A stretch of DNA of 64,000 bases, taken from the NCBI RefSeq assembly GCF_002844395.1, contig NZ_CP025197.1, forward strand, positions 2,356,001 to 2,420,000. Reading direction: 5' to 3'. The notes beneath the pieces were generated by a model that did not search any database, had not been told where the DNA came from, and saw only the letters and a program-made list of their open reading frames with translations. Both the position numbers and the translations under genes were made by a program. The stretch comes from Acetivibrio saccincola. Its GTDB lineage: Bacteria; Bacillota; Clostridia; Acetivibrionales; Acetivibrionaceae. Each line of letters opens with the position of its first letter. Positions within the stretch are counted from its first letter, which is position 1. This document shows, one piece after another, positions 1-64,000 of the stretch.

Positions 1-2225
1 GCAATAATTGCATCATCCAAATATTTATCAACTTTATCCAAAGCTTCATCTAAGGTTAAACCTCTTATATCTATTTCCGTAGAAATATTTTTAGCCTTTG
101 ATGTACCTATTTCACCTAGCCCTGATTTTTCTATAACATCCTTTTGTTCATCTATAAGCTCTAAAGTTGATATATGAACATTTACCTTCATTATCCCCGC
201 CTGTACCAACACTTCCCCTTCCTTGTCAGGAGGTGCAATTACAGTTGCCTTTTGGTTAAGGTCAGCAATTAAAACTGTATCGCCGGGTTTTAAATTTTTA
301 GGAACCTTATATGATTTATTTCTTTTTATTAATTCACTTGAAAGCTTCCCTTCTATGTCATCAATTTTATTTTTAAGCTTCAGTCTCATTTCTTCTGCCT
401 TTTTTTGCCTTAATTCAATCTGACTTTCCTTCTGGAGTTTCTTTATCTCAGAAATTATTTCTTCTGATTCCCTCTTAGCTTCAAGAAGAATCTTTCTTGC
501 TTCTTCTCGGGCCTCCTTTATTAACCTATCCCTGCTTTTATTCAGCTTTTCTTTTTTTTCTTCAATTTCCCTTTTTAGTTTTTCTGCTTCAAGCCTGTAC
601 TTTTCCGCCATCTGTTTTTCGCTTTCCGTCTGGCTTAAATTTTTCTCAATGGACTGGAGCATATCTTCAAATTTAATATCTTCCCTTGTTAAAAATTCCT
701 TTGCCCTTTCAATAACATCTTCCCTAAGACCTAATCTTTTAGATATGGCAAATGCATTACTCTTTCCGGGCACTCCTATAAGCAGCTTGTATGTAGGCTG
801 CAGTGTTTCAACATTAAATTCACAACAGGCATTTTCCACATGCTTTGTAGTTAAAGCATATACTTTAAGCTGGCTGTAGTGGGTGGTGGCAACTGTAACA
901 GCACCCCTTTGTCTTACATTTTCAAGTATTGATATTGCTAAGGCCGCCCCTTCTGTAGGATCAGTCCCTGCACCTAATTCGTCAAACAAAACAAGTGTAT
1001 TGTCATCTACATTATTTAGTATATTTACAATGTTTTTCATATGGGATGAGAAAGTACTGAGACTTTGCTCAATGCTCTGTTCATCTCCAATATCTGCATA
1101 AACTTTATTAAAAACATTAAGGCTGGTTCCCTCATTTGCCGGAACATGAAGCCCTGCCTGCATCATAAGGGTAAAAAGTCCCACCGTCTTTAATGTAACG
1201 GTTTTTCCTCCTGTATTAGGTCCCGTTATAACTAAGGTATCAAAATCCTCCCCAATCCAAAAATCTATAGGCACCACGGTTTTAACATCTAGAAGGGGAT
1301 GGCGTCCCTTTTTTATGACAATTTTACCCTCACTATTAATTTTAGGGCATGTGCATTTATAATTTAAACTAAGTTTTGACTTTGCAAAAATAAAGTCCAG
1401 CTTTGCCAAAAGAGAGACATTGGATTTTAACCCTTCTCCCATTCCCGCCACTTCTTCTGTTATTTCCTTTAGTATTCTTTCAATTTCAGCCTGTTCTTTG
1501 ATTTTAAGTTCTTTTATCTTATTATTTGCCTCAACAACCGCCATCGGCTCTATAAAAATGGTAGCACCGCTGGCAGAAGAGTCATGCACAAGACCCGGGA
1601 TTTCCCCCCTGTACTCCTGCTTTACAGGAATAACATATCTGTCCCCCCTCATTGTAACAATTGATTCCTGCATATATTTTTGATATTTAGGGGATTTTAT
1701 AATATCGTTTAATTTGTCCTTTATAGACTCCTGGGCATTTCTTATCTGTCTTCTTATATTGTTTAATGTGCTGCTTGCCGTATCTGCAATTTCTTCCTCA
1801 CTAATAATTGAGTTGCTTATTCTTTCCTCTAAGGGCCTGTTTGTCTCTAAAAGACTTATAAGCTCCTTTACTACGTTGTCTTGTTCTGCTTCAATCCTGT
1901 CTTTTGAAGCATAATTTTTCATGTTTCTCACAGCCCGGAGGACACCGGATATTTTTAACAGCTCTCCCGGGGTTAACATAGAACCTAACTCTGCCCTTTT
2001 TATGCTGTCCCTTATATCATAAATTCCGCCTAAAGGAGGCTCTCCTCTCCTAAAAATAAAACTTACCCCGTCAGATGTCTCCTTTAAAAGTTCTTTTACC
2101 CTGTTAAAATCCGTATCAGGCATTAAATCTTTTGCCAAGGCTTTCCCAAGGCTGGATGTAGCCAAATCCACCAATTTATTTATTATTTTATCAAACTCAA
2201 GTATTTTAATGGTTTTCTCATTCAT
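1..2225 (-). CDS. mutS2: Endonuclease MutS2 (3' end cut by window edge)
   Basis: The reading frame opens at ATG 2225 behind an AGAGGT ribosome-binding site and runs off the left edge without a stop, so about 741 residues are visible. In order they show the MutS core and clamp region, the ABC-type ATPase with Walker A GPNTGGKT and Walker B LVLFDELGAGTDP, a long charged coiled coil (KLKREIEEKKEK and similar), and the start of the C-terminal Smr domain (DIRGLTLDEAL). This order is diagnostic of MutS2, which lacks the mismatch-recognition domain of MutS1. MutS2 is known for suppressing homologous recombination and, in Bacillus, for rescuing collided ribosomes. The missing C-terminus is a window effect, not a pseudogene. 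Confidence 0.95.
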   Translation of the reverse strand, partial: MNEKTIKILEFDKIINKLVDLATSSLGKALAKDLMPDTDFNRVKELLKETSDGVSFIFRRGEPPLGGIYDIRDSIKRAELGSMLTPGELLKISGVLRAVRNMKNYASKDRIEAEQDNVVKELISLLETNRPLEERISNSIISEEEIADTASSTLNNIRRQIRNAQESIKDKLNDIIKSPKYQKYMQESIVTMRGDRYVIPVKQEYRGEIPGLVHDSSASGATIFIEPMAVVEANNKIKELKIKEQAEIERILKEITEEVAGMGEGLKSNVSLLAKLDFIFAKSKLSLNYKCTCPKINSEGKIVIKKGRHPLLDVKTVVPIDFWIGEDFDTLVITGPNTGGKTVTLKTVGLFTLMMQAGLHVPANEGTSLNVFNKVYADIGDEQSIEQSLSTFSSHMKNIVNILNNVDDNTLVLFDELGAGTDPTEGAALAISILENVRQRGAVTVATTHYSQLKVYALTTKHVENACCEFNVETLQPTYKLLIGVPGKSNAFAISKRLGLREDVIERAKEFLTREDIKFEDMLQSIEKNLSQTESEKQMAEKYRLEAEKLKREIEEKKEKLNKSRDRLIKEAREEARKILLEAKRESEEIISEIKKLQKESQIELRQKKAEEMRLKLKNKIDDIEGKLSSELIKRNKSYKVPKNLKPGDTVLIADLNQKATVIAPPDKEGEVLVQAGIMKVNVHISTLELIDEQKDVIEKSGLGEIGTSKAKNISTEIDIRGLTLDEALDKVDKYLDDAII

Positions 2226-2272
2226 AACAGTACCTCTTTCACTGATACATTTTTTAAAAAAGTTTTATAGTA

Positions 2273-3724
2273 CTATTCTTCTTTAGATTCTTCTTTAGAT
2301 TCTTCTTTAGATTCTTCTTTAGATTCTTCTTCAGGCTCTTCAATTTCTTCTTCATGTCCTAGAACCATATTTATCAATTTTTCCGTATCCTCTGCTATTA
2401 TCTCCGTATGGCTAAAACTATAAGCATCTTCATTATTATTTAATACATTGTCCCATATCTTTTTAATGGCATCATTTAAACAAACCTTTACAGGTCCCCA
2501 AAGTGGTATTGCAGGATATGCCCTTCCATACTCTAACTGCTCTTTAAAAACCCCCCGCATTGGATGGTCTTTTATAAACGGGTTTTCACATGCCTTTTTT
2601 AAAGCCGGCAATTTTCCTGTCACTTTAGCATAATCAATCTGGGCATCTTCACTTGCTAAAAATTTTATAAGTTCTTTTGCATCATCTAAATTTTCTGATG
2701 ATTTGGACACAGCCAAAAAGCTTCCCCCTAAAAATGATACCCTGCCTTCAGGACCTGCCGGAACCATGGCAACACCTATATTATCAGTTAAAGAATCTTC
2801 TTCTGTCTCCTCCTCATCACTTTCTTTTTCCACAAGACTTTCTAACTTATTTACTGCAGATAATGCTAAAAATGCAGTAGCGTATTTCCCTTCAATAAAC
2901 ATATCTTCCACTTCTTCGTATGTTTTTTCCAATGACTCCCTGTCAATTAACCCTTCTAATGCAAGTTCACTGTAAAATTTTATCCCTTCCAGTACCTTTG
3001 GACTGTTAAATGCTGATTTAGTTCCGTCGGGATTTAAAAAATTCCCGCCGGCACTGTAAATCCACCATGAAAAGTCGTCTACAGGATTTAAATCCTTTCC
3101 TCCAAAGGCGCCTAATGCAGCTATTTCTTCATCCCCTATTTCCAGCTTATTAAGTTTTTTTAATGATTCTTTAAAAGTATTCCAAGTGGAAAAATCCCTT
3201 GAAGCATCTACTTCTGCCATCTCACAAGCATCTTTCCTGTAAAAAAGTACTTTTGTATCTAAAAACCATGGTACCGCTGTTATTTTTTCTTCCCCTTTTA
3301 TATTTGTTACATCTAAAGACGCCTTTACAAAATCACCTGTATTAATTACCCCGGACACATCAGCTAAAACATCTAAAGATGATATAGCTGCCACCCATTC
3401 CATATCCAGCTGTACAACATCAGGCATTTTGTCATTTTTAGCAGCATCGGTTATTTTTAAAAGTGCCTGGTTCCACTCTATTACCGTGGTGTTAACTTTA
3501 ATATGAGGATTTTTGCGTAAAAAAGGTTTTATTAAATTCATAAAATCCTTCTGTGAATTTTTACTGTTTTTCATAATCCAGACTTCAAGACTTGCATCTT
3601 TTTCTATTTCTAAAGAATCCTCTTCATCATTCTCATTATTTTCATTAACAATATCACTGCTGCATGCAGTAAAATTAAAAATTAATAATATAGATATTAA
3701 AAATAGAACTATCCTTTTTAGCAT
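2273..3724 (-). CDS. Extracellular solute-binding lipoprotein (ABC sugar-type, family 1)
   Basis: This 483-residue protein begins with a lipoprotein signal peptide whose lipobox ends FTAC at Cys21, so it should be anchored to the outer face of the membrane. The body matches family 1 solute-binding proteins for sugars and oligosaccharides (early LEVWIMKNSKNSQKDFMNL-type segment, later GPEGRVSFLGGSFLAVS). The last ~25 residues are an acidic tail built from four ESKE repeats, which is unusual for the family. No permease or ATPase gene lies beside it, so it is an orphan receptor in this window. ATG 3724 follows a GGGGGC Shine-Dalgarno. The ligand cannot be predicted. Confidence 0.85.
   Translation of the reverse strand: MLKRIVLFLISILLIFNFTACSSDIVNENNENDEEDSLEIEKDASLEVWIMKNSKNSQKDFMNLIKPFLRKNPHIKVNTTVIEWNQALLKITDAAKNDKMPDVVQLDMEWVAAISSLDVLADVSGVINTGDFVKASLDVTNIKGEEKITAVPWFLDTKVLFYRKDACEMAEVDASRDFSTWNTFKESLKKLNKLEIGDEEIAALGAFGGKDLNPVDDFSWWIYSAGGNFLNPDGTKSAFNSPKVLEGIKFYSELALEGLIDRESLEKTYEEVEDMFIEGKYATAFLALSAVNKLESLVEKESDEEETEEDSLTDNIGVAMVPAGPEGRVSFLGGSFLAVSKSSENLDDAKELIKFLASEDAQIDYAKVTGKLPALKKACENPFIKDHPMRGVFKEQLEYGRAYPAIPLWGPVKVCLNDAIKKIWDNVLNNNEDAYSFSHTEIIAEDTEKLINMVLGHEEEIEEPEEESKEESKEESKEESKEE
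2276..2329 (-). repeat. 12-bp tandem repeat encoding an ESKE tail
   Basis: The unit TTCTTCTTTAGA on the plus strand is repeated four times plus a partial copy, immediately before the lipoprotein stop codon. Because the unit is 12 bp, gain or loss of copies keeps the reading frame and changes only tail length. Confidence 0.9.
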
Positions 3725-3831
3725 TGACTATAAGCCCCCTTCATCGAAAAATAATACGTCCAATAAATAATATTATATACTTTATCTTAAAAAAACAACA
3801 GAGGTTATTTATTTTCTGTACATAAAATGCA

Positions 3832-3870
3832 AACAGACTGTACAGCCTTATATGGCTATACAGTCTGCCT
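3832..3870 (-). terminator. Hairpin after the HAD/kinase/regulator operon
   Basis: CAGACTGTA and TACAGTCTG form a 9-bp stem extended by GCC/GGC around a TTATAT loop. It lies between the stop of the LuxR-type regulator and the start of the lipoprotein gene. The T-tract on the minus strand is weak (TTTGCATTTT), so termination is likely but not certain. Confidence 0.6.
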
Positions 3871-4044
3871 GCACAAATCATGTTACTTAAAAATCAAATC
3901 TGTCCCGTTATCTCCCCTATATAAAACTGTTGTCTACAAATATCCCTATGTTGCTCTTCATGTGGCAATTCTCTTTTCTTTTACCTTAATTATATCCTTT
4001 TACTTCTAAATTTAGAAGGGTTATTTTTTATCACCCTGCAAAAC

Positions 4045-4704
4045 TTATCCATTATCACTTTTATACTTTTTCTTTTCTAAAATACCCTTTGTTTGTACTT
4101 TTCTTACTGCTTCTTTGCTATTTTTAACCCCAAGTTTTTTCAATATGTTTCTTATCTGTGTTTTTATTGTGTTTTCTGTTTTTATAAGTTTTTCCTGTAT
4201 TTCAGATCTGGTATAACCTTTTTCTAAAAGCTCAAATACTTCCTTTTCTGCACTTGTTAAATCTTTTAATTGCTCCTCTTTTTTTAATTTACTAAAATCA
4301 GCAATTAATAATTCATATGCTTTATAAGAGGATTTCTCATTATAAACTTCCCTTATTTCATCTGCTATAGTTTTATAATCGGTTTTTTTCACATATTTAA
4401 CCGCACCTGCAGTAAATGAATCTATAATTAATTCTTTTTCCTCAAAAGATGTCAGCATGATAATTTTAGCATCTTTCTTAAGCTCTTTTATTTCTAAAGC
4501 CGCCTCTATCCCGTCATATTTATTGCTACTTAAACTAATATCCATCAATATTACATCAAAACTTAAATTATCCTTTATTAATTTTACTGCAGACTCCTTG
4601 CTGTCAGCAGTTCCAACCACCCTTATATCATCTTCTTTATTTAAAAGATTAGATATCGCAATAAGCCAGTTTTGCTCATCATCAACAGCAATCACCTTTA
4701 TCAC
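4045..4704 (-). CDS. LuxR/NarL-type response regulator
   Basis: About 219 residues. An N-terminal receiver domain has the acidic pair in VDDEQ, the phosphoacceptor in ILMDIS and the conserved Lys in VKKTD. A C-terminal LuxR-type helix-turn-helix follows (LTSAEKEVFELLEKGYTRSEI). GTG codons at 4707 and 4704 are both possible starts; 4704 sits 7 nt after AGGAGG and is preferred. The upstream histidine kinase gene ends 28 nt before this start, so the kinase is the likely partner. Targets are unknown. Confidence 0.88.
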   Translation of the reverse strand: MIKVIAVDDEQNWLIAISNLLNKEDDIRVVGTADSKESAVKLIKDNLSFDVILMDISLSSNKYDGIEAALEIKELKKDAKIIMLTSFEEKELIIDSFTAGAVKYVKKTDYKTIADEIREVYNEKSSYKAYELLIADFSKLKKEEQLKDLTSAEKEVFELLEKGYTRSEIQEKLIKTENTIKTQIRNILKKLGVKNSKEAVRKVQTKGILEKKKYKSDNG

Positions 4705-4732
4705 CACATCCCCTCCTTATCCTTTAATATGC

Positions 4733-6103
4733 TTATTCCCTTTTTGCAGGAAATGTAAGAAATACAGTTGTCCCAAGATTTTCTTTACTTTTTATAAAAA
4801 TGTTACCGCCGTGTTTTTGCATAACATGTGCACAATAGGTAAGTCCTAATCCTAAATTATTTCTAAACTTTTTGGTGGTATAAAAGGGCTTGTAAATATA
4901 ATTTAATTCGCTTTTACTTATCCCTTTGCCATTATCAGATATAGAAACGGTAATGGATTTTTTGTCCTTGAAGACATTAATACGGATTTTCCCTTTTTTA
5001 TTAGTTTCAATAGATTCAACGGCATTTTTAATTATATTATAAATTACTTCTTTAGTGTGTATATCATCACAATAAATGAAAATATCATCTTCACAATTTG
5101 AATTTATGTCTACTTCAATGGAACTGCTAATTTCATTATTTACAATGAAAATAACCCCATCCAGCATTTCTTTTAAATTTTTATTTTTCATAACCAGCTT
5201 AAAATCTTCTGTTTTTTCCTTTATTCTATTTATAATTTCCAGCATACTTTGAGAAGTTTCTTCAATAATCCCGATTTCTTCAGGCACATTTTTATTTAAT
5301 TTTTCATAATCACTTTTTAAATTGTGAAGACAGGTGGAAATAATTAAAACATTGTTTTTAAGTGCGTGATTAAGAATCATTGTCCCGGATGACATTACTT
5401 TTAATGAATAGTCCCTTTGAATTTTTTCAAGTTTAAGCCTTACATCCAATACTCCTGAACTTAATAAAAAATAAACAAAAAATGGCAACATAATAACAAA
5501 GAAAATCATATTAAACCTGAAATTTTCTACATACCCCACAAGCCTGGACAAATAAACAGAAAACATTTGAAAAAGCACCGGACTTGTAAAAAGCAAAACA
5601 ACTGAATACCGCTTTCTTTCACCTGGACTTTTTTGTCTAATCATTCTTTTTACAATAATGAAGAACCCAATTAAAATATATGGTATGGCATATAAATTAA
5701 TAATAATATAATTGTATTTCGGTTTTGGAAACAAATTCCCGTTGTTTATTGTATTTATCAGTGCAAAAACCGGGGGCAGAATAAATAAGTATTTTAGAAT
5801 GCTTTTTATTTTGTTTTCCTTTATTACATATGTAAAGCTAAATCTTAAAAAAGCATACGGCAAAAACAAAATGTTAAGTAAAGTACAGCATACATATATC
5901 CAACCTGACACGGTCAGAACATTTTCATGTATATTTATGTGATTTTGAAAGTAAGGAATAAAGTTTTCAATAAGTGCTCTTCCAAAGGCTCCCGAACCAC
6001 CTATAAAAGCAGTTATGGAAGCCCATCTCATTTCTTCATTTTTAGGGTCTTTCAATATTAAAAATATTGAAAGCGTCCATAAAGATATAAATATTATAGT
6101 CAT
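4733..6103 (-). CDS. Membrane sensor histidine kinase
   Basis: The N-terminal ~220 residues contain several hydrophobic segments, consistent with a multi-pass membrane sensor. The phosphoacceptor region is non-canonical (ILNHALKNNV), more like the Spo0B/CitA type than the usual HExxxP box. The C-terminal ATPase is complete, with N-box IIKNAVESI, DNGKGI and GLGLTYC. A GTG at 6151 would overlap the upstream HAD gene by 46 bp. ATG 6103 lies 2 nt after the HAD stop, with GGGATGGG upstream and translational coupling, and is preferred. It forms an operon with the HAD gene and the regulator. The signal is unknown. Confidence 0.85.
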   Translation of the reverse strand: MTIIFISLWTLSIFLILKDPKNEEMRWASITAFIGGSGAFGRALIENFIPYFQNHINIHENVLTVSGWIYVCCTLLNILFLPYAFLRFSFTYVIKENKIKSILKYLFILPPVFALINTINNGNLFPKPKYNYIIINLYAIPYILIGFFIIVKRMIRQKSPGERKRYSVVLLFTSPVLFQMFSVYLSRLVGYVENFRFNMIFFVIMLPFFVYFLLSSGVLDVRLKLEKIQRDYSLKVMSSGTMILNHALKNNVLIISTCLHNLKSDYEKLNKNVPEEIGIIEETSQSMLEIINRIKEKTEDFKLVMKNKNLKEMLDGVIFIVNNEISSSIEVDINSNCEDDIFIYCDDIHTKEVIYNIIKNAVESIETNKKGKIRINVFKDKKSITVSISDNGKGISKSELNYIYKPFYTTKKFRNNLGLGLTYCAHVMQKHGGNIFIKSKENLGTTVFLTFPAKRE

Positions 6104-6105
6104 AA

Positions 6106-6789
6106 TCACCCATCCCTTACAAATGCCAGGCTGTTTATTTTGTTCATCCACTTTTTTGTTCTTTTATTTACAATTATAGCATATTTAGAGTACATAAGAA
6201 TTTTTTTATCATGTTTTGAATCTGCAATTGAAATAATTTCATCTTTATTGAACATTTTTATATAATTTTCTTTAAAATTTTTTAAATGAGTTAAATCTAC
6301 AAAGGCTCTGCCACCGGATTCAAATACCTCTAAGCATTTATATTTGACATTAAAATATTTTCCATATTCTTTTATCACCGGTTCTATAGAGGTGGATAAC
6401 AAAATAACTTTTATTCCATTATCTTTTAAATAAAATATCAAATCATGAACATCCTGTATAAACCTGTTTTTAAGTATTTCATTAAAAAGCTCCCTTCCCC
6501 CCTTATTTAAATCATTAAGGGTGTATTTATTATAATTTTTATAAAAGGCTTTTTGAAATAATTCTCTATTAAAGAAATCCAGTAAAAGATATATTGGAAT
6601 TTTTGTAAGGCAAAAAAATACAGCCCAGGGCTTGTATAAAGATTTTAGTCTCTTTTTTTGTAAAAATAAAAACAAATCCAATACATTTGACTTTGTTATT
6701 GTGTTGTCCACATCAACAATTGCATATTTTATTCCCTCTTTTGCAATCTTATCTACTATTTTACTATACTTATACATAGCATCCTCCAA
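6106..6789 (-). CDS. HAD-superfamily phosphatase
   Basis: The protein has about 227 residues, or 223 if translation starts at the in-frame Met in MEDAMYKY. HAD motif I is DVDNT, with catalytic Asp and acid/base Asp. Motif II is the Ser/Thr in LLSTS. A Lys-containing segment and motif IV-like ADSKHDKK follow. A hydrophobic stretch around residues 50-75 (AVFFCLTKIPIYLLL) suggests a C1-type cap or membrane contact, as in HAD-IB enzymes. It is the first gene of a HAD/kinase/regulator operon, and coupling to a two-component system is unusual. The substrate is unknown. Confidence 0.75.
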   Translation of the reverse strand: MEDAMYKYSKIVDKIAKEGIKYAIVDVDNTITKSNVLDLFLFLQKKRLKSLYKPWAVFFCLTKIPIYLLLDFFNRELFQKAFYKNYNKYTLNDLNKGGRELFNEILKNRFIQDVHDLIFYLKDNGIKVILLSTSIEPVIKEYGKYFNVKYKCLEVFESGGRAFVDLTHLKNFKENYIKMFNKDEIISIADSKHDKKILMYSKYAIIVNKRTKKWMNKINSLAFVRDG

Positions 6790-6854
6790 AAAAATTGTAT
6801 CTTTTTTGTGAATTCATTGCTATAAATGGTTTCTTATATTATGATATACAAATA

Positions 6855-6898
6855 AAAACCATTGCGCAATACGCCTTTTTATTGCACAATGGTTTTTA
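6855..6898. terminator. Bidirectional hairpin
   Basis: AAACCATTGCGCAATA pairs with TATTGCACAATGGTTT with one mismatch over about 16 bp. It is flanked by an A-run on one side and a T-run on the other, so it could stop transcription either way. It lies between spoIVA and the HAD gene and is the second hairpin after spoIVA. Confidence 0.65.
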
Positions 6899-7016
6899 AT
6901 CATTTATAAATTTATTTCCGTCTCTTTACCCATACCATTTTTAAACAAGTTATTATAAAACTAAGATATCTTTTAAAAGTTTAATAACACGTCCGGCAAT
7001 TTTTTTTATTTGATAA

Positions 7017-7054
7017 AAAAAGACACTGCCATTTAATATATCAGTGCCTTTTTA
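7017..7054 (-). terminator. spoIVA terminator
   Basis: On the minus strand GGCACTG and CAGTGTC pair with one G-U wobble, followed by seven T, starting 14 nt after the spoIVA stop. This is a standard intrinsic terminator. Confidence 0.8.
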
Positions 7055-7067
7055 AGTATATTTTTAA

Positions 7068-8546
7068 TTAAAGTATTATGCAAATAAGGCCTCCGCTTCC
7101 CTCATTAATTATTTTTTGAAGGGTTTCCTGTAGTTTTAACTGTGCATCTTCCGGCATTCTGCCTAATTTATTTTGAAGCCCCTCGCTTACAAGCTCATGA
7201 AGGGATTTTCCAAAAATATTGGACTGCCATAATTTTTCCGGTTCTCCCTCAAATTCTTTCAATAGATAATTTACAAGTTCTTCAGACTGTTTTTCCGTAC
7301 CTACCAAAGGTGCTATCTCAGTTTCAATATCAGCCCTTATCATATGAATAGACGGCGCACTTGCCCTAAGTTTTACTCCAAACCTGCTGCCATGTTTTAC
7401 TATTTCAGGCTGTTCCAATGTCAGTTCACTAATTTGCGGTGTCACTATACCGTAGCCTTTTAGCTTTACATCATTAAGTGCATACTCAATTTTGTCATAC
7501 TCTTTTTTCACCCTGGCCAAATCCTTCATAAGGCTTATTAATTTATGTTCACCGCTAATTTCAATTTCAGTCATTTCACTTAGCACCCGGTAAAAAAGCC
7601 CGTCTTCAACATTAATCTCTACTAAGGCATTTCCACTTCCTAAATTTATGTTGTCTACATAGGCTTTTTTAATAAACTCATACTCATCAAATTTTTCTAC
7701 TGCCCCTTTTATCTCTCGTATTCTCTCAATTCCATCAAATACATCCCTTACGGCATTAATCATATCAACTTTAAGCCAGTACTCATCTTCTAAAGACTCT
7801 ATCCATTTTGGAATGTTAATGCCAATTTCCCTGATAGGAAATTCAAGGAGTACACTCTCCATTATATTATTTAAATCCTCTATTTTAAGCTGTGCACAGT
7901 TTACTGCAACTACAGGAACTTGATATTTTTCCTCAAGTTCTTGTCTCAAACTTTCAGTTTCTACATCCCCCGGGCTTGTTGAATTTAAAAGAACTATAAA
8001 AGGCTTGTTTATTTCTTTTAATTCATTTATAACCCGTTCCTCTGCTTCAACATAATCTTCCCTCTCAATATCAGTTATACTTCCATCTGTTGTTACTACC
8101 AGTCCTATTGTAGAATGGTCATTTATAACTTTCTTTGTTCCAACTTCAGCAGCTTCAACAAATGGAACCTGATGGTCAAACCAAGGGGTGGAAACCATTC
8201 TTGGAGCATCATTTTCCATATGCCCTACCGCACCTTTTACCATATAACCCACACAGTCAACCAGTCTTACCTTAAATTTTATATTTTCATCAAGTACAAT
8301 TTCCACTGCTTCATTTGGAACAAACTTTGGCTCAGTAGTCATTATTGTGCGTCCTGAAGCACTTTGGGGTAATTCATCCTTTGCTCTTCCCTTTGAATAC
8401 TCATTTTCAATATTGGGTATTACCAACAAGTCCATAAATCTTTTAATAAATGTGGATTTTCCCGTCCTGACCGGTCCTACAACACCTATATATATGTCAC
8501 CCTGTGTTCTTTCCGATATTTGCTGGTATATATTATACTTTTCCAA
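7068..8546 (-). CDS. spoIVA: Stage IV sporulation protein A (coat-basement ATPase)
   Basis: The 492-residue length equals Bacillus subtilis SpoIVA. The N-terminus reads GDIYIGVVGPVRTGKST, containing the Walker A motif. The rest covers the ATPase, middle domain and conserved hydrophobic C-terminus (GGLICIIL). In known spore formers SpoIVA polymerises with ATP hydrolysis on the forespore outer membrane and is the platform for the spore coat; its C-terminus contacts SpoVM. The start is TTG at 8546, 9 nt after AAGGGGG; the ATG just upstream is out of frame. The gene is monocistronic. It is direct evidence that the organism makes endospores. Confidence 0.97.
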   Translation of the reverse strand: MEKYNIYQQISERTQGDIYIGVVGPVRTGKSTFIKRFMDLLVIPNIENEYSKGRAKDELPQSASGRTIMTTEPKFVPNEAVEIVLDENIKFKVRLVDCVGYMVKGAVGHMENDAPRMVSTPWFDHQVPFVEAAEVGTKKVINDHSTIGLVVTTDGSITDIEREDYVEAEERVINELKEINKPFIVLLNSTSPGDVETESLRQELEEKYQVPVVAVNCAQLKIEDLNNIMESVLLEFPIREIGINIPKWIESLEDEYWLKVDMINAVRDVFDGIERIREIKGAVEKFDEYEFIKKAYVDNINLGSGNALVEINVEDGLFYRVLSEMTEIEISGEHKLISLMKDLARVKKEYDKIEYALNDVKLKGYGIVTPQISELTLEQPEIVKHGSRFGVKLRASAPSIHMIRADIETEIAPLVGTEKQSEELVNYLLKEFEGEPEKLWQSNIFGKSLHELVSEGLQNKLGRMPEDAQLKLQETLQKIINEGSGGLICIIL

Positions 8547-8713
8547 CCCATAGAACCCCCTTACTTTTATTTTGGATCTAAAGTAATGTTATTTTCTACC
8601 TAAAACCTTTGCATTTTTTAAGAAATATCCAAAAAACAACTTAAGGTTTAAGTACTAGTACCTTTATCAATATAAATATATTGTGCATATCCATTTATTA
8701 TTACAAAAAGGAT

Positions 8714-8746
8714 AAAAAAAAAAGACAGATTTTCTCTGCCTTCTTT
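8714..8746 (-). terminator. gpsA-operon terminator
   Basis: On the minus strand AAGGCAGA and TCTGTCTT form an 8-bp stem with a GAAAA-type loop and a run of ten T, 40 nt after the gpsA stop. Confidence 0.85.
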
Positions 8747-8787
8747 TAAATATCTCTTATTTACAACCAATATTATTTTTTATTAAT

Positions 8788-9786
8788 TTAAAACATCTCA
8801 TCTTTTTTATTTCTCATCATAAGGGCATTTACAGTACTTCCAGGGTCTTTTCCGTTAAACAAAACTTCATATGCCTCAAAGGTTATGGGCATGGTTACAT
8901 TTCTTTTTTTAGCAAGATTGTATGCAGCTTTTGTGGTAGTAACCCCTTCCACCACCATTTTAACTTCTTTCATGGCCTCTTCCGGAGTTTTCCCCTGTCC
9001 TATAAGTATCCCGGCTCTTCTGTTTCTGCTGTGCATACTGGTACATGTAACAATAAGGTCACCTATTCCTGAAAGCCCTGCAAATGTCCGGGGATTTGCC
9101 CCCATGGAAATTCCCAGCCTTGATATTTCTGCCAATCCCCTTGTCATCAAAGCTGCCTTTGTATTATCCCCAAATCCTAATCCATCAGAAATACCGGCAC
9201 ACAGGGCTATAACATTTTTTAGCGCCCCGCCGATTTCCACCCCCACAATATCAGAATTTGTATATACCCTGAATAAAGGGGTCATAAAGATATCTTGTAT
9301 AAATTCCGCCGCTCCTATATCCTCAGATGCTGCCACCACCGTAGTAGGAATACCATTTGCAACTTCTTCTGCATGACTTGGTCCTGATAAAGTAACTACA
9401 TTGGCATCAGGTATCTCTTCACATATTACCTGTGATAATCTCAATCCCGTTTCTGTTTCAATTCCTTTAGAGCAGTTTACAATGATGGTATCTTTTTTTA
9501 TGTAACTTGATATGTTTTTTGCATTTTCCCGTATAGTATGAGATGGCACAACCATCACCACTATTTTAGAATCATGCAAAGACTCTTCTATATCACCTGT
9601 ACAAAATACTCCTTCAGGGATTTTTATTCCTGGAAGTTTTTCCTTGTGCTCTCTTAAATTATTTATCATATCTATTTCATCTTCAAAGCAAGACCACATT
9701 TTTACTTTATAACCTGACTTTGCAAGAAGAATTGCAAGTGCAGTTCCCCAGCTCCCCGCACCTATCATGGATATATTTTTATTCAT
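8788..9786 (-). CDS. gpsA: NAD(P)H-dependent glycerol-3-phosphate dehydrogenase
   Basis: The 332 residues match the family length. The dinucleotide-binding GAGSWGTALA opens the protein, and the catalytic Lys lies in GGALKNVIALCAG. The enzyme reduces dihydroxyacetone phosphate to sn-glycerol 3-phosphate, the backbone for phospholipids. ATG 9786 follows GGGAGG. It lies 27 nt after plsY, which consumes its product, so the der-plsY-gpsA run links phospholipid precursor supply to a ribosome-assembly GTPase, a common Firmicutes arrangement. Confidence 0.97.
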   Translation of the reverse strand: MNKNISMIGAGSWGTALAILLAKSGYKVKMWSCFEDEIDMINNLREHKEKLPGIKIPEGVFCTGDIEESLHDSKIVVMVVPSHTIRENAKNISSYIKKDTIIVNCSKGIETETGLRLSQVICEEIPDANVVTLSGPSHAEEVANGIPTTVVAASEDIGAAEFIQDIFMTPLFRVYTNSDIVGVEIGGALKNVIALCAGISDGLGFGDNTKAALMTRGLAEISRLGISMGANPRTFAGLSGIGDLIVTCTSMHSRNRRAGILIGQGKTPEEAMKEVKMVVEGVTTTKAAYNLAKKRNVTMPITFEAYEVLFNGKDPGSTVNALMMRNKKDEMF

Positions 9787-9813
9787 TTATAAAAACCTCC
9801 CTGCCAAAAATCC

Positions 9814-10428
9814 TTATGTTTTTTTTGCACCCAGTTTTGACTCTTTCCCGTTTATAAGCCTTTCAATATTTGATTTATGCCTTGTAATAACAAGTAAACC
9901 TATCAAACCTGCAAATATGATATAAATAAATTCCTTCTCCATAAAAAACGAAACTGCCGGAAAAAGCATTGCTGCAACTATTGAGCCTAAAGAAACATAC
10001 CTGGTTATAAGCACTATTAAAATAAAAAACGCCAAAAGTATAAGTCCAATGAGAGGCTTTGTGGTCATTATAACTGCAAAGGCTGTAAGAACCCCCTTCC
10101 CCCCTTTAAAACCAAAATACACCGGCCAGTTATGTCCTAATATTGCTCCTATTCCTCCTACCATAGCCCCAAAACTATCATGTATTTCTACCGCATCAGT
10201 CAGTATAATATTGCCAATTATGCATGCCAAAACACCTTTTAATACATCCCCTATTATAACAAAGATAGCCGGAAGCTTCCCAAGGGTTCTTAATGTATTT
10301 GTCATACCGGCATTTCCGCTTCCATGCTGCCTTACATCCACTTTATAAAACTTGCCTACAATTAAAGACGTATTTACACTTCCAAGGAGATAACCTATTA
10401 AAAAAGTTAAAACAGCCTTTATAACCAT
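9814..10428 (-). CDS. plsY: Glycerol-3-phosphate acyltransferase PlsY
   Basis: About 204 residues with multiple membrane spans. It carries the PlsY motifs GSGNAGMTNTLRTLG and GHNWPVYFGFKGGKGV. It transfers an acyl group from acyl phosphate to glycerol 3-phosphate, the first committed step of phospholipid synthesis. The frame opens at GTG 10443, but ATG 10428 is preceded by GAGGG at 8 nt spacing and lies just after the der stop codon, so it is the likely start, with translational coupling. Confidence 0.96.
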   Translation of the reverse strand: MVIKAVLTFLIGYLLGSVNTSLIVGKFYKVDVRQHGSGNAGMTNTLRTLGKLPAIFVIIGDVLKGVLACIIGNIILTDAVEIHDSFGAMVGGIGAILGHNWPVYFGFKGGKGVLTAFAVIMTTKPLIGLILLAFFILIVLITRYVSLGSIVAAMLFPAVSFFMEKEFIYIIFAGLIGLLVITRHKSNIERLINGKESKLGAKKT

Positions 10429-10432
10429 AAAA

Positions 10433-11755
10433 TTATCCCTCACCCTTTTGTTTTAATTTAAATCTTATGGGAGTTCCTTCAAATCCAAAACTTTTCCTAA
10501 GCTGATTTTCTAAATACCTTTCATAGGAATAGTGCATAAGCTCTGCTCTGTTTACAAAAAGAATAAAGGTTGGCGGTTTTACAGAAGATTGGGTTATGTA
10601 GTATACTTTAAGCCTCCTGCCTTTATCTGAAGGTGGTTGTACCATTGCAATAGCTTCATTTAAAACATCGTTTAAAACTCCCGTCGCTATTCTTACTGAT
10701 GCCTGACTGTGGACATATTCAATTAAATCATATAATTTATTAATTCTCAAACCTGTTTTTGCTGATATAAATAAAACAGGTGCATATGTCATAAAACTTA
10801 GCTTGTTGCGGATTTTCTCTGTATATTCTTCTAAAGTGCCGGTTTCTTTTTCAATTAAATCCCACTTATTAACCACAATTATTGATGCTTTACCCTGTTC
10901 ATGGGCAAAACCCGCTATCTTTGTATCCTGTTCTGCAACCCCCTCCTGGGCATCTATCATAATAACACATACATCTGACCTTTCCACCGCAGTCCATGAT
11001 CTTATAACACTATACTTTTCTATATTTTCGCGTATTTTGCTTTTTCTTCTTATTCCTGCAGTATCAATGAAGGTAAATTTTCCTTTCTCATTTTCCACAT
11101 GCACATCTATAGCATCCCTTGTAGTTCCCGGAACATCACTTACAATAACTCTGTTTTCCCCTGTTATTTTATTTAAAAGGGAGGATTTGCCCACATTGGG
11201 CTTTCCAACTATAGCAACTTTAATAACATCGTCATCAGCTTCTTCTTCTTTTTCCTCAGGAAAATTTTTGTGTATTTCATCCAATAAATCTCCCATACCC
11301 AGTCCATGAATTGAAGATACTGCTATAAATTCCCCAAGTCCTAAATTATAAAACTCATAAATTTCAGCCGGGGGCTCCCCTATATTGTCAACTTTATTTA
11401 CTGCTAAAATTACAGGTTTTTTTGTTTTCCTTAGCATAGATGCCACTTCCTTATCTGAAGGGGTAACACCATCTTTTAAATCAACTAAAAATACAATTAC
11501 ATCAGCTGTTTCAATAGCTATTTCAGCCTGATTTCTCATCTCAAGCATTATCTTATCCTGAGCATAAGGCTCTATCCCCCCGGTGTCAATAAGGGTAAAC
11601 TTTCTGCCTCTCCACTCCACCTCTGTGTATATCCTGTCCCTGGTAACCCCTGGGGTATCTTCAACTATGGAAATTCTTTTTCCTGCTAAATAATTAAAAA
11701 AAGTAGATTTACCTACATTGGGTCTTCCAATAATTGCAACAATAGGTTTTGCCAA
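10433..11755 (-). CDS. der: Ribosome biogenesis GTPase Der (EngA)
   Basis: Two tandem GTPase domains are visible, with P-loops GRPNVGKST and GKPNVGKSS and base-recognition NKVD and NKWD, followed by the KH-like C-terminal domain (RRLKVYYITQ). Der is needed for 50S subunit maturation. The open frame extends to 11794, but TTG 11755 is preceded by GGGAGG at 7 nt and gives LAKPIVAIIGRPN, the family's usual N-terminus, and a normal 440-residue length. plsY starts at its stop codon. Confidence 0.96.
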   Translation of the reverse strand: MAKPIVAIIGRPNVGKSTFFNYLAGKRISIVEDTPGVTRDRIYTEVEWRGRKFTLIDTGGIEPYAQDKIMLEMRNQAEIAIETADVIVFLVDLKDGVTPSDKEVASMLRKTKKPVILAVNKVDNIGEPPAEIYEFYNLGLGEFIAVSSIHGLGMGDLLDEIHKNFPEEKEEEADDDVIKVAIVGKPNVGKSSLLNKITGENRVIVSDVPGTTRDAIDVHVENEKGKFTFIDTAGIRRKSKIRENIEKYSVIRSWTAVERSDVCVIMIDAQEGVAEQDTKIAGFAHEQGKASIIVVNKWDLIEKETGTLEEYTEKIRNKLSFMTYAPVLFISAKTGLRINKLYDLIEYVHSQASVRIATGVLNDVLNEAIAMVQPPSDKGRRLKVYYITQSSVKPPTFILFVNRAELMHYSYERYLENQLRKSFGFEGTPIRFKLKQKGEG

Positions 11756-11892
11756 CTTACTTACCTCCCTCAAATAACACACTATGCTGTACAAATCCTG
11801 TTATAGTTACATTTTGTCCACAAAAATCATTTTTTATTTTACAATACTACAAATTATAATACTACAAAAACAATTCCAATCCTTTTACCTTA

Positions 11893-11927
11893 AGAAAAAA
11901 GCAGCAGTTTTTACCTGCTGCCTTTTT
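11893..11927 (-). terminator. rpmF terminator
   Basis: GCAGCAG and CTGCTGC form a GC-rich 7-bp stem, followed by TTTTTT on the minus strand, directly after the rpmF stop codon. Confidence 0.88.
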
Positions 11928-11928
11928 T

Positions 11929-12129
11929 CTATTCAACACTTATTACCTCAATTGATTTCTTTTCACCTTTATGTTTTACTGTATAGTGTCCACACTCTTT
12001 ACATACTCTGTGAAGCATTTTTAATTCGTGGCAATGTGGGCATTCTACTAAATTAGGTGCAGATAATTTCCACTGGGATCTTCTCTTCCCTGTCCTTGCC
12101 TTAGACCATTTTCGCTTTTGAACTGCCAT
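11929..12129 (-). CDS. rpmF: Ribosomal protein L32
   Basis: The 66 residues begin MAVQKRKWSKARTGKRRSQ, typical of L32. Two CxxC pairs (CPHC and CKEC) form the zinc ribbon of the Zn-binding L32 type. It follows yceD by about 46 bp, the conserved yceD-rpmF pairing. RBS GAGGTG precedes the ATG. Confidence 0.97.
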   Translation of the reverse strand: MAVQKRKWSKARTGKRRSQWKLSAPNLVECPHCHELKMLHRVCKECGHYTVKHKGEKKSIEVISVE

Positions 12130-12175
12130 TTATTACACCTCCTCATATTCATACAATAGGCACTTGTACATAAAA

Positions 12176-12682
12176 TTAATTATTTTCCTGATTCTTAAAA
12201 AAATCTCCCAAAGCTTCCAAACGCAAGTCTATTTCTTCGTTTTTACAATTGCAAGTTTCTTCATTAAGATTAGCCCCGCAGTAAGGACAAAGCCCCCTGC
12301 ACTCTTTTCTGCATACCTGCTTTGCCGGAAGATTTAATATTATATTGTCCTTAAAGACTTTTTCAAGCTCAACATATTTACCCCTATATGTATAAGCTTC
12401 TTCTTCACCTTTTCCCTCTTCAAAAAAATCTTCCTTAATGTCTGTATTTATTTCAGCTTCCACATCATTTAAGCATCTTGAACACTTTGATTTATACAAA
12501 GTACTTAATTTACCTTTAAGCTTTAAAACCCCTCCACTGTTCAAAATGCTGCCTTTAAATTTAACAGGTGATTCAAAACTTAAATCATCTGCGATGGCGT
12601 TTAAACCCTCCATCAATTGATTTATTTCAATTGGCAACTCACCGCCATCAGTTTTTAATATACCGCTTATATCAAATATCAT
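12176..12682 (-). CDS. YceD/DUF177 protein
   Basis: 168 residues. The fold is recognised from CSRCLNDVEAEINTDIKEDFFEE, and the Cys-rich C-terminus (CRKECRGLCPYCGANLNE) is typical of clostridial DUF177 proteins and may bind zinc. Its position upstream of rpmF is conserved in bacteria. In plants and E. coli the family is linked to 23S rRNA accumulation; the role here is inferred from that. Confidence 0.9.
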   Translation of the reverse strand: MIFDISGILKTDGGELPIEINQLMEGLNAIADDLSFESPVKFKGSILNSGGVLKLKGKLSTLYKSKCSRCLNDVEAEINTDIKEDFFEEGKGEEEAYTYRGKYVELEKVFKDNIILNLPAKQVCRKECRGLCPYCGANLNEETCNCKNEEIDLRLEALGDFFKNQENN

Positions 12683-12751
12683 ATCTTCACCTCATAAACC
12701 AACAGTGAATATTATACTAGCAATTATACCCCGTGTCAAGAATTAAAAAAC

Positions 12752-12792
12752 TAAAAAAAGCTGCCCACTTATCTATTAGTGTAGCAGCTCTC
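12752..12792 (-). terminator. Terminator of the propeller-protein gene
   Basis: AGCTGC and GCAGCT with the inner CACT/AGTG form a stem, followed by TTTTTTT on the minus strand, about 85 nt after the stop at 12877. Confidence 0.75.
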
Positions 12793-12876
12793 CATAAAAT
12801 ATTACCGGAAATTTATACGTTTTCGTCACCTTATCCTATTCGTACACCTTATCCTAAATATTAAATATCATTGCTT

Positions 12877-14136
12877 CTACTTATACTCTAACTCTATAAT
12901 ATAATTTTCTAATTCATCAGAAGATTCCATGGATTTATTAGATGACAACAAAACCTTAGTGCCGTTACCGTTCCAAAGAACCCTCCACCATATGTCACTT
13001 GGATTATTTACCATTTTATATATGGTAGTGCTGTCCTTTATTCCTTTGCCGGAAAGAGTTGCAACTTTAACATCAATGCTGCCTTCACAGTCATAAAAGT
13101 AAACTATTCTGTTGCCGTCCGGGGAAATATCATATCCGGAATGGTTTTTGGTCTGATATTCTGATAAAGTTTTTATTTCTTTTGTTTCTATATCTAAAAA
13201 ATACACACCTCTTTTTAAAGTACGGGGTTCCCTTAAAGAATTTAGAAAAACTATGTTTTTTTCATCTTTTAATACGTTATAAAACGCAACATCATCAGCC
13301 AGCCATTCCACTTTTGGTATTTCTTCAGTTAAATCAATTTTATATAATTTTGAACCTGAGTTACCACCGCCTATAAAAAATATACACTGCCCCTCTTTGG
13401 AATATTTAGGTAAATCAATGTAGCTATATTTATCCGCTTCTTCTGACAAAGTATATTTTTCCGTTTTTTTCTCAGCTATATCATAAACAAAAAAATCATA
13501 TGTTTTTTCTTCATCTCTTTTTAAACAATATGTAATATAGCCTCCGTCATCTGACCATCCAACTCCGTTAAATGTCTTAGCATATCTTAGCAAAAATTCG
13601 GTTATTTTATAACTGCTGTCTGTGGCTAAATCATAAATATACAACTCACAATTATTTTCTTTTTCACTGGGCTCAAATATATAATCCTTGTCACTTAAAA
13701 GAATACCGAGAATTTTATCCGAAATTAAAAGTTTTGTCCGGTCCGGAGATATCCCCACTACAGCGGCACCTTCTATTCTACTGTCATCACTTAAAAATAA
13801 ATCTTTATAGCCGTCATTGTAAGCATCATATATACAGAGCTTTCTATTTCTTATAGGTTCCGGAATTCTTTTATCCATTGGATTACGCAGCAAAATATTG
13901 TTTTCCTCTAAATAACCTAATATTTTGTTAGGAATCATTTTAAAAGTCTTTACTCCTGTTACAACAGTCTTAGACAGCACCGGATTCCAAAGCTCATTCT
14001 CTTTTGGCGGCAGTACTAAAGTCTTACTCTCTTCTGCCTTTGTCAAATTCCAAAAAAATAAGGTTCCAATAGTTGTACATATTAATGTAACAGCCATTAA
14101 AATTATGGTTTTCTGCTATTTTCTTTTTGAATTCAT
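12877..14136 (-). CDS. Secreted TolB/WD40-like propeller protein with an early in-frame amber codon
   Basis: From ATG 14097 there are 406 residues. They begin with a hydrophobic stretch (VTLICTTIGTLFFW) and continue with repeats such as VGWSDDGGYITYC and YDISPDGNRIVYF, typical of TolB-like beta-propellers. The only good start is ATG 14136, behind AGGAGAGGTG, which gives MNSKRK and then a TAG stop at 14116-14118. The frame then continues QKTIILMAVT into the ORF. Without the TAG the N-terminus is a textbook signal peptide with a KRK-type positive region. As it stands, expression needs re-initiation at ATG 14097, which lacks its own RBS, or readthrough. The function is unknown. Its neighbours are a decayed two-component system. 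Confidence 0.7.
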
Positions 14137-14203
14137 TTTACACCTCTCCTTTTTTATAATTCATACTTTAAAGAGAGTATATTATATAGTTGTTTCAAAG
14201 ATG

Positions 14204-15136
14204 TTAATTTTTTATGGGCAATGTTATTTCTACACAGGTACCTTTGTTTGGAAGGCTGTCAATTAAATTTGATTCCTCTATCATCTGGGCATAACCGGAT
14301 ATTATTGTAAGAGGAGTCTTTAATTCGTGAGTAACATTGTCAAAAAATTGTTTTCTATAGCTTTCTATCTCCTTTAATTTTTCGTGCCTTTCTTTTATTT
14401 CTTGAATTTGAGAGTAAATCCGGTCTTTCATTTTCACGAACTGCTCAGCCAGTTCCCCAATTTCATCATTAGATTTGATATCCACTTTTACTTGAAACTC
14501 CCCTTTTCCAATAACCTTTGAATAATCCCTCAGTTTTAAAAGAGGATTTAATATACTACGGGAAATTAAAAGAGAAACAACAACAATTCCGCCGCCTATA
14601 AAAACAGCAAAGATGCTGATTGACTTTATAAGTGAATACCCATACTGATATAAGCCTGAATAATCTTTAGAGAATCTGTATACACCTATTAAAGTGTTTT
14701 CGATTATAATGGGAATTGAAAATACCGCTACCTTTCTTCCCCCATTATCTAAAATTGTAACTGCACTTTGTTCTTTTAGTGCAAATTTAATGTCTTGGGT
14801 GTCATCTGACAATATGCTCATATGACAGTCATCACCGGCAATGCTCCCGTCTCTATAGTACATTACACCTTCTGTATTCATTTTTTCATTTAAATCCTTA
14901 AGTAAGTCCATGGAAATTAGCGGAAATTTACTTATTGGATCAGAAATATCCTTTATAAGGATAAATTGACGTGAATATATGTTAACATCATTTTCCCCCT
15001 TCTCTAAATCAGTCAAAATCACATTTTCATTACTCTTAATTATTCTACTGTTTATAAAAAAAATCATAATTAAAAATGCAATGCCAAAAATACATATATA
15101 ACTTAAAAGAATCTTATCCCTTATAGAAAACCTCAT
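14204..15136 (-). pseudogene. Sensor histidine kinase lacking its ATPase domain (internal deletion)
   Basis: About 310 residues. The protein has an N-terminal membrane segment, an extracellular sensor of ~140 residues, a second membrane segment, HAMP (ISRSILNPLLKLRDYSK) and a HisKA domain with the phospho-His in VTHELKTPLTIISGYAQM. It then jumps directly to NKGTCVEITLP, which is the last strand of a HATPase domain. The N, G1, F and G2 boxes are absent, so roughly 150 residues were removed in frame near 14270. It cannot autophosphorylate. ATG 15136 follows GAGAGGG and is preferred over the frame opening at 15169. It follows a broken response regulator. Confidence 0.85.
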
Positions 15137-15146
15137 TAAAGCCCTC

Positions 15147-15607
15147 TCACTCCATCTTATAACCCACACCGAAAACAGTCTTAATTATTGAGCCGTCAGA
15201 GTCCCCTATTTTTTTCTCAGCCTTAGAATATGAATGTCTACAGACCGGGTGCCTATGGCATAATCATACCCCCACACCCTGTCTAAAAGTTCATCTCTGG
15301 AAAACACTCTGCCTTTATTTTGTAAAAGTAAATATATTAAATCAAATTCCTTTGTCGTTAAAGGTATGGTTTTGTCATTTCTTATTATTTCACGTCCATC
15401 AACATTAATATATGTATCTTTTTTTATCGTATATTTGTCCTGGTGCTGCATTTTTCCCTGGATTTCTTTAATCCGTCTGAAAGAGGCCTTTACCCTTGCA
15501 ATTACTTCCCGGACATCAAAGGGCTTTGTAATATAGTCATCTGCACCAAAATTAAATCCTGTAACTTTATCAACAATTTTTGTATATGGTACAATAACGC
15601 TTTTTCT
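15147..15607 (-). pseudogene. OmpR-type response regulator remnant (5' truncated and frameshifted)
   Basis: The remnant starts inside the receiver domain (SVIVPYTKIVDKVTGF, GADDYITKPFDVREV) directly after a TAA at 15608-15610, so the first ~70 residues including the phosphoacceptor Asp are missing. The winged-helix DNA-binding domain follows (LTTKEFDLIYLLLQNKGR, DRVWGYDYAIGTRSVDIHI). A run of seven T at 15209-15215 is one base short, giving a stop after RLRKK. Adding one base restores IGDSDGSIIKTVFGVGYKME and ends at TGA 15147-15149, just before the kinase start. This is a dead regulator. Confidence 0.85.
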
Positions 15608-15710
15608 TTATTATAGTTATAAAACTTTACTGGTTTAATTGTATTTCCTCTAGGGTATAAATTAATTTTATACTATAGATGTTTCAAATTTGTTAACATT
15701 AACTAATAAA

Positions 15711-15740
15711 GAACCACCATTTTATAAAAATGGTGGTGTT
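15711..15740 (-). terminator. CE7 esterase terminator
   Basis: ACCACCATTTT and AAAATGGTGGT form an 11-bp stem ending TTCTTT on the minus strand, 28 nt after the esterase stop. Confidence 0.8.
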
Positions 15741-15767
15741 ATAACACTTCAATTTAAAGAAAATTCT

Positions 15768-16727
15768 CTACTTTTGTAAAATATCCATTAAGAGTTTTAA
15801 TTGAGGTTCCACGGCTCCCGGAATGTACTCGTGCCCGAAATATTTAAATATAGAAATATCTTTCTTACAATTAAGATGATTATATGCTGCAAATACTGTA
15901 GAAGGAGGTGTAATTTGATCAACTAAGCCTATGCACATCCATGTATGACATTTAATCCAGGGGGCTAAATTCATAACATCAAAGTATGTCAAAGTTTTCA
16001 TTGCCTTTTCCTCTATTTCAGGGGCGCTGTTTCTTCTAAAGAACTCCGGTATTTCTAAATAAGGTCCTGTAGGGGTAATTTCAACTGCCCTTTCAAAATT
16101 TGAAAGAAAAGGGTATTCTGCCAAAGCTACTTTTGGTATATCTGAAAGAGCTGATACAGCTAAAGTTATTGCCCCTCCCTGGCTAGAACCCATAACTCCT
16201 ATCCTTGTGCTGTCAACACCATCCATTGATGCTAATACTTCCACAGCCCTCACTGCATCTAAATAAACCCCTCTGTAGTAGTACTCATTTTTATCTAATA
16301 TGCCCTTTGTAAGCCATCCGGCAGGAAATCCGGAACTTGATACTACATTGTCGGCACTCATTCCCTGTTGACCCCTTGTAAGCATGTGCAGCACCGCATA
16401 TCCTTTTAACGCCAAATCAACTGTCCTGTGGAGATTACCGTCAAAAGCCCAGTTGTATCCATGATAGGTTACAACACCCGGGTGTTTCCCATCTCCTTCC
16501 GGAATTACAAACCATCCGTCTATATCTGCATTATTAAATCCTTTATATAATATTTTATAAACTTTTATCCCCTTAACAGGATATTTGTACTCTAAAAGCT
16601 GGTAACTTAATTTAGTTTTTTGAAGTTCTTTTAAACTGTCTTTCCAAAATTCTTCAAAATCCTCTTGCCTTGTCAAATCCGGCTTGTATTTTTTTAACTC
16701 ACTAAGGGGTAAATCGTACTGCTGCAT
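15768..16727 (-). CDS. Acetyl xylan esterase / cephalosporin-C deacetylase (CE7)
   Basis: The 319 residues match the usual CE7 length (~320). Family motifs are present: RGQQG near residue 120, the nucleophile elbow GSSQGG, the acid Asp in GLVDQITPP and the catalytic His in FGHEY. CE7 enzymes remove acetyl groups from short xylo-oligosaccharides and also from cephalosporin C. There is no signal peptide, so it acts in the cytoplasm on imported oligosaccharides. ATG 16727 follows AGGATGG. This fits a plant-polymer-degrading host. Confidence 0.93.
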   Translation of the reverse strand: MQQYDLPLSELKKYKPDLTRQEDFEEFWKDSLKELQKTKLSYQLLEYKYPVKGIKVYKILYKGFNNADIDGWFVIPEGDGKHPGVVTYHGYNWAFDGNLHRTVDLALKGYAVLHMLTRGQQGMSADNVVSSSGFPAGWLTKGILDKNEYYYRGVYLDAVRAVEVLASMDGVDSTRIGVMGSSQGGAITLAVSALSDIPKVALAEYPFLSNFERAVEITPTGPYLEIPEFFRRNSAPEIEEKAMKTLTYFDVMNLAPWIKCHTWMCIGLVDQITPPSTVFAAYNHLNCKKDISIFKYFGHEYIPGAVEPQLKLLMDILQK

Positions 16728-16841
16728 ATTTTCCCATCCTTTCTTTAACTTATACTTTTTTATTAGCTACAATTAGTTGTTTTTATTGCTAGCCTAATTA
16801 TATTTAAATTCTAAGGCTTTTGCTATTCTGTGTCAAATAGA

Positions 16842-16880
16842 AAAAAAGCCCTAGCTCCCAAAAAAGCCGGGCATTTTTAA
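16842..16880 (-). terminator. Terminator after the first vWA surface-protein gene
   Basis: GCCC-GGCT and AGCT-GGGC pair with one bulged A, followed by TTTTTTT on the minus strand, about 45 nt after the stop. Confidence 0.7.
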
Positions 16881-16924
16881 CAGTTTAATTTAAATATTAT
16901 TTTTTAGTACTACTTCTTAAATTA

Positions 16925-19558
16925 TTAGTTTATGTCTATTTCAAATACAGAATTTACAATCATATCTTCAAAATACTCCTCAAGAATTTCTAGTTGTTCT
17001 TTTCCTTTTCCGTCAATGTAATTAATCATATAAGTCATTTTCGCATCTGAACCTTTGTAAATTATTTCTCCAACTTCAGTGTATCTTACTCTCAACTTAA
17101 ATCCCATATTGCTTAAAATATACTTAGAGCCATCAAAATTAAATGAAATATTGTTAATTGCTCCGGTAAGCTTCTGTCTGGCTTTCCCGCCAACCATTAC
17201 TTCCTCTAAAACCATACTTTCAGGTATATCTATAATTTCAACACCACTTGGAAACACCATCTCAAAAATAACGCTGTTTAAACTTGTATCAAATATTGTC
17301 TTCATATAAATGTTGTCATATACCCCTGAAAGCTTAGATATTGAGTCAGCTTTATAAAAATGCTTTCCTGTTGAACTTACAAATTTTGCACCACTGGAAG
17401 CTGCAATTTCATCTAATTGACTTTCTATATCCTTGTCTTCAGGTGAAAAGTCAATAAATGTAGGAGTAATGTTTTCATCTGCTAAATCTTCCGCCACCTT
17501 TTTTGCATATTCTAAAGATTTTCCGTCACTATCTTTTGTCCCGTCTCCTTTTAAGAATGATGCATTTCCATCTTGCAGCATAAATTCTTCATTGTGTAAA
17601 TGCTTGCTGGTCCATTTATTTGGTGCCGAACCTACCAAAACAACCATATGTTTTGAAGCATATTTAAGTGTCTGGCGTGGGTCTTTTAATAGATATTTAG
17701 CTCTCCTTATACCGTCTCCCATATTGCTTTCCCCTGTAACAGGAGATTCGATGCTGTCAATTTTGTTCTTTAATACTTCTGCATTTTCTGGTTTAGATAG
17801 GTCATATAATATAAAGTCATTGTTATTGGCAGAGTCAGAGTACTGTATTATTCCTATTTTTGTCCTGGTTCCTGTAAACCTGTCTACAAAACTTTTTGCT
17901 GCATTTTTTATTGCATACAGGTAGTTTACGCCCTGAAAATATTCTTCTTTAATTTCTTCGTATTTATTGCCGGGATTATTAACCTTCAGGTTATGGGCGG
18001 TGAAATTAAAGTTTTTAGCAGCCAAACTTCCGTTTATAATATTGTTATCTCCTAAAAAAGTAATTCTTCCTGTTTCCGGGTCGTCAGATTTTCCAGGAGC
18101 ATAAACTATTCCGTTTATTTCTGAGTTGATGGTTTCAATATTTATATTTCCCTCTCTTGAATATATAAATAATTTATCATCAGGACCAGAAGGCCTGAAG
18201 TTAGCTCCTTGAATAACTATATCCCCGTCTGCAAGGAGGAAACAGTCATTTAAATTCTTTGTTTCCATTAAAGATATTCTAAGTGACCCTTTAAAATACA
18301 TAGTAGAGTCAATTATAAAAGTATTACTTCCATTTGAAACAATGTCAAACCTGTTTTCACTTGCTTCATATCTTAATAAAATACCTTCCTGCCCCGGCAT
18401 AGGTATTTCTCTGACACCGTCTTCAAAATAACTGGAATCAAATACTATGGCATCCTCCGTTAATCTGGCATCAAAGTGGGGCATGTCCACAGGAACAGTA
18501 AGGTTTTCAAATTCCCCCACATCAATTTCCGGGCTTGTAATAAAGGTGGAAAATGATGAGCATTTTTCGGTAATCCTGATGCTGTGTGATGTACATACAA
18601 AGTCTTTTGAATAAGTACTTCCGTTTATATTTACATCGTATCCTTCCACTGATAATGTATCATGGGCATATATACCATAATCCAACGGCCATGGAACATT
18701 TTTTATGTAGGAATTAAATGTACCTGAATTATCCAAAACCATAACTATTTCCTTGGGTGCCTCAATTACTCCCTCCACCACTAAGCTTCCTTCCTGTACA
18801 AACTCCACATCCACTATTCTCCCAAGGTCAACCTTATTTAATGTATCCCTTGAAAGATTAATATTAGACTGTATATCATCTGATTCAGAAGGCTGTGTAG
18901 GCACAGGTTTTGGCTTTGGTTTTGGTGTTGGTTTTGGTGTTGATGACGGTGTTGGCGTTGGTGATGGTACACTTTCTAATAATATTAAGCTGACATTGTC
19001 AATATAGATATCATGATATTGATTTTCTAAGCTATTTGTATAGCCCAAATTAAATGCCAACTGGCTTGCCGGGTCTGTAGGGTGATTCATGGTAAACTCA
19101 AATGAATACTCTCTTTTTGAAGTCTCCAGGTAGATGATTCTTTCAAAATAAGAAGTATAGTTACTACTATTCTCTATCTTGACTTTTATTTCTCTGTTTA
19201 CTGAAGCCCAAGCCTCAAAAGACAGCAAATACTTATTTGAGTTTTCAATGGTAATATTGTTTTGGTATAACTTAACTGACCAGTCATAATCTCCTAAACC
19301 TGACACCCCTGTCCGTGAAATACTGTTACCTCCCCCGTCTCCAGTAACAATACTGTATGCATTAGCACTAGCAGCCCAGTCTACAAAAAGTGACCACTGG
19401 GAAGAGCCACTGCTAAAATCCCCGTTTCTTATAATTTCATTTTCTGCACCAGCATAAACTTTATTTAGAGACATACCACCTAAATCAAAACTTAATTGAG
19501 TAAGCGCTACAACCATCACTAAATAAAGCAGACATATTTTTGTAAATTTTTTATTCAT
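16925..19558 (-). CDS. Secreted CBM / split-vWA surface protein, paralog 1
   Basis: 877 residues. Signal peptide to about residue 36 (VYAGAEN); a CBM4/9-like jelly-roll at ~40-195 (IIRNGDFSSGSSQWS ... YIDNVSLI); a Pro/Thr/Lys linker at ~197-225; then a von Willebrand A domain. The first vWA strand and metal loop (IVMVLDNSGT, 271-280) are followed by about 260 residues of beta-rich sequence (INGIVYAPG, NNIINGSLAAKN) before the vWA resumes at ~548 (AIKNAAKSFVDRFTGTRTKIGIIQYSDS). The insert resembles right-handed beta-helix/DUF7305-like sequence. Metal-site residues are altered: DNSGT, ESNMG, and LVGSAPN where LTDGEPN is usual. A beta-rich C-terminus follows. No LPXTG, SLH or dockerin is seen. 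The substrate or partner is unknown. Confidence 0.82.
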   Translation of the reverse strand: MNKKFTKICLLYLVMVVALTQLSFDLGGMSLNKVYAGAENEIIRNGDFSSGSSQWSLFVDWAASANAYSIVTGDGGGNSISRTGVSGLGDYDWSVKLYQNNITIENSNKYLLSFEAWASVNREIKVKIENSSNYTSYFERIIYLETSKREYSFEFTMNHPTDPASQLAFNLGYTNSLENQYHDIYIDNVSLILLESVPSPTPTPSSTPKPTPKPKPKPVPTQPSESDDIQSNINLSRDTLNKVDLGRIVDVEFVQEGSLVVEGVIEAPKEIVMVLDNSGTFNSYIKNVPWPLDYGIYAHDTLSVEGYDVNINGSTYSKDFVCTSHSIRITEKCSSFSTFITSPEIDVGEFENLTVPVDMPHFDARLTEDAIVFDSSYFEDGVREIPMPGQEGILLRYEASENRFDIVSNGSNTFIIDSTMYFKGSLRISLMETKNLNDCFLLADGDIVIQGANFRPSGPDDKLFIYSREGNINIETINSEINGIVYAPGKSDDPETGRITFLGDNNIINGSLAAKNFNFTAHNLKVNNPGNKYEEIKEEYFQGVNYLYAIKNAAKSFVDRFTGTRTKIGIIQYSDSANNNDFILYDLSKPENAEVLKNKIDSIESPVTGESNMGDGIRRAKYLLKDPRQTLKYASKHMVVLVGSAPNKWTSKHLHNEEFMLQDGNASFLKGDGTKDSDGKSLEYAKKVAEDLADENITPTFIDFSPEDKDIESQLDEIAASSGAKFVSSTGKHFYKADSISKLSGVYDNIYMKTIFDTSLNSVIFEMVFPSGVEIIDIPESMVLEEVMVGGKARQKLTGAINNISFNFDGSKYILSNMGFKLRVRYTEVGEIIYKGSDAKMTYMINYIDGKGKEQLEILEEYFEDMIVNSVFEIDIN

Positions 19559-19759
19559 TTAAAGCACAACTCCCTTTTTAAAACATTATTTATTCTTTTA
19601 ATTGTTTATATATTGTAGTTTATATATGGTTTGTATATATAGTTTATATATATAAGTTTACAGATTAAAGTATATAGATTGTGTTCTGCCGGTTATATTT
19701 TATTGATTATGCTTTATTGGTTGTAATTTGTTGTAATTTATTAATTGTAATACCATAAG
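19559..19759. other. AT-rich spacer with TTTATATAT repeats
   Basis: About 200 bp between the stalk-protein gene and the first vWA gene. It consists of repeated TTTATATA and TTGTAATTT-like words and has no hairpin terminator. It probably holds the promoter of the downstream gene, but no clear -35/-10 pair stands out. Confidence 0.5.
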
Positions 19760-20506
19760 TTATAAATTGTATTTGGCAATTCTTACAACATTCCTGTCCT
19801 TATTTAATGTCTTCACAACAATTAACTCCGGCTTAAAATCCTGTGATGTATATATAACTGCTTTAAATTCCCCCGCATCCCCCTCCTTTATCTCACTGGT
19901 AATACCGCTGGCTATTCTTTTTGACTTGTCATAAGCCTCAATTATCATCATTCTTTTAGGCTGGTTACTTTTTCCTCTGACGGTTATGATCCCTCCTTCT
20001 TTGGATGTATCCACACTTTCTAAAGAAAACTCCAAATCTTCAAAATGCACCATGTCTCCTAAGTTGTATCTTTTAAACACATTAGTAATATAAACTGTTC
20101 TTGTTTCGCCATCCCATTTAACTTCTGCCCCGGAATTTTCCGCAACAAATCTCAATGGTACAAAGGTTCTTCCATTAATAATCTCAGCAGGTACATCTAA
20201 TTTTCTTTTAAACCCGTTTACATAGGAATAATCCTGCCCAATCCCTAAAATAATTTCTGTTGTGTCATTTTTTGCATAAACTGTTTTAGTTGCAGCATTC
20301 CAGCTGACTTCCAGTTCCATGGCCTCAAATATCACCCTGAAAGGCACCATTGTCCTTCCGTTTTTTATATAGGGGGCTACATCAAATTCAAGAACTTCCT
20401 GATTTAAATACACTCCTATTTCACTTTTTGCATATGTATCCGGCTTTACTACACCAATTAAAAATACTACTGCAATTATTGTTGCTATTGCTACCGTTTT
20501 TTTCAT
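19760..20506 (-). CDS. Secreted copper-amine-oxidase-type stalk-domain protein
   Basis: 248 residues. A signal peptide (KKTVAIATIIAVVFLIGVV) precedes a copper amine oxidase N-terminal-like domain made of two repeats with the family signatures NGRTMVPFRVIFEAM and NGRTFVPLRFVAENSGAEVKWD. The C-terminal ~110 residues (LEFSLESVDTSKEGGIITVRGKS...) are beta-rich and resemble an Ig-like unit. Such domains in Clostridia are wall-associated modules, not oxidases. It starts 43 nt after the second vWA paralog and precedes the first, so co-expression and a shared envelope role are likely. The partner is inferred. Confidence 0.85.
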   Translation of the reverse strand: MKKTVAIATIIAVVFLIGVVKPDTYAKSEIGVYLNQEVLEFDVAPYIKNGRTMVPFRVIFEAMELEVSWNAATKTVYAKNDTTEIILGIGQDYSYVNGFKRKLDVPAEIINGRTFVPLRFVAENSGAEVKWDGETRTVYITNVFKRYNLGDMVHFEDLEFSLESVDTSKEGGIITVRGKSNQPKRMMIIEAYDKSKRIASGITSEIKEGDAGEFKAVIYTSQDFKPELIVVKTLNKDRNVVRIAKYNL

Positions 20507-20549
20507 AATCCACCCTCACTTTATTTTGTTTTTACTGTTTTTATGTAAA

Positions 20550-23144
20550 TCAGCTTATATCTATAGTCATTTTTACATATACAGTCAGTCCGCCAAAATT
20601 CTCTTCAATGGTTTTGGTCATATCTTCCCCACCGGCGCCTTCTAACTTAAATATGTACCTTATCAATTCATCTTCTCCGGAAAATACAACTTCACCAGGT
20701 TTTAAAAATCTTACTTTTATATCAAATGAGTGTTCCGGAATTTTATACTCTATTCCATCAGTAGATGATAGATTAACATCTTTGATTATTCCTTTTACTT
20801 TGCTTCTTTGAACCCCGTCTACATTTACAGTGGAAACTTCCATATTCTCAGGTACTTCCACTACAAAAACTCCTTCAGGTAAAAGAGCTTCATATTCAAT
20901 ATCTGCCAATATCAATGCTGTTGCTGCATTCTCTGAAAAGTAAGACGATACTATATCAAAAATGTCTCCTAATTCAGTTATTGAGTCAGCAGTATAAAAA
21001 TGCTTGTCTGTATTTAATACCTTTTTTGCCCCACTTGATACAGCAATTTTTTCTATTTTTTCTTCAATTCTGTCTTGTGAAAAGTTTACAAAAACAGCTT
21101 CTATATCATTTTCATTCACAATTTCTCCAACAGTCTTTGCATATTCCAACGAACTTCCGTCACTGTCCGAAGTCCCGTCTCCTGCCAGGTGGACTGCAGG
21201 TCCGTCATCAAGCTTAGGTATTGTTTTTTCCCCATTACTGCTGGTCCACTTATTTGGTGCTGAACCTGTAAGTACTATTATTTGTTTTGAACTATTTTCT
21301 CCACTTCCTGAACCAGCCAGCATATAGTTGGCCCTTCTTAAAGCATCGCCCATATTGCTTTCTCCTGATGCCCCCAAATCAAATCCGTCAATTTTATCTT
21401 TTAAAAGCATGGCATTGGATTCTTCACTTAAATCATACAGTTTAAAATCGTTATCATTGGCAGAACCGGTATACTGAATAATTCCCATCTTTGTTTTTGT
21501 ACCTGTAAACTTGTCTACAAGTTCTTTGGCTGCTTTTTTAATTAAATTGGCATTATTAGGACTTTGAAAATGCCTTTCTATAATTTCAGCTATCCCTTCA
21601 AGGCCATAATTAAATTGGGTATTTTGTCCTTCAAAACTAATGTTTTTAGCTGCCAAACTACCATATATATCATTATTAATTCCCTGGAGAATAACATTTC
21701 CACTATTAGGGTTTTCTGCAATTCCGGGTGCATATGCAATGCCATATAATGTTGAAAAAGATGTTTGAAACCTTATATTTCCTCCTATGGAATACACAAA
21801 TACCCTCTCATCAGGCCCTGCAGGTAAAAGATTATTACCTTGTATGGAAATGTCACCGTCAGCAACTAAGAAACTACCACTGATATTTTTTATAACAACC
21901 TCATCTAAAGAAATTATAAGATTAGCTTTAAAGTACATTGAGGAATCTATATAAAACGTAGCCTTATTATTTGCCACTATTCTAAAATTATTTTGTGACG
22001 GCTCATACCTTATATGTACCTCTGGCTGCCCTGGCATCGGCACAGCTGCATCATCCGGAAAATCCTCAGGATCAAATACCTGGGCGTTTTCTAATGCTTC
22101 CTCAACTAAACTTCCAAAAAAATGCGGCATTTCAACAGGTTCTGAAATGGTTTTTATTTCATTTATATCATATTCTCCTTCTATATAGTGAGTAAAAGAA
22201 GCACAAGTACCGGTAATGGTAATTTCATTTGTCAGGTCAACAAAATCCTTAGAATAAGTATTTCCATTTACATATGCAAAAAGCCCTTGAAAATTAAGCT
22301 TTTCACTTGCATAAATACCATAGTTAAAAGGTGAATTAATTTCTTCATAATATGAGTTAAAAGCTCCGGAATTATCCAATGCCAGTACAATTTCTTTTGA
22401 ATTTTCTGTCTTGGTGGATAATGGTATCAAAAAACTACCTTCCTGAGCAATTTTCATGTTTTCTGTATCCCCAAATTCCACCTCTTCTTTTACAGTCCGG
22501 GACAAAGCCAGGCTAGACTGGACTTCTGTATCCATATCTTCTTTCTTTTTCATCTCCTCTTCTTTTAAACTAATTTGGGTAATTGTAACTTCATGAAATT
22601 CATTTATTATTTGGTCTTCTATACTTCCCATATTAAATACCAGTTGTGCCTCAGGATTATCAGTACTTGCCATTATGAATTCCATTCTATACTTTTTGTT
22701 TTTAGTACCAAGACTTTCAATTTTACTAAAATATTTTTCACCGGTTACAGGGTTTTTTAATTCAACTGCTATTTTTCTTGGAATTGTAGAAAAAGCATCA
22801 AAAGTAAGAACATATTTATAAGATTTTTTTAAAGGAATATCATTCTGAAAAAATTGAATTGCCCAATCTGTATGCCCGGTATTATAAATACCTGTAACTG
22901 CCGATCTGGTAAAGTTTTTAGGGCTAATTATATTATATGCTTTTGCACCTAATACACTGTTATATTTAAAGCGCCAATGGTTAAAATAAAAATCAAAATT
23001 CCCATTTTTTACAAGCTCAATTCCCGGATCTCCCGGTGCTGCATAAACTTTTCCTCCATAGAACAAAGAAACCCCCAGAAATGACTGTAGAATAATGTAT
23101 AATACAAACTGTATTGCAATGCAAAAATATATTTTTTTACGCAT
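20550..23144 (-). CDS. Secreted CBM / split-vWA surface protein, paralog 2
   Basis: 864 residues with the same order as the gene at 16925: signal peptide to ~35 (KVYAAPG), CBM4/9-like domain (ELVKNGNFDFYFNHW ... HEVTITQISL), a short charged linker instead of the Pro-rich one, then a vWA domain with DNSGA at 257-261, the same ~250-residue beta-rich insertion (LYGIAYAPG, NNDIYGSLAAKN), and the vWA body resuming at IKKAAKELVDKFTGTKTKMGIIQYTGS. The atypical LTGSAPNKWT is shared, so the altered metal site is ancestral to the pair. A clear housekeeping promoter lies upstream, and GAGGAGG precedes the ATG. Confidence 0.82.
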   Translation of the reverse strand: MRKKIYFCIAIQFVLYIILQSFLGVSLFYGGKVYAAPGDPGIELVKNGNFDFYFNHWRFKYNSVLGAKAYNIISPKNFTRSAVTGIYNTGHTDWAIQFFQNDIPLKKSYKYVLTFDAFSTIPRKIAVELKNPVTGEKYFSKIESLGTKNKKYRMEFIMASTDNPEAQLVFNMGSIEDQIINEFHEVTITQISLKEEEMKKKEDMDTEVQSSLALSRTVKEEVEFGDTENMKIAQEGSFLIPLSTKTENSKEIVLALDNSGAFNSYYEEINSPFNYGIYASEKLNFQGLFAYVNGNTYSKDFVDLTNEITITGTCASFTHYIEGEYDINEIKTISEPVEMPHFFGSLVEEALENAQVFDPEDFPDDAAVPMPGQPEVHIRYEPSQNNFRIVANNKATFYIDSSMYFKANLIISLDEVVIKNISGSFLVADGDISIQGNNLLPAGPDERVFVYSIGGNIRFQTSFSTLYGIAYAPGIAENPNSGNVILQGINNDIYGSLAAKNISFEGQNTQFNYGLEGIAEIIERHFQSPNNANLIKKAAKELVDKFTGTKTKMGIIQYTGSANDNDFKLYDLSEESNAMLLKDKIDGFDLGASGESNMGDALRRANYMLAGSGSGENSSKQIIVLTGSAPNKWTSSNGEKTIPKLDDGPAVHLAGDGTSDSDGSSLEYAKTVGEIVNENDIEAVFVNFSQDRIEEKIEKIAVSSGAKKVLNTDKHFYTADSITELGDIFDIVSSYFSENAATALILADIEYEALLPEGVFVVEVPENMEVSTVNVDGVQRSKVKGIIKDVNLSSTDGIEYKIPEHSFDIKVRFLKPGEVVFSGEDELIRYIFKLEGAGGEDMTKTIEENFGGLTVYVKMTIDIS

Positions 23145-23272
23145 AAAATTACCTCCTCAAGCTTCATATAAATAGATTGGTTTGTAGAAAATCAACATTG
23201 CTTACGGCATCGTTATAGTACATAGAAAAAGTCATCGTGTGTCGAAGTCCCAAGGAGTATACTTATATAATT

Positions 23273-23302
23273 ATTATACATGATTTTCTATGTAAAAGTC
23301 AA
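23273..23302 (-). promoter_or_regulatory. SigA-type promoter for the vWA/stalk operon
   Basis: On the minus strand TTGACT (23297-23302) and TATAAT (23273-23278) are separated by 18 nt. This predicts a ~120-nt leader before the start at 23144. The spacer word ACATAGAAAATCAT recurs inverted in the leader at about 23219-23238, a possible operator. Confidence 0.75.
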
Positions 23303-23307
23303 GAAAC

Positions 23308-23336
23308 ACCAATATGTCAATCCATATTGTGCCAAA
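23308..23336 (-). terminator. Possible terminator after the thioesterase gene
   Basis: CACAATATG and CATATTGGTG pair with one bulged G on the minus strand and are followed by TTTCTTGACTTTT. It is AT-rich and weak, but correctly placed between the thioesterase stop and the vWA promoter. Confidence 0.4.
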
Positions 23337-23354
23337 ACCATCTTTTTTAAGCAA

Positions 23355-23771
23355 TCACTGATTGTTTTTGCTCAAGAGTTCATATATGTCTAAAGCATGC
23401 TTTTTTATATTTACCGGTTTTAAATTTTTGTCAGTCCATACATGCATGGTTTCACCGGTAGTCAACAATTCCCCGTCTCTTTTTCTTATCACTTCATAAT
23501 AAAAGGTAACTCTTGTATATGTAATTTTTTTTAATTGGGTTTTTACCACTATTTCATCTTCATATTTAGCAGCACTTTTGTACTTACAATTCAGCTCAAT
23601 TAAAGGAAGCAAAAATCCCCTTTCCTCTATTTTGGAATAGGGAAGACCCATTTTTTTTATGTAATCTGTCCTGGCTGCCTCAAACCAAATGGGATAGTTG
23701 GAATGATGCACTATTCCCATCTGGTCTGTCTCTGCATACCTAACAATTAAATTAGTTTCAGTAATCAACAA
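23355..23771 (-). CDS. Acyl-CoA thioesterase, YbgC/4HBT family
   Basis: 138 residues of hotdog fold with the family signature YAETDQMGIVHHSNYPIWFEAAR, which carries the catalytic Asp. Length and motif match YbgC-type thioesterases. The substrate is unknown; short- or medium-chain acyl-CoA is typical. The start appears to be TTG at 23771. It follows pfkA by 66 bp in the same orientation and may be last in that operon. Confidence 0.88.
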   Translation of the reverse strand: MLITETNLIVRYAETDQMGIVHHSNYPIWFEAARTDYIKKMGLPYSKIEERGFLLPLIELNCKYKSAAKYEDEIVVKTQLKKITYTRVTFYYEVIRKRDGELLTTGETMHVWTDKNLKPVNIKKHALDIYELLSKNNQ

Positions 23772-23837
23772 ATTTCACCGTCCTGTAAATGTAAAATTTA
23801 CTATGATGTAAAAAATCAACTATATTGTAAATCCTTG

Positions 23838-24818
23838 TTATAAAGATAAGATTTTGCATATTTTAATCATTTCCTCATCTAAGGATTTTTTCATCTCTAA
23901 AGCTTCGTCTATATCAATATCCACTAGTTTTCCATTCTTTATGGCTATTACTCTGTTTTTCCCGCCATTCATTAAAACCTCCACTGCTTTTACACCCATA
24001 ACGCTGGCAGTTACTCTGTCGTGTACCGTAGGGCTTCCTCCTCTTTGAATATGTCCTAATATTGTTGCCCTGGCTTCTAATCCTGTTTTTTCCGTTACTG
24101 CCCTTTCTATTTCAATGGCCTTTCCTTCAGCCCCTTCAGCCACAATAACTATATAGTGCTTTTTGCCTCTGTTCCTGGCTTCAATTATAGGTTTTATTAC
24201 ATCTTTATCAATATCAAGGGAACCTGCTATTTCCGGCAAAATAACAGCTTCTGCCCCGCCGGATATTCCAACATTTAGTGCAATATATCCTGCATGCCTT
24301 CCCATAACCTCCAAAATACTGCATCTTTCATGGGAATATGCAGTATCACGAATCTTGTCCAATGCATCCTGTACAGTGTTTAAGGCAGTATCAAACCCAA
24401 TGGTATAATCCGTTGAACCAATATCATTGTCAATTGTCCCCGGAATACCTATTACATTTACACCATGCCTGCTTAGATCCCTCGCACCCCTATGGGAGCC
24501 GTCTCCTCCAATCACAACAACGGCGTCTAAATCAAAAACATTGGCCATGGAAACAGCTTTTTTTTGTCCCTCTTCAGTTGTAAACCGGGGGGATCTGGCA
24601 GTTTGTAAAATGGTACCACCTTTATGCAGTATGTCTCCCACTGACCTGGCATTTAACTCTTCAACATCACCGTTAATAAGCCCTTCATATCCTTTTCTTA
24701 TACCATAAACCCTGAAACCGTAATAAAGCCCGGCCCTTACAACAGACCTTATTGCTGCATTCATACCAGGTGCGTCCCCGCCACTGGTTAGTACTCCTAT
24801 TTTCCTTACCTGACTCAT
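23838..24818 (-). CDS. pfkA: 6-phosphofructokinase
   Basis: The 326 residues fit an ATP-type bacterial PFK. GGDAPGMNAAIR binds ATP, GDGSHRGARDL is the Mg/ATP loop, and PGTIDND holds the catalytic Asp. It phosphorylates fructose 6-phosphate, the committed step of glycolysis. GDGS (Gly rather than Asp after GGDG) argues for ATP rather than PPi, though this is motif-based. RBS GGAGGTG precedes the ATG. It is the fifth gene in a phosphoglucomutase-dnaE-mtrB run. Confidence 0.96.
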   Translation of the reverse strand: MSQVRKIGVLTSGGDAPGMNAAIRSVVRAGLYYGFRVYGIRKGYEGLINGDVEELNARSVGDILHKGGTILQTARSPRFTTEEGQKKAVSMANVFDLDAVVVIGGDGSHRGARDLSRHGVNVIGIPGTIDNDIGSTDYTIGFDTALNTVQDALDKIRDTAYSHERCSILEVMGRHAGYIALNVGISGGAEAVILPEIAGSLDIDKDVIKPIIEARNRGKKHYIVIVAEGAEGKAIEIERAVTEKTGLEARATILGHIQRGGSPTVHDRVTASVMGVKAVEVLMNGGKNRVIAIKNGKLVDIDIDEALEMKKSLDEEMIKICKILSL

Positions 24819-24841
24819 AACGGCACCTCCATAAAATATTT

Positions 24842-24872
24842 AACCCGTGTTAATAAAATTTAATAACACGGG
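24842..24872 (-). promoter_or_regulatory. Stem-loop between small-protein gene and pfkA
   Basis: CCCGTGTTA and TAACACGGG form a perfect 9-bp stem with a short loop, in the 81-bp gap upstream of pfkA. No T-run follows on the minus strand, so it is more likely a processing, attenuation or protein-binding site than a simple terminator. Confidence 0.5.
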
Positions 24873-24899
24873 GTACAGCAAAGAAATATTTATAAAATT

Positions 24900-25097
24900 T
24901 TAATATCCCTTTTCAATAATCACGCTATGTGCCTCTTCTACCTCCGATTCAGGCACTAGCACCTCATAGTAGTCATCACTGGTCTCACGGTTTTTGTTTA
25001 TAGGTCTCAATTTCACCAAAATACCTTCCTTTGACAACAAGTCCTGCATATTATCAGCTACTTCCTTACTTTGAGCCATATATACCACTGTCCACAT
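24900..25097 (-). CDS. Small conserved protein (MWTVVYMAQS type)
   Basis: 65 residues from ATG 25097, which is preceded by AAGGGG. An earlier in-frame ATG at 25118 overlaps the mtrB stop and would add seven residues. The sequence MWTVVYMAQSKEVADNMQDLLSKEG looks like a small alpha/beta domain similar to DUF2007-type proteins. I recall similar short proteins near pfkA and dnaE in Clostridia, but the function is unknown. Confidence 0.7.
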   Translation of the reverse strand: MWTVVYMAQSKEVADNMQDLLSKEGILVKLRPINKNRETSDDYYEVLVPESEVEEAHSVIIEKGY

Positions 25098-25117
25098 ATA
25101 AACACGCCCCTTTTTCA

Positions 25118-25351
25118 TTATTCACCGGAACTAATTTCTCCATGCCGACATAATACTTTAGCTTTTCCTCTTATTTTTATCGCAGAAGTATTCTCGGTAA
25201 ACTGGGCTATAAGCAACTCACCCTTATCCAACTTTTCTGTATGGTGAAACTTTGTATCCTTGCCTCTTGTAAGACCGATAATGCTGACTCCGTCTTCTTC
25301 AGCTTTTATCACAACATAATCTCCTAATATTTTATCTAATTCCCTATCCAA
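25118..25351 (-). CDS. mtrB: Trp RNA-binding attenuation protein (TRAP)
   Basis: About 77 residues. The core [25 protein letters not shown] and [16 protein letters not shown] is nearly the Bacillus TRAP sequence. It includes the Lys of TKFHH and the Lys and Arg of AIKIRG, which contact GAG/UAG RNA repeats, and the Thr/Ser-rich loop that binds tryptophan. In Bacillus an 11-subunit ring bound to Trp terminates trp-operon transcription. The frame opens at ATG 25369, but TTG 25351 is preceded by GAGGTGG at 6 nt and gives the family's normal length. It lies between dnaE and a small protein, away from any trp gene. Confidence 0.93.
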
Positions 25352-25431
25352 ATAGAACCACCTCGTCATAACTATATATTAATTTGAATTAAAAATCAAT
25401 ATTAATTTTTAAGTAAAGTTTTTTACATCTG

Positions 25432-28400
25432 TCAATTTACCAGCTTAACATTTTCATCCCCAAGTCTTTCTTTTAGCTCAGATATAACTGTGTCGCTTAA
25501 ATTTATCCAGCAATCTCTTTCTAAAACTTTTGTTTTTTTCTCATCTTCATTGTATAAAATCACCGGAACCTTGCCACTGAAAAATTTTAATAAACTCAAA
25601 GTAGAGTTAATAATCTCATCATCTATGCCATTCTTTATCCTTAAATACAGTTTTTTTACTTTCTTTTTTCTCAATGTACTTACTTCTTCACATATTATCT
25701 TAGGTTGTTCTTCTTCCTTCATGCTTATCCGTCCTTTTATAAGGACAATATTTTCCTCATCTATTAAACCCATGTATCTTTCTAAGGTTGTTGGGAAAAC
25801 AATTATTTCCATGGTGCCAAATAAATCTTCCAATGTAATAAAGGCCATTAAATTGCCGTTTTTAGTGGTTTTGGTAACCTTTGATGTAATTATTCCTCCT
25901 ACATATACATTTTTTCCATCGGTTATTTTTTTGCAATCCCTCAAAGGTATATCGGCATTACTCTCTTCAGTATTAACAATAAGATCTGAGCTAAAAAGAG
26001 TAACCCTTTCTTTTATTTCCTTTTCAAAATCCTTTAAAGGATGACCTGAAATATAGAGCCCTAACATCTCCTTTTCCATGGAAAGTAAATCCTTTGTTGA
26101 AAACTCCTCTATATCAGGATATATATCTTTATCTTTTAATGTGCCCTCTAAAATATTATTTTTATCCGGATTTTCTTTTGAAAAATCAAAGAGGGAAAGC
26201 TGTCCTTCTATATTTTTTCTCTTTCTTTGTGCTATCCCGTCCATTGTTTTTTCATAAACAGCCAAAAGTTTTGATCTGTAGACTTTAGTACAGTCAAAAG
26301 CCCCGCTTTTAATTAAACTCTCTATACATCTCTTATTTACGTCTTTTCCATCAATTCTTTCTAAAAAATCTATAAGGCTTTTAAAATTTCCCCCTCTTTT
26401 TCTCTCTTCAATTATAGCCTTTGCAGGGTTTTCCCCTACATTCTTAACTGCTGTAAGACCAAATCTGATTTTTCCGTTTACAACGGTAAATTTTAAATTA
26501 CTCTCATTAATATCAGGGGGTAAAATATCTATTTTTAAATTTTTACATTCATGGACATATTGGGCTATTTTATCACTGCTTCCTAAAAAGCTGTTTAAAA
26601 GTGCAGCCATAAATTCAACAGGATAATAGCACTTTAGCCATGCTGTCTGATATGCAATGACTGCATAGGCTGCAGCATGGGATTTATTAAAGGCATAACT
26701 TGCAAAATCCATCATTTCATCAAATATTTTATTGGCGGTATCTTCATCAACCCCGTTTGCAACTGCACCTTTTACTATTACATTCCCGTCCTCATCTTTT
26801 ATCCCGTATATAAAATTCTTTCTCTCCTGTTCCATTATATCAGCCTTTTTCTTGGCCATTGCACGACGCACCAAGTCTGACCTTCCCATGGAGTATCCGG
26901 CTAAATCCCGCACTATTTGCATAACCTGCTCCTGATAAACCATGCATCCGTAAGTAACATTGAGTATATTCTCCAAAAGGGGGTGGTGGTACTTTATTTC
27001 CCCGGGATTATTCTTGTTCCTTATATATCTTGGAATTTGATCCATAGGCCCCGGCCTGTAAAGGGATATACCTGCTATAACATCCTCTAGGGAGGCTGGT
27101 TTAAGCTCTTTCATAAACTGGATCATTCCGGAACTCTCAAGCTGGAAAACCCCCGATGTCCTTCCTTCCCCAATTAGTTTATATACATTGGGATCATTCA
27201 TGTCCAAATTATCTATATCTATTTTTTTATTATAATTTTCATATATTAAGTTCACTGCATCCCTTATTACCGTAAGAGTCCTGAGACCTAAAAAATCCAT
27301 TTTTAAAAGCCCCAATTCCTCTAAAAGACCCATGCTGAATTGAGTAGTGATACACTCATCATTTTTTTGAAGGGGTACATACTCTGTGATAGGTTCCTTT
27401 GATATGACAACACCTGCAGCATGAGTAGAGGCATGCCTCGGCATACCTTCTAAAAGTTTTGCAGTGTCAATTAATTCCTTGGTTCTTTCATCATTATTAT
27501 AGTGGTTCTTAAGCTCAGGGTTTAATTCTAAAGCCTTTTCTATACTCATTCCTATTTGGAAAGGTATCATTTTTGCAATTTTATCCACATCACCATATGG
27601 AATGTCCAAAGCCCTTCCCACGTCTCTTATTACAGCCCTGGCTGCCATAGTTCCAAATGTAATTATCTGGGCAACCCGGTCTTCCCCATACTTTTTTACA
27701 ACATAGTCTATAACTTCCTGCCTTCTCTCATAACAAAAATCGATGTCAATATCCGGCATACTTATTCTTTCCGGATTTAAAAACCTTTCAAAAATAAGAT
27801 TGTATTTTAAAGGGTCAATGGTTGTTATGCCTAAAGAGTAGGAAACAAGGCTTCCTGCTGCAGAACCCCTTCCCGGTCCTACCATTATATTGTTGTCCTT
27901 TGCGTATTTTATAAAATCTCCCACAATAAGGAAATAATCCACATATCCCATCTGTTTTATTACAGACAGTTCATATTCAAGCCTTTTTATAATTTCTTCT
28001 TTATTCCATTCATCTTTATATAATTTCTTTAAACCGTCATAACAAAGGTTTCTCAGGTACTCAAAAGAATCCTGTTCTTCCGGAACCTGAAAATGTGGAA
28101 GGTGTAATTTCCCAAATTCCAGTTCCACATTACACATATCTGCAACTTTCACTGTATTTGAAATTGCCTCGGGAATGTTTTTAAATTCCTCCGCCATTTC
28201 TTCAGGAGACTTTAGATAAAAATCATCTGTGGAAAATCTCATACGGTCTTCATCATTTATACTCTTTCCCGTCTGTATACATAAAAGTATTTCATGTGCC
28301 TTTGCATCCTGCCTTCTTAAATAATGCACGTCATTTGTAGCAATTAGGGGAATACCGGTATCCCTGCTTAGTTTTACAAGCTGTGAGTTTACAATTCTTT

Positions 28401-28947
28401 GCTCTTCTATACCGTTACTTTGAATCTCTAGATAAAAACTGTCCTCTCCAAATATACTTTTATACTTTAGGGCAATTTCTTTTGCCCTTTCATAATTATT
28501 GTTTAAAAGTGCCCTGGGTATGTCCCCTGAAAGACACCCGCTTAATGCTATAAGACCTTCCCCGTACTTTTCTAAAACTTCCATATCAATTCTGGGCTTG
28601 TAATAAAAACCTTCAATAAACCCTATAGACACAATTTTCATTAAATTTTTATATCCTGAATTATTTTTAGCAAGAAGAATCATATGCCCCGGCTCTGAGT
28701 CTAAACCTGCTTCTTTGTCAAACCTGGACCTCCTTGCTGTATAAACTTCGCAGCCTAAAACAGGCTTTACACCGTTTTTGACGGCCTCTTTATAAAAGTC
28801 TACAACTCCGTACATTACGCCATGGTCTGTAATTGCAATGCTGTCCATACCAAGTTCTTTTGTACGGAGTATAAGGTCTTTTATTCTATTTGCCCCGTCA
28901 AGAAGGCTGTATTCAGTATGCGTATGCAAATGCACAAATTTTCCCAC
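25432..28947 (-). CDS. dnaE: DNA polymerase III alpha subunit (DnaE)
   Basis: 1171 residues. An N-terminal PHP domain starts HLHTHTEYSLLDG. The polymerase active site includes GRGSAAGS and PDIDIDFCYERR. Fingers, a helix-hairpin-helix region and a C-terminal OB-fold (VYVGGIITSKVTKTT) follow. The OB position after the polymerase and the absence of an internal exonuclease mark DnaE rather than PolC. In Firmicutes with PolC, DnaE extends primers, mainly on the lagging strand. The start is GTG 28947, with AAGGA upstream. It is 36 bp after the phosphomutase gene. Confidence 0.97.
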   Translation of the reverse strand: MGKFVHLHTHTEYSLLDGANRIKDLILRTKELGMDSIAITDHGVMYGVVDFYKEAVKNGVKPVLGCEVYTARRSRFDKEAGLDSEPGHMILLAKNNSGYKNLMKIVSIGFIEGFYYKPRIDMEVLEKYGEGLIALSGCLSGDIPRALLNNNYERAKEIALKYKSIFGEDSFYLEIQSNGIEEQRIVNSQLVKLSRDTGIPLIATNDVHYLRRQDAKAHEILLCIQTGKSINDEDRMRFSTDDFYLKSPEEMAEEFKNIPEAISNTVKVADMCNVELEFGKLHLPHFQVPEEQDSFEYLRNLCYDGLKKLYKDEWNKEEIIKRLEYELSVIKQMGYVDYFLIVGDFIKYAKDNNIMVGPGRGSAAGSLVSYSLGITTIDPLKYNLIFERFLNPERISMPDIDIDFCYERRQEVIDYVVKKYGEDRVAQIITFGTMAARAVIRDVGRALDIPYGDVDKIAKMIPFQIGMSIEKALELNPELKNHYNNDERTKELIDTAKLLEGMPRHASTHAAGVVISKEPITEYVPLQKNDECITTQFSMGLLEELGLLKMDFLGLRTLTVIRDAVNLIYENYNKKIDIDNLDMNDPNVYKLIGEGRTSGVFQLESSGMIQFMKELKPASLEDVIAGISLYRPGPMDQIPRYIRNKNNPGEIKYHHPLLENILNVTYGCMVYQEQVMQIVRDLAGYSMGRSDLVRRAMAKKKADIMEQERKNFIYGIKDEDGNVIVKGAVANGVDEDTANKIFDEMMDFASYAFNKSHAAAYAVIAYQTAWLKCYYPVEFMAALLNSFLGSSDKIAQYVHECKNLKIDILPPDINESNLKFTVVNGKIRFGLTAVKNVGENPAKAIIEERKRGGNFKSLIDFLERIDGKDVNKRCIESLIKSGAFDCTKVYRSKLLAVYEKTMDGIAQRKRKNIEGQLSLFDFSKENPDKNNILEGTLKDKDIYPDIEEFSTKDLLSMEKEMLGLYISGHPLKDFEKEIKERVTLFSSDLIVNTEESNADIPLRDCKKITDGKNVYVGGIITSKVTKTTKNGNLMAFITLEDLFGTMEIIVFPTTLERYMGLIDEENIVLIKGRISMKEEEQPKIICEEVSTLRKKKVKKLYLRIKNGIDDEIINSTLSLLKFFSGKVPVILYNEDEKKTKVLERDCWINLSDTVISELKERLGDENVKLVN

Positions 28948-28983
28948 AGATAATCATTCCTTCTAATCTAAAAGCACTTTTTA

Positions 28984-30741
28984 TTAACAACAGGGAACAA
29001 AAAGCATCTTTTCAATAACGGAAAGCACATCATTCTGTAAATCTTCCAGCTTTTCTTTAGATTCATCCATACTGCTTCCTGTTACCCCAAAGTATACTTT
29101 TATTTTAGGTTCGGTACCCGATGGTCTTATGCAGAACCATGCGTTATCTTCCATTTCATAGTACAATACATTTGACTGGGGAAGTAGGATTTTTTCACTT
29201 ACCCCACTTTCAACTTCAACTCTCTCCCCAACTTCATAATCTCTTACAGCTAAAGCTTTGTACTTTCCAAACTCTGTAACCTTTTCTTCTCTTAATTTCT
29301 GCATTGCAGAATTAATTCTCTCCAACCCTTCTTTACCTTTCAAGGTAAAATATTTAATTCCTTCAAGGGTATAACCATACTTGTCTAAAACTTCTAAAAG
29401 TCCTTCATATAATGACATATCCCTGGATTTATAGTAAGCTGCCATTTCAGCAATGAGCATGGATGCTAAAACCGCATCTTTATCCCTTACAAAAGTACCT
29501 GCTAAATATCCATAGCTTTCTTCAAAGCCAAATATGAACTTTTTATCACCATATTCATCTAACTGTTTAATCTTTTCACCAATAAATTTAAATCCAGTTA
29601 AAACTTCTATCAATTCCACTCCATAATGCTTTGCTATTTCTTTTGCAAGCTCTGTGGTAACAATGGTTTTAACCACAAATGCATTTTCAGGAAGCTCGCC
29701 CTTTTCTTTTTTCTGAGAAAGTATGTATTCAAGCATCAAACACCCCACCTGATTGCCTGTAAGGGGTACATACTCCCCGTCTTTGTTTCTCACTATTACA
29801 CCCACCCTGTCAGCATCAGGGTCTGTTCCAAAAATCATATCTACATTTTCTTTTTTTGCCATTTCAATAGCCAGCTCAAAAGCGTCTATTTCTTCCGGAT
29901 TTGGATACTTAACTGTAGAAAACTGAGGATCAGGAAGTTCCTGTTCTTTTACAATCAGCACTTTCTTAAATCCTATTTCATCTAAAACTCTTCTTACAAG
30001 TTTATTTCCTGCTCCATGCAAAGGAGTATAAATTATCTTAAAGTCTTTTCCTGTTTCCTTTGCCAATTGTGCATTAACGCAAAGGGTTTTAAGGCTGTTT
30101 ATATATGCATCATCCACTTCTTTTCCAATGATTTTAATTAAGCCTTCTTTAATTGCTTCTTTTTCATCCATAATATTTACTTTTGTAATGTCTTTAATTT
30201 CTTCAATATAAGAAAAAACTTTGTTGGCACCTTCCACTGCCAGCTGTCCGCCATCTTCACTATACACTTTATAACCATTATACTCCTTTGGGTTGTGGCT
30301 GGCAGTTATCACAATCCCGCCGGCAGCCTTTAAGTACCTCACTGCAAAAGAGAGTTCAGGTGTTGGTCTTAACTCATCAAAAAGATATACTTTAATGCCG
30401 TTTCCGGCAAAAACTTTAGCTGCCTCCATGGCAAATTCTGATGATTTGTAGCGGGAGTCATATGCAATTACAATTCCCTTGTCTTCTCCTCCAAGATCCT
30501 TTGCATAATTTGCCAGACCTTGGGAAGCCTTTCTTATGGTGTATATATTAATCCTGTTAGTTCCAGCACCTATAATTCCCCTAAGTCCGCCGGTTCCAAA
30601 CTCCAAATCTTTATAAAATCTTTCTTCAATTTCTTCCGGATTGTCTTTAATAGCAAGTAATTCTTCTTTTGTCTCCTGGTCAAAGTAGTCACTTTCAATC
30701 CAGAATTTGTAAATTTCATTTATTTTTGCACTATCTCTCAT
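28984..30741 (-). CDS. Phosphoglucomutase / phosphomannomutase
   Basis: 585 residues of the alpha-D-phosphohexomutase family. The active-site Ser is in TASHNPKEYNGYKVY, the metal loop is DPDADRVG, sugar specificity is FGFEESYGYL, and the phosphate loop is RPSGTEPKIKVYFG. It interconverts glucose 1- and 6-phosphate, and possibly the mannose forms, feeding glycogen, wall sugars and glycolysis of glucose 1-phosphate released by phosphorolysis. The size fits PgcA-type enzymes. ATG 30741 follows TAGGAGAG. It is the first gene of the run towards pfkA. Confidence 0.94.
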   Translation of the reverse strand: MRDSAKINEIYKFWIESDYFDQETKEELLAIKDNPEEIEERFYKDLEFGTGGLRGIIGAGTNRINIYTIRKASQGLANYAKDLGGEDKGIVIAYDSRYKSSEFAMEAAKVFAGNGIKVYLFDELRPTPELSFAVRYLKAAGGIVITASHNPKEYNGYKVYSEDGGQLAVEGANKVFSYIEEIKDITKVNIMDEKEAIKEGLIKIIGKEVDDAYINSLKTLCVNAQLAKETGKDFKIIYTPLHGAGNKLVRRVLDEIGFKKVLIVKEQELPDPQFSTVKYPNPEEIDAFELAIEMAKKENVDMIFGTDPDADRVGVIVRNKDGEYVPLTGNQVGCLMLEYILSQKKEKGELPENAFVVKTIVTTELAKEIAKHYGVELIEVLTGFKFIGEKIKQLDEYGDKKFIFGFEESYGYLAGTFVRDKDAVLASMLIAEMAAYYKSRDMSLYEGLLEVLDKYGYTLEGIKYFTLKGKEGLERINSAMQKLREEKVTEFGKYKALAVRDYEVGERVEVESGVSEKILLPQSNVLYYEMEDNAWFCIRPSGTEPKIKVYFGVTGSSMDESKEKLEDLQNDVLSVIEKMLFVPCC

Positions 30742-30911
30742 ACTATATCTCTCCTATCTATCACACCAATAATATTATATTCATATTTAAATTTTTTTTA
30801 TCAGAATTTTTGTCAGTAATAATTAGTATACCATATTTTATTCATATTACAATAATGTTGCGTACATTATTTTAAAGTAGGCTGTCCTATACCGTTTCTG
30901 TATATTTTACA

Positions 30912-30965
30912 AAAAAAAGACCAATATGGCCTGATTTTAAAGGGTGTATATTGGTCTTTTTTAAA
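30912..30965 (-). terminator. degU terminator
   Basis: AAAAAGACCAATAT and ATATTGGTCTTTTT form a long stem with T-runs on both sides. It is placed 48 nt after the degU stop and could work in both directions. Confidence 0.85.
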
Positions 30966-31012
30966 AAATTTAATTTTTCATAGTGAAGTTTTACACAAAA
31001 TTTATTTTAATA

Positions 31013-31696
31013 CTAAAGGTGATCCTGGGTTGTCTGGCTTGTAATGTTATTTTTATAAGCATATATTGCAGCCTGTGTCCTGTCTGTCACATTAAGCTTT
31101 TTAAATATATTTGAAACATGGTTTTTAACGGTTTTTTCACTGATATAAAGTCTTTTTGCAATTTCCCTGTTAATCAGTCCTTCTGCTATCAGCGCCAAAA
31201 CTTCTTTTTCCCTTGAAGTTAAGTTGCTGTCTTCACTTTTCTCTTTGGTATTTGAAGTAATCCTCTTAAACTCTTTAATCAGTTCTTTTGTCATATTCCC
31301 TTGTATATAAGCCTCTCCCGAATTTACACTCCGGATAGCCTCTATTAAAATATTAGGATCCGCATCTTTTAAAACATACCCCTCTGCACCCATATGCAGG
31401 GTTTTAAACAAATACTCCCTGTCCTCATGTATAGTTAAAACAATAATTTTTGACGGCACCTTTTCATTTTTTATCTCCTTTATTGCCTGCAACCCATTCA
31501 TCCCCGGCATGTTAATATCCATTAATATAACATCTGGCTGTTTTTCCCTTGCAATGTCCAATGCTTCTTCTCCATTTGATGCCTGTGCTATAACTTCAAT
31601 ATCATCTTCCAGCTCTAATATTTGTTTTAGCCCTTCCCTCACCATGGCATGATCATCTGCTATGGCAACATGTATTTTCTCCAATGTTTTATTCAT
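31013..31696 (-). CDS. degU: DegU-type response regulator
   Basis: 227 residues. The receiver domain has the phosphoacceptor in ILMDINMPGMNG. A LuxR-type HTH follows (LTSREKEVLALIAEGLINREIAKRL). The start overlaps the degS stop by 8 nt, with GAGGTCTC as RBS inside degS, so the two are translationally coupled. In Bacillus DegU controls degradative exoenzymes, motility and competence; a similar switch for hydrolases here is inference. Confidence 0.92.
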   Translation of the reverse strand: MNKTLEKIHVAIADDHAMVREGLKQILELEDDIEVIAQASNGEEALDIAREKQPDVILMDINMPGMNGLQAIKEIKNEKVPSKIIVLTIHEDREYLFKTLHMGAEGYVLKDADPNILIEAIRSVNSGEAYIQGNMTKELIKEFKRITSNTKEKSEDSNLTSREKEVLALIAEGLINREIAKRLYISEKTVKNHVSNIFKKLNVTDRTQAAIYAYKNNITSQTTQDHL

Positions 31697-32864
31697 TTGA
31701 GACCTCCTCTTTTGAAATTAAAGGTACAGTAATTTTAAGGACAGTTCCCTTTCCGATGCCAGAAGAAATTTCAAACATCCCTCCCAATAATTCCACTCTT
31801 TCTCTCATACTTAAAAGACCAAAGCCGCCATTTATATTATGGTTTTTCATATCTATCAAAGATATGTCAAAACCTTTTCCGTCATCAGAGATATTAAGCA
31901 TCAGTTCTTTTTCGGAAAATTCCAAATCTATTTCTACATTTTTAGCATCAGAATGCTTTTTTATATTGTTTATTGCCTCCTGGACAATCCTGAATATCGT
32001 CAGAGAAATTACAGGCTTTAAATCTTTACAGACACCTTTGGTATTAAACATCACAACGGTATTTGATTCTTCCTGATATGCCGCTATATGTCTTTGCAGT
32101 GTTGGTATAAGACCTAAATCGTCCAATGACATTGGTCTTAAATCATATATTATCCTTCTTATATCTTGAAGTGAATTTCTCACCACAGACTTTAGCCCTC
32201 TTATTTCGTCCTTTGCCTTAACCGGATCTGTTTCCACCAGGCGTTCACAAATTTCTGCTTTCATAACCACGTTTGACATGAGCTGTGCCGGCCCGTCATG
32301 AATGTCCCTGGCAATCCTTTGTCTTTCTTCTTCCTGGGCCTTTACTATTTTAAGTGCCATCAGCTGTCTTTGGCGTATATCCTCAAGCTTTACACTTACA
32401 TTCTGCAAATCCCCTGTAAGGCACTCTAAAGAAACACTTATATTAGAAATAAGACCATCTGCTTTTTTCACTGTCCTGTAAGCATCTTTAAGTCTTATTT
32501 CCAGCTCGTTTCTCCTGTTAATGTAGTGGCGCTCGGTTTCTTTTAATATAATAAGCTGTACTCTCAAATCATCAGCTTTCTCATATGCCTTTTTGATTTC
32601 TTCCTTTGGATATTTATCGTGATTTTTGCTTAAAAACATTAATTTTTTTTTGCTTTCCCGCAATTCACCTTCTAAAAAGCTTACTTTTGACATGGTTTCT
32701 GATACAAGTTTTTTCAATTCGTCAAGCTCATTTTCTAAGCGCCCGCACTCTTTCCGTGCCCCTTCTGCAATATCATATATCTGGGATTTGCTTTTGTTTA
32801 TAGCTCTGACGGTTTTTTTAATTATCCTGTCTAAATTTGCAATATCTGATTTAAAATTGGACAC
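31689..32864 (-). CDS. degS: DegS-type cytoplasmic sensor kinase
   Basis: 391 residues with no membrane segment. A long coiled coil occupies ~1-170, then HisKA_3 with the phospho-His in ERQRIARDIHDGPAQLM, then an HATPase ending GFGLLSMRERVELLGG. The cytoplasmic coiled-coil layout and the degU partner identify DegS. The start is GTG 32864 with GGGG upstream. The divergent 330-bp region to ylbJ must hold its promoter. Confidence 0.93.
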   Translation of the reverse strand: MSNFKSDIANLDRIIKKTVRAINKSKSQIYDIAEGARKECGRLENELDELKKLVSETMSKVSFLEGELRESKKKLMFLSKNHDKYPKEEIKKAYEKADDLRVQLIILKETERHYINRRNELEIRLKDAYRTVKKADGLISNISVSLECLTGDLQNVSVKLEDIRQRQLMALKIVKAQEEERQRIARDIHDGPAQLMSNVVMKAEICERLVETDPVKAKDEIRGLKSVVRNSLQDIRRIIYDLRPMSLDDLGLIPTLQRHIAAYQEESNTVVMFNTKGVCKDLKPVISLTIFRIVQEAINNIKKHSDAKNVEIDLEFSEKELMLNISDDGKGFDISLIDMKNHNINGGFGLLSMRERVELLGGMFEISSGIGKGTVLKITVPLISKEEVSNE

Positions 32865-33195
32865 TTCAATACCCCGCTATGTATTGTTGTAATAATATAC
32901 ATTTGTTAGAAAATTTTAAAATTTAGAGAATCAGCTGTTAGGTTATTGGCTTAAATAAAGACTTCAAAAAATTAACTAATCTTTGAGTGAAAAACATTGG
33001 ATTTTGGCATTATTTATGCATTACTTATATTAATACTTCTATATATTTTTTAAAAATCCTTCATTTCTTTGCACTAAAATCTTACCTTATTTTTAAATAT
33101 AAATTTTAATTTAAAATTTAAAGCTTACCATATGGCATATTTTGCAATAAATAAAATAAACTTATACAGGGATTATTTTAAAATTCAGGTGTTTC
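32865..33195. promoter_or_regulatory. Divergent degS / ylbJ intergenic region
   Basis: 331 AT-rich bases between the divergent starts of degS and ylbJ. Both promoters must be here, but no -35/-10 pair or sporulation-sigma site is clear enough to place. Confidence 0.4.
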
Positions 33196-34449
33196 ATGAA
33201 TTTATTATCTTTTATTAAGAAAAATTCATATATAATATATATTAAATCTTTTTTTCTCCCGGCAGCATGTATTTTATTTATACTTCTTCTTATTGTTTTT
33301 CCAAATACAGCTGTAGAGTCAGCGGGCGAAGGTTTGAACCTTTGGCTTAAAACTGTATTTCCATCCCTTTTTCCCTTTTTAGTTGCATCGGATATTTTGA
33401 GTAAGACAGGTTTTGTAAAATGTTTAGGTATTCTTTTAGAACCTATAATGCGCCCTCTTTTTAATATCCCCGGATGCGCATCTTTTACCCTTGCCATGGG
33501 ACTTAGCTGCGGCGCTCCTGTTGGTGCCAAACTTACTGCAGGTTTAAGGAATGAAAGACTTTTAACTAAAGTTGAATCTGAAAGACTTCTGGCATTTACA
33601 AATAATTTAGGTCCTCTTTTTATTACAGGTGCTGTGGCTGTAGGAATGTTTAAAATGCAAAGTCTTGGCTCCCTCCTTCTTGTATGCCACATTTTAGCAA
33701 GCCTTACTGTGGGAATATTGTTTAGATTTTATGGTAAAGATTTAGAGTGCAAAAGGATAAAGTACAGGGATAAAAATAATAAAAATTTAATTCAAAGATT
33801 TAAAATAGAATTAAATAATTCTTTAAACGGAAGCAACCTAAGCCTTCCTAAAATTTTAGGGGATTCAATCCAAAACTCACTTAAGACTATCTTAACTGTG
33901 GGAGGATTTATTACTTTTTTTTCAGTTTTTATAAATATTTTAATTGAAACGGGTTTTATTTCTTATTTATCAAATATTATATTTTCCATTTTGTATTCAA
34001 CAGGTATAAATAAGGAAATAATAACAGCCCTTTTAAGCGGTTTTTTTGAAATTACAACCGGGGCGCATTTAGCAAGTAAAGCCGGCAGCCCTTTTATCCA
34101 GAAATTAATCTGTGTAAGTTTCATTATGGGCTGGGCAGGTATTTCTATTCATTTCCAGGTTTACAGCATGATAAGTAAAGCAGGTATCAGCTTAAAGCCG
34201 TACCTCTTTGGAAAACTTCTTCAAGGAGTTTTTGCTGCCATTTATACTTTCTTTGGGGCAAAATTTATAAGTCTTTCTTCTTCCGCCGTTCCTGTATTTA
34301 ATTTTTTATACCCGGGCAGCACCCTTTCCTGGCATCAGCACTTTATTATCTCTCTCTTTAATGTTTTAGCATCAATTTCCATTATTTCGTTGATAGCTTT
34401 TATAGTTTTGTTTTTCACCCTTTTTAGAAAAATCTTCACAAAGGCTTAA
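33196..34449 (+). CDS. ylbJ: Sporulation integral membrane protein YlbJ
   Basis: 417 residues, mostly hydrophobic, with the nucleoside-recognition/Gate signature split over two halves (GLNLWLKTVFPSLFPFLVASD early; ALLSGFFEITTGAHLASKAG late) and MGLSCGAPVGAKL. This is YlbJ, known in Bacillus as a SigE-dependent protein needed for heat-resistant spores. Its last 26 codons overlap the convergent phosphopantetheinyl transferase gene by 78 bp. Confidence 0.93.
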   Translation: MNLLSFIKKNSYIIYIKSFFLPAACILFILLLIVFPNTAVESAGEGLNLWLKTVFPSLFPFLVASDILSKTGFVKCLGILLEPIMRPLFNIPGCASFTLAMGLSCGAPVGAKLTAGLRNERLLTKVESERLLAFTNNLGPLFITGAVAVGMFKMQSLGSLLLVCHILASLTVGILFRFYGKDLECKRIKYRDKNNKNLIQRFKIELNNSLNGSNLSLPKILGDSIQNSLKTILTVGGFITFFSVFINILIETGFISYLSNIIFSILYSTGINKEIITALLSGFFEITTGAHLASKAGSPFIQKLICVSFIMGWAGISIHFQVYSMISKAGISLKPYLFGKLLQGVFAAIYTFFGAKFISLSSSAVPVFNFLYPGSTLSWHQHFIISLFNVLASISIISLIAFIVLFFTLFRKIFTKA

Positions 34450-35130
34450 AAATTCAGACAGTAAATATTCCCCTTCATCCATTTGAATGGTTTTAGGAAA
34501 TTTAGGTGTTAAAGAACATATAGACAATCTATAGTGGTGGTCAATTTTATATCTTTTAAAAAAACAGTTTTTCAAATTATTTTGAGTCTCAAAAATTATC
34601 TCTTCATCTTTTATTTTAAAGGAAAATGAATCAAGGGGGATGTTTAATCCCCTTCCGTCTGCCTTTATATAGCTTTCCTTCAAAGTCCAGAGATCAAAAA
34701 AATATTTAAGCCTTTCACTCTCTTCTTTTTTGTATAAATCTTCCGCCTCTTCCTTTGAAAAAAACCTGTCTGCAATTTTAATATTTATATCCTTTATTTT
34801 CTCCACATCAATTCCTACAGGTTTGTCACTTACAGCACATACAACCCATTTTCCTGAATGGGATATATTAAAATGAAACTCATCATAATTCTCAAGGTAG
34901 GGCTTACCAAATTCGTTGGTTTTTAAAATTATTTCATCATTTGCTAATTTAAGCTTTGTCATAATTATTTTTCTTATCAACACTTCCCCAATCAGGGTTT
35001 TTAATGAGTCTTCATATCTTAAAAATCTCTTTATTTTCTTTTCTTTTTTTTCAGGAATATAGCATAAAGCCTTTTCATATAAATTTTTATCCACTTCATT
35101 TTTTAATTCCACGGCATAAACTTCAAGCAT
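34372..35130 (-). CDS. 4'-phosphopantetheinyl transferase, Sfp type
   Basis: 252 residues. Family motifs are present: FNISHSGKWVVCAVSDKPVGIDVEKI, with the metal-binding Asp in GIDVE, and FFDLWTLKESYIKADGRG. It transfers the phosphopantetheine arm of CoA to a carrier protein. Sfp types modify secondary-metabolite carrier proteins and often fatty-acid ACP; no such gene is in the window. ATG 35130 follows GAGGTG. The 3' end overlaps ylbJ convergently. Confidence 0.92.
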   Translation of the reverse strand: MLEVYAVELKNEVDKNLYEKALCYIPEKKEKKIKRFLRYEDSLKTLIGEVLIRKIIMTKLKLANDEIILKTNEFGKPYLENYDEFHFNISHSGKWVVCAVSDKPVGIDVEKIKDINIKIADRFFSKEEAEDLYKKEESERLKYFFDLWTLKESYIKADGRGLNIPLDSFSFKIKDEEIIFETQNNLKNCFFKRYKIDHHYRLSICSLTPKFPKTIQMDEGEYLLSEFLSLCEDFSKKGEKQNYKSYQRNNGN

Positions 35131-35277
35131 TCTTTCACCTCAAAAAAATAGTTTTAAAAAAACAGAAGTTTAATTTTTAAAAAGCAATATCTTATTTTTT
35201 CTATAGAATTATACCATATAGCAGCTAAAATCTGTACATGTGAATCTTTACATATGAAAATTTAAAAACAATCCTGT

Positions 35278-35306
35278 TTGTTTCAAAACATTGGATATGA
35301 TATAAT
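35278..35306 (+). promoter_or_regulatory. Promoter of the dockerin chitinase
   Basis: TTGTTT at 35278-35283 and TATAAT at 35301-35306 are 17 nt apart, with an extended -10 TGA directly before. Predicted leader of about 105 nt. Confidence 0.75.
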
Positions 35307-35419
35307 TATTTTAGGTAGCAGCACAATTCTCACCATTTCTATTTACTTTAATTTCTCATCAGTTTAAACTGCCTAATTTTTGGTATTTTGATTTTATCAT
35401 TTTTTTAGGGAGGATAAAA

Positions 35420-36874
35420 ATGAGAGCTATTGGTAACAAAAACTTTTTTCTATGTGTTTTATTTATATCTTTAATAATTTTAAGTTTCTTTTCTGTTAAA
35501 ACTTATGCCCAGTCCAAAAACATAGTAGGATATTTTTCTGAATGGGGTATATACCTTGAAGACAATTATTACGAAGTTTCACATATCCCGTGGGACAAAA
35601 TAACCCATATAAATTATGCCTTTGCCAAAATTGAAGACGGAAAAATAGCCATACATGATACATGGGCTGCCATTGAAAAGCCTTTTGGAGATGACACATG
35701 GGAAACCCCTGTAAGAGGGCATTTTGGACAGCTTATGAAATATAAAGAGCAATACCCCCACGTAAAAACCTTAATATCAGTAGGCGGCTGGACACTTTCT
35801 ACATATTTTTCAGATGTGGCTCTTACAAATGAATCAAGGGAACTATTTGCCCAAAGCTGTGTTGATTTTATACGAAAGTATCAATTTGACGGAGTGGATA
35901 TTGATTGGGAATACCCTGTAGGCGGAGGTATGTCTACAAATATAACAAGACCTGAGGACAAGGAAAATTTTACCCTTCTTTTAAAAACTTTAAGGGAAAA
36001 ACTTGACGATGCGGGTAAAGAGGATGGAAAGCATTATCTTCTTACAATAGCAGCACCTGCCGGAAGTTCGGCAATTGGAAATATGGAACCTGATAAATTT
36101 CATCAGTACCTTGACTTTATAAACCTTATGACATATGACTACAGCGGTTCCTGGGAAAATACAACAAACCATTTGTCCCCCCTTTACACAAATCCTTCTG
36201 ACCCTTCTTCCCCTTACAGGAAAGAGAGGGGGAATATTGACTGGACGGTAAATGAATATTTAAAACTAGGAGTTCCTGAACACAAACTAAACTTAGGAAT
36301 ACCCTTCTATGCCACAGGCTGGACAAATATAACCGGAAGTTCAGACGGGCTTTTTGGTACCTCTCATGAACCTTTAGGGACAAAACCATTTCACTACATA
36401 AAAGATTTATTAAATTTACCTGATTCATCATTTTTAAGACTTTGGGATGAATATGCCAAAGCTCCTTATATATGGAACAGCATCTCTTCCACCATGTACA
36501 GCTATATTGATGAAGAAGCTCTTCAAATAAGATTAGACTATGTGGAAGAAAAAAATTTAGGAGGCATTATGATATGGGAGTTAAGCGGGGACCATCCTAA
36601 AGAAGGCGGGGATACATTGACTACTTTAGTATATGATTTCTTTAAAAATTCATCTAAAGAAACCCTGTATGGAGACGTAAACGGGGATAACATTGTTAAT
36701 TCCAGCGATTTGACCATTTTAAAAAGATATATTTTAGAGATAATAGACAGTTTCCCCTATCCCGAAGGATTAATAAATGCAGATGTAAACTGCGATGGGG
36801 AAATTAATTCAATAGATTATAATCTGATACAAAGATATATTTTAGAAGAAATCAGTAAATTGCCTGTAAATTAA
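35420..36874 (+). CDS. GH18 chitinase with type I dockerin
   Basis: 484 residues. A signal peptide ends near TYAQS (30-31). The GH18 TIM barrel runs ~33-405 with catalytic DGVDIDWE (157-164; Glu164 the proton donor), SVGGW substrate strand and LMTYDYSG. After a short linker, two dockerin calcium loops lie at the C-terminus: DVNGDNIVNSSDL and DVNCDGEINSIDY, each followed by a Leu/Ile-Lys/Gln-Arg-Tyr helix. Dockerins bind cohesins on a scaffoldin or cell surface. The Ser-Ser and Ser-Ile pairs at the recognition position resemble the Clostridium thermocellum type I class. It likely degrades chitin or other N-acetylglucosamine polymers outside the cell. ATG follows GGGAGG. Confidence 0.96.
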   Translation: MRAIGNKNFFLCVLFISLIILSFFSVKTYAQSKNIVGYFSEWGIYLEDNYYEVSHIPWDKITHINYAFAKIEDGKIAIHDTWAAIEKPFGDDTWETPVRGHFGQLMKYKEQYPHVKTLISVGGWTLSTYFSDVALTNESRELFAQSCVDFIRKYQFDGVDIDWEYPVGGGMSTNITRPEDKENFTLLLKTLREKLDDAGKEDGKHYLLTIAAPAGSSAIGNMEPDKFHQYLDFINLMTYDYSGSWENTTNHLSPLYTNPSDPSSPYRKERGNIDWTVNEYLKLGVPEHKLNLGIPFYATGWTNITGSSDGLFGTSHEPLGTKPFHYIKDLLNLPDSSFLRLWDEYAKAPYIWNSISSTMYSYIDEEALQIRLDYVEEKNLGGIMIWELSGDHPKEGGDTLTTLVYDFFKNSSKETLYGDVNGDNIVNSSDLTILKRYILEIIDSFPYPEGLINADVNCDGEINSIDYNLIQRYILEEISKLPVN

Positions 36875-36988
36875 CTTTATAAACACTTGCTGTTTATAAT
36901 ATAAATTATATATATAGATATATACTTTAATTATAGATATATACTTTAATCCTTTAAAATTTCACACAGGCTAAAACTTAAGATTTCT

Positions 36989-37015
36989 CACAGGCTACAG
37001 CCTGTGTATTTTTTG
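36989..37015 (+). terminator. Chitinase terminator
   Basis: CACAGGCT and AGCCTGTG form an 8-bp stem with a tight loop, followed by ATTTTTT. A second CACAGGCT copy lies just upstream at ~36964. Confidence 0.8.
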
Positions 37016-37196
37016 TGCTTATAAAATGTTATTTTTGAAAATTTTTCTTGAAAATTCTTTCCACTTATTATATAATTATTTATGAAAGTTCATTTTTTAA
37101 CTAAATCTAAACTGCACAAGTCTTAAAGTTACTACTTATCTTTTTTATCTCAAATTCCAAAAACTTTCCTTTGAAAAAAGACAAGGAGGTCTGTTT

Positions 37197-38149
37197 ATGA
37201 AAAAAGGAACTGTAGGTATTTTACTAAAAACTTTGCCGTTTTTGGGAATTAGATTTGGCATTTATGTGGTGACTGCAATAGCTGCAATGCTGTGGCTGGG
37301 AATATTGATTTTTATCTCCGGCGCAATTGGCTCTCCCCAAGTGGCGGCTATTTTATTTTTACTAGGCATTGCAGGTATTTTTGGAATTGTAAAAGCGGCG
37401 GGACAAAAGCGGCGGGACACTTTGTATTATACTTTTTAAAGGCAGCACATATTGCAGTTATAACTGAATACTTAACAACAGGCAATATGCCTGAAAAGGG
37501 ACAGGTTAAATACGGAATAGAAAAAGTTAAATCAAATATCGGTGCTGCTGCATCCGTTGCAGTTTTGGATATTCTAATAAGAGGAGCAGTACGACAGGTA
37601 ATCCGGATATTTAACACTATTGGTTCTTTTCTGTCTATAATTCCTGGAGCCGCATTTATAATACGTCTTTTTAATTTAGTTGTAGAAACAGCATGCAATT
37701 ACATTGATGAGTGCATTTTAGGATATATTTTTGTTAGCAGGGAAAACAATCCAGAGGCCAACATATGGAAAACCTCGGCAGATGGAATTGTCTTATATGC
37801 TCAAAACTGGAAAGCTATAGGTGTTGGTGCAGTTAAAACAGTTCTTATGCTGTGGGTATTAAAAGCTATTTTATATATAGTTTCTTTTGCCTTGTTTGCA
37901 AGTTCTTTGAATATGGGCTTTTTTGGTGTGCTGTTTATCGCCCTTGTTGTATGGGCTTTAAATAAAGCAATAATAGATCCTCTGGCAACTGTAAATATGG
38001 CAAAAGCGTATTTTGCCGCTATAGAACAAAACCCGGTACCAGCTGTAGACTTATACGAAAAAGTCTCCAATGCATCCAGCAAGTTTAGACAAATCCTTGA
38101 TAATGCAGGAAGCGCAGCAGGCGGAATGGCACAACCTACAAATATATAG
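37197..38149 (+). pseudogene. Multi-pass membrane protein frameshifted by a 14-bp tandem duplication
   Basis: The frame from ATG 37197 (AGGAGG upstream) encodes hydrophobic segments and stops at ~37439. A second frame continues to 38149. The break coincides with two identical copies of AAAAGCGGCGGGAC at 37391-37404 and 37405-37418. Removing one copy gives VKAAGHFVLYFLKAAHIAV and fuses both frames into a ~312-residue protein with about six membrane spans. I do not recognise the family; the KAAHIAVITEYL core recurs in clostridial membrane proteins. Slippage could restore it. Confidence 0.8.
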
Positions 38150-38195
38150 ATAACCCATAAACAATTAAAAAGTATAGCCGGTTTTATTAAAATAT

Positions 38196-38239
38196 AAGGC
38201 TTGAATGATTTTTAAGATCATCCAAGCCTTGTTTTTTTA
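38196..38239. terminator. Bidirectional terminator
   Basis: AAGGCTTGAATGAT and ATCATCCAAGCCTT pair over about 14 bp with a small mismatch and T-runs outside. It separates the converging membrane-protein and glutamate dehydrogenase genes. Confidence 0.82.
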
Positions 38240-38268
38240 AAGTTTAAATATACACGTCCTAGTTTTAA

Positions 38269-39555
38269 TTATACCCATCCGCGGAGTTTTACAGCTTCAG
38301 CAACACGGTTAATGGCAATTACATATGCTGCATCACGCATGTACAAACCTTTTTCCTGTGCAAGGTTATGTACAGCATGGAAAGCAGATGTCATCTTTTG
38401 GTCAAGCTTTTCTAAAACTTCTTCCTTTGGCCAGAAATAATTCATATTGCACTGTACCTGTTCAAAATAACTGCATGTAACACCACCGGCATTGCATAAA
38501 AAGTCAGGGATCAGATAAATATTTCTTTCCTTAATTAATGCATCCGCATCAGGTGTAGTAGGACCGTTAGCACCTTCACAAATAACCTTTACCTGGCTAC
38601 TTATTTTAGCAACCGTCTCTGGTATTATCTGGTTTTCTAATGCACATGGAAGCAATATGTCAACATCCTGGGATATCCATTCCCCACCGTCTAAAACTTC
38701 ACACCCTAAATCTTTTGCTTTTTCTTTATCAATAGTACCAAAAGCATCTTTAATTTCTGCCATCTTTTCAATGTCTAATCCATCAAGTTTACGGAAAGTA
38801 TAAGCTTTTTTGTCAACATTGTCCCATGATGATATGGCAATAACTTTTCCACCCATTTTTGAATACAGGCGGGCAGCATGCTCTGCAACATTACCAAAAC
38901 CCTGGATGCTGGCAGTTGTTTTTGTTATATCAATATTAAGGACTTTTAATGCTTCCCTCAATGTATAAATCACACCATATCCGGTAGCTTCCCTGCGTCC
39001 TAGTGAACCGCCCATGCCCACAGGTTTTCCGGTAATTACTCCAGGATAATGGGCACCGGTTAGTGTCTCATATTCGTCCATCATCCAAAGCATATGCTGG
39101 GCATTTGTCATAACATCAGGAGCAGGTACATCTTTATTTGGACCTATATTTTTAGCAAGCTGTCTTATATATCCACGGCAGAGTCTTTCCTGCTCACTTT
39201 CAGATAAATTACGCGGATCGCAAACCACTCCGCCCTTGCCCCCGCCAAGTGGTATATCAACAACAGCACACTTCCATGTCATCCACATAGATAATGCACG
39301 GACAGTATCAATTGTCTCATCAGGATGGAAACGTATCCCGCCTTTAGCAGGTCCCCTTGCATCATTATGCTGTACCCTGTAACCTTTAAAAACTTTACAT
39401 GAACCATCATCCATTTTCACAGGAATTGTAAAGTGAAATTCCCTGCTTGGCTGGCGCAGCAATTCACGGGTGGGTTCATCAAGTCCGATTAAATCTGCCA
39501 CAGTGTCAAACTGTGTCTGTGCAACTACATACGGATTATAAGAGCTTTCACCCAT
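38269..39555 (-). CDS. Glutamate dehydrogenase
   Basis: 428 residues of the hexameric Glu/Leu/Phe/Val dehydrogenase family. The catalytic Lys region is PLGGGKGGVVCDP, the substrate Lys is in KGGIRFHP, and the Rossmann motif is GFGNVAEHAA. It interconverts 2-oxoglutarate plus ammonia and glutamate; cofactor preference cannot be read safely. It is monocistronic, with a TTGACA/TATAAT promoter. Confidence 0.95.
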   Translation of the reverse strand: MGESSYNPYVVAQTQFDTVADLIGLDEPTRELLRQPSREFHFTIPVKMDDGSCKVFKGYRVQHNDARGPAKGGIRFHPDETIDTVRALSMWMTWKCAVVDIPLGGGKGGVVCDPRNLSESEQERLCRGYIRQLAKNIGPNKDVPAPDVMTNAQHMLWMMDEYETLTGAHYPGVITGKPVGMGGSLGRREATGYGVIYTLREALKVLNIDITKTTASIQGFGNVAEHAARLYSKMGGKVIAISSWDNVDKKAYTFRKLDGLDIEKMAEIKDAFGTIDKEKAKDLGCEVLDGGEWISQDVDILLPCALENQIIPETVAKISSQVKVICEGANGPTTPDADALIKERNIYLIPDFLCNAGGVTCSYFEQVQCNMNYFWPKEEVLEKLDQKMTSAFHAVHNLAQEKGLYMRDAAYVIAINRVAEAVKLRGWV

Positions 39556-39636
39556 TTTTTATCCCCTCGCTTTACTTAAAATTTCGCTTTTATTGTTTTA
39601 TTGATTTATGGTAAAATTGAATAAAAGCATATTATA

Positions 39637-39664
39637 ATTATACTTTTTTCATTTTTATTGTCAA
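39637..39664 (-). promoter_or_regulatory. Promoter of glutamate dehydrogenase
   Basis: On the minus strand TTGACA (39659-39664) and TATAAT (39637-39642) are separated by 16 nt, a near-consensus SigA promoter. A second TATAAT lies 6 nt downstream. Confidence 0.75.
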
Positions 39665-39802
39665 TGTTAATAAGGGAAATAATGGTGCATAAAATATTAA
39701 TGACAGATTGCGGTAAATTAAGACAGTACTTTTCATTTTCAACAAATTAAGACTTTGTTTTTTTTTAAAAAAGTGCTAAAATAGAATGAGTTAAGAAAAG
39801 GT

Positions 39803-39820
39803 TTGTTTATAATTTAACAT
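39803..39820 (+). promoter_or_regulatory. Candidate Rex redox-repressor site
   Basis: TTGTTTATAATTTAACAT matches the Rex operator pattern TTGTTAA-N4-TTAACAA at 12 of 14 fixed positions. It lies about 240 bp upstream of nifJ. Rex senses NADH/NAD+ and controls fermentation genes in Clostridia; binding here is inferred. Confidence 0.45.
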
Positions 39821-39962
39821 ATAGGGCATATATGATTTATTTATAAGATAACATTATATGATTATGCCGTACTGATATGTTCTTTAAAAATATCTCCTAA
39901 AAACTTTATACTTAAAGGAAGGTATAATAAAAAACAAACACACCTTTATTCTTAACAATGTA

Positions 39963-39990
39963 TTTTGTATACATTATCATGTATGCAAAA
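39963..39990 (+). promoter_or_regulatory. Inverted repeat upstream of nifJ
   Basis: TTTTGTATACAT and ATGTATGCAAAA form an inverted repeat with one mismatch and a 4-nt spacer, about 70 bp before the nifJ start. This is typical of a dimeric repressor operator; the protein is unknown. Confidence 0.5.
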
Positions 39991-40057
39991 TTTACAGTAA
40001 ATATTTAAGCAAAATCTTTAGTATGAAATGTAAAACTATTAAAAGGGGGAATAAAAA

Positions 40058-43000
40058 ATGGCAAGAAAAAAACAAACAATGGATGGCAACACCGCTGCTG
40101 CACACGTAGCCTATGCATTTACTGAAGTTGCTGCCATCTACCCAATCACACCTTCAAGTCCAATGGCTGATTATGTCGACCAATGGTCTGCTGCAGGAAG
40201 GGAAAATATTTTCGGTAACCAGGTAAAAGTTGTTGAACTTCAATCTGAAGCAGGCGCTGCTGGAACAGTTCACGGTTCTTTAGCTGCAGGTGCACTGACT
40301 ACAACATTTACAGCTTCACAGGGGCTTCTGTTGATGATTCCAAATATGTACAAAATAGCCGGCGAATTACTTCCTGGCGTATTCCACGTGTCAGCACGTG
40401 CTGTAGCTACACATGCTTTGAGTATATTTGGCGACCACAGTGACGTTTATGCTTGCCGTCAGACAGGATTTGCAATGCTTGCTGAATCAAATCCTCAAGA
40501 AGTTATGGACTTAAGTGCTGTTGCACACTTAGCTGCAATTGAGAGCAGGGTTCCGTTCCTCAACTTCTTTGACGGTTTCCGTACATCCCATGAAATTCAA
40601 AAAATTGAAGTATGGGATTATTCAGATTTAAAAGAAATGTGCAATATGGAAGCTGTAAAGGCTTTCCGCAACAGTGCATTAAATCCTGAAAATCCAAAAA
40701 TGCGTGGTTCACACGAGAACGGGGATATATTCTTCCAGCACCGTGAAGCATGCAACCCTTACTACAATAATTTACCTGCTATTGTTGAAAAATACATGGC
40801 AAAAGTAAATGAAAAACTTGGTACAAACTATGATTTATTTAACTACTACGGAGCACCGGATGCTGACCGTGTTATCGTTGCAATGGGCTCTTTCTGTGAT
40901 GTAGTTGAAGAAGTGGTAGATTATCTAAATGCTGCTGGAGAAAAAGTTGGACTGATAAAGGTACGTCTATACCGTCCTTGGGTTTCTAATAGTTTCCTTA
41001 AAGTTCTTCCTAAGACGGTTAAAAAGATTGCAGTACTTGACCGTACAAAAGAACCCGGAGCATTAGGTGAGCCTTTATTCCTTGACGTTGCTACAACACT
41101 TCGTGAAGCAGGACTTAATGACATAGTTGTTACAAACGGACGTTATGGACTTGGCTCTAAAGATACTCCACCATCTTCTGTATTTGCCATTTTCACAGAA
41201 CTTAATAAAGATGAACCTAAACCACGCTTTACAGTGGGAATAGTAGACGATGTTACACACTTGAGTTTACCGGAAGTTAAACCTGCTCCTATTACAGCGG
41301 CAAAAGGCACAGTTGAGTGTAAATTCTGGGGTCTTGGAGGAGACGGGACTGTGGGTGCAAACACCAACTCCATTAAAATTATTGGTGACCACACAGATAA
41401 GTATGTTCAGGCATACTTCCAGTATGACTCCAAGAAAACCGGCGGTGTAACTATCTCCCACCTAAGATTTGGAGATAAACCAATTAAGAGTCCTTACTAT
41501 ATAAATCAGGCTGACTTTGTGGCTTGTCACAATCCTTCATATATATTGAAAGGATTCAGAATGGTTCAAGAAGTTAAACCAGGCGGAACTTTCTTGATTA
41601 ACTGTCAGTGGACTGATGAAGAATTAGGTGAAAAATTAGATGCTGATTCTAAAAAATACATTGCAGACAATAACATTCAGGTATACACAATAAATGCCAT
41701 TGACAAGGCAATTGAAATTGGAATGGGTAAACGTACCAATACAATCCTTCAATCTGCATTCTTTAAACTGGCAAATATATTGCCTATCGAGGATGCTGTA
41801 AGATACATGAAAGAAGCAGCTAAAGCATCTTATGGTAAAAAAGGTGACGCAGTTGTTGAAATGAACTACAAGGCAATTGATGCCGGTGTAGATGCACTTC
41901 ACAAAGTAGAAGTACCGGCTTCCTGGTCAAATCCTGAATCAGACGCTCCTGCTCCTGAAATTACAGGACGTCCTGAAACAGTTAAGATGGTTAAAAACCT
42001 AATGATACCAATTTCATTGATGAAAGGTGACGATTTACCGGTATCTGCCTTTGTGGATTATGCAAACGGAGAATTTGAACTTGGCGCTTCTGCATACGAA
42101 AAACGTGCTGTTGCAGTAAGCGTGCCTGAGTGGGATCCTGAAAAATGTATCCAGTGTAACAGCTGTGCATATGTATGTTCACACGCTACAATCCGTCCGT
42201 TTATGTTAGACGAGGAAGAAATAAAAGCTGCCCCATCTAATATAAAACTTGCTGATACAAGACCAAAGGCAAGCGAATATAAATTTACAATGAGTGTAAG
42301 TCCTATGGACTGTATGGGATGCGGCGAGTGTATCACTGTTTGTCCTAAGGATGCTATCAGGATGGTACCTAGGGAATCTCAATCCCATGAACAGCCAGTA
42401 TTTGATTATTTAGTAGCAAATGTAAGCAAAAAGCCTGGAGTACCGGCGGCAACTACCGTTAAAGGATCACAGTTTAACCAGCCACTTCTTGAGTTCTCAG
42501 GAAGCTGTGCAGGCTGTGCAGAAACATCCTATGCTCGCTTAGTTACTCAATTATTTGGTGAACAAATGTATATATCCAATGCTACAGGTTGTTCTTCCAT
42601 ATGGGGAGGTCCTGCTGCTACCAGCCCGTATACAGTAAATAAAGACTCTAAAAAAGGTCCGGCTTGGGCAAACTCATTATTTGAAGATAATGCTGAGCAT
42701 GGATTTGGTATGTACCTTGGACAAAAAGTTATACGTGAAGAATTAATTGCCAAAGTGGAAAAAATAGCTGCTTCAGATAAAGCTTCTGATGAACTTAAAG
42801 CTGCTATTGCTAAGTTCTTAGAAACTAAGGACAACACAAGGGATAACGCGCCTGCAGCAGATGCATTAATTGTTGAGCTTGAAAAGGCTGCAAATGCAGG
42901 ATGTAACCTTGCTAAAGAAGTTCTTGAGAAAAAGCAATATCTGTCCAAGAAATCCATATGGATCTTTGGTGGAGACGGCTGGGCATATGACATTGGATTT

Positions 43001-43612
43001 GGCGGACTTGACCATGTACTTGCTACAGGTGAAGACGTAAATGTTATGGTATTTGATACAGAAATGTATTCAAATACAGGAGGTCAGACATCTAAAGCAT
43101 CTACAATAGGTGAAGTTTGTCAATTTGCTGCTGCAGGTAAAGAAACTCCAAAGAAAAACCTAGCAGAAATAGCTATGACTTACGGATACGTGTATGTGGC
43201 ACAAATTGCTCTTGGAGCGAACCCAGCTCAGGCTATTAAAGTAATTGCTGAAGCTGAAGCTTACAACGGACCTTCATTAATAATTGCCTATGCTCCATGT
43301 GAACTTCATGGAATTAAGGGTGGAATGAACCACTGTCAGACAGCAATGAAGAAAGCTGTGCAAAGTGGTTACTGGAATCTGTTCTCATTCAACCCTGCTC
43401 TTAAGGCTGAAGGCAAAAATCCGTTTACGCTTTCATCCAAACCGGGTGATGGAACTTACCAGGAGTTCTTAAACAACGAAATACGTTTCACACGATTGAC
43501 ACGCACATTCCCAGAACGTGCTGAAAAACTCTTTAATAAATCTGAAGCTTTAGCTAAAGAGCGTTATGAGCACTTACAGAGATTAGTTGAGCTTTATAAG
43601 CAAGAAGACTAA
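40058..43612 (+). CDS. nifJ: Pyruvate:ferredoxin (flavodoxin) oxidoreductase
   Basis: 1184 residues, the single-chain homodimeric form. N-terminal domain I has YPITPSSPMADYVD. The ferredoxin module carries two 4Fe-4S motifs, CIQCNSCAYVC and CMGCGECITVC. The C-terminal TPP domain has GDGWAYDIGFGGLDH and MYSNTGGQTSKA, with a proximal-cluster Cys region (SCAGCAET). It converts pyruvate and CoA to acetyl-CoA, CO2 and reduced ferredoxin. AAAGGGGG precedes the ATG. It is monocistronic with a 500-bp upstream region holding candidate operators. Confidence 0.98.
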   Translation: MARKKQTMDGNTAAAHVAYAFTEVAAIYPITPSSPMADYVDQWSAAGRENIFGNQVKVVELQSEAGAAGTVHGSLAAGALTTTFTASQGLLLMIPNMYKIAGELLPGVFHVSARAVATHALSIFGDHSDVYACRQTGFAMLAESNPQEVMDLSAVAHLAAIESRVPFLNFFDGFRTSHEIQKIEVWDYSDLKEMCNMEAVKAFRNSALNPENPKMRGSHENGDIFFQHREACNPYYNNLPAIVEKYMAKVNEKLGTNYDLFNYYGAPDADRVIVAMGSFCDVVEEVVDYLNAAGEKVGLIKVRLYRPWVSNSFLKVLPKTVKKIAVLDRTKEPGALGEPLFLDVATTLREAGLNDIVVTNGRYGLGSKDTPPSSVFAIFTELNKDEPKPRFTVGIVDDVTHLSLPEVKPAPITAAKGTVECKFWGLGGDGTVGANTNSIKIIGDHTDKYVQAYFQYDSKKTGGVTISHLRFGDKPIKSPYYINQADFVACHNPSYILKGFRMVQEVKPGGTFLINCQWTDEELGEKLDADSKKYIADNNIQVYTINAIDKAIEIGMGKRTNTILQSAFFKLANILPIEDAVRYMKEAAKASYGKKGDAVVEMNYKAIDAGVDALHKVEVPASWSNPESDAPAPEITGRPETVKMVKNLMIPISLMKGDDLPVSAFVDYANGEFELGASAYEKRAVAVSVPEWDPEKCIQCNSCAYVCSHATIRPFMLDEEEIKAAPSNIKLADTRPKASEYKFTMSVSPMDCMGCGECITVCPKDAIRMVPRESQSHEQPVFDYLVANVSKKPGVPAATTVKGSQFNQPLLEFSGSCAGCAETSYARLVTQLFGEQMYISNATGCSSIWGGPAATSPYTVNKDSKKGPAWANSLFEDNAEHGFGMYLGQKVIREELIAKVEKIAASDKASDELKAAIAKFLETKDNTRDNAPAADALIVELEKAANAGCNLAKEVLEKKQYLSKKSIWIFGGDGWAYDIGFGGLDHVLATGEDVNVMVFDTEMYSNTGGQTSKASTIGEVCQFAAAGKETPKKNLAEIAMTYGYVYVAQIALGANPAQAIKVIAEAEAYNGPSLIIAYAPCELHGIKGGMNHCQTAMKKAVQSGYWNLFSFNPALKAEGKNPFTLSSKPGDGTYQEFLNNEIRFTRLTRTFPERAEKLFNKSEALAKERYEHLQRLVELYKQED

Positions 43613-43631
43613 TAAGGATTTATAAGTAAAT

Positions 43632-43690
43632 AAAAAGGGAGCTTGTTGTATAAGCAGCTGAAAAACTGCTTGTACACAGCTCCTTTTTTA
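43632..43690 (+). terminator. nifJ terminator
   Basis: AAAAAGGGAGCT ... AGCTCCTTTTTT with an inner AAGCAG/CTGCTT stem makes a long hairpin, ending in a T-run 19 nt after the nifJ stop. Confidence 0.9.
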
Positions 43691-43721
43691 ATACATAGTT
43701 TTTTTATGTCTTAATACACAT

Positions 43722-45074
43722 CTAATTATTTAAAAATTCACTTCCCTCTAACCAATCAATAAACTGCTTTGCTGTCCTTGCAGACCTACCGTTGTACATA
43801 AGTTCCCATTTTATTGCTTCTTTTTGAAGCCAGTCTTTGTCTACATTAATGCCCCTTTTTTCTGCAAGACCCTCCACAATCTCCAAAAACTCCTTCTTGT
43901 CCGGTGATGAAAAAATCACAGTAATTCCAAACCTCTCTGAAAGTGAAAGCTTCTCTTGTATGGTATCTCTGGCCCTTACTTCATCATCAAGGCTGTCAGA
44001 CTTTAAGCCCGCTCTCTCACTGAATTTCTCCTTAATAAGATGCCTTCTGTTGGAAGTGGCATAAATTAATACATTGTCCGGTCTGTTCTCTACCCCTCCC
44101 TCAAGGACTGACTTTAAAACGGTATAACTCTCTTCGGTATCTTCAAAGGATAGATCATCAACAAAAATGATAAATTTGCACTTTCTGTTTTTTACCTGTC
44201 TTATTATTGCAGGAAAATCCGTAAGATGCTTTTTTGAAACTTCGATAATTCTTAGTCCTGATTCACTATATTCATTTCCTATAGCCTTTACAGTTGATGA
44301 TTTTCCCGTACCCCTGTCCCCATATAACAAAACATTGTTTGCAGGAAGCCCATTAACAAACTTTTCTGTGTTTTTTATCACATCAAGGCGCTGCTCCTCA
44401 TAACCTATAAAATCTGATAAACGGATAGGGTCAGGGGATTCAATTCCTCTTAGGTATCCACCATTTTCCTTGCGCTCCCATACAAAAGCACTGTATCTGG
44501 CAAATATCCCACAGCCGTTTTTATAATAAAAGTCCGCAAGTTTTTTCACCTTTTCTCCCCATGTGCTATTCAGATAAAATTCATTAAATACATCATTGCA
44601 TTGGACTGAAAATGTTTTTTTGCTGCACTTACTTTTCTTCTCAAACTCCCAAGAAGCAAGGCCATTTATTGCATCTCTTTGTAACCTGCTACCGGAAATT
44701 TTCTTTAAGGCAAATTCTTTAATTTCACCGGAAGTTATAGAAGATATGGCATAAAGACTGTCTAAATCCCTTGAAACTGCCTTTACCAATTGTTTATCAA
44801 TATCCTCAAAACATTCTTTTTCTGCCAGCATAGAAAAGGGATTTTCATCAAATATAATTTTTTCAATTACATATTCTTTAAGTGTAGCAGTTGAATTTGA
44901 TGCAATAAGTTCAATAAAAAACTCATTGTATAATCTTGTAAATACATTAAATTGTGGTTGGTCATTATTAATATAATCAATGAGTTTATATAATTTTTCA
45001 ATTATCTTGTCTTCTAAAAATTTTCTATATACAGATAAACAATCAAAATTAAATAATAATTCTTCTAAATTCAT
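43722..45074 (-). CDS. DUF815 AAA-type ATPase
   Basis: About 450 residues from ATG 45074. The frame extends to 45143, but homologs begin near EELLFNFDCLSVYRKFLED and GAGAGGTG lies upstream of this Met. Walker A is GDRGTGKSS, Walker B IIFVDDLSFE, with a sensor at YATSNRRHL. DUF815 proteins are uncharacterised AAA-type ATPases widespread in Clostridia. No partner gene adjoins it. Confidence 0.85.
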   Translation of the reverse strand: MNLEELLFNFDCLSVYRKFLEDKIIEKLYKLIDYINNDQPQFNVFTRLYNEFFIELIASNSTATLKEYVIEKIIFDENPFSMLAEKECFEDIDKQLVKAVSRDLDSLYAISSITSGEIKEFALKKISGSRLQRDAINGLASWEFEKKSKCSKKTFSVQCNDVFNEFYLNSTWGEKVKKLADFYYKNGCGIFARYSAFVWERKENGGYLRGIESPDPIRLSDFIGYEEQRLDVIKNTEKFVNGLPANNVLLYGDRGTGKSSTVKAIGNEYSESGLRIIEVSKKHLTDFPAIIRQVKNRKCKFIIFVDDLSFEDTEESYTVLKSVLEGGVENRPDNVLIYATSNRRHLIKEKFSERAGLKSDSLDDEVRARDTIQEKLSLSERFGITVIFSSPDKKEFLEIVEGLAEKRGINVDKDWLQKEAIKWELMYNGRSARTAKQFIDWLEGSEFLNN

Positions 45075-45356
45075 TTGTACTATAAAACACCTCTCTTCAA
45101 TGTCTGCCCATGATATCAATATTTTCTTTTCTTTGTTTTGCATTTAAATAACGCTCATATACATCCAGAACTTAAGATGTTTTTTTTGTATAATACACTA
45201 TACTTACTTAAAAAATAATTATAATCTCTCCTTTATTTATTAATATAGTATTTTATAAGTGCCTAAACCTATTCTATATTTTTCTTTTAACTATTTCAAC
45301 AATTACTTTAAAACCTGCCATTATGAAAGATAGAATAATACGCATTTGTAAACTTT

Positions 45357-45393
45357 TTAAAAAGACCAGTCATTTTATTGACCGGCCTTTTAT
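45357..45393 (-). terminator. ABC permease terminator
   Basis: AAAAGGCCGGTCA pairs with TGACTGGTCTTTTT on the minus strand across an ATAAAA loop, 30 nt after the permease stop. Confidence 0.82.
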
Positions 45394-45421
45394 AAATCTC
45401 ATTAGTTAAATTCATTAAAAA

Positions 45422-48127
45422 TCATATATTTTCATTTCTTAAAGCATCTATAGGATTATCATCTTTTATTTTTCTCATGGAATAAATCATTGTTGCAAAA
45501 ACTACTGCAAAAACACTGCCTATGGCAATAACAACGCTATACCAAGGGACAAAGAATCCCGTCTCCCATCCTTCAATGATACTCCGGTAAATAAGATAGG
45601 TTACACCAAAGGATACAGGAATACCATACATCAACCCCTTAATTCCATAGAGCAGGCATTCATAATTCATCATTTTATTAAATCCCTTTTGGGTCATTCC
45701 TATAGACCTTAGCATTGCAAACTCCCGGCGGCGGAGGGCAATGTTTGTTGAAATTGTATTAAACACATTTGCCAGTGCTATCAGTGATATTAAAATTATA
45801 AATCCGTAGGAAAAAACATTAACAACGGTTACCAATGCTCTCATAGATTCCCCGTTTTCAGCAGCATCATACAGCCTTGAAACCGGTAATTCCTTTTCCT
45901 CTAAAATGCTGCACATTTTATTATATACAGACTTGTGATCATCCGCCTTAAAATACAATATTGCTTCCACACTTTCAATATTTCTGTCGGTGTAAGCTGA
46001 AATAGCACTGTAGGGGTACATAAATGTTATTGTATCTCCAAAGTTGTTATCCACACAAAATGGTTTTTCATCTGAAACAACACCAATTTTTAAATTTAAT
46101 TCCTCAGTTGCCTCATCAAAGGTTAATTTCATCTCCTCTTCCCCATTTTCAGCATTTTCACTGCTAAAAAAGTAAATTGTCTCTCCTGCATCATCAGTAT
46201 ATTTTCCGTTGTAATAATACCCTTCTATTTTTTTAATCTGTCTCAATTTAATTTCTCCAATTTCTTCCTCTAATATATGGAATGTATAATATTTACTTTC
46301 ATTACTATGTTTTGTAAAATCCCTAATAACAGCTAACGGCTCATCAGAATTTAAATATAATTCTTTATCATATGAATTTTTATTCAGAAACTTTTCATAC
46401 GAGCCATTATCAATAAAATATATTGAAGCACTAAATTCTTCATGTCCTGACTTGTAGTAAGGATAGTTTTCCCCGTATATTTTTTTGCGGTAATTTATAT
46501 ATTCTTTACTTAGACTATTTACTGGAACTTCAATATTTTTATGCTCAAAATATGCATAACTGCTGTCTTTAACTCCTTTTACCCCGGATAATTCTTCAAA
46601 CAACTCCTCTAATGAACACTTTTCACTAATGTCAGGCGTAAAGGTATAAATAATATCATATTCTTTCTCATCTATAACAGAATTGGTGCCCTTTGTAAGA
46701 TATGCACAAAAACTACTGGCAGATATAAACAAAACCACACTCATAAAAAGGGAAACTACTGTAGCACGATACTTTTTCTTGTTGCGTTTAAAATTCTTCC
46801 TAGCAATCATACCTTCAAATCCAAACAGCTTGTAAGTAAGCTTTGAGGTTTTCACCTTTCCTGCCTTAATCTTAACGTCATTATTTTGCCTGACGGCATC
46901 AATGGCAGATAACTTTACGGCGCGTCTTGCAGGAATATACGCAGATATCAGCACTGTAATAAACCCTATCAGTACTGCGGCAACCACAGCACCTGCCGAT
47001 ACATATAAATGCAGTTCCACATTTGAATTATATTGTAAAAAAGACATAAATAAATTTCTTGTAAGTTTTAATGTTACCCCTATTCCTGCAATTCCAGATA
47101 ATATGCCCAGCGGTATACCTATTATGCTTAAGATAAATGCCTCAAAAAGCACACTTCTTAACAGCTGCCTCTTGGTTGCACCTATAGATGATAAAAGGCC
47201 GAACTGCTTTGTCCTCTCACTTACGGATATGGAAAAAGCATTGTATATTAATGAAATTGAGCCAAACATTATAAGGGCAATTAAAACCCCGGCAAGTCCG
47301 TACAATACCTTATTAAAACCGATATCATCTGAAACACCGCTAAAAATAAGATAATCTCTGTTAGTTTCTCTTTTGTTTTCAGGAAAATTGGCATCTAAAA
47401 AATTATAAATATTTTTTATTTTTTTTACTTTGATATAGACATCATAATTGTCAGCACCGGCATTATCTGATAAAGTCAAAGCGGTATATCCGGGACCAAC
47501 ATAAGGTTCAAAGCTGGGACGTTCATAAAACCCCACCACGGTAAATATACGCTGTTCTCTTATCACCAATTCTTCAGTCTCTTCCATTCCGCCATTTTCA
47601 CCATTCAGATATCCAACACTTTGATCCAGTTCAAAGCCATCGGAAATCCTGCTTCCAATATCCAGTAAAAGCTCATCGCCTATTGAATATTTTACACCGC
47701 CATTAGTTTCTAAATGTTGAGGAAGAATTATCTCTAGCCTGCTTTCCGGCATTCTTCCCTCTATTAAATTAACGGGCATTACATCCATAAAGGTTTTGTC
47801 CATTCCCCCGATAAAAAGATACGGCATATAATCATTCCGTGATTCTTCCAGCTTTGCATAACCGATATTTTGGAGCCATGTATAAGACTCTACATCGGGG
47901 TTTTCCTCTAATTCATCAATCTGTGCTTTTTTTACGTTATATGCCGCACCGTGCCAATCCCCGTCCTGGGAAATGGCCACATCCAGCAAAAAATTCTGTA
48001 GGCTTGACACCGAAGTGGTAACCGCCGTAATCATTGATGCAGATAAAATAATCCCTATAATAGTTACAATGGTTCTTATTTTATTTCTTTTGAGAATTTG
48101 AAGAGTTACTTTATTAATTATATTCAC
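45422..48127 (-). CDS. ABC transporter permease, FtsX/MacB type
   Basis: 901 residues with an N-terminal membrane helix, a large extracellular region, a three-helix FtsX block (SLIYNAFSISVSERTKQFGLLSSIGATKRQL), a middle membrane segment, a second extracellular domain and a second FtsX block (NTISTNIALRRREFAMLRSIGMTQKGF). The duplicated layout is that of permeases that export or sense peptides and lipids. Its start overlaps the ATPase stop by 4 nt. A Bce-like two-component system is encoded 2.3 kb upstream in the same direction; control of this pair by it is inferred. Confidence 0.9.
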   Translation of the reverse strand: MNIINKVTLQILKRNKIRTIVTIIGIILSASMITAVTTSVSSLQNFLLDVAISQDGDWHGAAYNVKKAQIDELEENPDVESYTWLQNIGYAKLEESRNDYMPYLFIGGMDKTFMDVMPVNLIEGRMPESRLEIILPQHLETNGGVKYSIGDELLLDIGSRISDGFELDQSVGYLNGENGGMEETEELVIREQRIFTVVGFYERPSFEPYVGPGYTALTLSDNAGADNYDVYIKVKKIKNIYNFLDANFPENKRETNRDYLIFSGVSDDIGFNKVLYGLAGVLIALIMFGSISLIYNAFSISVSERTKQFGLLSSIGATKRQLLRSVLFEAFILSIIGIPLGILSGIAGIGVTLKLTRNLFMSFLQYNSNVELHLYVSAGAVVAAVLIGFITVLISAYIPARRAVKLSAIDAVRQNNDVKIKAGKVKTSKLTYKLFGFEGMIARKNFKRNKKKYRATVVSLFMSVVLFISASSFCAYLTKGTNSVIDEKEYDIIYTFTPDISEKCSLEELFEELSGVKGVKDSSYAYFEHKNIEVPVNSLSKEYINYRKKIYGENYPYYKSGHEEFSASIYFIDNGSYEKFLNKNSYDKELYLNSDEPLAVIRDFTKHSNESKYYTFHILEEEIGEIKLRQIKKIEGYYYNGKYTDDAGETIYFFSSENAENGEEEMKLTFDEATEELNLKIGVVSDEKPFCVDNNFGDTITFMYPYSAISAYTDRNIESVEAILYFKADDHKSVYNKMCSILEEKELPVSRLYDAAENGESMRALVTVVNVFSYGFIILISLIALANVFNTISTNIALRRREFAMLRSIGMTQKGFNKMMNYECLLYGIKGLMYGIPVSFGVTYLIYRSIIEGWETGFFVPWYSVVIAIGSVFAVVFATMIYSMRKIKDDNPIDALRNENI

Positions 48128-48819
48128 CTTCCAATCACCTCATCTCGGGTGATTTTTCCATCTTCAATGGCAATAATGCGCTGAGCCTGCAGGGCAATGT
48201 TCTCATCATGTGTAACTATAATCAAAGTTTGATTGTATTTCTTGTTTGAAAGTTTTAAAAGTTCAATAATCTCCTGACTGTTTTTTGAATCCAGGTTCCC
48301 TGTAGGCTCATCGGCAAGAACAACAGCCGGAGCATTTATTAATGCCCTGCCTATGGATACGCGCTGCTGCTGGCCTCCTGAAAGCTGATTTGGAAGATGA
48401 TTTTCCCTGCCCTTAAGATTTAGCGTCTCAAGAAGTTCTTCCAATCTCTCATTATTTACTTTCCTGCCGTCCATAAGCACAGGCAGGGTAATGTTTTCTA
48501 TAACATTTAGCACAGGAATAAGATTGTAAAACTGATATATAAGTCCAACTTGTCTTCTGCGGAAGACTGCAAGTTGTTCATCATTTTTTGCATAGACATC
48601 CTGACCATCCACATAAACCTTTCCGCTGGTTGGTTTGTCCACCCCGCCTAAAATGTGCAATAGTGTAGATTTTCCCGATCCGGAAGGTCCTATGATTGCT
48701 ATAAACTCACCTTTTTTTACTGAAAATGTTACCCCGTCTAATGCCCTTACTTCATTTTCCCCTTTTCCATATGTTTTTGTAAGATTTTCTACTCTCAACA
48801 ATTCCATAATGCCATTCAT
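48124..48819 (-). CDS. ABC transporter ATP-binding protein (MacB/LolD type)
   Basis: 231 residues with Walker [10 protein letters not shown], signature LSGGQQQR and Walker [13 protein letters not shown]. It pairs with the FtsX-type permease directly downstream (4-nt overlap). ATG 48819 lies right after AGGAG and ATG 48807 twelve nt after it; neither spacing is ideal, and 48807 gives the usual [11 protein letters not shown] start. Candidate operator repeats lie upstream. Confidence 0.93.
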
Positions 48820-48856
48820 CTCCTATTTTTAGTTTATGCCATAATTATATCTTTCT

Positions 48857-48900
48857 TAAGTGACAGGGCAGTGACTTTAAAATAACAAAAACGTCACTTA
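48857..48900 (-). promoter_or_regulatory. GTGAC repeats upstream of the ABC transporter
   Basis: TAAGTGAC at 48857-48864, AGTGAC at ~48870 and the inverse GTCACTTA at 48893-48900 lie 40-80 bp before the ATPase start. Repeats of this kind are typical of regulator binding near Bce-type transporter genes. The binding protein is not known. Confidence 0.45.
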
Positions 48901-48914
48901 AAACAGGAATTAAA

Positions 48915-48965
48915 TTTATAAGTCAAAACCTAAATATTTTAAATATTTAGGTTTTGACTTATAAA
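48915..48965. repeat. 51-bp perfect palindrome
   Basis: Two 25-nt arms are exact inverse complements around one central base. The outer arm reads TTTATAAGTCAAAACC and the inner end TAAATATTT. It lies between the ABC operon and the M24 peptidase gene. Confidence 0.95.
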
Positions 48966-48996
48966 TACAGATATATATGGCTTGTTGGAGCAGTTT

Positions 48997-50187
48997 CTAA
49001 AATACAGGTATCAAACCTTTGCTATCTCCTGTTATACATATTCCACCCTCATTGGTGACTTTAAAAGTATTTTCAATTCCTACCATTCCAACGTTTTCAA
49101 TGCCCTTTTTAGGTTCTAAAGCCAGCACCATACCCTCTTTGAGAGGCTCTTCAAAACCTTCTGCAATAACAGGCATTTCATCAACATGAAGTCCTATTCC
49201 ATGGCCTAAAAACTTTACACTTCTTTTTTCAAAACCCATAAAATTTTGTTTAAATTCCTCGGAAAGACTACCCATTATATCTCTGTAAATATCAGCCGGA
49301 GCTATCCCTGGCTTTAACATTGATGCAATTTTGTCCTGTATATCAACGCAAGTTTTGTGCTGTGCCACCACCTCATCAGGAAGGGGTTTGCCGAACATAT
49401 ACGTCATTGTCTTGTCTGTATGATAACCTTCCACACCACAGCCAACGTCAACAAATACCAAGTCACCTTTTTTAAGTTTTCTTTCGTGGCTACCTAAAAG
49501 TGGTACTGCAGGACTCAGTCCATAATTTCCTCCAGGTCCATTAAAGTAGGTTGGGTAAATGGAACTTTCCCCAAAACAAATATGTCCGATAAGTATTTCT
49601 GTATCAAACATTCCAAAACGTGCTATTCCCTGATGCCCTTCTTCCACCATTATTGAATATAATTTCGTTGCAAACTCAACTTCACTCATTCCTTCTTCAA
49701 GAATTTCAGGTACACGTTCTTCCAGTATCTTTTTATGGATAGTTCCGCACCTTTCCATTATTTCCATCTCATAAGGACTTTTAACCGACCGTATGCCGGA
49801 AATCTGCCTGTCTAGAGATTTCACATTTTTAAAGGGAAAATACTTTTGAAACCTCTCATAAAAGCCAAGAGGTACAAACTCCGTCTCAAGGTATATGGTA
49901 TCCGGGATGCTTGTAAAATTTTGAGCTGCATCCCTAAAACTTCTCATTGGTTTAATGTTAGGGAAAAGGGATTCATCCATGGCCCTTTCAAAGCTTCTTC
50001 TAACCCACAAGGTTGCCTCATCGTCCCGTGGGATTAAAAGCATCCCCTCCGGCATGGTGCCGGTAAAATAATAAAGGTTCACTTTACTAAAAATAACTGC
50101 CATTTCCCAGCCGGCATTCTGCTCATCCATTATCTTACGGAATCTTTCCATGCGGGATTTTAGCTCATCTAATGGTACCTTTTTCAT
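48997..50187 (-). CDS. M24 family Xaa-Pro peptidase
   Basis: 396 residues with a creatinase-like N-terminal domain and a pita-bread catalytic domain. Metal ligands are the two Asp in [15 protein letters not shown], His in [12 protein letters not shown], and Glu in ALEPKKG and GIENTF. This predicts an Xaa-Pro aminopeptidase or dipeptidase in the cytoplasm. RBS GGAGG precedes the ATG. It lies between the two-component system and the transporter. Confidence 0.92.
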
Positions 50188-50292
50188 TTATAACCTCCTA
50201 AAGTTAAAGAAATTATTTATATTTAAATGTTAGCCGAAATTCATAAGAATTATATCATACTAAATACCTACTGGCTACTTCCCTTTCCGGAA

Positions 50293-50401
50293 TTATATAT
50301 TTTCATTTCTCAACGCATCTATAGGATTATCCTTTTTAATTTTTCTCATGGAGTAAACCATTGTTACAAACACTATAGTAAAGACACTACCTATGGCATT
50401 T
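50293..50401 (-). pseudogene. 3'-end remnant of a second FtsX-type permease
   Basis: The minus strand reads AIGSVFTIVFVTMVYSMRK followed by IKKDNPIDALRNENI, nearly identical to the last ~34 residues of the intact permease at 45422. Nothing upstream matches. It lies directly after the histidine kinase gene, where Bce-type operons carry their transporter, so a transporter copy was probably lost here. Confidence 0.8.
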
Positions 50402-50441
50402 GCAATTCTTCTTCCCCTATGTCACTTAGAGCATTAGTATA

Positions 50442-51473
50442 TTAAATTGTTTGTTTGTAAAACCTTACTGTAAATTTGGCGCCCCCATCCATTTTGTTTT
50501 CTGCTTTAACGGTACCATTTTGATTTGCAATAATTGTCCTTGCAAGGGCAAGACCTATCCCAACACTATGGCTGCCGGCATTTTTACCTTTATAAAACCG
50601 TTTAAATAAATGTGGTAAATCCTCCCTATCTATACCCGGCCCGTTATCACTTATTACAATCTCTGTATAAATAGGATTTTCTTCTGCCTGTATTGTTATT
50701 TTTCCGCCCTTTTGCGTGTTTTCCATACAGTTTTTTATTATATTCCCAATGGCTTCAACAGACCAGGACAAGTCTCCTTTATAGGTCTCGTCCCCGTTTA
50801 TATTAACTTCAATCTGCTGCTCCCTAAGTTCTAAAGGTATTGCAATGGGTGCTATGGAAAGCTTAATCAGTTCAGAAACCAACACTGTTTTCCGCTGAAG
50901 AGTAACAGTGCCTGCATCTAATCTCGATATTTTAAGAAGTGCAGATATAAGCCACTCTATCCTTGAAAGCAGCATCTCAGTTTCATTTACAAGCTCCTGC
51001 CTTTTTTTATAGGGAAGTTCTTTTTTTGATAAAAGAGATAACAATATATTTATTGATGTAAGAGGGGTTCTGATTTGGTGGGATATGTCGGCAAGAGAGT
51101 CCGCCAGGTATACTTTTTCTTTTTTTAGCATTTCCGCCTGCTCTTTTAATCTTATAATAAGCTTTTGTACTTCATCCTGTAAAATTGAAAGTTCACCCTC
51201 TGAGTATTCATTTAAATCTATAAAATCTTTCCCGTGAAGGATTTTATCAATCTTATTGCTTAGTTGTGCAATTTTTGTATATCTTTTATATGTAATTATA
51301 AAATGGCTTAAAATAAACATTAAACATAGAATAAAAGTAAAAATGCCGCACTTATTTCCATATATAAAACTAATACCGGTAGCAAGGAATGTTAGAATAG
51401 AAAAAAATAAAAGGCTTTTTTTTATCTCAGGATTCCTAAAAAAACTCACATTACTCACCAACCTTGTATCCAA
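50442..51473 (-). CDS. Bce-like intramembrane-sensing histidine kinase
   Basis: About 335-343 residues. Two membrane helices at the N-terminus are separated by almost no extracellular loop, the intramembrane-sensing layout of BceS. HisKA follows with the phospho-His in SLADISHQIRTPLTSI, then an HATPase with IGNIIKNCMENT, DNGPGI and GIGLALAR. The start is unclear: TTG 51473, GTG 51458 or GTG 51449 just after the regulator stop. Bce systems sense peptide antibiotics through their ABC transporter; the nearby FtsX transporter fits, but the ligand is unknown. Confidence 0.88.
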   Translation of the reverse strand: MDTRLVSNVSFFRNPEIKKSLLFFSILTFLATGISFIYGNKCGIFTFILCLMFILSHFIITYKRYTKIAQLSNKIDKILHGKDFIDLNEYSEGELSILQDEVQKLIIRLKEQAEMLKKEKVYLADSLADISHQIRTPLTSINILLSLLSKKELPYKKRQELVNETEMLLSRIEWLISALLKISRLDAGTVTLQRKTVLVSELIKLSIAPIAIPLELREQQIEVNINGDETYKGDLSWSVEAIGNIIKNCMENTQKGGKITIQAEENPIYTEIVISDNGPGIDREDLPHLFKRFYKGKNAGSHSVGIGLALARTIIANQNGTVKAENKMDGGAKFTVRFYKQTI

Positions 51474-52122
51474 GCCCGCGAATGGTTTTTATTATTTTTG
51501 GATTTTGGGGGTCATCTTCTATTTTTTCACGCAGGCGTTTTATATACACAGTTAATGTATTGTCGTTTACATACTCCCCGGCAATGCTCCAAATTTCTTC
51601 AATGAGCCTGCTTCGGGACAAAACAATACCCTTGTTATTGATAAATACCAACAATAATCTATATTCCAACGCTGAAAGATAAATTTCTTCCCCGTTTTTT
51701 GTAACTAAACCTTTAACTGTATCTATGCATATATTATCAAGTTTTACTACCGGTATACTCTCCCCACTTCTTCTTAAAACATTTCTTATACGGGATAAAA
51801 GTTCCCTTGGACGAAAAGGCTTTATCACGTAATCATACGCTCCCATGTCAAGACCTGTCACTACACTGTATTCATCATCTGAAGCAGTTAAAAAAATAAC
51901 CGGAGTACTTGTATTTTCCTTTACAGCTGCACAAACGGCAAAACCGTTTCCGTCCTTTAAAGATATATCCAGCAAAATCAAATCATACTTTTTCTTGATT
52001 ATTTTCTCAATAGCTTCTTTTTGACCTGCCGCCCATTCCACTTCATAACCTTCATCGGATAAGTATTCAGTTAAATTGATTACAATACTTTCGTCATCTT
52101 CAACAATAAGTATCTTTGCCAT
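51451..52122 (-). CDS. OmpR-type response regulator
   Basis: About 223 residues from ATG 52122, which follows GGGGAG. The frame runs to 52194, but MAKILIVEDDES is the normal start. The receiver domain has the phosphoacceptor in LILLDISLKDG and the Lys in VIKPF; the winged-helix domain ends TIRGLGYKV. It overlaps or abuts the kinase gene and forms its cognate pair. Confidence 0.93.
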   Translation of the reverse strand: MAKILIVEDDESIVINLTEYLSDEGYEVEWAAGQKEAIEKIIKKKYDLILLDISLKDGNGFAVCAAVKENTSTPVIFLTASDDEYSVVTGLDMGAYDYVIKPFRPRELLSRIRNVLRRSGESIPVVKLDNICIDTVKGLVTKNGEEIYLSALEYRLLLVFINNKGIVLSRSRLIEEIWSIAGEYVNDNTLTVYIKRLREKIEDDPQNPKIIKTIRGLGYKVGE

Positions 52123-52219
52123 AGGTCTCCCCTGTTTTATTATAATCCTTTCATATAATAAACTACTATTGATAGCTGTAATAATTTTCAGCACATAACT
52201 TCTATAGCAGCAAATAGAG

Positions 52220-52242
52220 ATAAGGAGGCATTTGCCCCCTTA
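52220..52242 (-). terminator. Hairpin after the acyl-CoA synthetase gene
   Basis: TAAGG-GGCA and TGCC-CCTTA form a stem immediately after the stop codon. The downstream T-tract is poor, so the terminator call is tentative. Confidence 0.45.
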
Positions 52243-53901
52243 TTATTTACATTGTTTTTTAGCTTTTTCTATTTCAACCTGGGCAGCAACTAAACAAGTT
52301 GCACCATACTTTTCCCTCAAACGCGGCTTTTCAATCTTACCTGTAGGATTACGGGGTACTTTGTCAAAAATAATCCTCCTCGGACGTTTATAACGGGGTA
52401 ATTCCTTGCAAAAACTATTTATTTCTTCTTCCGTACACTCCATACCTGGCTTTAATTCTATAATGGCAGTTGCTATTTCACCAAGGCGTTTGTCAGGAAG
52501 ACCAATAACCGCTGCATCTTTAATTGCATCATGGGAACGGAGAAAATCCTCAATTTGTACAGGATATATATTTTCGCCGCCACTTATAATTACATCTTTT
52601 TTCCTGTCCACCAGGTAGATAAATCCATCCTTATCCATTTTTGCCATGTCACCGGTATATAGCCAGCCATCTTTCAGTATTGCAGCAGTTGCTTTTGGAT
52701 CATTATAATAACATTTCATTACACCTGGCCCTTTAACTATTAATTCCCCTACTTCTCCCTGTGCCACATCTTCTCCCTTTTCGTTGACAATTCTGGCCTC
52801 CCAGTTGTACCCTGGCTTTCCGATAGCCCCGACTTTATGAATATTTTCTATACCTAAATGCACACATCCAGGTCCGCAGGATTCACTGAGACCATAGTTT
52901 GTATCATATTCATGATTTGGAAAGTACTTTTTCCAACGCTGAATCAAACTTGGCGGAACCGGCTGTGCACCAATATGCATCAGCCTCCACTGGGAAAGCT
53001 GGTAGTCCTCCAACTTTACATCCCCTCTTTCAATGGCATCAAGAATATCCTGTGCCCAGGGAACTAAAAGCCATACAATGGTGATTTTTTCTTCAGACAC
53101 TGTCCTTAATATCCAATCCGGTTTAATTCCACGAAGCAATATAGCTTTGCTGCCTGAAAGCAGACTCCCAAACCAGTGCATCTTAGCACCTGTATGGTAG
53201 AGGGGCGGTATACATAAAAAATTATCTTCACGAGTTTGACGGTGATGATTTTGTTCTGTATAACATGCTGACAATAAACTTCCATGACTGTGTAAAATAG
53301 CTTTTGGAAAACCGGTAGTACCTGATGAAAAATATATTGCCGCATCATCAGCGTCAGTTATATCAACCTGTGGAGGTTCTGAGGAACAGTTAGCAGTAAG
53401 GCGGTCATAACTTTCTGCAAAAGAAGGTCTGTTTTCTCCTGCATAAAGAAGCAGTTTTATTTGGGGTATTTCCTCATAAATATTCTCTAGACGTCCAATA
53501 AATTCAGGTCCAAAAATTAAAGCAGAGGATCCTGATAACTCCAGACAATATTTTATTTCCTCCGCTGTATATCTGAAATTTAAAGGAACTGCCACTGCAC
53601 CAGATTTTAATATCCCAAAATAAATAGGCAGCCATTCTAAACAATTCATTAAAAGAATGGCTACTTTATCCCCTTTTTTAATACCTCTCTTTATCAGTAA
53701 ATTAGCCAAACGGTTTGCTTTTTCTTCAAAAACACGCCAAGTCATATCCCGGCGGTATTCACCTGCAGGATTATTTTCTATAAGCTCATACTCTTTCCAA
53801 ATTACATTGTCTCTCTCCTGAAGCTCTAAATTTATCTCAACTAAGCAAGTCTCATTTCCATACATATCAGCATTACGCGATAGTAGTTCAGTAATAGGCA
53901 T
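52243..53901 (-). CDS. AMP-forming acyl-CoA synthetase
   Basis: 552 residues of the ANL adenylating superfamily. A3 is YFSSGTTGFPKA, A7-type YTGDMAKMDKDGFIYLVDRKKD, A8 ISGGENIYP, and the catalytic Lys is in RNPTGKIEKPRL. It activates a carboxylic acid with ATP and couples it to CoA. Sequence style suggests a fatty or medium-chain acid, but the substrate is not determinable. It is a single gene with ~490 bp upstream. Confidence 0.9.
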   Translation of the reverse strand: MPITELLSRNADMYGNETCLVEINLELQERDNVIWKEYELIENNPAGEYRRDMTWRVFEEKANRLANLLIKRGIKKGDKVAILLMNCLEWLPIYFGILKSGAVAVPLNFRYTAEEIKYCLELSGSSALIFGPEFIGRLENIYEEIPQIKLLLYAGENRPSFAESYDRLTANCSSEPPQVDITDADDAAIYFSSGTTGFPKAILHSHGSLLSACYTEQNHHRQTREDNFLCIPPLYHTGAKMHWFGSLLSGSKAILLRGIKPDWILRTVSEEKITIVWLLVPWAQDILDAIERGDVKLEDYQLSQWRLMHIGAQPVPPSLIQRWKKYFPNHEYDTNYGLSESCGPGCVHLGIENIHKVGAIGKPGYNWEARIVNEKGEDVAQGEVGELIVKGPGVMKCYYNDPKATAAILKDGWLYTGDMAKMDKDGFIYLVDRKKDVIISGGENIYPVQIEDFLRSHDAIKDAAVIGLPDKRLGEIATAIIELKPGMECTEEEINSFCKELPRYKRPRRIIFDKVPRNPTGKIEKPRLREKYGATCLVAAQVEIEKAKKQCK

Positions 53902-54105
53902 TTCATTTCCTCTCCATTCTACCCTTATAAAATATTAATATTTATATAAAAAGCCGTACTACATGAGTACTACCTTTCATATTTTTATTTAAATATTACA
54001 AGTTTTTTTTAAATATTACAAGCCATGTTTTTTCACAAAATGCATTTTAAAAAATACATTTTAATTATAAATGATTAAATTAACTTAATCAATAGATTCT
54101 TATGA

Positions 54106-54238
54106 TAAGCAAATTGCGTTGTAACATATTTTTATTGTGTATCAAATCAGCATTCCTCTCATCTTTTTAGGGGAAGGCTTTTTTGCACTGTTCTATGAGC
54201 TTGTGTTATTAATTGTTTTCAACATCGCAATTTGCTTA
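54106..54238. other. 133-bp element bounded by a 13-bp inverted repeat
   Basis: TAAGCAAATTGCG and its exact inverse complement lie 107 nt apart. Inside, a 7-bp hairpin (TTCCTCT/AGGGGAA) and TAACA/TGTTA matches extend the fold. It could be a structured RNA or a small mobile-element remnant; neither is shown. The rest of the 53.9-54.4 kb gap shows nothing else firm. Confidence 0.6.
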
Positions 54239-54391
54239 ATAATTGCTTTTAAATCTTGCTTTTGGTTTTTAAATTTATATAACGGGGTATATAATAACAA
54301 AGTACCACATGTCAGTACCTTAATACATACTTTAGTATTTTTTTGTAACAATAATAGCCAGTACATTACTTTTTAAAAGGAGAGGATTAAA

Positions 54392-55204
54392 TTGAAAACA
54401 GTTACTCTACACAACGGCGTTCAAATGCCTATAATAGGTTTAGGTACCTACAGGCTGGAAAATAGCGAAGCTACCTCGGATTTAATTGTAAAAGCACTTG
54501 AAATTGGATACAGACATATTGATACAGCATCTGCATATGGAAATGAAGAGGCTATTGGAAAAGGCATTAAAAAAAGTACTGTTCCAAGAGAAGAAATCTT
54601 TCTTGTATCAAAAGTTGCCAACCCGGACCAGGGATATGACAGTACAATAAAATCATTTAATGAATCTTTAGAAAGACTTCAAACAGATTATCTTGATTTA
54701 TATTTAATTCACTGGCCTAAAGAATTAAGCAATGAAACCTGGAAGGCATTTGAATATTTATATGAAGAAAAGAAAATAAGGGCTATAGGTGTCAGCAATT
54801 TTTTAATAAATCATTTAGAAGATTTACTGCCAAACACAAAAATAACACCTATGGTAAATCAGGTGGAATTTCACCCCTACCTTATACAGCCGGAACTTTT
54901 AGATTATTGTAATAAGAAAAATATAAAAATCGAAGCCTGGAGCCCTCTTATGAAAGGAGAAATTTTAAATATTGATTTAATTGATAAACTGGCAAAGAAA
55001 TATAATAAAACCCATGCACAAATTGTACTTAGATGGAATATCCAAATGGGTATAATTACAATTCCTAAGTCAGCCAATATAGATAGAATTAAATCTAATT
55101 TAGAAATATTTGATTTTGAACTTTCTAAAGAAGATATGTTGAGTATAAATAAACTTGACAGAGGTTACAGGGTGGGTCCCGATCCAAACAACTTTGACTT
55201 TTAA
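54392..55204 (+). CDS. Aldo/keto reductase
   Basis: 270 residues of the NADPH-dependent aldo/keto reductase superfamily. Tetrad motifs are DTASAYGNEEAIG (Asp, Tyr), VSKV (Lys) and LIHWP (His), with the cofactor segment IPKSANIDRIKSNLEIF. The start is TTG 54392 behind AAAGGAGAGG. The substrate is unknown; 2,5-diketogluconate and methylglyoxal reductases are the nearest types. Confidence 0.94.
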   Translation: MKTVTLHNGVQMPIIGLGTYRLENSEATSDLIVKALEIGYRHIDTASAYGNEEAIGKGIKKSTVPREEIFLVSKVANPDQGYDSTIKSFNESLERLQTDYLDLYLIHWPKELSNETWKAFEYLYEEKKIRAIGVSNFLINHLEDLLPNTKITPMVNQVEFHPYLIQPELLDYCNKKNIKIEAWSPLMKGEILNIDLIDKLAKKYNKTHAQIVLRWNIQMGIITIPKSANIDRIKSNLEIFDFELSKEDMLSINKLDRGYRVGPDPNNFDF

Positions 55205-55210
55205 GTTCAT

Positions 55211-55243
55211 GGCCGCCGGCACTTTACCTGGCGGCTATTTTTA
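55211..55243 (+). terminator. Aldo/keto reductase terminator
   Basis: GCCGCC and GGCGGC form a GC stem across a 12-nt loop, followed by TATTTTT, directly after the reductase stop. Confidence 0.88.
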
Positions 55244-55267
55244 CGTTAATCAATCTTCTGAAAAAAA

Positions 55268-55296
55268 TTGAAACCCTGTTTATATATTGATATGCT
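55268..55296 (+). promoter_or_regulatory. Candidate promoter of the toxin/immunity cassette
   Basis: TTGAAA at 55268-55273 and TATGCT at 55291-55296 are 17 nt apart, some 40 nt before the pentapeptide gene start. A TATAAA lies 4 nt further on. Confidence 0.5.
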
Positions 55297-55335
55297 ATAA
55301 ATGGTAACATTTTCATTAAAAAGGGGTTGAAAATT

Positions 55336-56604
55336 GTGGAAAGGTCTGAAGCATTGAAACATTTTGAAGAGGAATATATCAATCCGTACGTTCGGGAGAT
55401 GAAAAAAAATATAGAAAAATATATAGATGATCACAGAAAAGAATTGACGGAAGCTTTTGTAGAGAATTTCCGTACACTGTGCAGAAAGATAAAAGAAATG
55501 CAAAAAGAAGGCAGAAAGGGAAAGATAGCATATATAACCTATTCCTTTAACATACATAATTTGCAGAAGGAAAGCAGGGATTACGTGGTACAAGCATACG
55601 GAAGCGAATGGTTTTTAGAAGAAGGAGAAGAGTGTAAAATTTCATATAACGTAGGATGGTTATATGACTTTTTGGACGATTTTTACGGGAGATTGTTTGA
55701 AATAAGCAAAAAATATATGAGCAATATAAACGCTTCGGATATGGATCAAGTATGGAAGAAAGGTGTTATACACTGTGACGTAAAGCTTTTGAACTTCACT
55801 AAAAGAGCAATAAAAGAGGCGGTAAAGACTGAAGAATTTAAGGCGTTAGACAAGGAAGAGGTACTGGAAATAAGGCTGGGACAGGAAAAAGGATATAATG
55901 AAATTATTTATAAAATGGATACAAGGGTGAAGGATTCAAAGAAGATAAAGGAATGGCTGGAGTACGGAGAAAAAAATTATTCTTATTCAGTTCTTCAAAA
56001 TCTGGATTTGTCAGGTGGAAATTATAAAGGAATAACCTGCCATAACGCTGATTTTTCCGGCAGCAACCTGTCTGATTCAAATTTTGAGGGTGCAAGTCTT
56101 ATTGAAAGTGTATTTGTTAAATCAATTATTAATGGTGTGAATTTTTATAGAAGTAGTCTTCCTGAAACTGATTTTAGTGATACCGTATTAGAAAACTCCA
56201 ATTTCCAAGAAGCTGGTTTAAGACTTGCAATCTTAGCCAGGGCACAATTTATGAATTGTAATTTGAATAATGCAAAGCTTTATAGTTCAGATTTATCCTA
56301 TTGTACTTTTAAAAACTCTTTCTTAACAAATACTAAATTTTATGAAACAAATCTTGAGAATGCTGATTTGAGTGGAAATAATTTTATGGGAGCGGTTTTT
56401 TTCCGTACCAAACTAATAGGCGCAGATCTATCCAATGCAGATTTAACCGGAACTGAATTTATTAATATAGATTTTACAACCTTTAAATTTGATAATGCTA
56501 AGTTTGCCAATAACAAAGTAAAAGAAATTAAGGTTTATGAAAAGGATTTGTACCGTCTTAATCTATCTGAAGAACAATTAGAAGAAGTTACTGTTGTTAA
56601 GTAG
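55336..56604 (+). CDS. Pentapeptide-repeat protein with a unique N-terminal domain
   Basis: About 422 residues. The first ~215 are helical and unrecognised (EALKHFEEEYINPYVREMKKNIEK region; KKGVIHCDVKLLNFTKRAI). From ~220 on there are roughly 30 A(D/N)LXX-type pentapeptides (NLDLSGGNYKG, NADLSGNNFMG, NADLTGTEF), which fold as a right-handed square helix. GTG 55336 lies 9 nt after AAGGGG, while TTG 55327 abuts it and is unlikely. It is the first gene of a four-gene cassette ending in immunity-like proteins. A carrier, adaptor or protective role is inference. Confidence 0.82.
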   Translation: MERSEALKHFEEEYINPYVREMKKNIEKYIDDHRKELTEAFVENFRTLCRKIKEMQKEGRKGKIAYITYSFNIHNLQKESRDYVVQAYGSEWFLEEGEECKISYNVGWLYDFLDDFYGRLFEISKKYMSNINASDMDQVWKKGVIHCDVKLLNFTKRAIKEAVKTEEFKALDKEEVLEIRLGQEKGYNEIIYKMDTRVKDSKKIKEWLEYGEKNYSYSVLQNLDLSGGNYKGITCHNADFSGSNLSDSNFEGASLIESVFVKSIINGVNFYRSSLPETDFSDTVLENSNFQEAGLRLAILARAQFMNCNLNNAKLYSSDLSYCTFKNSFLTNTKFYETNLENADLSGNNFMGAVFFRTKLIGADLSNADLTGTEFINIDFTTFKFDNAKFANNKVKEIKVYEKDLYRLNLSEEQLEEVTVVK

Positions 56605-56615
56605 GGGGTAATGCT

Positions 56616-57740
56616 GTGGGTGGATCAAAAGCAGTTATCGGAGCTGAGAAAGCTATTTTAAAGGATGATATTATTAAAACCGTTGAACAACGGTATCAAA
56701 GAGTTAAAGCAGAAAAAGCTAGGATGATACAGGAATGGAAAAATAATCTTACAGATTTGACCAGCGATGCAAAAGAGAAAGTTGAGACGTATGAAGGCAT
56801 AATTACTGAACTATAATTTGAAATTAATAGTGGCATTAATGTTGAAGAAAATGAAAAGAAAATAGCAGAACTAGAAGAAAAAATAGATAAATTGGAAGAA
56901 AAAAAATACACGGATGCAGATTTAAAGCAAGCGGAAAGGAAAATTATGAAAGATATTATGGTAAAAGAAGAAGGAAGTTTCTGTCCCTTTTGTGGCGAAA
57001 ATTTCGGCAGCTCGGACGGAGTGAAGCAACATTTATGTGAAAAAGAAAAAGAAGCATTTACCGATAAAGATTTGGAAAAAATGAATACCCCCTCTGAAAG
57101 AAGCGCTAACTATGCTGAGAATTATAAAGCCGAACACGGCACCAACAGGTTTACCGTCAATGTGCCTTTGGAGGAATTTGACAATAATCAATTAGAAATT
57201 GATATAGGAGAAGAAATACACCACCTAATATCCGTTGGTCCTTATGCTTTTACCCTCAGAATAAACAGATTGGGAAACTATTTCGGTATTGATATAAATT
57301 CCACCGACAACTTGATAAGTGCTCCCTCGGTTGATCCCGTTGCATTTAAGAAAAAACACGGCATGGCTTTTTCGGATTTATCGGACAAGAGTAAATATGA
57401 TATAGCGGCAGCAGCAATTGAAAAAAGTAAAATCCAGTATCATAAGGGAAATCATGATTTTGAACCTGAAAAGGGAATTCCCAGTTACGAAAAAAAACTG
57501 GTACAGGATTTAGCTGAAATAGAATATGAGATTTTGGCAAAGAGCAGAAAAGAAGGGTGTTTGGGTCAAACTCCGGAAGGAAGGGAAGAAGCTAAGAATC
57601 TCATAGATAATAAGCTTAAAGAATTACAGGAAAAAATAAAGTCAGATATAACGGATTTTGAGCCGTCGCCGGACGGCAAACAGATAGTTGAGAGATTTTT
57701 GGCAAAAGAAGATTATAAATACCATACGGGGAAGGGTTAA
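56616..57740 (+). pseudogene. AHH-type HNH nuclease (toxin-like) interrupted by one in-frame TAA
   Basis: One continuous frame of ~374 codons from GTG 56616 (GGGGGT upstream) to 57740 carries a single TAA at 56814-56816, 66 residues in. Downstream: a coiled coil (IAELEEKIDKLEEKK), a CxxC-x12-HxC zinc-finger-like motif (CPFC...QHLC), then a nuclease core. IHHLISVGPYAF holds the His-His pair, followed by GIDINSTDNLISAP and YHKGNHDFEP. This order matches the AHH branch of HNH/Endo VII nucleases found in polymorphic toxins. No ATG and only a TTG at 56892 could restart translation. Two immunity-like genes follow. Confidence 0.78.
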
Positions 57741-57744
57741 TGCT

Positions 57745-58302
57745 ATGAAAAAATATTATACAATAGAATCCAATGCGTGGGATAGAAACTCCGAGATAAG
57801 GCTTGGACCTGTTCCTACAGCCATTGACAAAAGAGCATACTTATTTGATGAATGGCAGTATATAAATGATCAAGAAGAATTTATATATTTTGAAAAATTA
57901 GGCAAAGAAATGCCGGACATTTATACATACAATCTACCCCTTGTTTCCGCAAGGCTTAAGGATATTTTAGATGATGCAGGGGTAAACAATGTTTTTTATA
58001 AACCAATTTATTTATATAATGATGCCGATGAAACACACCTGTATTATCTTATGCTTGTAAGACCCTTAAACTGTGTTGTATGGGAAAAAAGCAAACATAC
58101 GGTATCGGAATTTTCCGGACTTAAGAAGATTGTAGGAAGCTTTGTAATAAACGACAGAGAGGTGGGCAATTATAAAATATTTAAAATAAAAGACATATTA
58201 AACAGGTTTTGGGTTGTTAGTGAAGAAATTAAAGAAAAGATAGAAAGAGCCGGTTTGGTGGGAATAAAACTGTTAGGATTGCCGGAGTATTATGGTTTAT
58301 AG
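57745..58302 (+). CDS. Immunity-like protein (Imm11/Imm43-type), copy 1
   Basis: 185 residues from ATG 57745, 4 nt after the nuclease stop with GAAGGG upstream; the longer frame from 57688 lies inside the nuclease. The layout PLVSARLKDILDDAGVNNVFYKPIYL ... YLMLVRPLNCVVWE ... YKIFKIKDILNRFWVVSEEI resembles immunity proteins next to nuclease toxins. It shares this pattern with the next gene. Binding to the AHH nuclease is inferred from position. Confidence 0.75.
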   Translation: MKKYYTIESNAWDRNSEIRLGPVPTAIDKRAYLFDEWQYINDQEEFIYFEKLGKEMPDIYTYNLPLVSARLKDILDDAGVNNVFYKPIYLYNDADETHLYYLMLVRPLNCVVWEKSKHTVSEFSGLKKIVGSFVINDREVGNYKIFKIKDILNRFWVVSEEIKEKIERAGLVGIKLLGLPEYYGL

Positions 58303-58323
58303 GGTTTACAGGAGGCAGTTTAT

Positions 58324-58839
58324 ATGAAGGACTATTATATTTTAAAAAGTGACAAAAGAATATCCGATGCCATACAAATTAAAGGCACAAATAAAGTTAT
58401 AAATATTGATTATGTGAAAACAAATCGTTTACAGTTTATTGATCCAGATCCTGTAGTGTTTTATATCGAAGATAAGGGAATATACCCTGATTTTATTGAA
58501 GAACCGCTGCCTTTAATTTCAAACAGGTTTTGGACAGTATTAAATGAAATGAAAGTAAAAAGCATATTTTTTAAACCTGTTTGTCTGACGGATGTAAACA
58601 AGATGACATCCCATTTTTATTGGCTGATTGTACCCGATAAAATTAACTGTCTGTCTAAAAATTCAGAGTTTTACAAAAACGGCACACTAAAAACCCTTAA
58701 AATCGACAGGGAAAAGGCAGGTTATTATAAAGTATTTAAAGTTAACGGAATATTGGAGGACTATATTATAGTGGATGAAGACGTTGTAAATGCATTAGAA
58801 ATAGATTATAGATGTATTTTTACTAAAGTTTTTAAGTAA
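58324..58839 (+). CDS. Immunity-like protein, copy 2
   Basis: 171 residues; AGGAGG precedes the ATG. It is paralogous to the previous gene: PLISNRFWTVLNEMKVKSIFFKPVCL, FYWLIVPDKINCL and YYKVFKVNGILEDYIIVDEDV align in order. Divergence is high, so it may protect against a different toxin variant. A terminator follows. Confidence 0.75.
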   Translation: MKDYYILKSDKRISDAIQIKGTNKVINIDYVKTNRLQFIDPDPVVFYIEDKGIYPDFIEEPLPLISNRFWTVLNEMKVKSIFFKPVCLTDVNKMTSHFYWLIVPDKINCLSKNSEFYKNGTLKTLKIDREKAGYYKVFKVNGILEDYIIVDEDVVNALEIDYRCIFTKVFK

Positions 58840-58882
58840 TTCCTCCTGTTTAACCTAAATTACAACCAATTCAACTTAAAAA

Positions 58883-58933
58883 AATAGGCTGTGCAGAAAG
58901 TCTAACCCCTCCTGCAACAGCCCTGTTATTTTA
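58883..58933 (+). terminator. Toxin/immunity cassette terminator
   Basis: GGCTGT-GCAG and CTGC-ACAGCC form a stem with one bulge across a ~17-nt loop, followed by CTGTTATTTT. Confidence 0.7.
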
Positions 58934-58935
58934 AT

Positions 58936-59081
58936 TTATTCTGGTATAATTAGCTTGTTTCTTTCCTCTAAAGTTTTAATGTCATTTGCCTTAATCATCT
59001 TATCCTTTGAAAATAGCAGTGCCTTGTGGTTTCTCAAAAGCTCGGAATCTGTCTCGCTGTCACCTATAATTTCAGAAAACG
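58936..59081 (-). pseudogene. C-terminal fragment of a HAD-like hydrolase
   Basis: The minus strand reads LAFSEIIGDSETDSELLRN followed by HKALLFSKDKMIKANDIKTL and ends at TAA 58936-58938. IGDSETDxE is the last HAD motif. It is about 50 residues, bounded upstream by a stop and fused to the Dabb fragment region. Confidence 0.55.
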
Positions 59082-59275
59082 CAAGTCAAATGTCTCAAAA
59101 CTACATCTGCACTATTTTCAGTTTTTGAAAAATCTATTCCTACCTCAATTTTTAAAATTCCCGGAATTTTATCTTTTAATGATTCAAGTTTTTCTTTTAT
59201 TATTTGTGCGTTTTTCTCTTTTGTATTTCCACAAGCATATTCTTTTAGTTTCCACATTACAATATGCTTAACCAT
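59072..59275 (-). pseudogene. Truncated Dabb (stress-responsive A/B barrel) protein
   Basis: 67 residues. MVKHIVMWKLKEY and KIPGILKIEVGIDFS are the Dabb N-terminal half, ending ENSADVVL. Family members continue ~30 residues more; here the sequence turns to RHLTCVF and stops. The missing half coincides with the start of the HAD fragment, so a deletion joined two genes. RBS GGAGGAG is intact. Confidence 0.75.
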
Positions 59276-59508
59276 AACTTATTCTCCTCCCGTTAATTGA
59301 AGTTTCCACCCAATCTTTATTTTTTAATTTTATCCCACATTAAATGTTTTAGCAATAATCTTGATAATGTAATACATTTATGGTATTTTAACTCTTATAA
59401 GTTAGCTATAATAAAGGTCAATAGAAATTTTACCCATTTTAAAAAAGTTTTTGCCATGAAAAATATGTAGTATAATATAAATATAGCTTTAACATAACTA
59501 AAACAAAT

Positions 59509-59907
59509 GTGGTAAAAAGGGTGGTAAAAATAAAAAGTACATCAAGAAAAATATTAATTGCCATAGGAACGGTTTGCGTAGTACTGGGAGTAATTGGTAT
59601 TACCTTGCCTATATTCCCAACAACGCCGTTTTTGTTGGTTGCTGCCGTTTGTTATATGAAAAGCTCAAAAAAATTTTATAATTGGTTAATTAACCACAAA
59701 GTATTAGGAAAGTATGTTAATGATTATATGGAAAAAAAAGGACTTACCCTTAAAACTAAAATAACATCCATTTCTTTTTTTTGGATTGGGACAGGTACTT
59801 CAACTATAATTTTTGTTCCTTATCTTTGGGCTAAAATTTTAATTTTTGCAATATTAATAATTGTAACCATGTATATTATGTTAAAGGTTAAAACCATTAA
59901 ATGTTAA
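59509..59907 (+). CDS. DUF454/YbaN membrane protein
   Basis: About 132 residues with three to four membrane helices. The family signature is GVIGITLPIFPTTPFLLVAAVCYMKSSKKFYNWLINH. The function of DUF454 is unknown. GTG 59509 is the longest start; GTG 59521 also fits, and no clear RBS decides. Confidence 0.85.
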   Translation: MVKRVVKIKSTSRKILIAIGTVCVVLGVIGITLPIFPTTPFLLVAAVCYMKSSKKFYNWLINHKVLGKYVNDYMEKKGLTLKTKITSISFFWIGTGTSTIIFVPYLWAKILIFAILIIVTMYIMLKVKTIKC

Positions 59908-59968
59908 ATCAATGTTCAGGAAAAATTCCATAACCCCGTATTAAAATGATTTAAAAATTAAAATTTGG

Positions 59969-60016
59969 AATAAAATCCACCTCTCTTTAATAGATAACTA
60001 TAGAGGTGATTTTATT
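59969..60016 (+). promoter_or_regulatory. Stem-loop sequestering the next gene's RBS
   Basis: AATAAAATC(C)ACCTCT pairs with AGAGGTGATTTTATT over 15 bp with one bulged C and a 17-nt loop. The right arm contains the AGAGGTG Shine-Dalgarno of the ATG at 60018. It could limit translation, or be an AT-rich terminator of the DUF454 gene. Confidence 0.6.
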
Positions 60017-60017
60017 C

Positions 60018-60536
60018 ATGTTTAAAATTAATAAAAAACAGCTGAAAATCTATACTTCTCTTGCTTTATTTGTATTTTGTATGATTTCAATTATTTATAA
60101 TGCTGTAAATACAGATAAAACAAATAGATTTAATAAGCAATCTGCTTTTGCATTTATAAACTTTGCAATTTCACTTAATGAAGAAAGTAAAAATATTGAA
60201 ATTTTTGATATAGATAAAGGGCAGGTAATTAAATCACTATCTGTAAACAATATAGTTCACAATGAAGCAATTGAGTATTTAAAGAGTATAACAGGTATGT
60301 ATCCTAAAGTAAATGCAATTCCCAATAAAGGATACATCATAAGAATACCCTTAGAACCATCGGTGTTTGTAAAAAACAAGTGGATTGATGGAACTTTAAA
60401 TGAAATTTATGTAATATTTCCCTCTAAGGAGGATAGCCCGTATCTTCTGGTTCTTGATGACAAACAAAGACCTTTATTTTTTAATTTTAATGCTAATACA
60501 GATACTTTACTAAAAAATTTAGATTTAGAACTATAA
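60018..60536 (+). CDS. Membrane-anchored hypothetical protein
   Basis: 172 residues from ATG 60018. One N-terminal membrane helix (IYTSLALFVFCMISIIY) is followed by an extracytoplasmic domain of ~140 residues (AISLNEESKNIEIFDID ... YLLVLDDKQRPLFFNF). No family recognised. GTG 60006 is in frame, but the RBS AGAGGTG favours 60018. Confidence 0.72.
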   Translation: MFKINKKQLKIYTSLALFVFCMISIIYNAVNTDKTNRFNKQSAFAFINFAISLNEESKNIEIFDIDKGQVIKSLSVNNIVHNEAIEYLKSITGMYPKVNAIPNKGYIIRIPLEPSVFVKNKWIDGTLNEIYVIFPSKEDSPYLLVLDDKQRPLFFNFNANTDTLLKNLDLEL

Positions 60537-60538
60537 GA

Positions 60539-60976
60539 TTATTTTAACTCTTCTCTATTAGACCTTATCACTTGAAGAGTTTCCAATAAAATTTCCTCCA
60601 CTTTATTTAAAACACTGTCTGCATATTCTCTTGTACCAAGCCTTATTTCTTTGGCATTTTTTTGAGCATTAGACACAATCTCATTAGACTGCTCATATGC
60701 CCTTTTTGTTATTTCATGTTCATCTACTAAAGATGAAATTTTGTTCTCCGCATCTTTAATTATTTCATTAGCTTCCTTCTGGGCTTCAAGAAGAATTCTC
60801 TGTCTTTCTTCCTTAACCCATTTAGCCTGTTTAATATCATCAGGAAGTTTAAGCCTGATCTCCTTGATAATTTCAAGGATTTCTTCTTTGTCTATCATAC
60901 ATTTGCCTGAAAAAGGTACAGATACACTCTTTTCCACGAGGTCTTCTAATGTTTCCAAAATCGAAAGTATCTCCAT
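60539..60976 (-). CDS. Coiled-coil protein, ATP synthase B/H-like
   Basis: 145 residues, mostly a long helix with EAQKEANEIIKDAENKISSLVDEHE heptads. It resembles subunit-b/H-type or DivIVA-like proteins that are often encoded beside coaD in Clostridia. Role unknown. It starts 20 nt after coaD and shares its operon. Confidence 0.75.
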   Translation of the reverse strand: MEILSILETLEDLVEKSVSVPFSGKCMIDKEEILEIIKEIRLKLPDDIKQAKWVKEERQRILLEAQKEANEIIKDAENKISSLVDEHEITKRAYEQSNEIVSNAQKNAKEIRLGTREYADSVLNKVEEILLETLQVIRSNREELK

Positions 60977-60996
60977 CTGCGTCCCTCCTATTTTTC

Positions 60997-61485
60997 TCAG
61001 TTACTTCTGAGTCTTTTTAGTACTTTATCTATTATACAGTCAGGAACAAGCCCGTCAATATTGCCGTTATGCTTCGCCAACTCCCTGACGGAGCTTGAGC
61101 TTAAAAATGAATAATTTATATTTGTCATCATAAATAAAGTCTCAACATTATGATCAAGCTTTTTATTCAGAAGAGCCATTTGAAGCTCATATTCAAAATC
61201 AGACACAGCCCTTAAACCTTTTACAATAACCGTGGCATTCTTTTTTTTCATAAAGTCTATTAAAAGACCTGTAAAACTTTCAACTTCAACATTGTCAATG
61301 CCTTCTACGGCACACTCTATTAATTCCACCCTCTCTTCAAGCGAAAAAACAGGTTTTTTACTGTTATTAACTAAAACTGCCACTATTAGCTTGTCACATA
61401 ACTCAGACGCCCTTTTAATAATATCTAAATGGCCGTTTGTTATAGGATCAAAACTCCCCGGATATACAAATATTCTCACTTTCAT
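60997..61485 (-). CDS. coaD: Phosphopantetheine adenylyltransferase
   Basis: 162 residues, the normal length. [15 protein letters not shown] is the nucleotidyl-transfer motif and [15 protein letters not shown] the second signature. It makes dephospho-CoA from 4'-phosphopantetheine. rsmD lies 50 bp upstream, the conserved rsmD-coaD pair. Confidence 0.96.
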
Positions 61486-61534
61486 TACCTTCCATTCTTT
61501 TTTGTAATAAATAAATTGTCAGCAAAATCAGCTG

Positions 61535-62104
61535 TCATCTATAAAAAGATACAGCGGTATCTCCATACTTTTGATACCGGAATCTTTTTAAATGTCCCGC
61601 TTCCTGGGGCACTTCATCTTTTAAGTCATGTTCTGCTATAATTATCCCGTCCTGTTCTATTATATCACTTTCTACTAAACATTTTAAGGTTTTCTCTACA
61701 AGATTTTTATTATATGGAGGATCTAAAAATATAATATCAAATTTTCTGCTTTCTTTAGAAAGCTTATCCAGGGCAGTAAATACATCCATAGCCATAACAG
61801 ATGACTTCTCACTAAGTTTAGTATGAAGAAGATTGTGTTTTATTGTCAAAATACATTCCCTGCTTTTTTCAACAAACAAGGAAAAAACTGCCCCCCTGCT
61901 TAATGCCTCAATCCCTAAATTACCGGTTCCTGAATATAAATCAAGAACCCTTGCCCCGGCTACAAAACCTGATATTATATTAAAAACCGATTCCTTAACT
62001 CTGTCAGCAGTTGGCCTTGTCTCTTTTCCGCCAATAGTTTTTAATTTATGTCCCTTAGCACTTCCCGAAATTACCCTTAATATGACCCTTTCCTCCATTT
62101 TCAT
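61535..62104 (-). CDS. rsmD: 16S rRNA (guanine966-N2)-methyltransferase
   Basis: About 189 residues. VLDLYSGTGNLGIEALSRGA binds SAM and FLDPPYN is the catalytic motif. It methylates G966 of 16S rRNA. The start could be ATG 62104 or the Met two codons on. Confidence 0.94.
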   Translation of the reverse strand: MKMEERVILRVISGSAKGHKLKTIGGKETRPTADRVKESVFNIISGFVAGARVLDLYSGTGNLGIEALSRGAVFSLFVEKSRECILTIKHNLLHTKLSEKSSVMAMDVFTALDKLSKESRKFDIIFLDPPYNKNLVEKTLKCLVESDIIEQDGIIIAEHDLKDEVPQEAGHLKRFRYQKYGDTAVSFYR

Positions 62105-62158
62105 TTCTATAATGTTATTTTATACTATCATATATCATTGTCAACCATTATAAAACAT

Positions 62159-64000
62159 TTAATTTAAACTTAATATATTTATTTTATCCCCAAATTCATT
62201 TATTATCTTCTTTTTTAATAAAAAATGTTCCTCCATTATAAAGTCCGGGTCTCTATTTATAAGCTCTAAAGCGGCTTCCTGAGCCTTTTTTAAAATATCC
62301 ATATCACTGTATAAATTGGCTATTTTAAGCTGGGGAATACCATGCTGCCTGGTTCCAAAAAACTCACCAGGCCCCCGTATTTCCAAATCTTTTTGGGATA
62401 TTACAAAGCCATCATTGTTTTCTTTTATTGCCTTCATTCTTTCCTTTGCAACTTTACCTTTTCCCTCATTATATAAAATACAATAGGACTGGTGCTCGCT
62501 TCTTCCAACCCTGCCCCTTAATTGATGGAGCTGGGACAAACCAAACCTTTCAGAATTTTCAATAACCATTACCGCCGCATTAGGGACATTTACCCCAACT
62601 TCAATAACAGTTGTGCTGACTAATATATCTATTTCTCCTTTTAAAAAACTCTCCATCACACTATCTTTTTGTTTTGGGCTGATTTTTCCATGGATGAGTC
62701 CTACATTCAAGTCCTTAAAATCTTCTTTTTTAATTTTTTCAGCCAACTTTTCTGCTGATTTTAAATCCATTGAATCAGACTCTTCAATTAAAGGGCAAAC
62801 GATGTAAGCTTGTCTTCCTTCTAAAACCTTTTTTCTTATAAAATTATTTACCCTGTCTCTCATACTGCTATTTACAACATAGGTTTCAACAGGTTTTCTC
62901 CCCGGAGGCAGCTCATCAATAATAGATATATCCAAATCCCCGTACAAAATAAGTGCCAAAGTTCTTGGTATAGGTGTGGCTGTCATTACAATCATATCAG
63001 GGTTGTCCCCTTTATTTGAAAGCGTTGCCCTCTGTCTTACACCGAAACGGTGCTGTTCATCTGTTATAACAAGCCCTAACCTGGAGAATTTCACATTGTC
63101 CTGTATAATAGCATGGGTACCTACAACCACATCCGTCCTTCCCTCTTCAATATCCTTTAATATTTCTTCCCTTTCCCTTGTTCTTTGGCTTCCCACCAGT
63201 AAATCAACCTTTATTCCTTCTTTTAAAAATAAATGCTGTATAGTTTCAAAATGCTGTCTTGCCAAAATTTCCGTAGGCACCATCAATGCTCCCTGATACC
63301 CGTTTATCACTGCTTTATAAAGGGCAATGACGGCAACAATGGTTTTGCCTGAACCCACATCCCCCTGAACAAGCCTGTTCATCACTTTGTCACTTTCCAT
63401 ATCTCTTTCTATTTCATCAAACACTTTTCTTTGTGCATTTGTAAGATTAAAACCTATATTATTTATAAATTTTTCTATCTTTTCTCTGTACCCTTTAAAT
63501 TTAATAGCCTTTTTATCCTTGGCTAATGTGTTTTTTATAGATAAAAGGGCAAGCTGCAGCAAAAAAAGCTCTTCAAATACCAGTCGGTAGCGGGCTTTTA
63601 AAAAATCTTCATTGCTTTTTGGAAAATGGATATTAAAAATAGAATAATCTAAATCTAAAAGATTATATTTTCTTTTTACCCACTCCGGAAGAACTTCTTC
63701 AAGCTTCCCAAAAGCTTGCTCTAAAGCAGCTTTAATTGAAGACCGGATGATGTTCTGGGTCAGCCCTTTTGTAGATGGATAAACAGGCACAATCCCCATT
63801 AACTTATCTTTTTTATTCTCTTCTTCATAAATGGCATTTTGAATTTCAAGACCGGTATTTTTTTTTAAAACCGTCCCGTAGAAAATATATTTTTCGCCTG
63901 GTCTGAAGACATTCTTTATAAAATGCTGGTTGTACCAAACTGCCGTAATTTTCCCTGTATCATCTCCTATACTGACCTCATAAATACTAAGATTTTTTCT
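62159..64000 (-). CDS. recG: ATP-dependent DNA helicase RecG (5' end beyond window)
   Basis: The frame continues through 64000 with no start, so about 613 residues are visible. The rest of the wedge OB domain is at the edge (SIYEVSIGDDTGKITAVWYN). Walker A is GDVGSGKT, motif II ITDEQHRFG, motif III MTATPIPRT, motif VI QLRGRVGRS. RecG reverses stalled forks and processes recombination intermediates. Confidence 0.96.
   Translation of the reverse strand, partial: RKNLSIYEVSIGDDTGKITAVWYNQHFIKNVFRPGEKYIFYGTVLKKNTGLEIQNAIYEEENKKDKLMGIVPVYPSTKGLTQNIIRSSIKAALEQAFGKLEEVLPEWVKRKYNLLDLDYSIFNIHFPKSNEDFLKARYRLVFEELFLLQLALLSIKNTLAKDKKAIKFKGYREKIEKFINNIGFNLTNAQRKVFDEIERDMESDKVMNRLVQGDVGSGKTIVAVIALYKAVINGYQGALMVPTEILARQHFETIQHLFLKEGIKVDLLVGSQRTREREEILKDIEEGRTDVVVGTHAIIQDNVKFSRLGLVITDEQHRFGVRQRATLSNKGDNPDMIVMTATPIPRTLALILYGDLDISIIDELPPGRKPVETYVVNSSMRDRVNNFIRKKVLEGRQAYIVCPLIEESDSMDLKSAEKLAEKIKKEDFKDLNVGLIHGKISPKQKDSVMESFLKGEIDILVSTTVIEVGVNVPNAAVMVIENSERFGLSQLHQLRGRVGRSEHQSYCILYNEGKGKVAKERMKAIKENNDGFVISQKDLEIRGPGEFFGTRQHGIPQLKIANLYSDMDILKKAQEAALELINRDPDFIMEEHFLLKKKIINEFGDKINILSLN

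Follow-up and report, generated by a model that had tools for sequence, protein, structure and literature searches.

PilY1/PilC proteins of Myxococcus, Pseudomonas and Neisseria are, like the two Acetivibrio saccincola proteins A and B described here, large and secreted, with a vWA domain in some members and a variable N-terminal part. In models of the Myxococcus tip complex, the last eight residues of PilY1 are reported to form a strand added to PilX (PMC11046646), and a 2026 survey describes the same strand addition in further models, with the C-terminal part conserved and the N-terminal part variable (PMC13190605). However, A and B differ from PilY1 in having no match to the PF05567 beta-propeller (no row among the Pfam matches up to E 1 for either protein), a CBM head, a vWA domain split by a solenoid, genes outside the pilus cluster and a different tail. 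They are not members of the PilY1 family, and on the reading preferred below they would be PilY1-like in their working. The best structural match of the vWA domain of A was PilB of Streptococcus sanguinis (Z 24.0, 2.4 Å, 227 residues), which resembles A and B in the reported arms near its metal site (PMC8179133); PilB, however, belongs to the pilins and has a functional metal site, whereas A and B show no pilin part and are without the Asp needed for the metal. The sortase-pilus tips SpaC, RrgA, GBS104 and PitA also hold a vWA domain within a multi-domain adhesin and aligned to residues ~228–872 of A, but with a high rmsd; A and B have a different insert and no sortase signal, their translations ending in IDIN and IDIS without an LPxTG-type motif or a hydrophobic end. 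The tapirins of Caldicellulosiruptor bind cellulose and are linked to type IV pili. These adhesins have a solenoid-like C-terminal domain that matched the insert of A weakly (Z 8.9 and 8.4), but their architecture is another one and the likeness is too weak for a claim of kinship. To our knowledge, it is still an open matter how cellulosome-forming clostridia attach to cellulose and which proteins form the tips of type IV pili in clostridia; among the titles and abstracts of the literature matches listed, we found neither a C-terminal tip tag nor a pilus tip with a CBM for clostridia. A published table of type IV pilus operons includes C. thermocellum ATCC 27405 (PMC3244431), and a type IV pilin of Ruminococcus flavefaciens is reported to be linked to growth on cellulose (PMC3672088).

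The window, which is the whole 64,000-nucleotide stretch of DNA analysed, belongs to the 3.6 Mb, single-contig genome of A. saccincola. Three minus-strand genes lie in it in the order B, S, A, separated by 43 and 201 bases, and the ORF check returned the coordinates, strand and trio given in the earlier note. Gene A (16925..19558) encodes a secreted protein of 877 residues and gene B (20550..23144) its paralog of 864 residues, with 39% identity across 900 aligned columns; the earlier note had called the pair giant secreted paralogs, and secreted paralogs they are, although large is the better word for their size. Both carry the CBM4/9-like head claimed for them, as Pfam CBM_4_9 scored 53.2 bits in A and 32 bits in B over a cut-off of 25.9, and the head of A (residues 40–172; 19043..19441) matched the CBM4 of CbhA/CelK in structure. 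Gene S (19760..20506), the copper-amine-oxidase-type protein previously noticed between the paralogs, encodes 248 residues with a signal-peptide-like N-terminus and matched Cu_amine_oxidN1 (PF07833) at 140.3 bits over a cut-off of 24.2. A closes with a beta-rich domain (residues 770–872; 16943..17251), seen as strands in the predicted model and in the pilus-adhesin alignment up to residue 872, and with the tail IDIN (residues 874–877; 16928..16939); B ends in a tail of the same pattern, IDIS (residues 861–864; 20553..20564). Neither protein had a dockerin, cohesin or SLH match in Pfam, NCBIfam gave only matches far under cut-off, and a sequence search of solved structures, made for B only, gave photoactive yellow proteins as its best matches (E 0.069 or worse). 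Promoter and terminator scans gave counts close to chance (43 against 35.6 expected and 6 against 4.5 expected respectively). A prophage origin was rejected, with no PHROG match at E 0.001.

The Pfam VWA profile matched A and B only from its position 15–17 (17 in A), starting at residue 547 of A and 530 of B, which is about 270 residues past the DNSGT motif of A and the DNSGA motif of B. In contrast, three uninserted relatives (L056, L046 and L054) were matched continuously from profile position 1–2, and an alignment of 38 proteins set the first vWA strand and the DxSG motif of nested members (residues 266–280 of A; 18719..18763) against their counterparts in the uninserted relatives. In the predicted model of A (22 sequences, mean pLDDT 79.7, pTM 0.60), single vWA chains spanned the region from residues 264–268 to about 750–759 with only about 170–190 aligned residues at 2–3 Å; 1shu, for example, aligned over 180 of its 181 residues from 264 to 756 at 2.6 Å. 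Such a wide span with so few aligned residues is as expected of a split vWA, the remainder of which covers residues 546–757 (17288..17923). The vWA fold was supported by Pfam scores over cut-off and by structural alignments.

The inserted segment of A (residues 277–545; 17924..18730) folded on its own into a confident beta-solenoid (pLDDT 88.7, pTM 0.87), which structural comparison matched to DUF3494 ice-binding proteins (Z 16.8, 2.9 Å, 186 residues) and to the Thermus pilin ComZ (Z 16.5, 5.1 Å, 232 residues); Foldseek against the PDB gave nothing below E 0.001 for the insert, and the fold assignment comes from the former comparison. The corresponding domain of B (residues 258–530; 21555..22373) aligned to it with 48% identity. 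Between the DNSG motif and the VWA match, Pfam scored DUF7305 at 24.6 and 25.2 bits, under the cut-off of 27, a value reached in A by a genome search with the neighbouring sequence in frame; no paper on DUF7305 was found in the literature searched. Two stand-alone pilin-like proteins (L051:7025-8098 and L052:6043-7113) pair a Tad N-terminus with the same solenoid domain, found there by the insert HMM and by Pfam as Tad plus DUF7305, but in these TadG-like pilins the domain follows the Tad N-terminus, whereas in A and B it lies within the vWA. Together, the predictions give good support to a vWA domain that is split after DNSG in both proteins by a self-contained beta-solenoid of ~270 residues. 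The insertion within the vWA had thus been recognized correctly from the sequence, with a length nearer 270 than the ~250 residues first given, and the suggested structure prediction favoured the split domain with an insert that folds alone. That a nested vWA is tied to a sugar-binding module was borne out by Pfam, the uninserted relatives, the models and the metal-site alignment. The vWA may itself sit within a beta-sandwich domain, a suggestion from the model only, since SpaC, PitA, RrgA and GBS104 aligned from residues ~228–234 to 871–872 at an rmsd of 11–18 Å. A descent of the insert from the PilX-like pilin, for which there was a motif likeness seen by eye, was considered as well; the insert HMM had no match among 137 ORFs up to E 1, profile comparison gave a probability of 8.5% (E 0.004), and this kinship is rejected for now.

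The metal site of the vWA domain was compared in one alignment, in which the misplaced motif of L054 was corrected manually. The set D, S, S/T, T, D was complete in all three uninserted proteins and in none of the 35 inserted rows. A has D, S, T, S, G and B has D, S, A, S, G at these positions in place of a full MIDAS (DxSxS, T, D), so that the third metal-site Asp is replaced by Gly in both paralogs, in agreement with the earlier note; three other inserted proteins (L042, L043 and L045) keep this Asp and have Arg in place of Thr. An incomplete metal site in A and B is therefore well supported, and the insert clearly exemplifies a large domain lodged in the loop that carries the metal site of a vWA. 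For PilB, the equivalent Asp is reported to be required for metal binding, and without it structure and piliation remain while twitching is lost (PMC8179133).

Of 16 related loci in the named collection, five come from named organisms (Herbivorax sp., Acetivibrio alkalicellulosi, A. mesophilus, A. straminisolvens and Pseudobacteroides cellulosolvens) and the rest from MAGs. The named organisms belong to the cellulose-degrading clostridia, and the bacterium of the window is probably a cellulose degrader as well. The nested region was matched in 23 genomes among 100 relatives, and a model running from the vWA to the C-terminus matched 19 of 58 genomes of the order at E 1e-6 and 25 of 391 in a sample of the class at E 1e-10, several of the latter being merely distant vWA proteins. 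The heads of seven other nested proteins carried CBM3, CBM4_9, CBM6, CBM35 or F5/8 domains. An S-type gene lay within 1 kb of 34 of the 45 nested genes, immediately upstream in 29; for the other 11 there was no S match in the stretch examined (ten genes) or an S 3.1 kb away (one gene), and three of these 11 start at a contig edge. Near the uninserted relatives, an S-type gene was seen once in 14 cases. The recurring unit is thus better described as a pair of S and a nested gene than as the trio whose co-occurrence had been proposed as a check. The A. saccincola genome has a third, diverged copy near 350 kb, which ends in IDLN. At five loci (L039, L047, L048, L049 and L050), diverged pairs of S and nested-vWA genes stand divergent from motA/motB-like genes, MotA being confirmed by Pfam in L048 only; the gene beside the diverged copy in L048 had been taken as FliL, but Pfam gives DUF5050. 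In another locus (L044:5891-8093, G009) the nested gene runs across two overlapping frames with an intact-looking S gene upstream, and the remnant of another nested protein, 204 C-terminal residues with the end IDIS (L068:5719-7477, G007), adjoins a gene matching transposase-type HTH_38 and rve.

We then compared the family with type IV pilus clusters. Two uninserted relatives, in L179 (G243) and L046 (G037), are encoded in such clusters, preceded by genes of the PilN/PilO type, pilins and a PilX-like protein, T2SSF being confirmed by Pfam in the L179 cluster, and more distant vWA proteins (L182, L183, L184 and L191) likewise follow pilin-like genes in pilus clusters. The cluster of the A. saccincola genome, in which Pfam confirmed T2SSE, T2SSF, N_methyl and PilN but not PilO, ends in a PilX-like protein with a weak PilX_N match below cut-off (E 0.0098) and a lipoprotein, after which no vWA gene follows. 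A and B lie outside this cluster and are not encoded with minor pilins, which counts against a place at the pilus tip. The PilX-like protein had a match in 24 of the 58 genomes of the order: both it and the family occurred in 17, the family only in two, the pilin only in seven and neither in 32, a co-occurrence with p 2e-7 (0.01 when the home family is left out), with no correction for relatedness. G011 and G031 are family-positive without a PilX-like match, which also speaks against a tip location. At a strict E of 1e-20, the PilX-like pilin was found in its own genome only among 398 genomes sampled from the phylum.

The region downstream of the PilX-like protein was inspected in 22 genomes, 15 family-positive and seven family-negative, G001 and G012 being left out. 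No candidate tip gene was present in the cluster in 12 of the 15 family-positive genomes (G000, G002, G003, G005, G006, G007, G008, G009, G010, G013, G017 and G040); in G037 the vWA gene lies in the cluster, and the contigs of G004 and G044 stop at this point. In six of the seven family-negative genomes, the tail stood on the first large secreted protein encoded behind the PilX-like pilin and lipoprotein, as VDIN (G056, G055 and G029), IDIN (G049), ADIN (G033) or VDIQ (G025), with one further gene between lipoprotein and large ORF in G055, G056 and G049; in the seventh, G047, the ORF encodes a Cu_amine_oxidN1 protein of 707 residues without the tail. These tail-bearing proteins carry other domains (DUF5057, PA14 or unknown) and have no vWA-family match. 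In G033, pilB-, pilT- and pilC-like genes follow the tail-bearing gene, which is thus not always the last one. Neighbours of tail-bearing proteins in L226:4446-5192 (G025) and L167:6900-8132 (G040) join Cu_amine_oxidN1 or SLH with cohesin; when the C-terminal region of S was compared with the G025 protein for a cohesin, the alignment covered the N-terminal part only.

Tails were counted after dropping ORFs shorter than 100 residues, open at an end or identical in the last 40 residues. A D[ILVT]x tail closed 40 of 45 nested proteins and all six cluster proteins that had no vWA-family match; among background ORFs it closed 21 of 755 (Fisher 1e-9 comparing the six with background), and the narrower D[IVL][NST] ended three of the 755, one of them a nested-gene fragment. 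Because the proteins of G055, G056 and G049 are related, the six represent about four independent architectures. With the nested proteins right-justified, Asp at −3 (41/45) and Ile at −2 (36/45) were the most conserved of the last 30 positions; Asp at −3 is absent from L040 (ETN), L169 (LIS), L173 (NIM) and the broken L176. Eight of 21 uninserted vWA-family ORFs, belonging to this order and to one further family (f23), end in [DN][IVL]N; the rest, mostly distant, have no tail, which counts against the tip reading. Four pilus-cluster vWA proteins of one family (f56; L182, L183, L184 and L191) end in PELF or PNLE, possibly another docking tail. BLAST found no similarity at E 0.01 among the tails of A and the six cluster proteins; the tails of G056, L046 and G033/G049 are weakly similar to one another, and in some cases the tail may owe its conservation to being the final strand of a common domain. 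In the A. saccincola genome, there were 126 matches to a broad DNA pattern (D-x-N plus TRR) and 180 in its reversed control, and four against eight for a narrow one, so the tail is not enriched at the DNA level; one of the four narrow matches ends in TGG, and only that of A closes an ORF of 40 residues or more.

Taken together, we consider it somewhat more likely than not that A and B are adhesins at the tip of the type IV pilus, PilY1-like, encoded in trans and equipped with sugar-binding heads. This proposal starts from features computed directly, namely the nested fold, the incomplete metal site, the homology to vWA proteins encoded in pilus clusters, the tail in common with other cluster proteins and, in 12 of 15 genomes inspected, a pilus cluster without an equivalent gene; two partly independent lines, the kinship with pilus-cluster vWA proteins and the tail on otherwise unlike cluster proteins, suggest the pilus role, and the tip location, docking partner, cellulose binding and role of S are what we infer. 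The co-occurrence with the PilX-like pilin, the CBM heads of other nested proteins and the resemblance of the vWA to PilB and of the insert to ComZ also speak for it; against it stand the missing beta-propeller match, the negative comparisons of the insert with the PilX-like pilin and the tails that may be conserved as a domain's final strand. A and B would be exported as alternative tips of the cell's type IV pilus, with a PilY1-like function built from other parts, and the CBM4 head would bind plant polysaccharide. The vWA with its incomplete metal site would be a scaffold, the solenoid sitting beside the former ligand site, and the IDIN/IDIS tail may be what binds the large minor pilin resembling PilX, possibly as an added beta-strand of the kind modelled between PilY1 and PilX. 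Since the genes lie outside the pilus cluster and in several copies, tips could be exchanged, and cellulose-degrading clostridia would then have a set of exchangeable fibre-gripping tips. S would be a conserved secreted partner with an open role; the tip reading leaves this most constant neighbour unexplained, which counts against it. We hold more tentatively, at just short of an even chance, the broader notion of plug-and-play pilus tips, in which an Asp-Ile-Asn-type docking tail turns a secreted protein of nearly any fold into a tip. In cellulose degraders the gene would then have been relocated and multiplied outside the cluster and fused to CBMs, and the metal site of the vWA would have been lost along with the insertion of the solenoid at that site. 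If the tail does mark tip proteins, tips could be read from genomes. Of the undescribed wall or fibre assembly suggested previously, a link to a fibre gains indirect backing from the relatives' pilus clusters and the shared tail, and a new wall polymer gains none.

The constancy of S could instead mean that A and B are wall-associated adhesins, held at the cell surface by S with the tail as its handle and with no pilus involved. The closeness of S-type genes to nested genes, diverged copies included, is in line with this, as are S-like Cu_amine_oxidN1 genes in the pilus clusters of G025 and G047 and the SLH proteins that neighbour the uninserted relatives L179, L046 and L167. However, the cluster proteins of G055, G056, G049, G029 and G033 bear the tail with no S match in stretches of 18–19 kb, and the 11 nested genes without S within 1 kb (three at a contig edge) also speak against S as the general holder, so that we regard this explanation as unlikely. 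The carbohydrate-binding heads of A, B and other nested proteins would also suit released matrix or cellulosome-associated sugar-binding proteins, the tail being a mere last strand of the C-terminal domain, and vWA modules are reported in some scaffoldin-related proteins of A. alkalicellulosi (PMC6780208). A and B are without the dockerin, cohesin or SLH modules sought with Pfam, and the tail also follows a proline-rich linker (L056) and stands on proteins with unrelated C-terminal parts; such a released role seems improbable. Very improbable, in our view, is that they are surface sensors in which the nested vWA passes force or contact to motility control: although the five diverged pairs beside motA/motB-like genes (MotA by Pfam in L048 only) fit it and one study deals with surface sensing by PilY1 through its vWA (PMC9210963), the window copies lie among unrelated genes and no signalling partner was found. 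Tip adhesins are thus the reading we prefer.

Counterparts in A. (Clostridium) thermocellum would be Cthe_1257 and the pair Cthe_2423 and Cthe_2424, judged from gene order, strand and annotation. The nested gene of G010 adjoins a GH3 gene and so would correspond to Cthe_1257, annotated as CenC, which adjoins the GH3 gene Cthe_1256 and is reported as higher at 12 h on Populus compared with switchgrass (PMC3880215). The second pair of G010 would be Cthe_2423 (hypothetical) and Cthe_2424 (copper amine oxidase-like), which adjoin and have entries of 2.9/0.9 and 3.3/1 in a table on ethanol stress (PMC3478167). A Clo1313 copper amine oxidase-like protein is reported elsewhere (PMC6116742) and could not be mapped. 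In the A. saccincola genome, two further regions (L187 and L188; G000:C1:1344000-1354000 and 3313000-3323000) hold, in opposite orientation, ORFs equal in length and start sequence, including an SLH plus vWA protein, and are probably a long inverted duplication. Finally, a minus-strand histidine kinase ORF in the window (14204-15451) has HAMP and part of HisKA with no ATPase domain match, and beside it an 81-residue ORF matches only the DNA-binding part of a response regulator; the two look like a decayed two-component pair.
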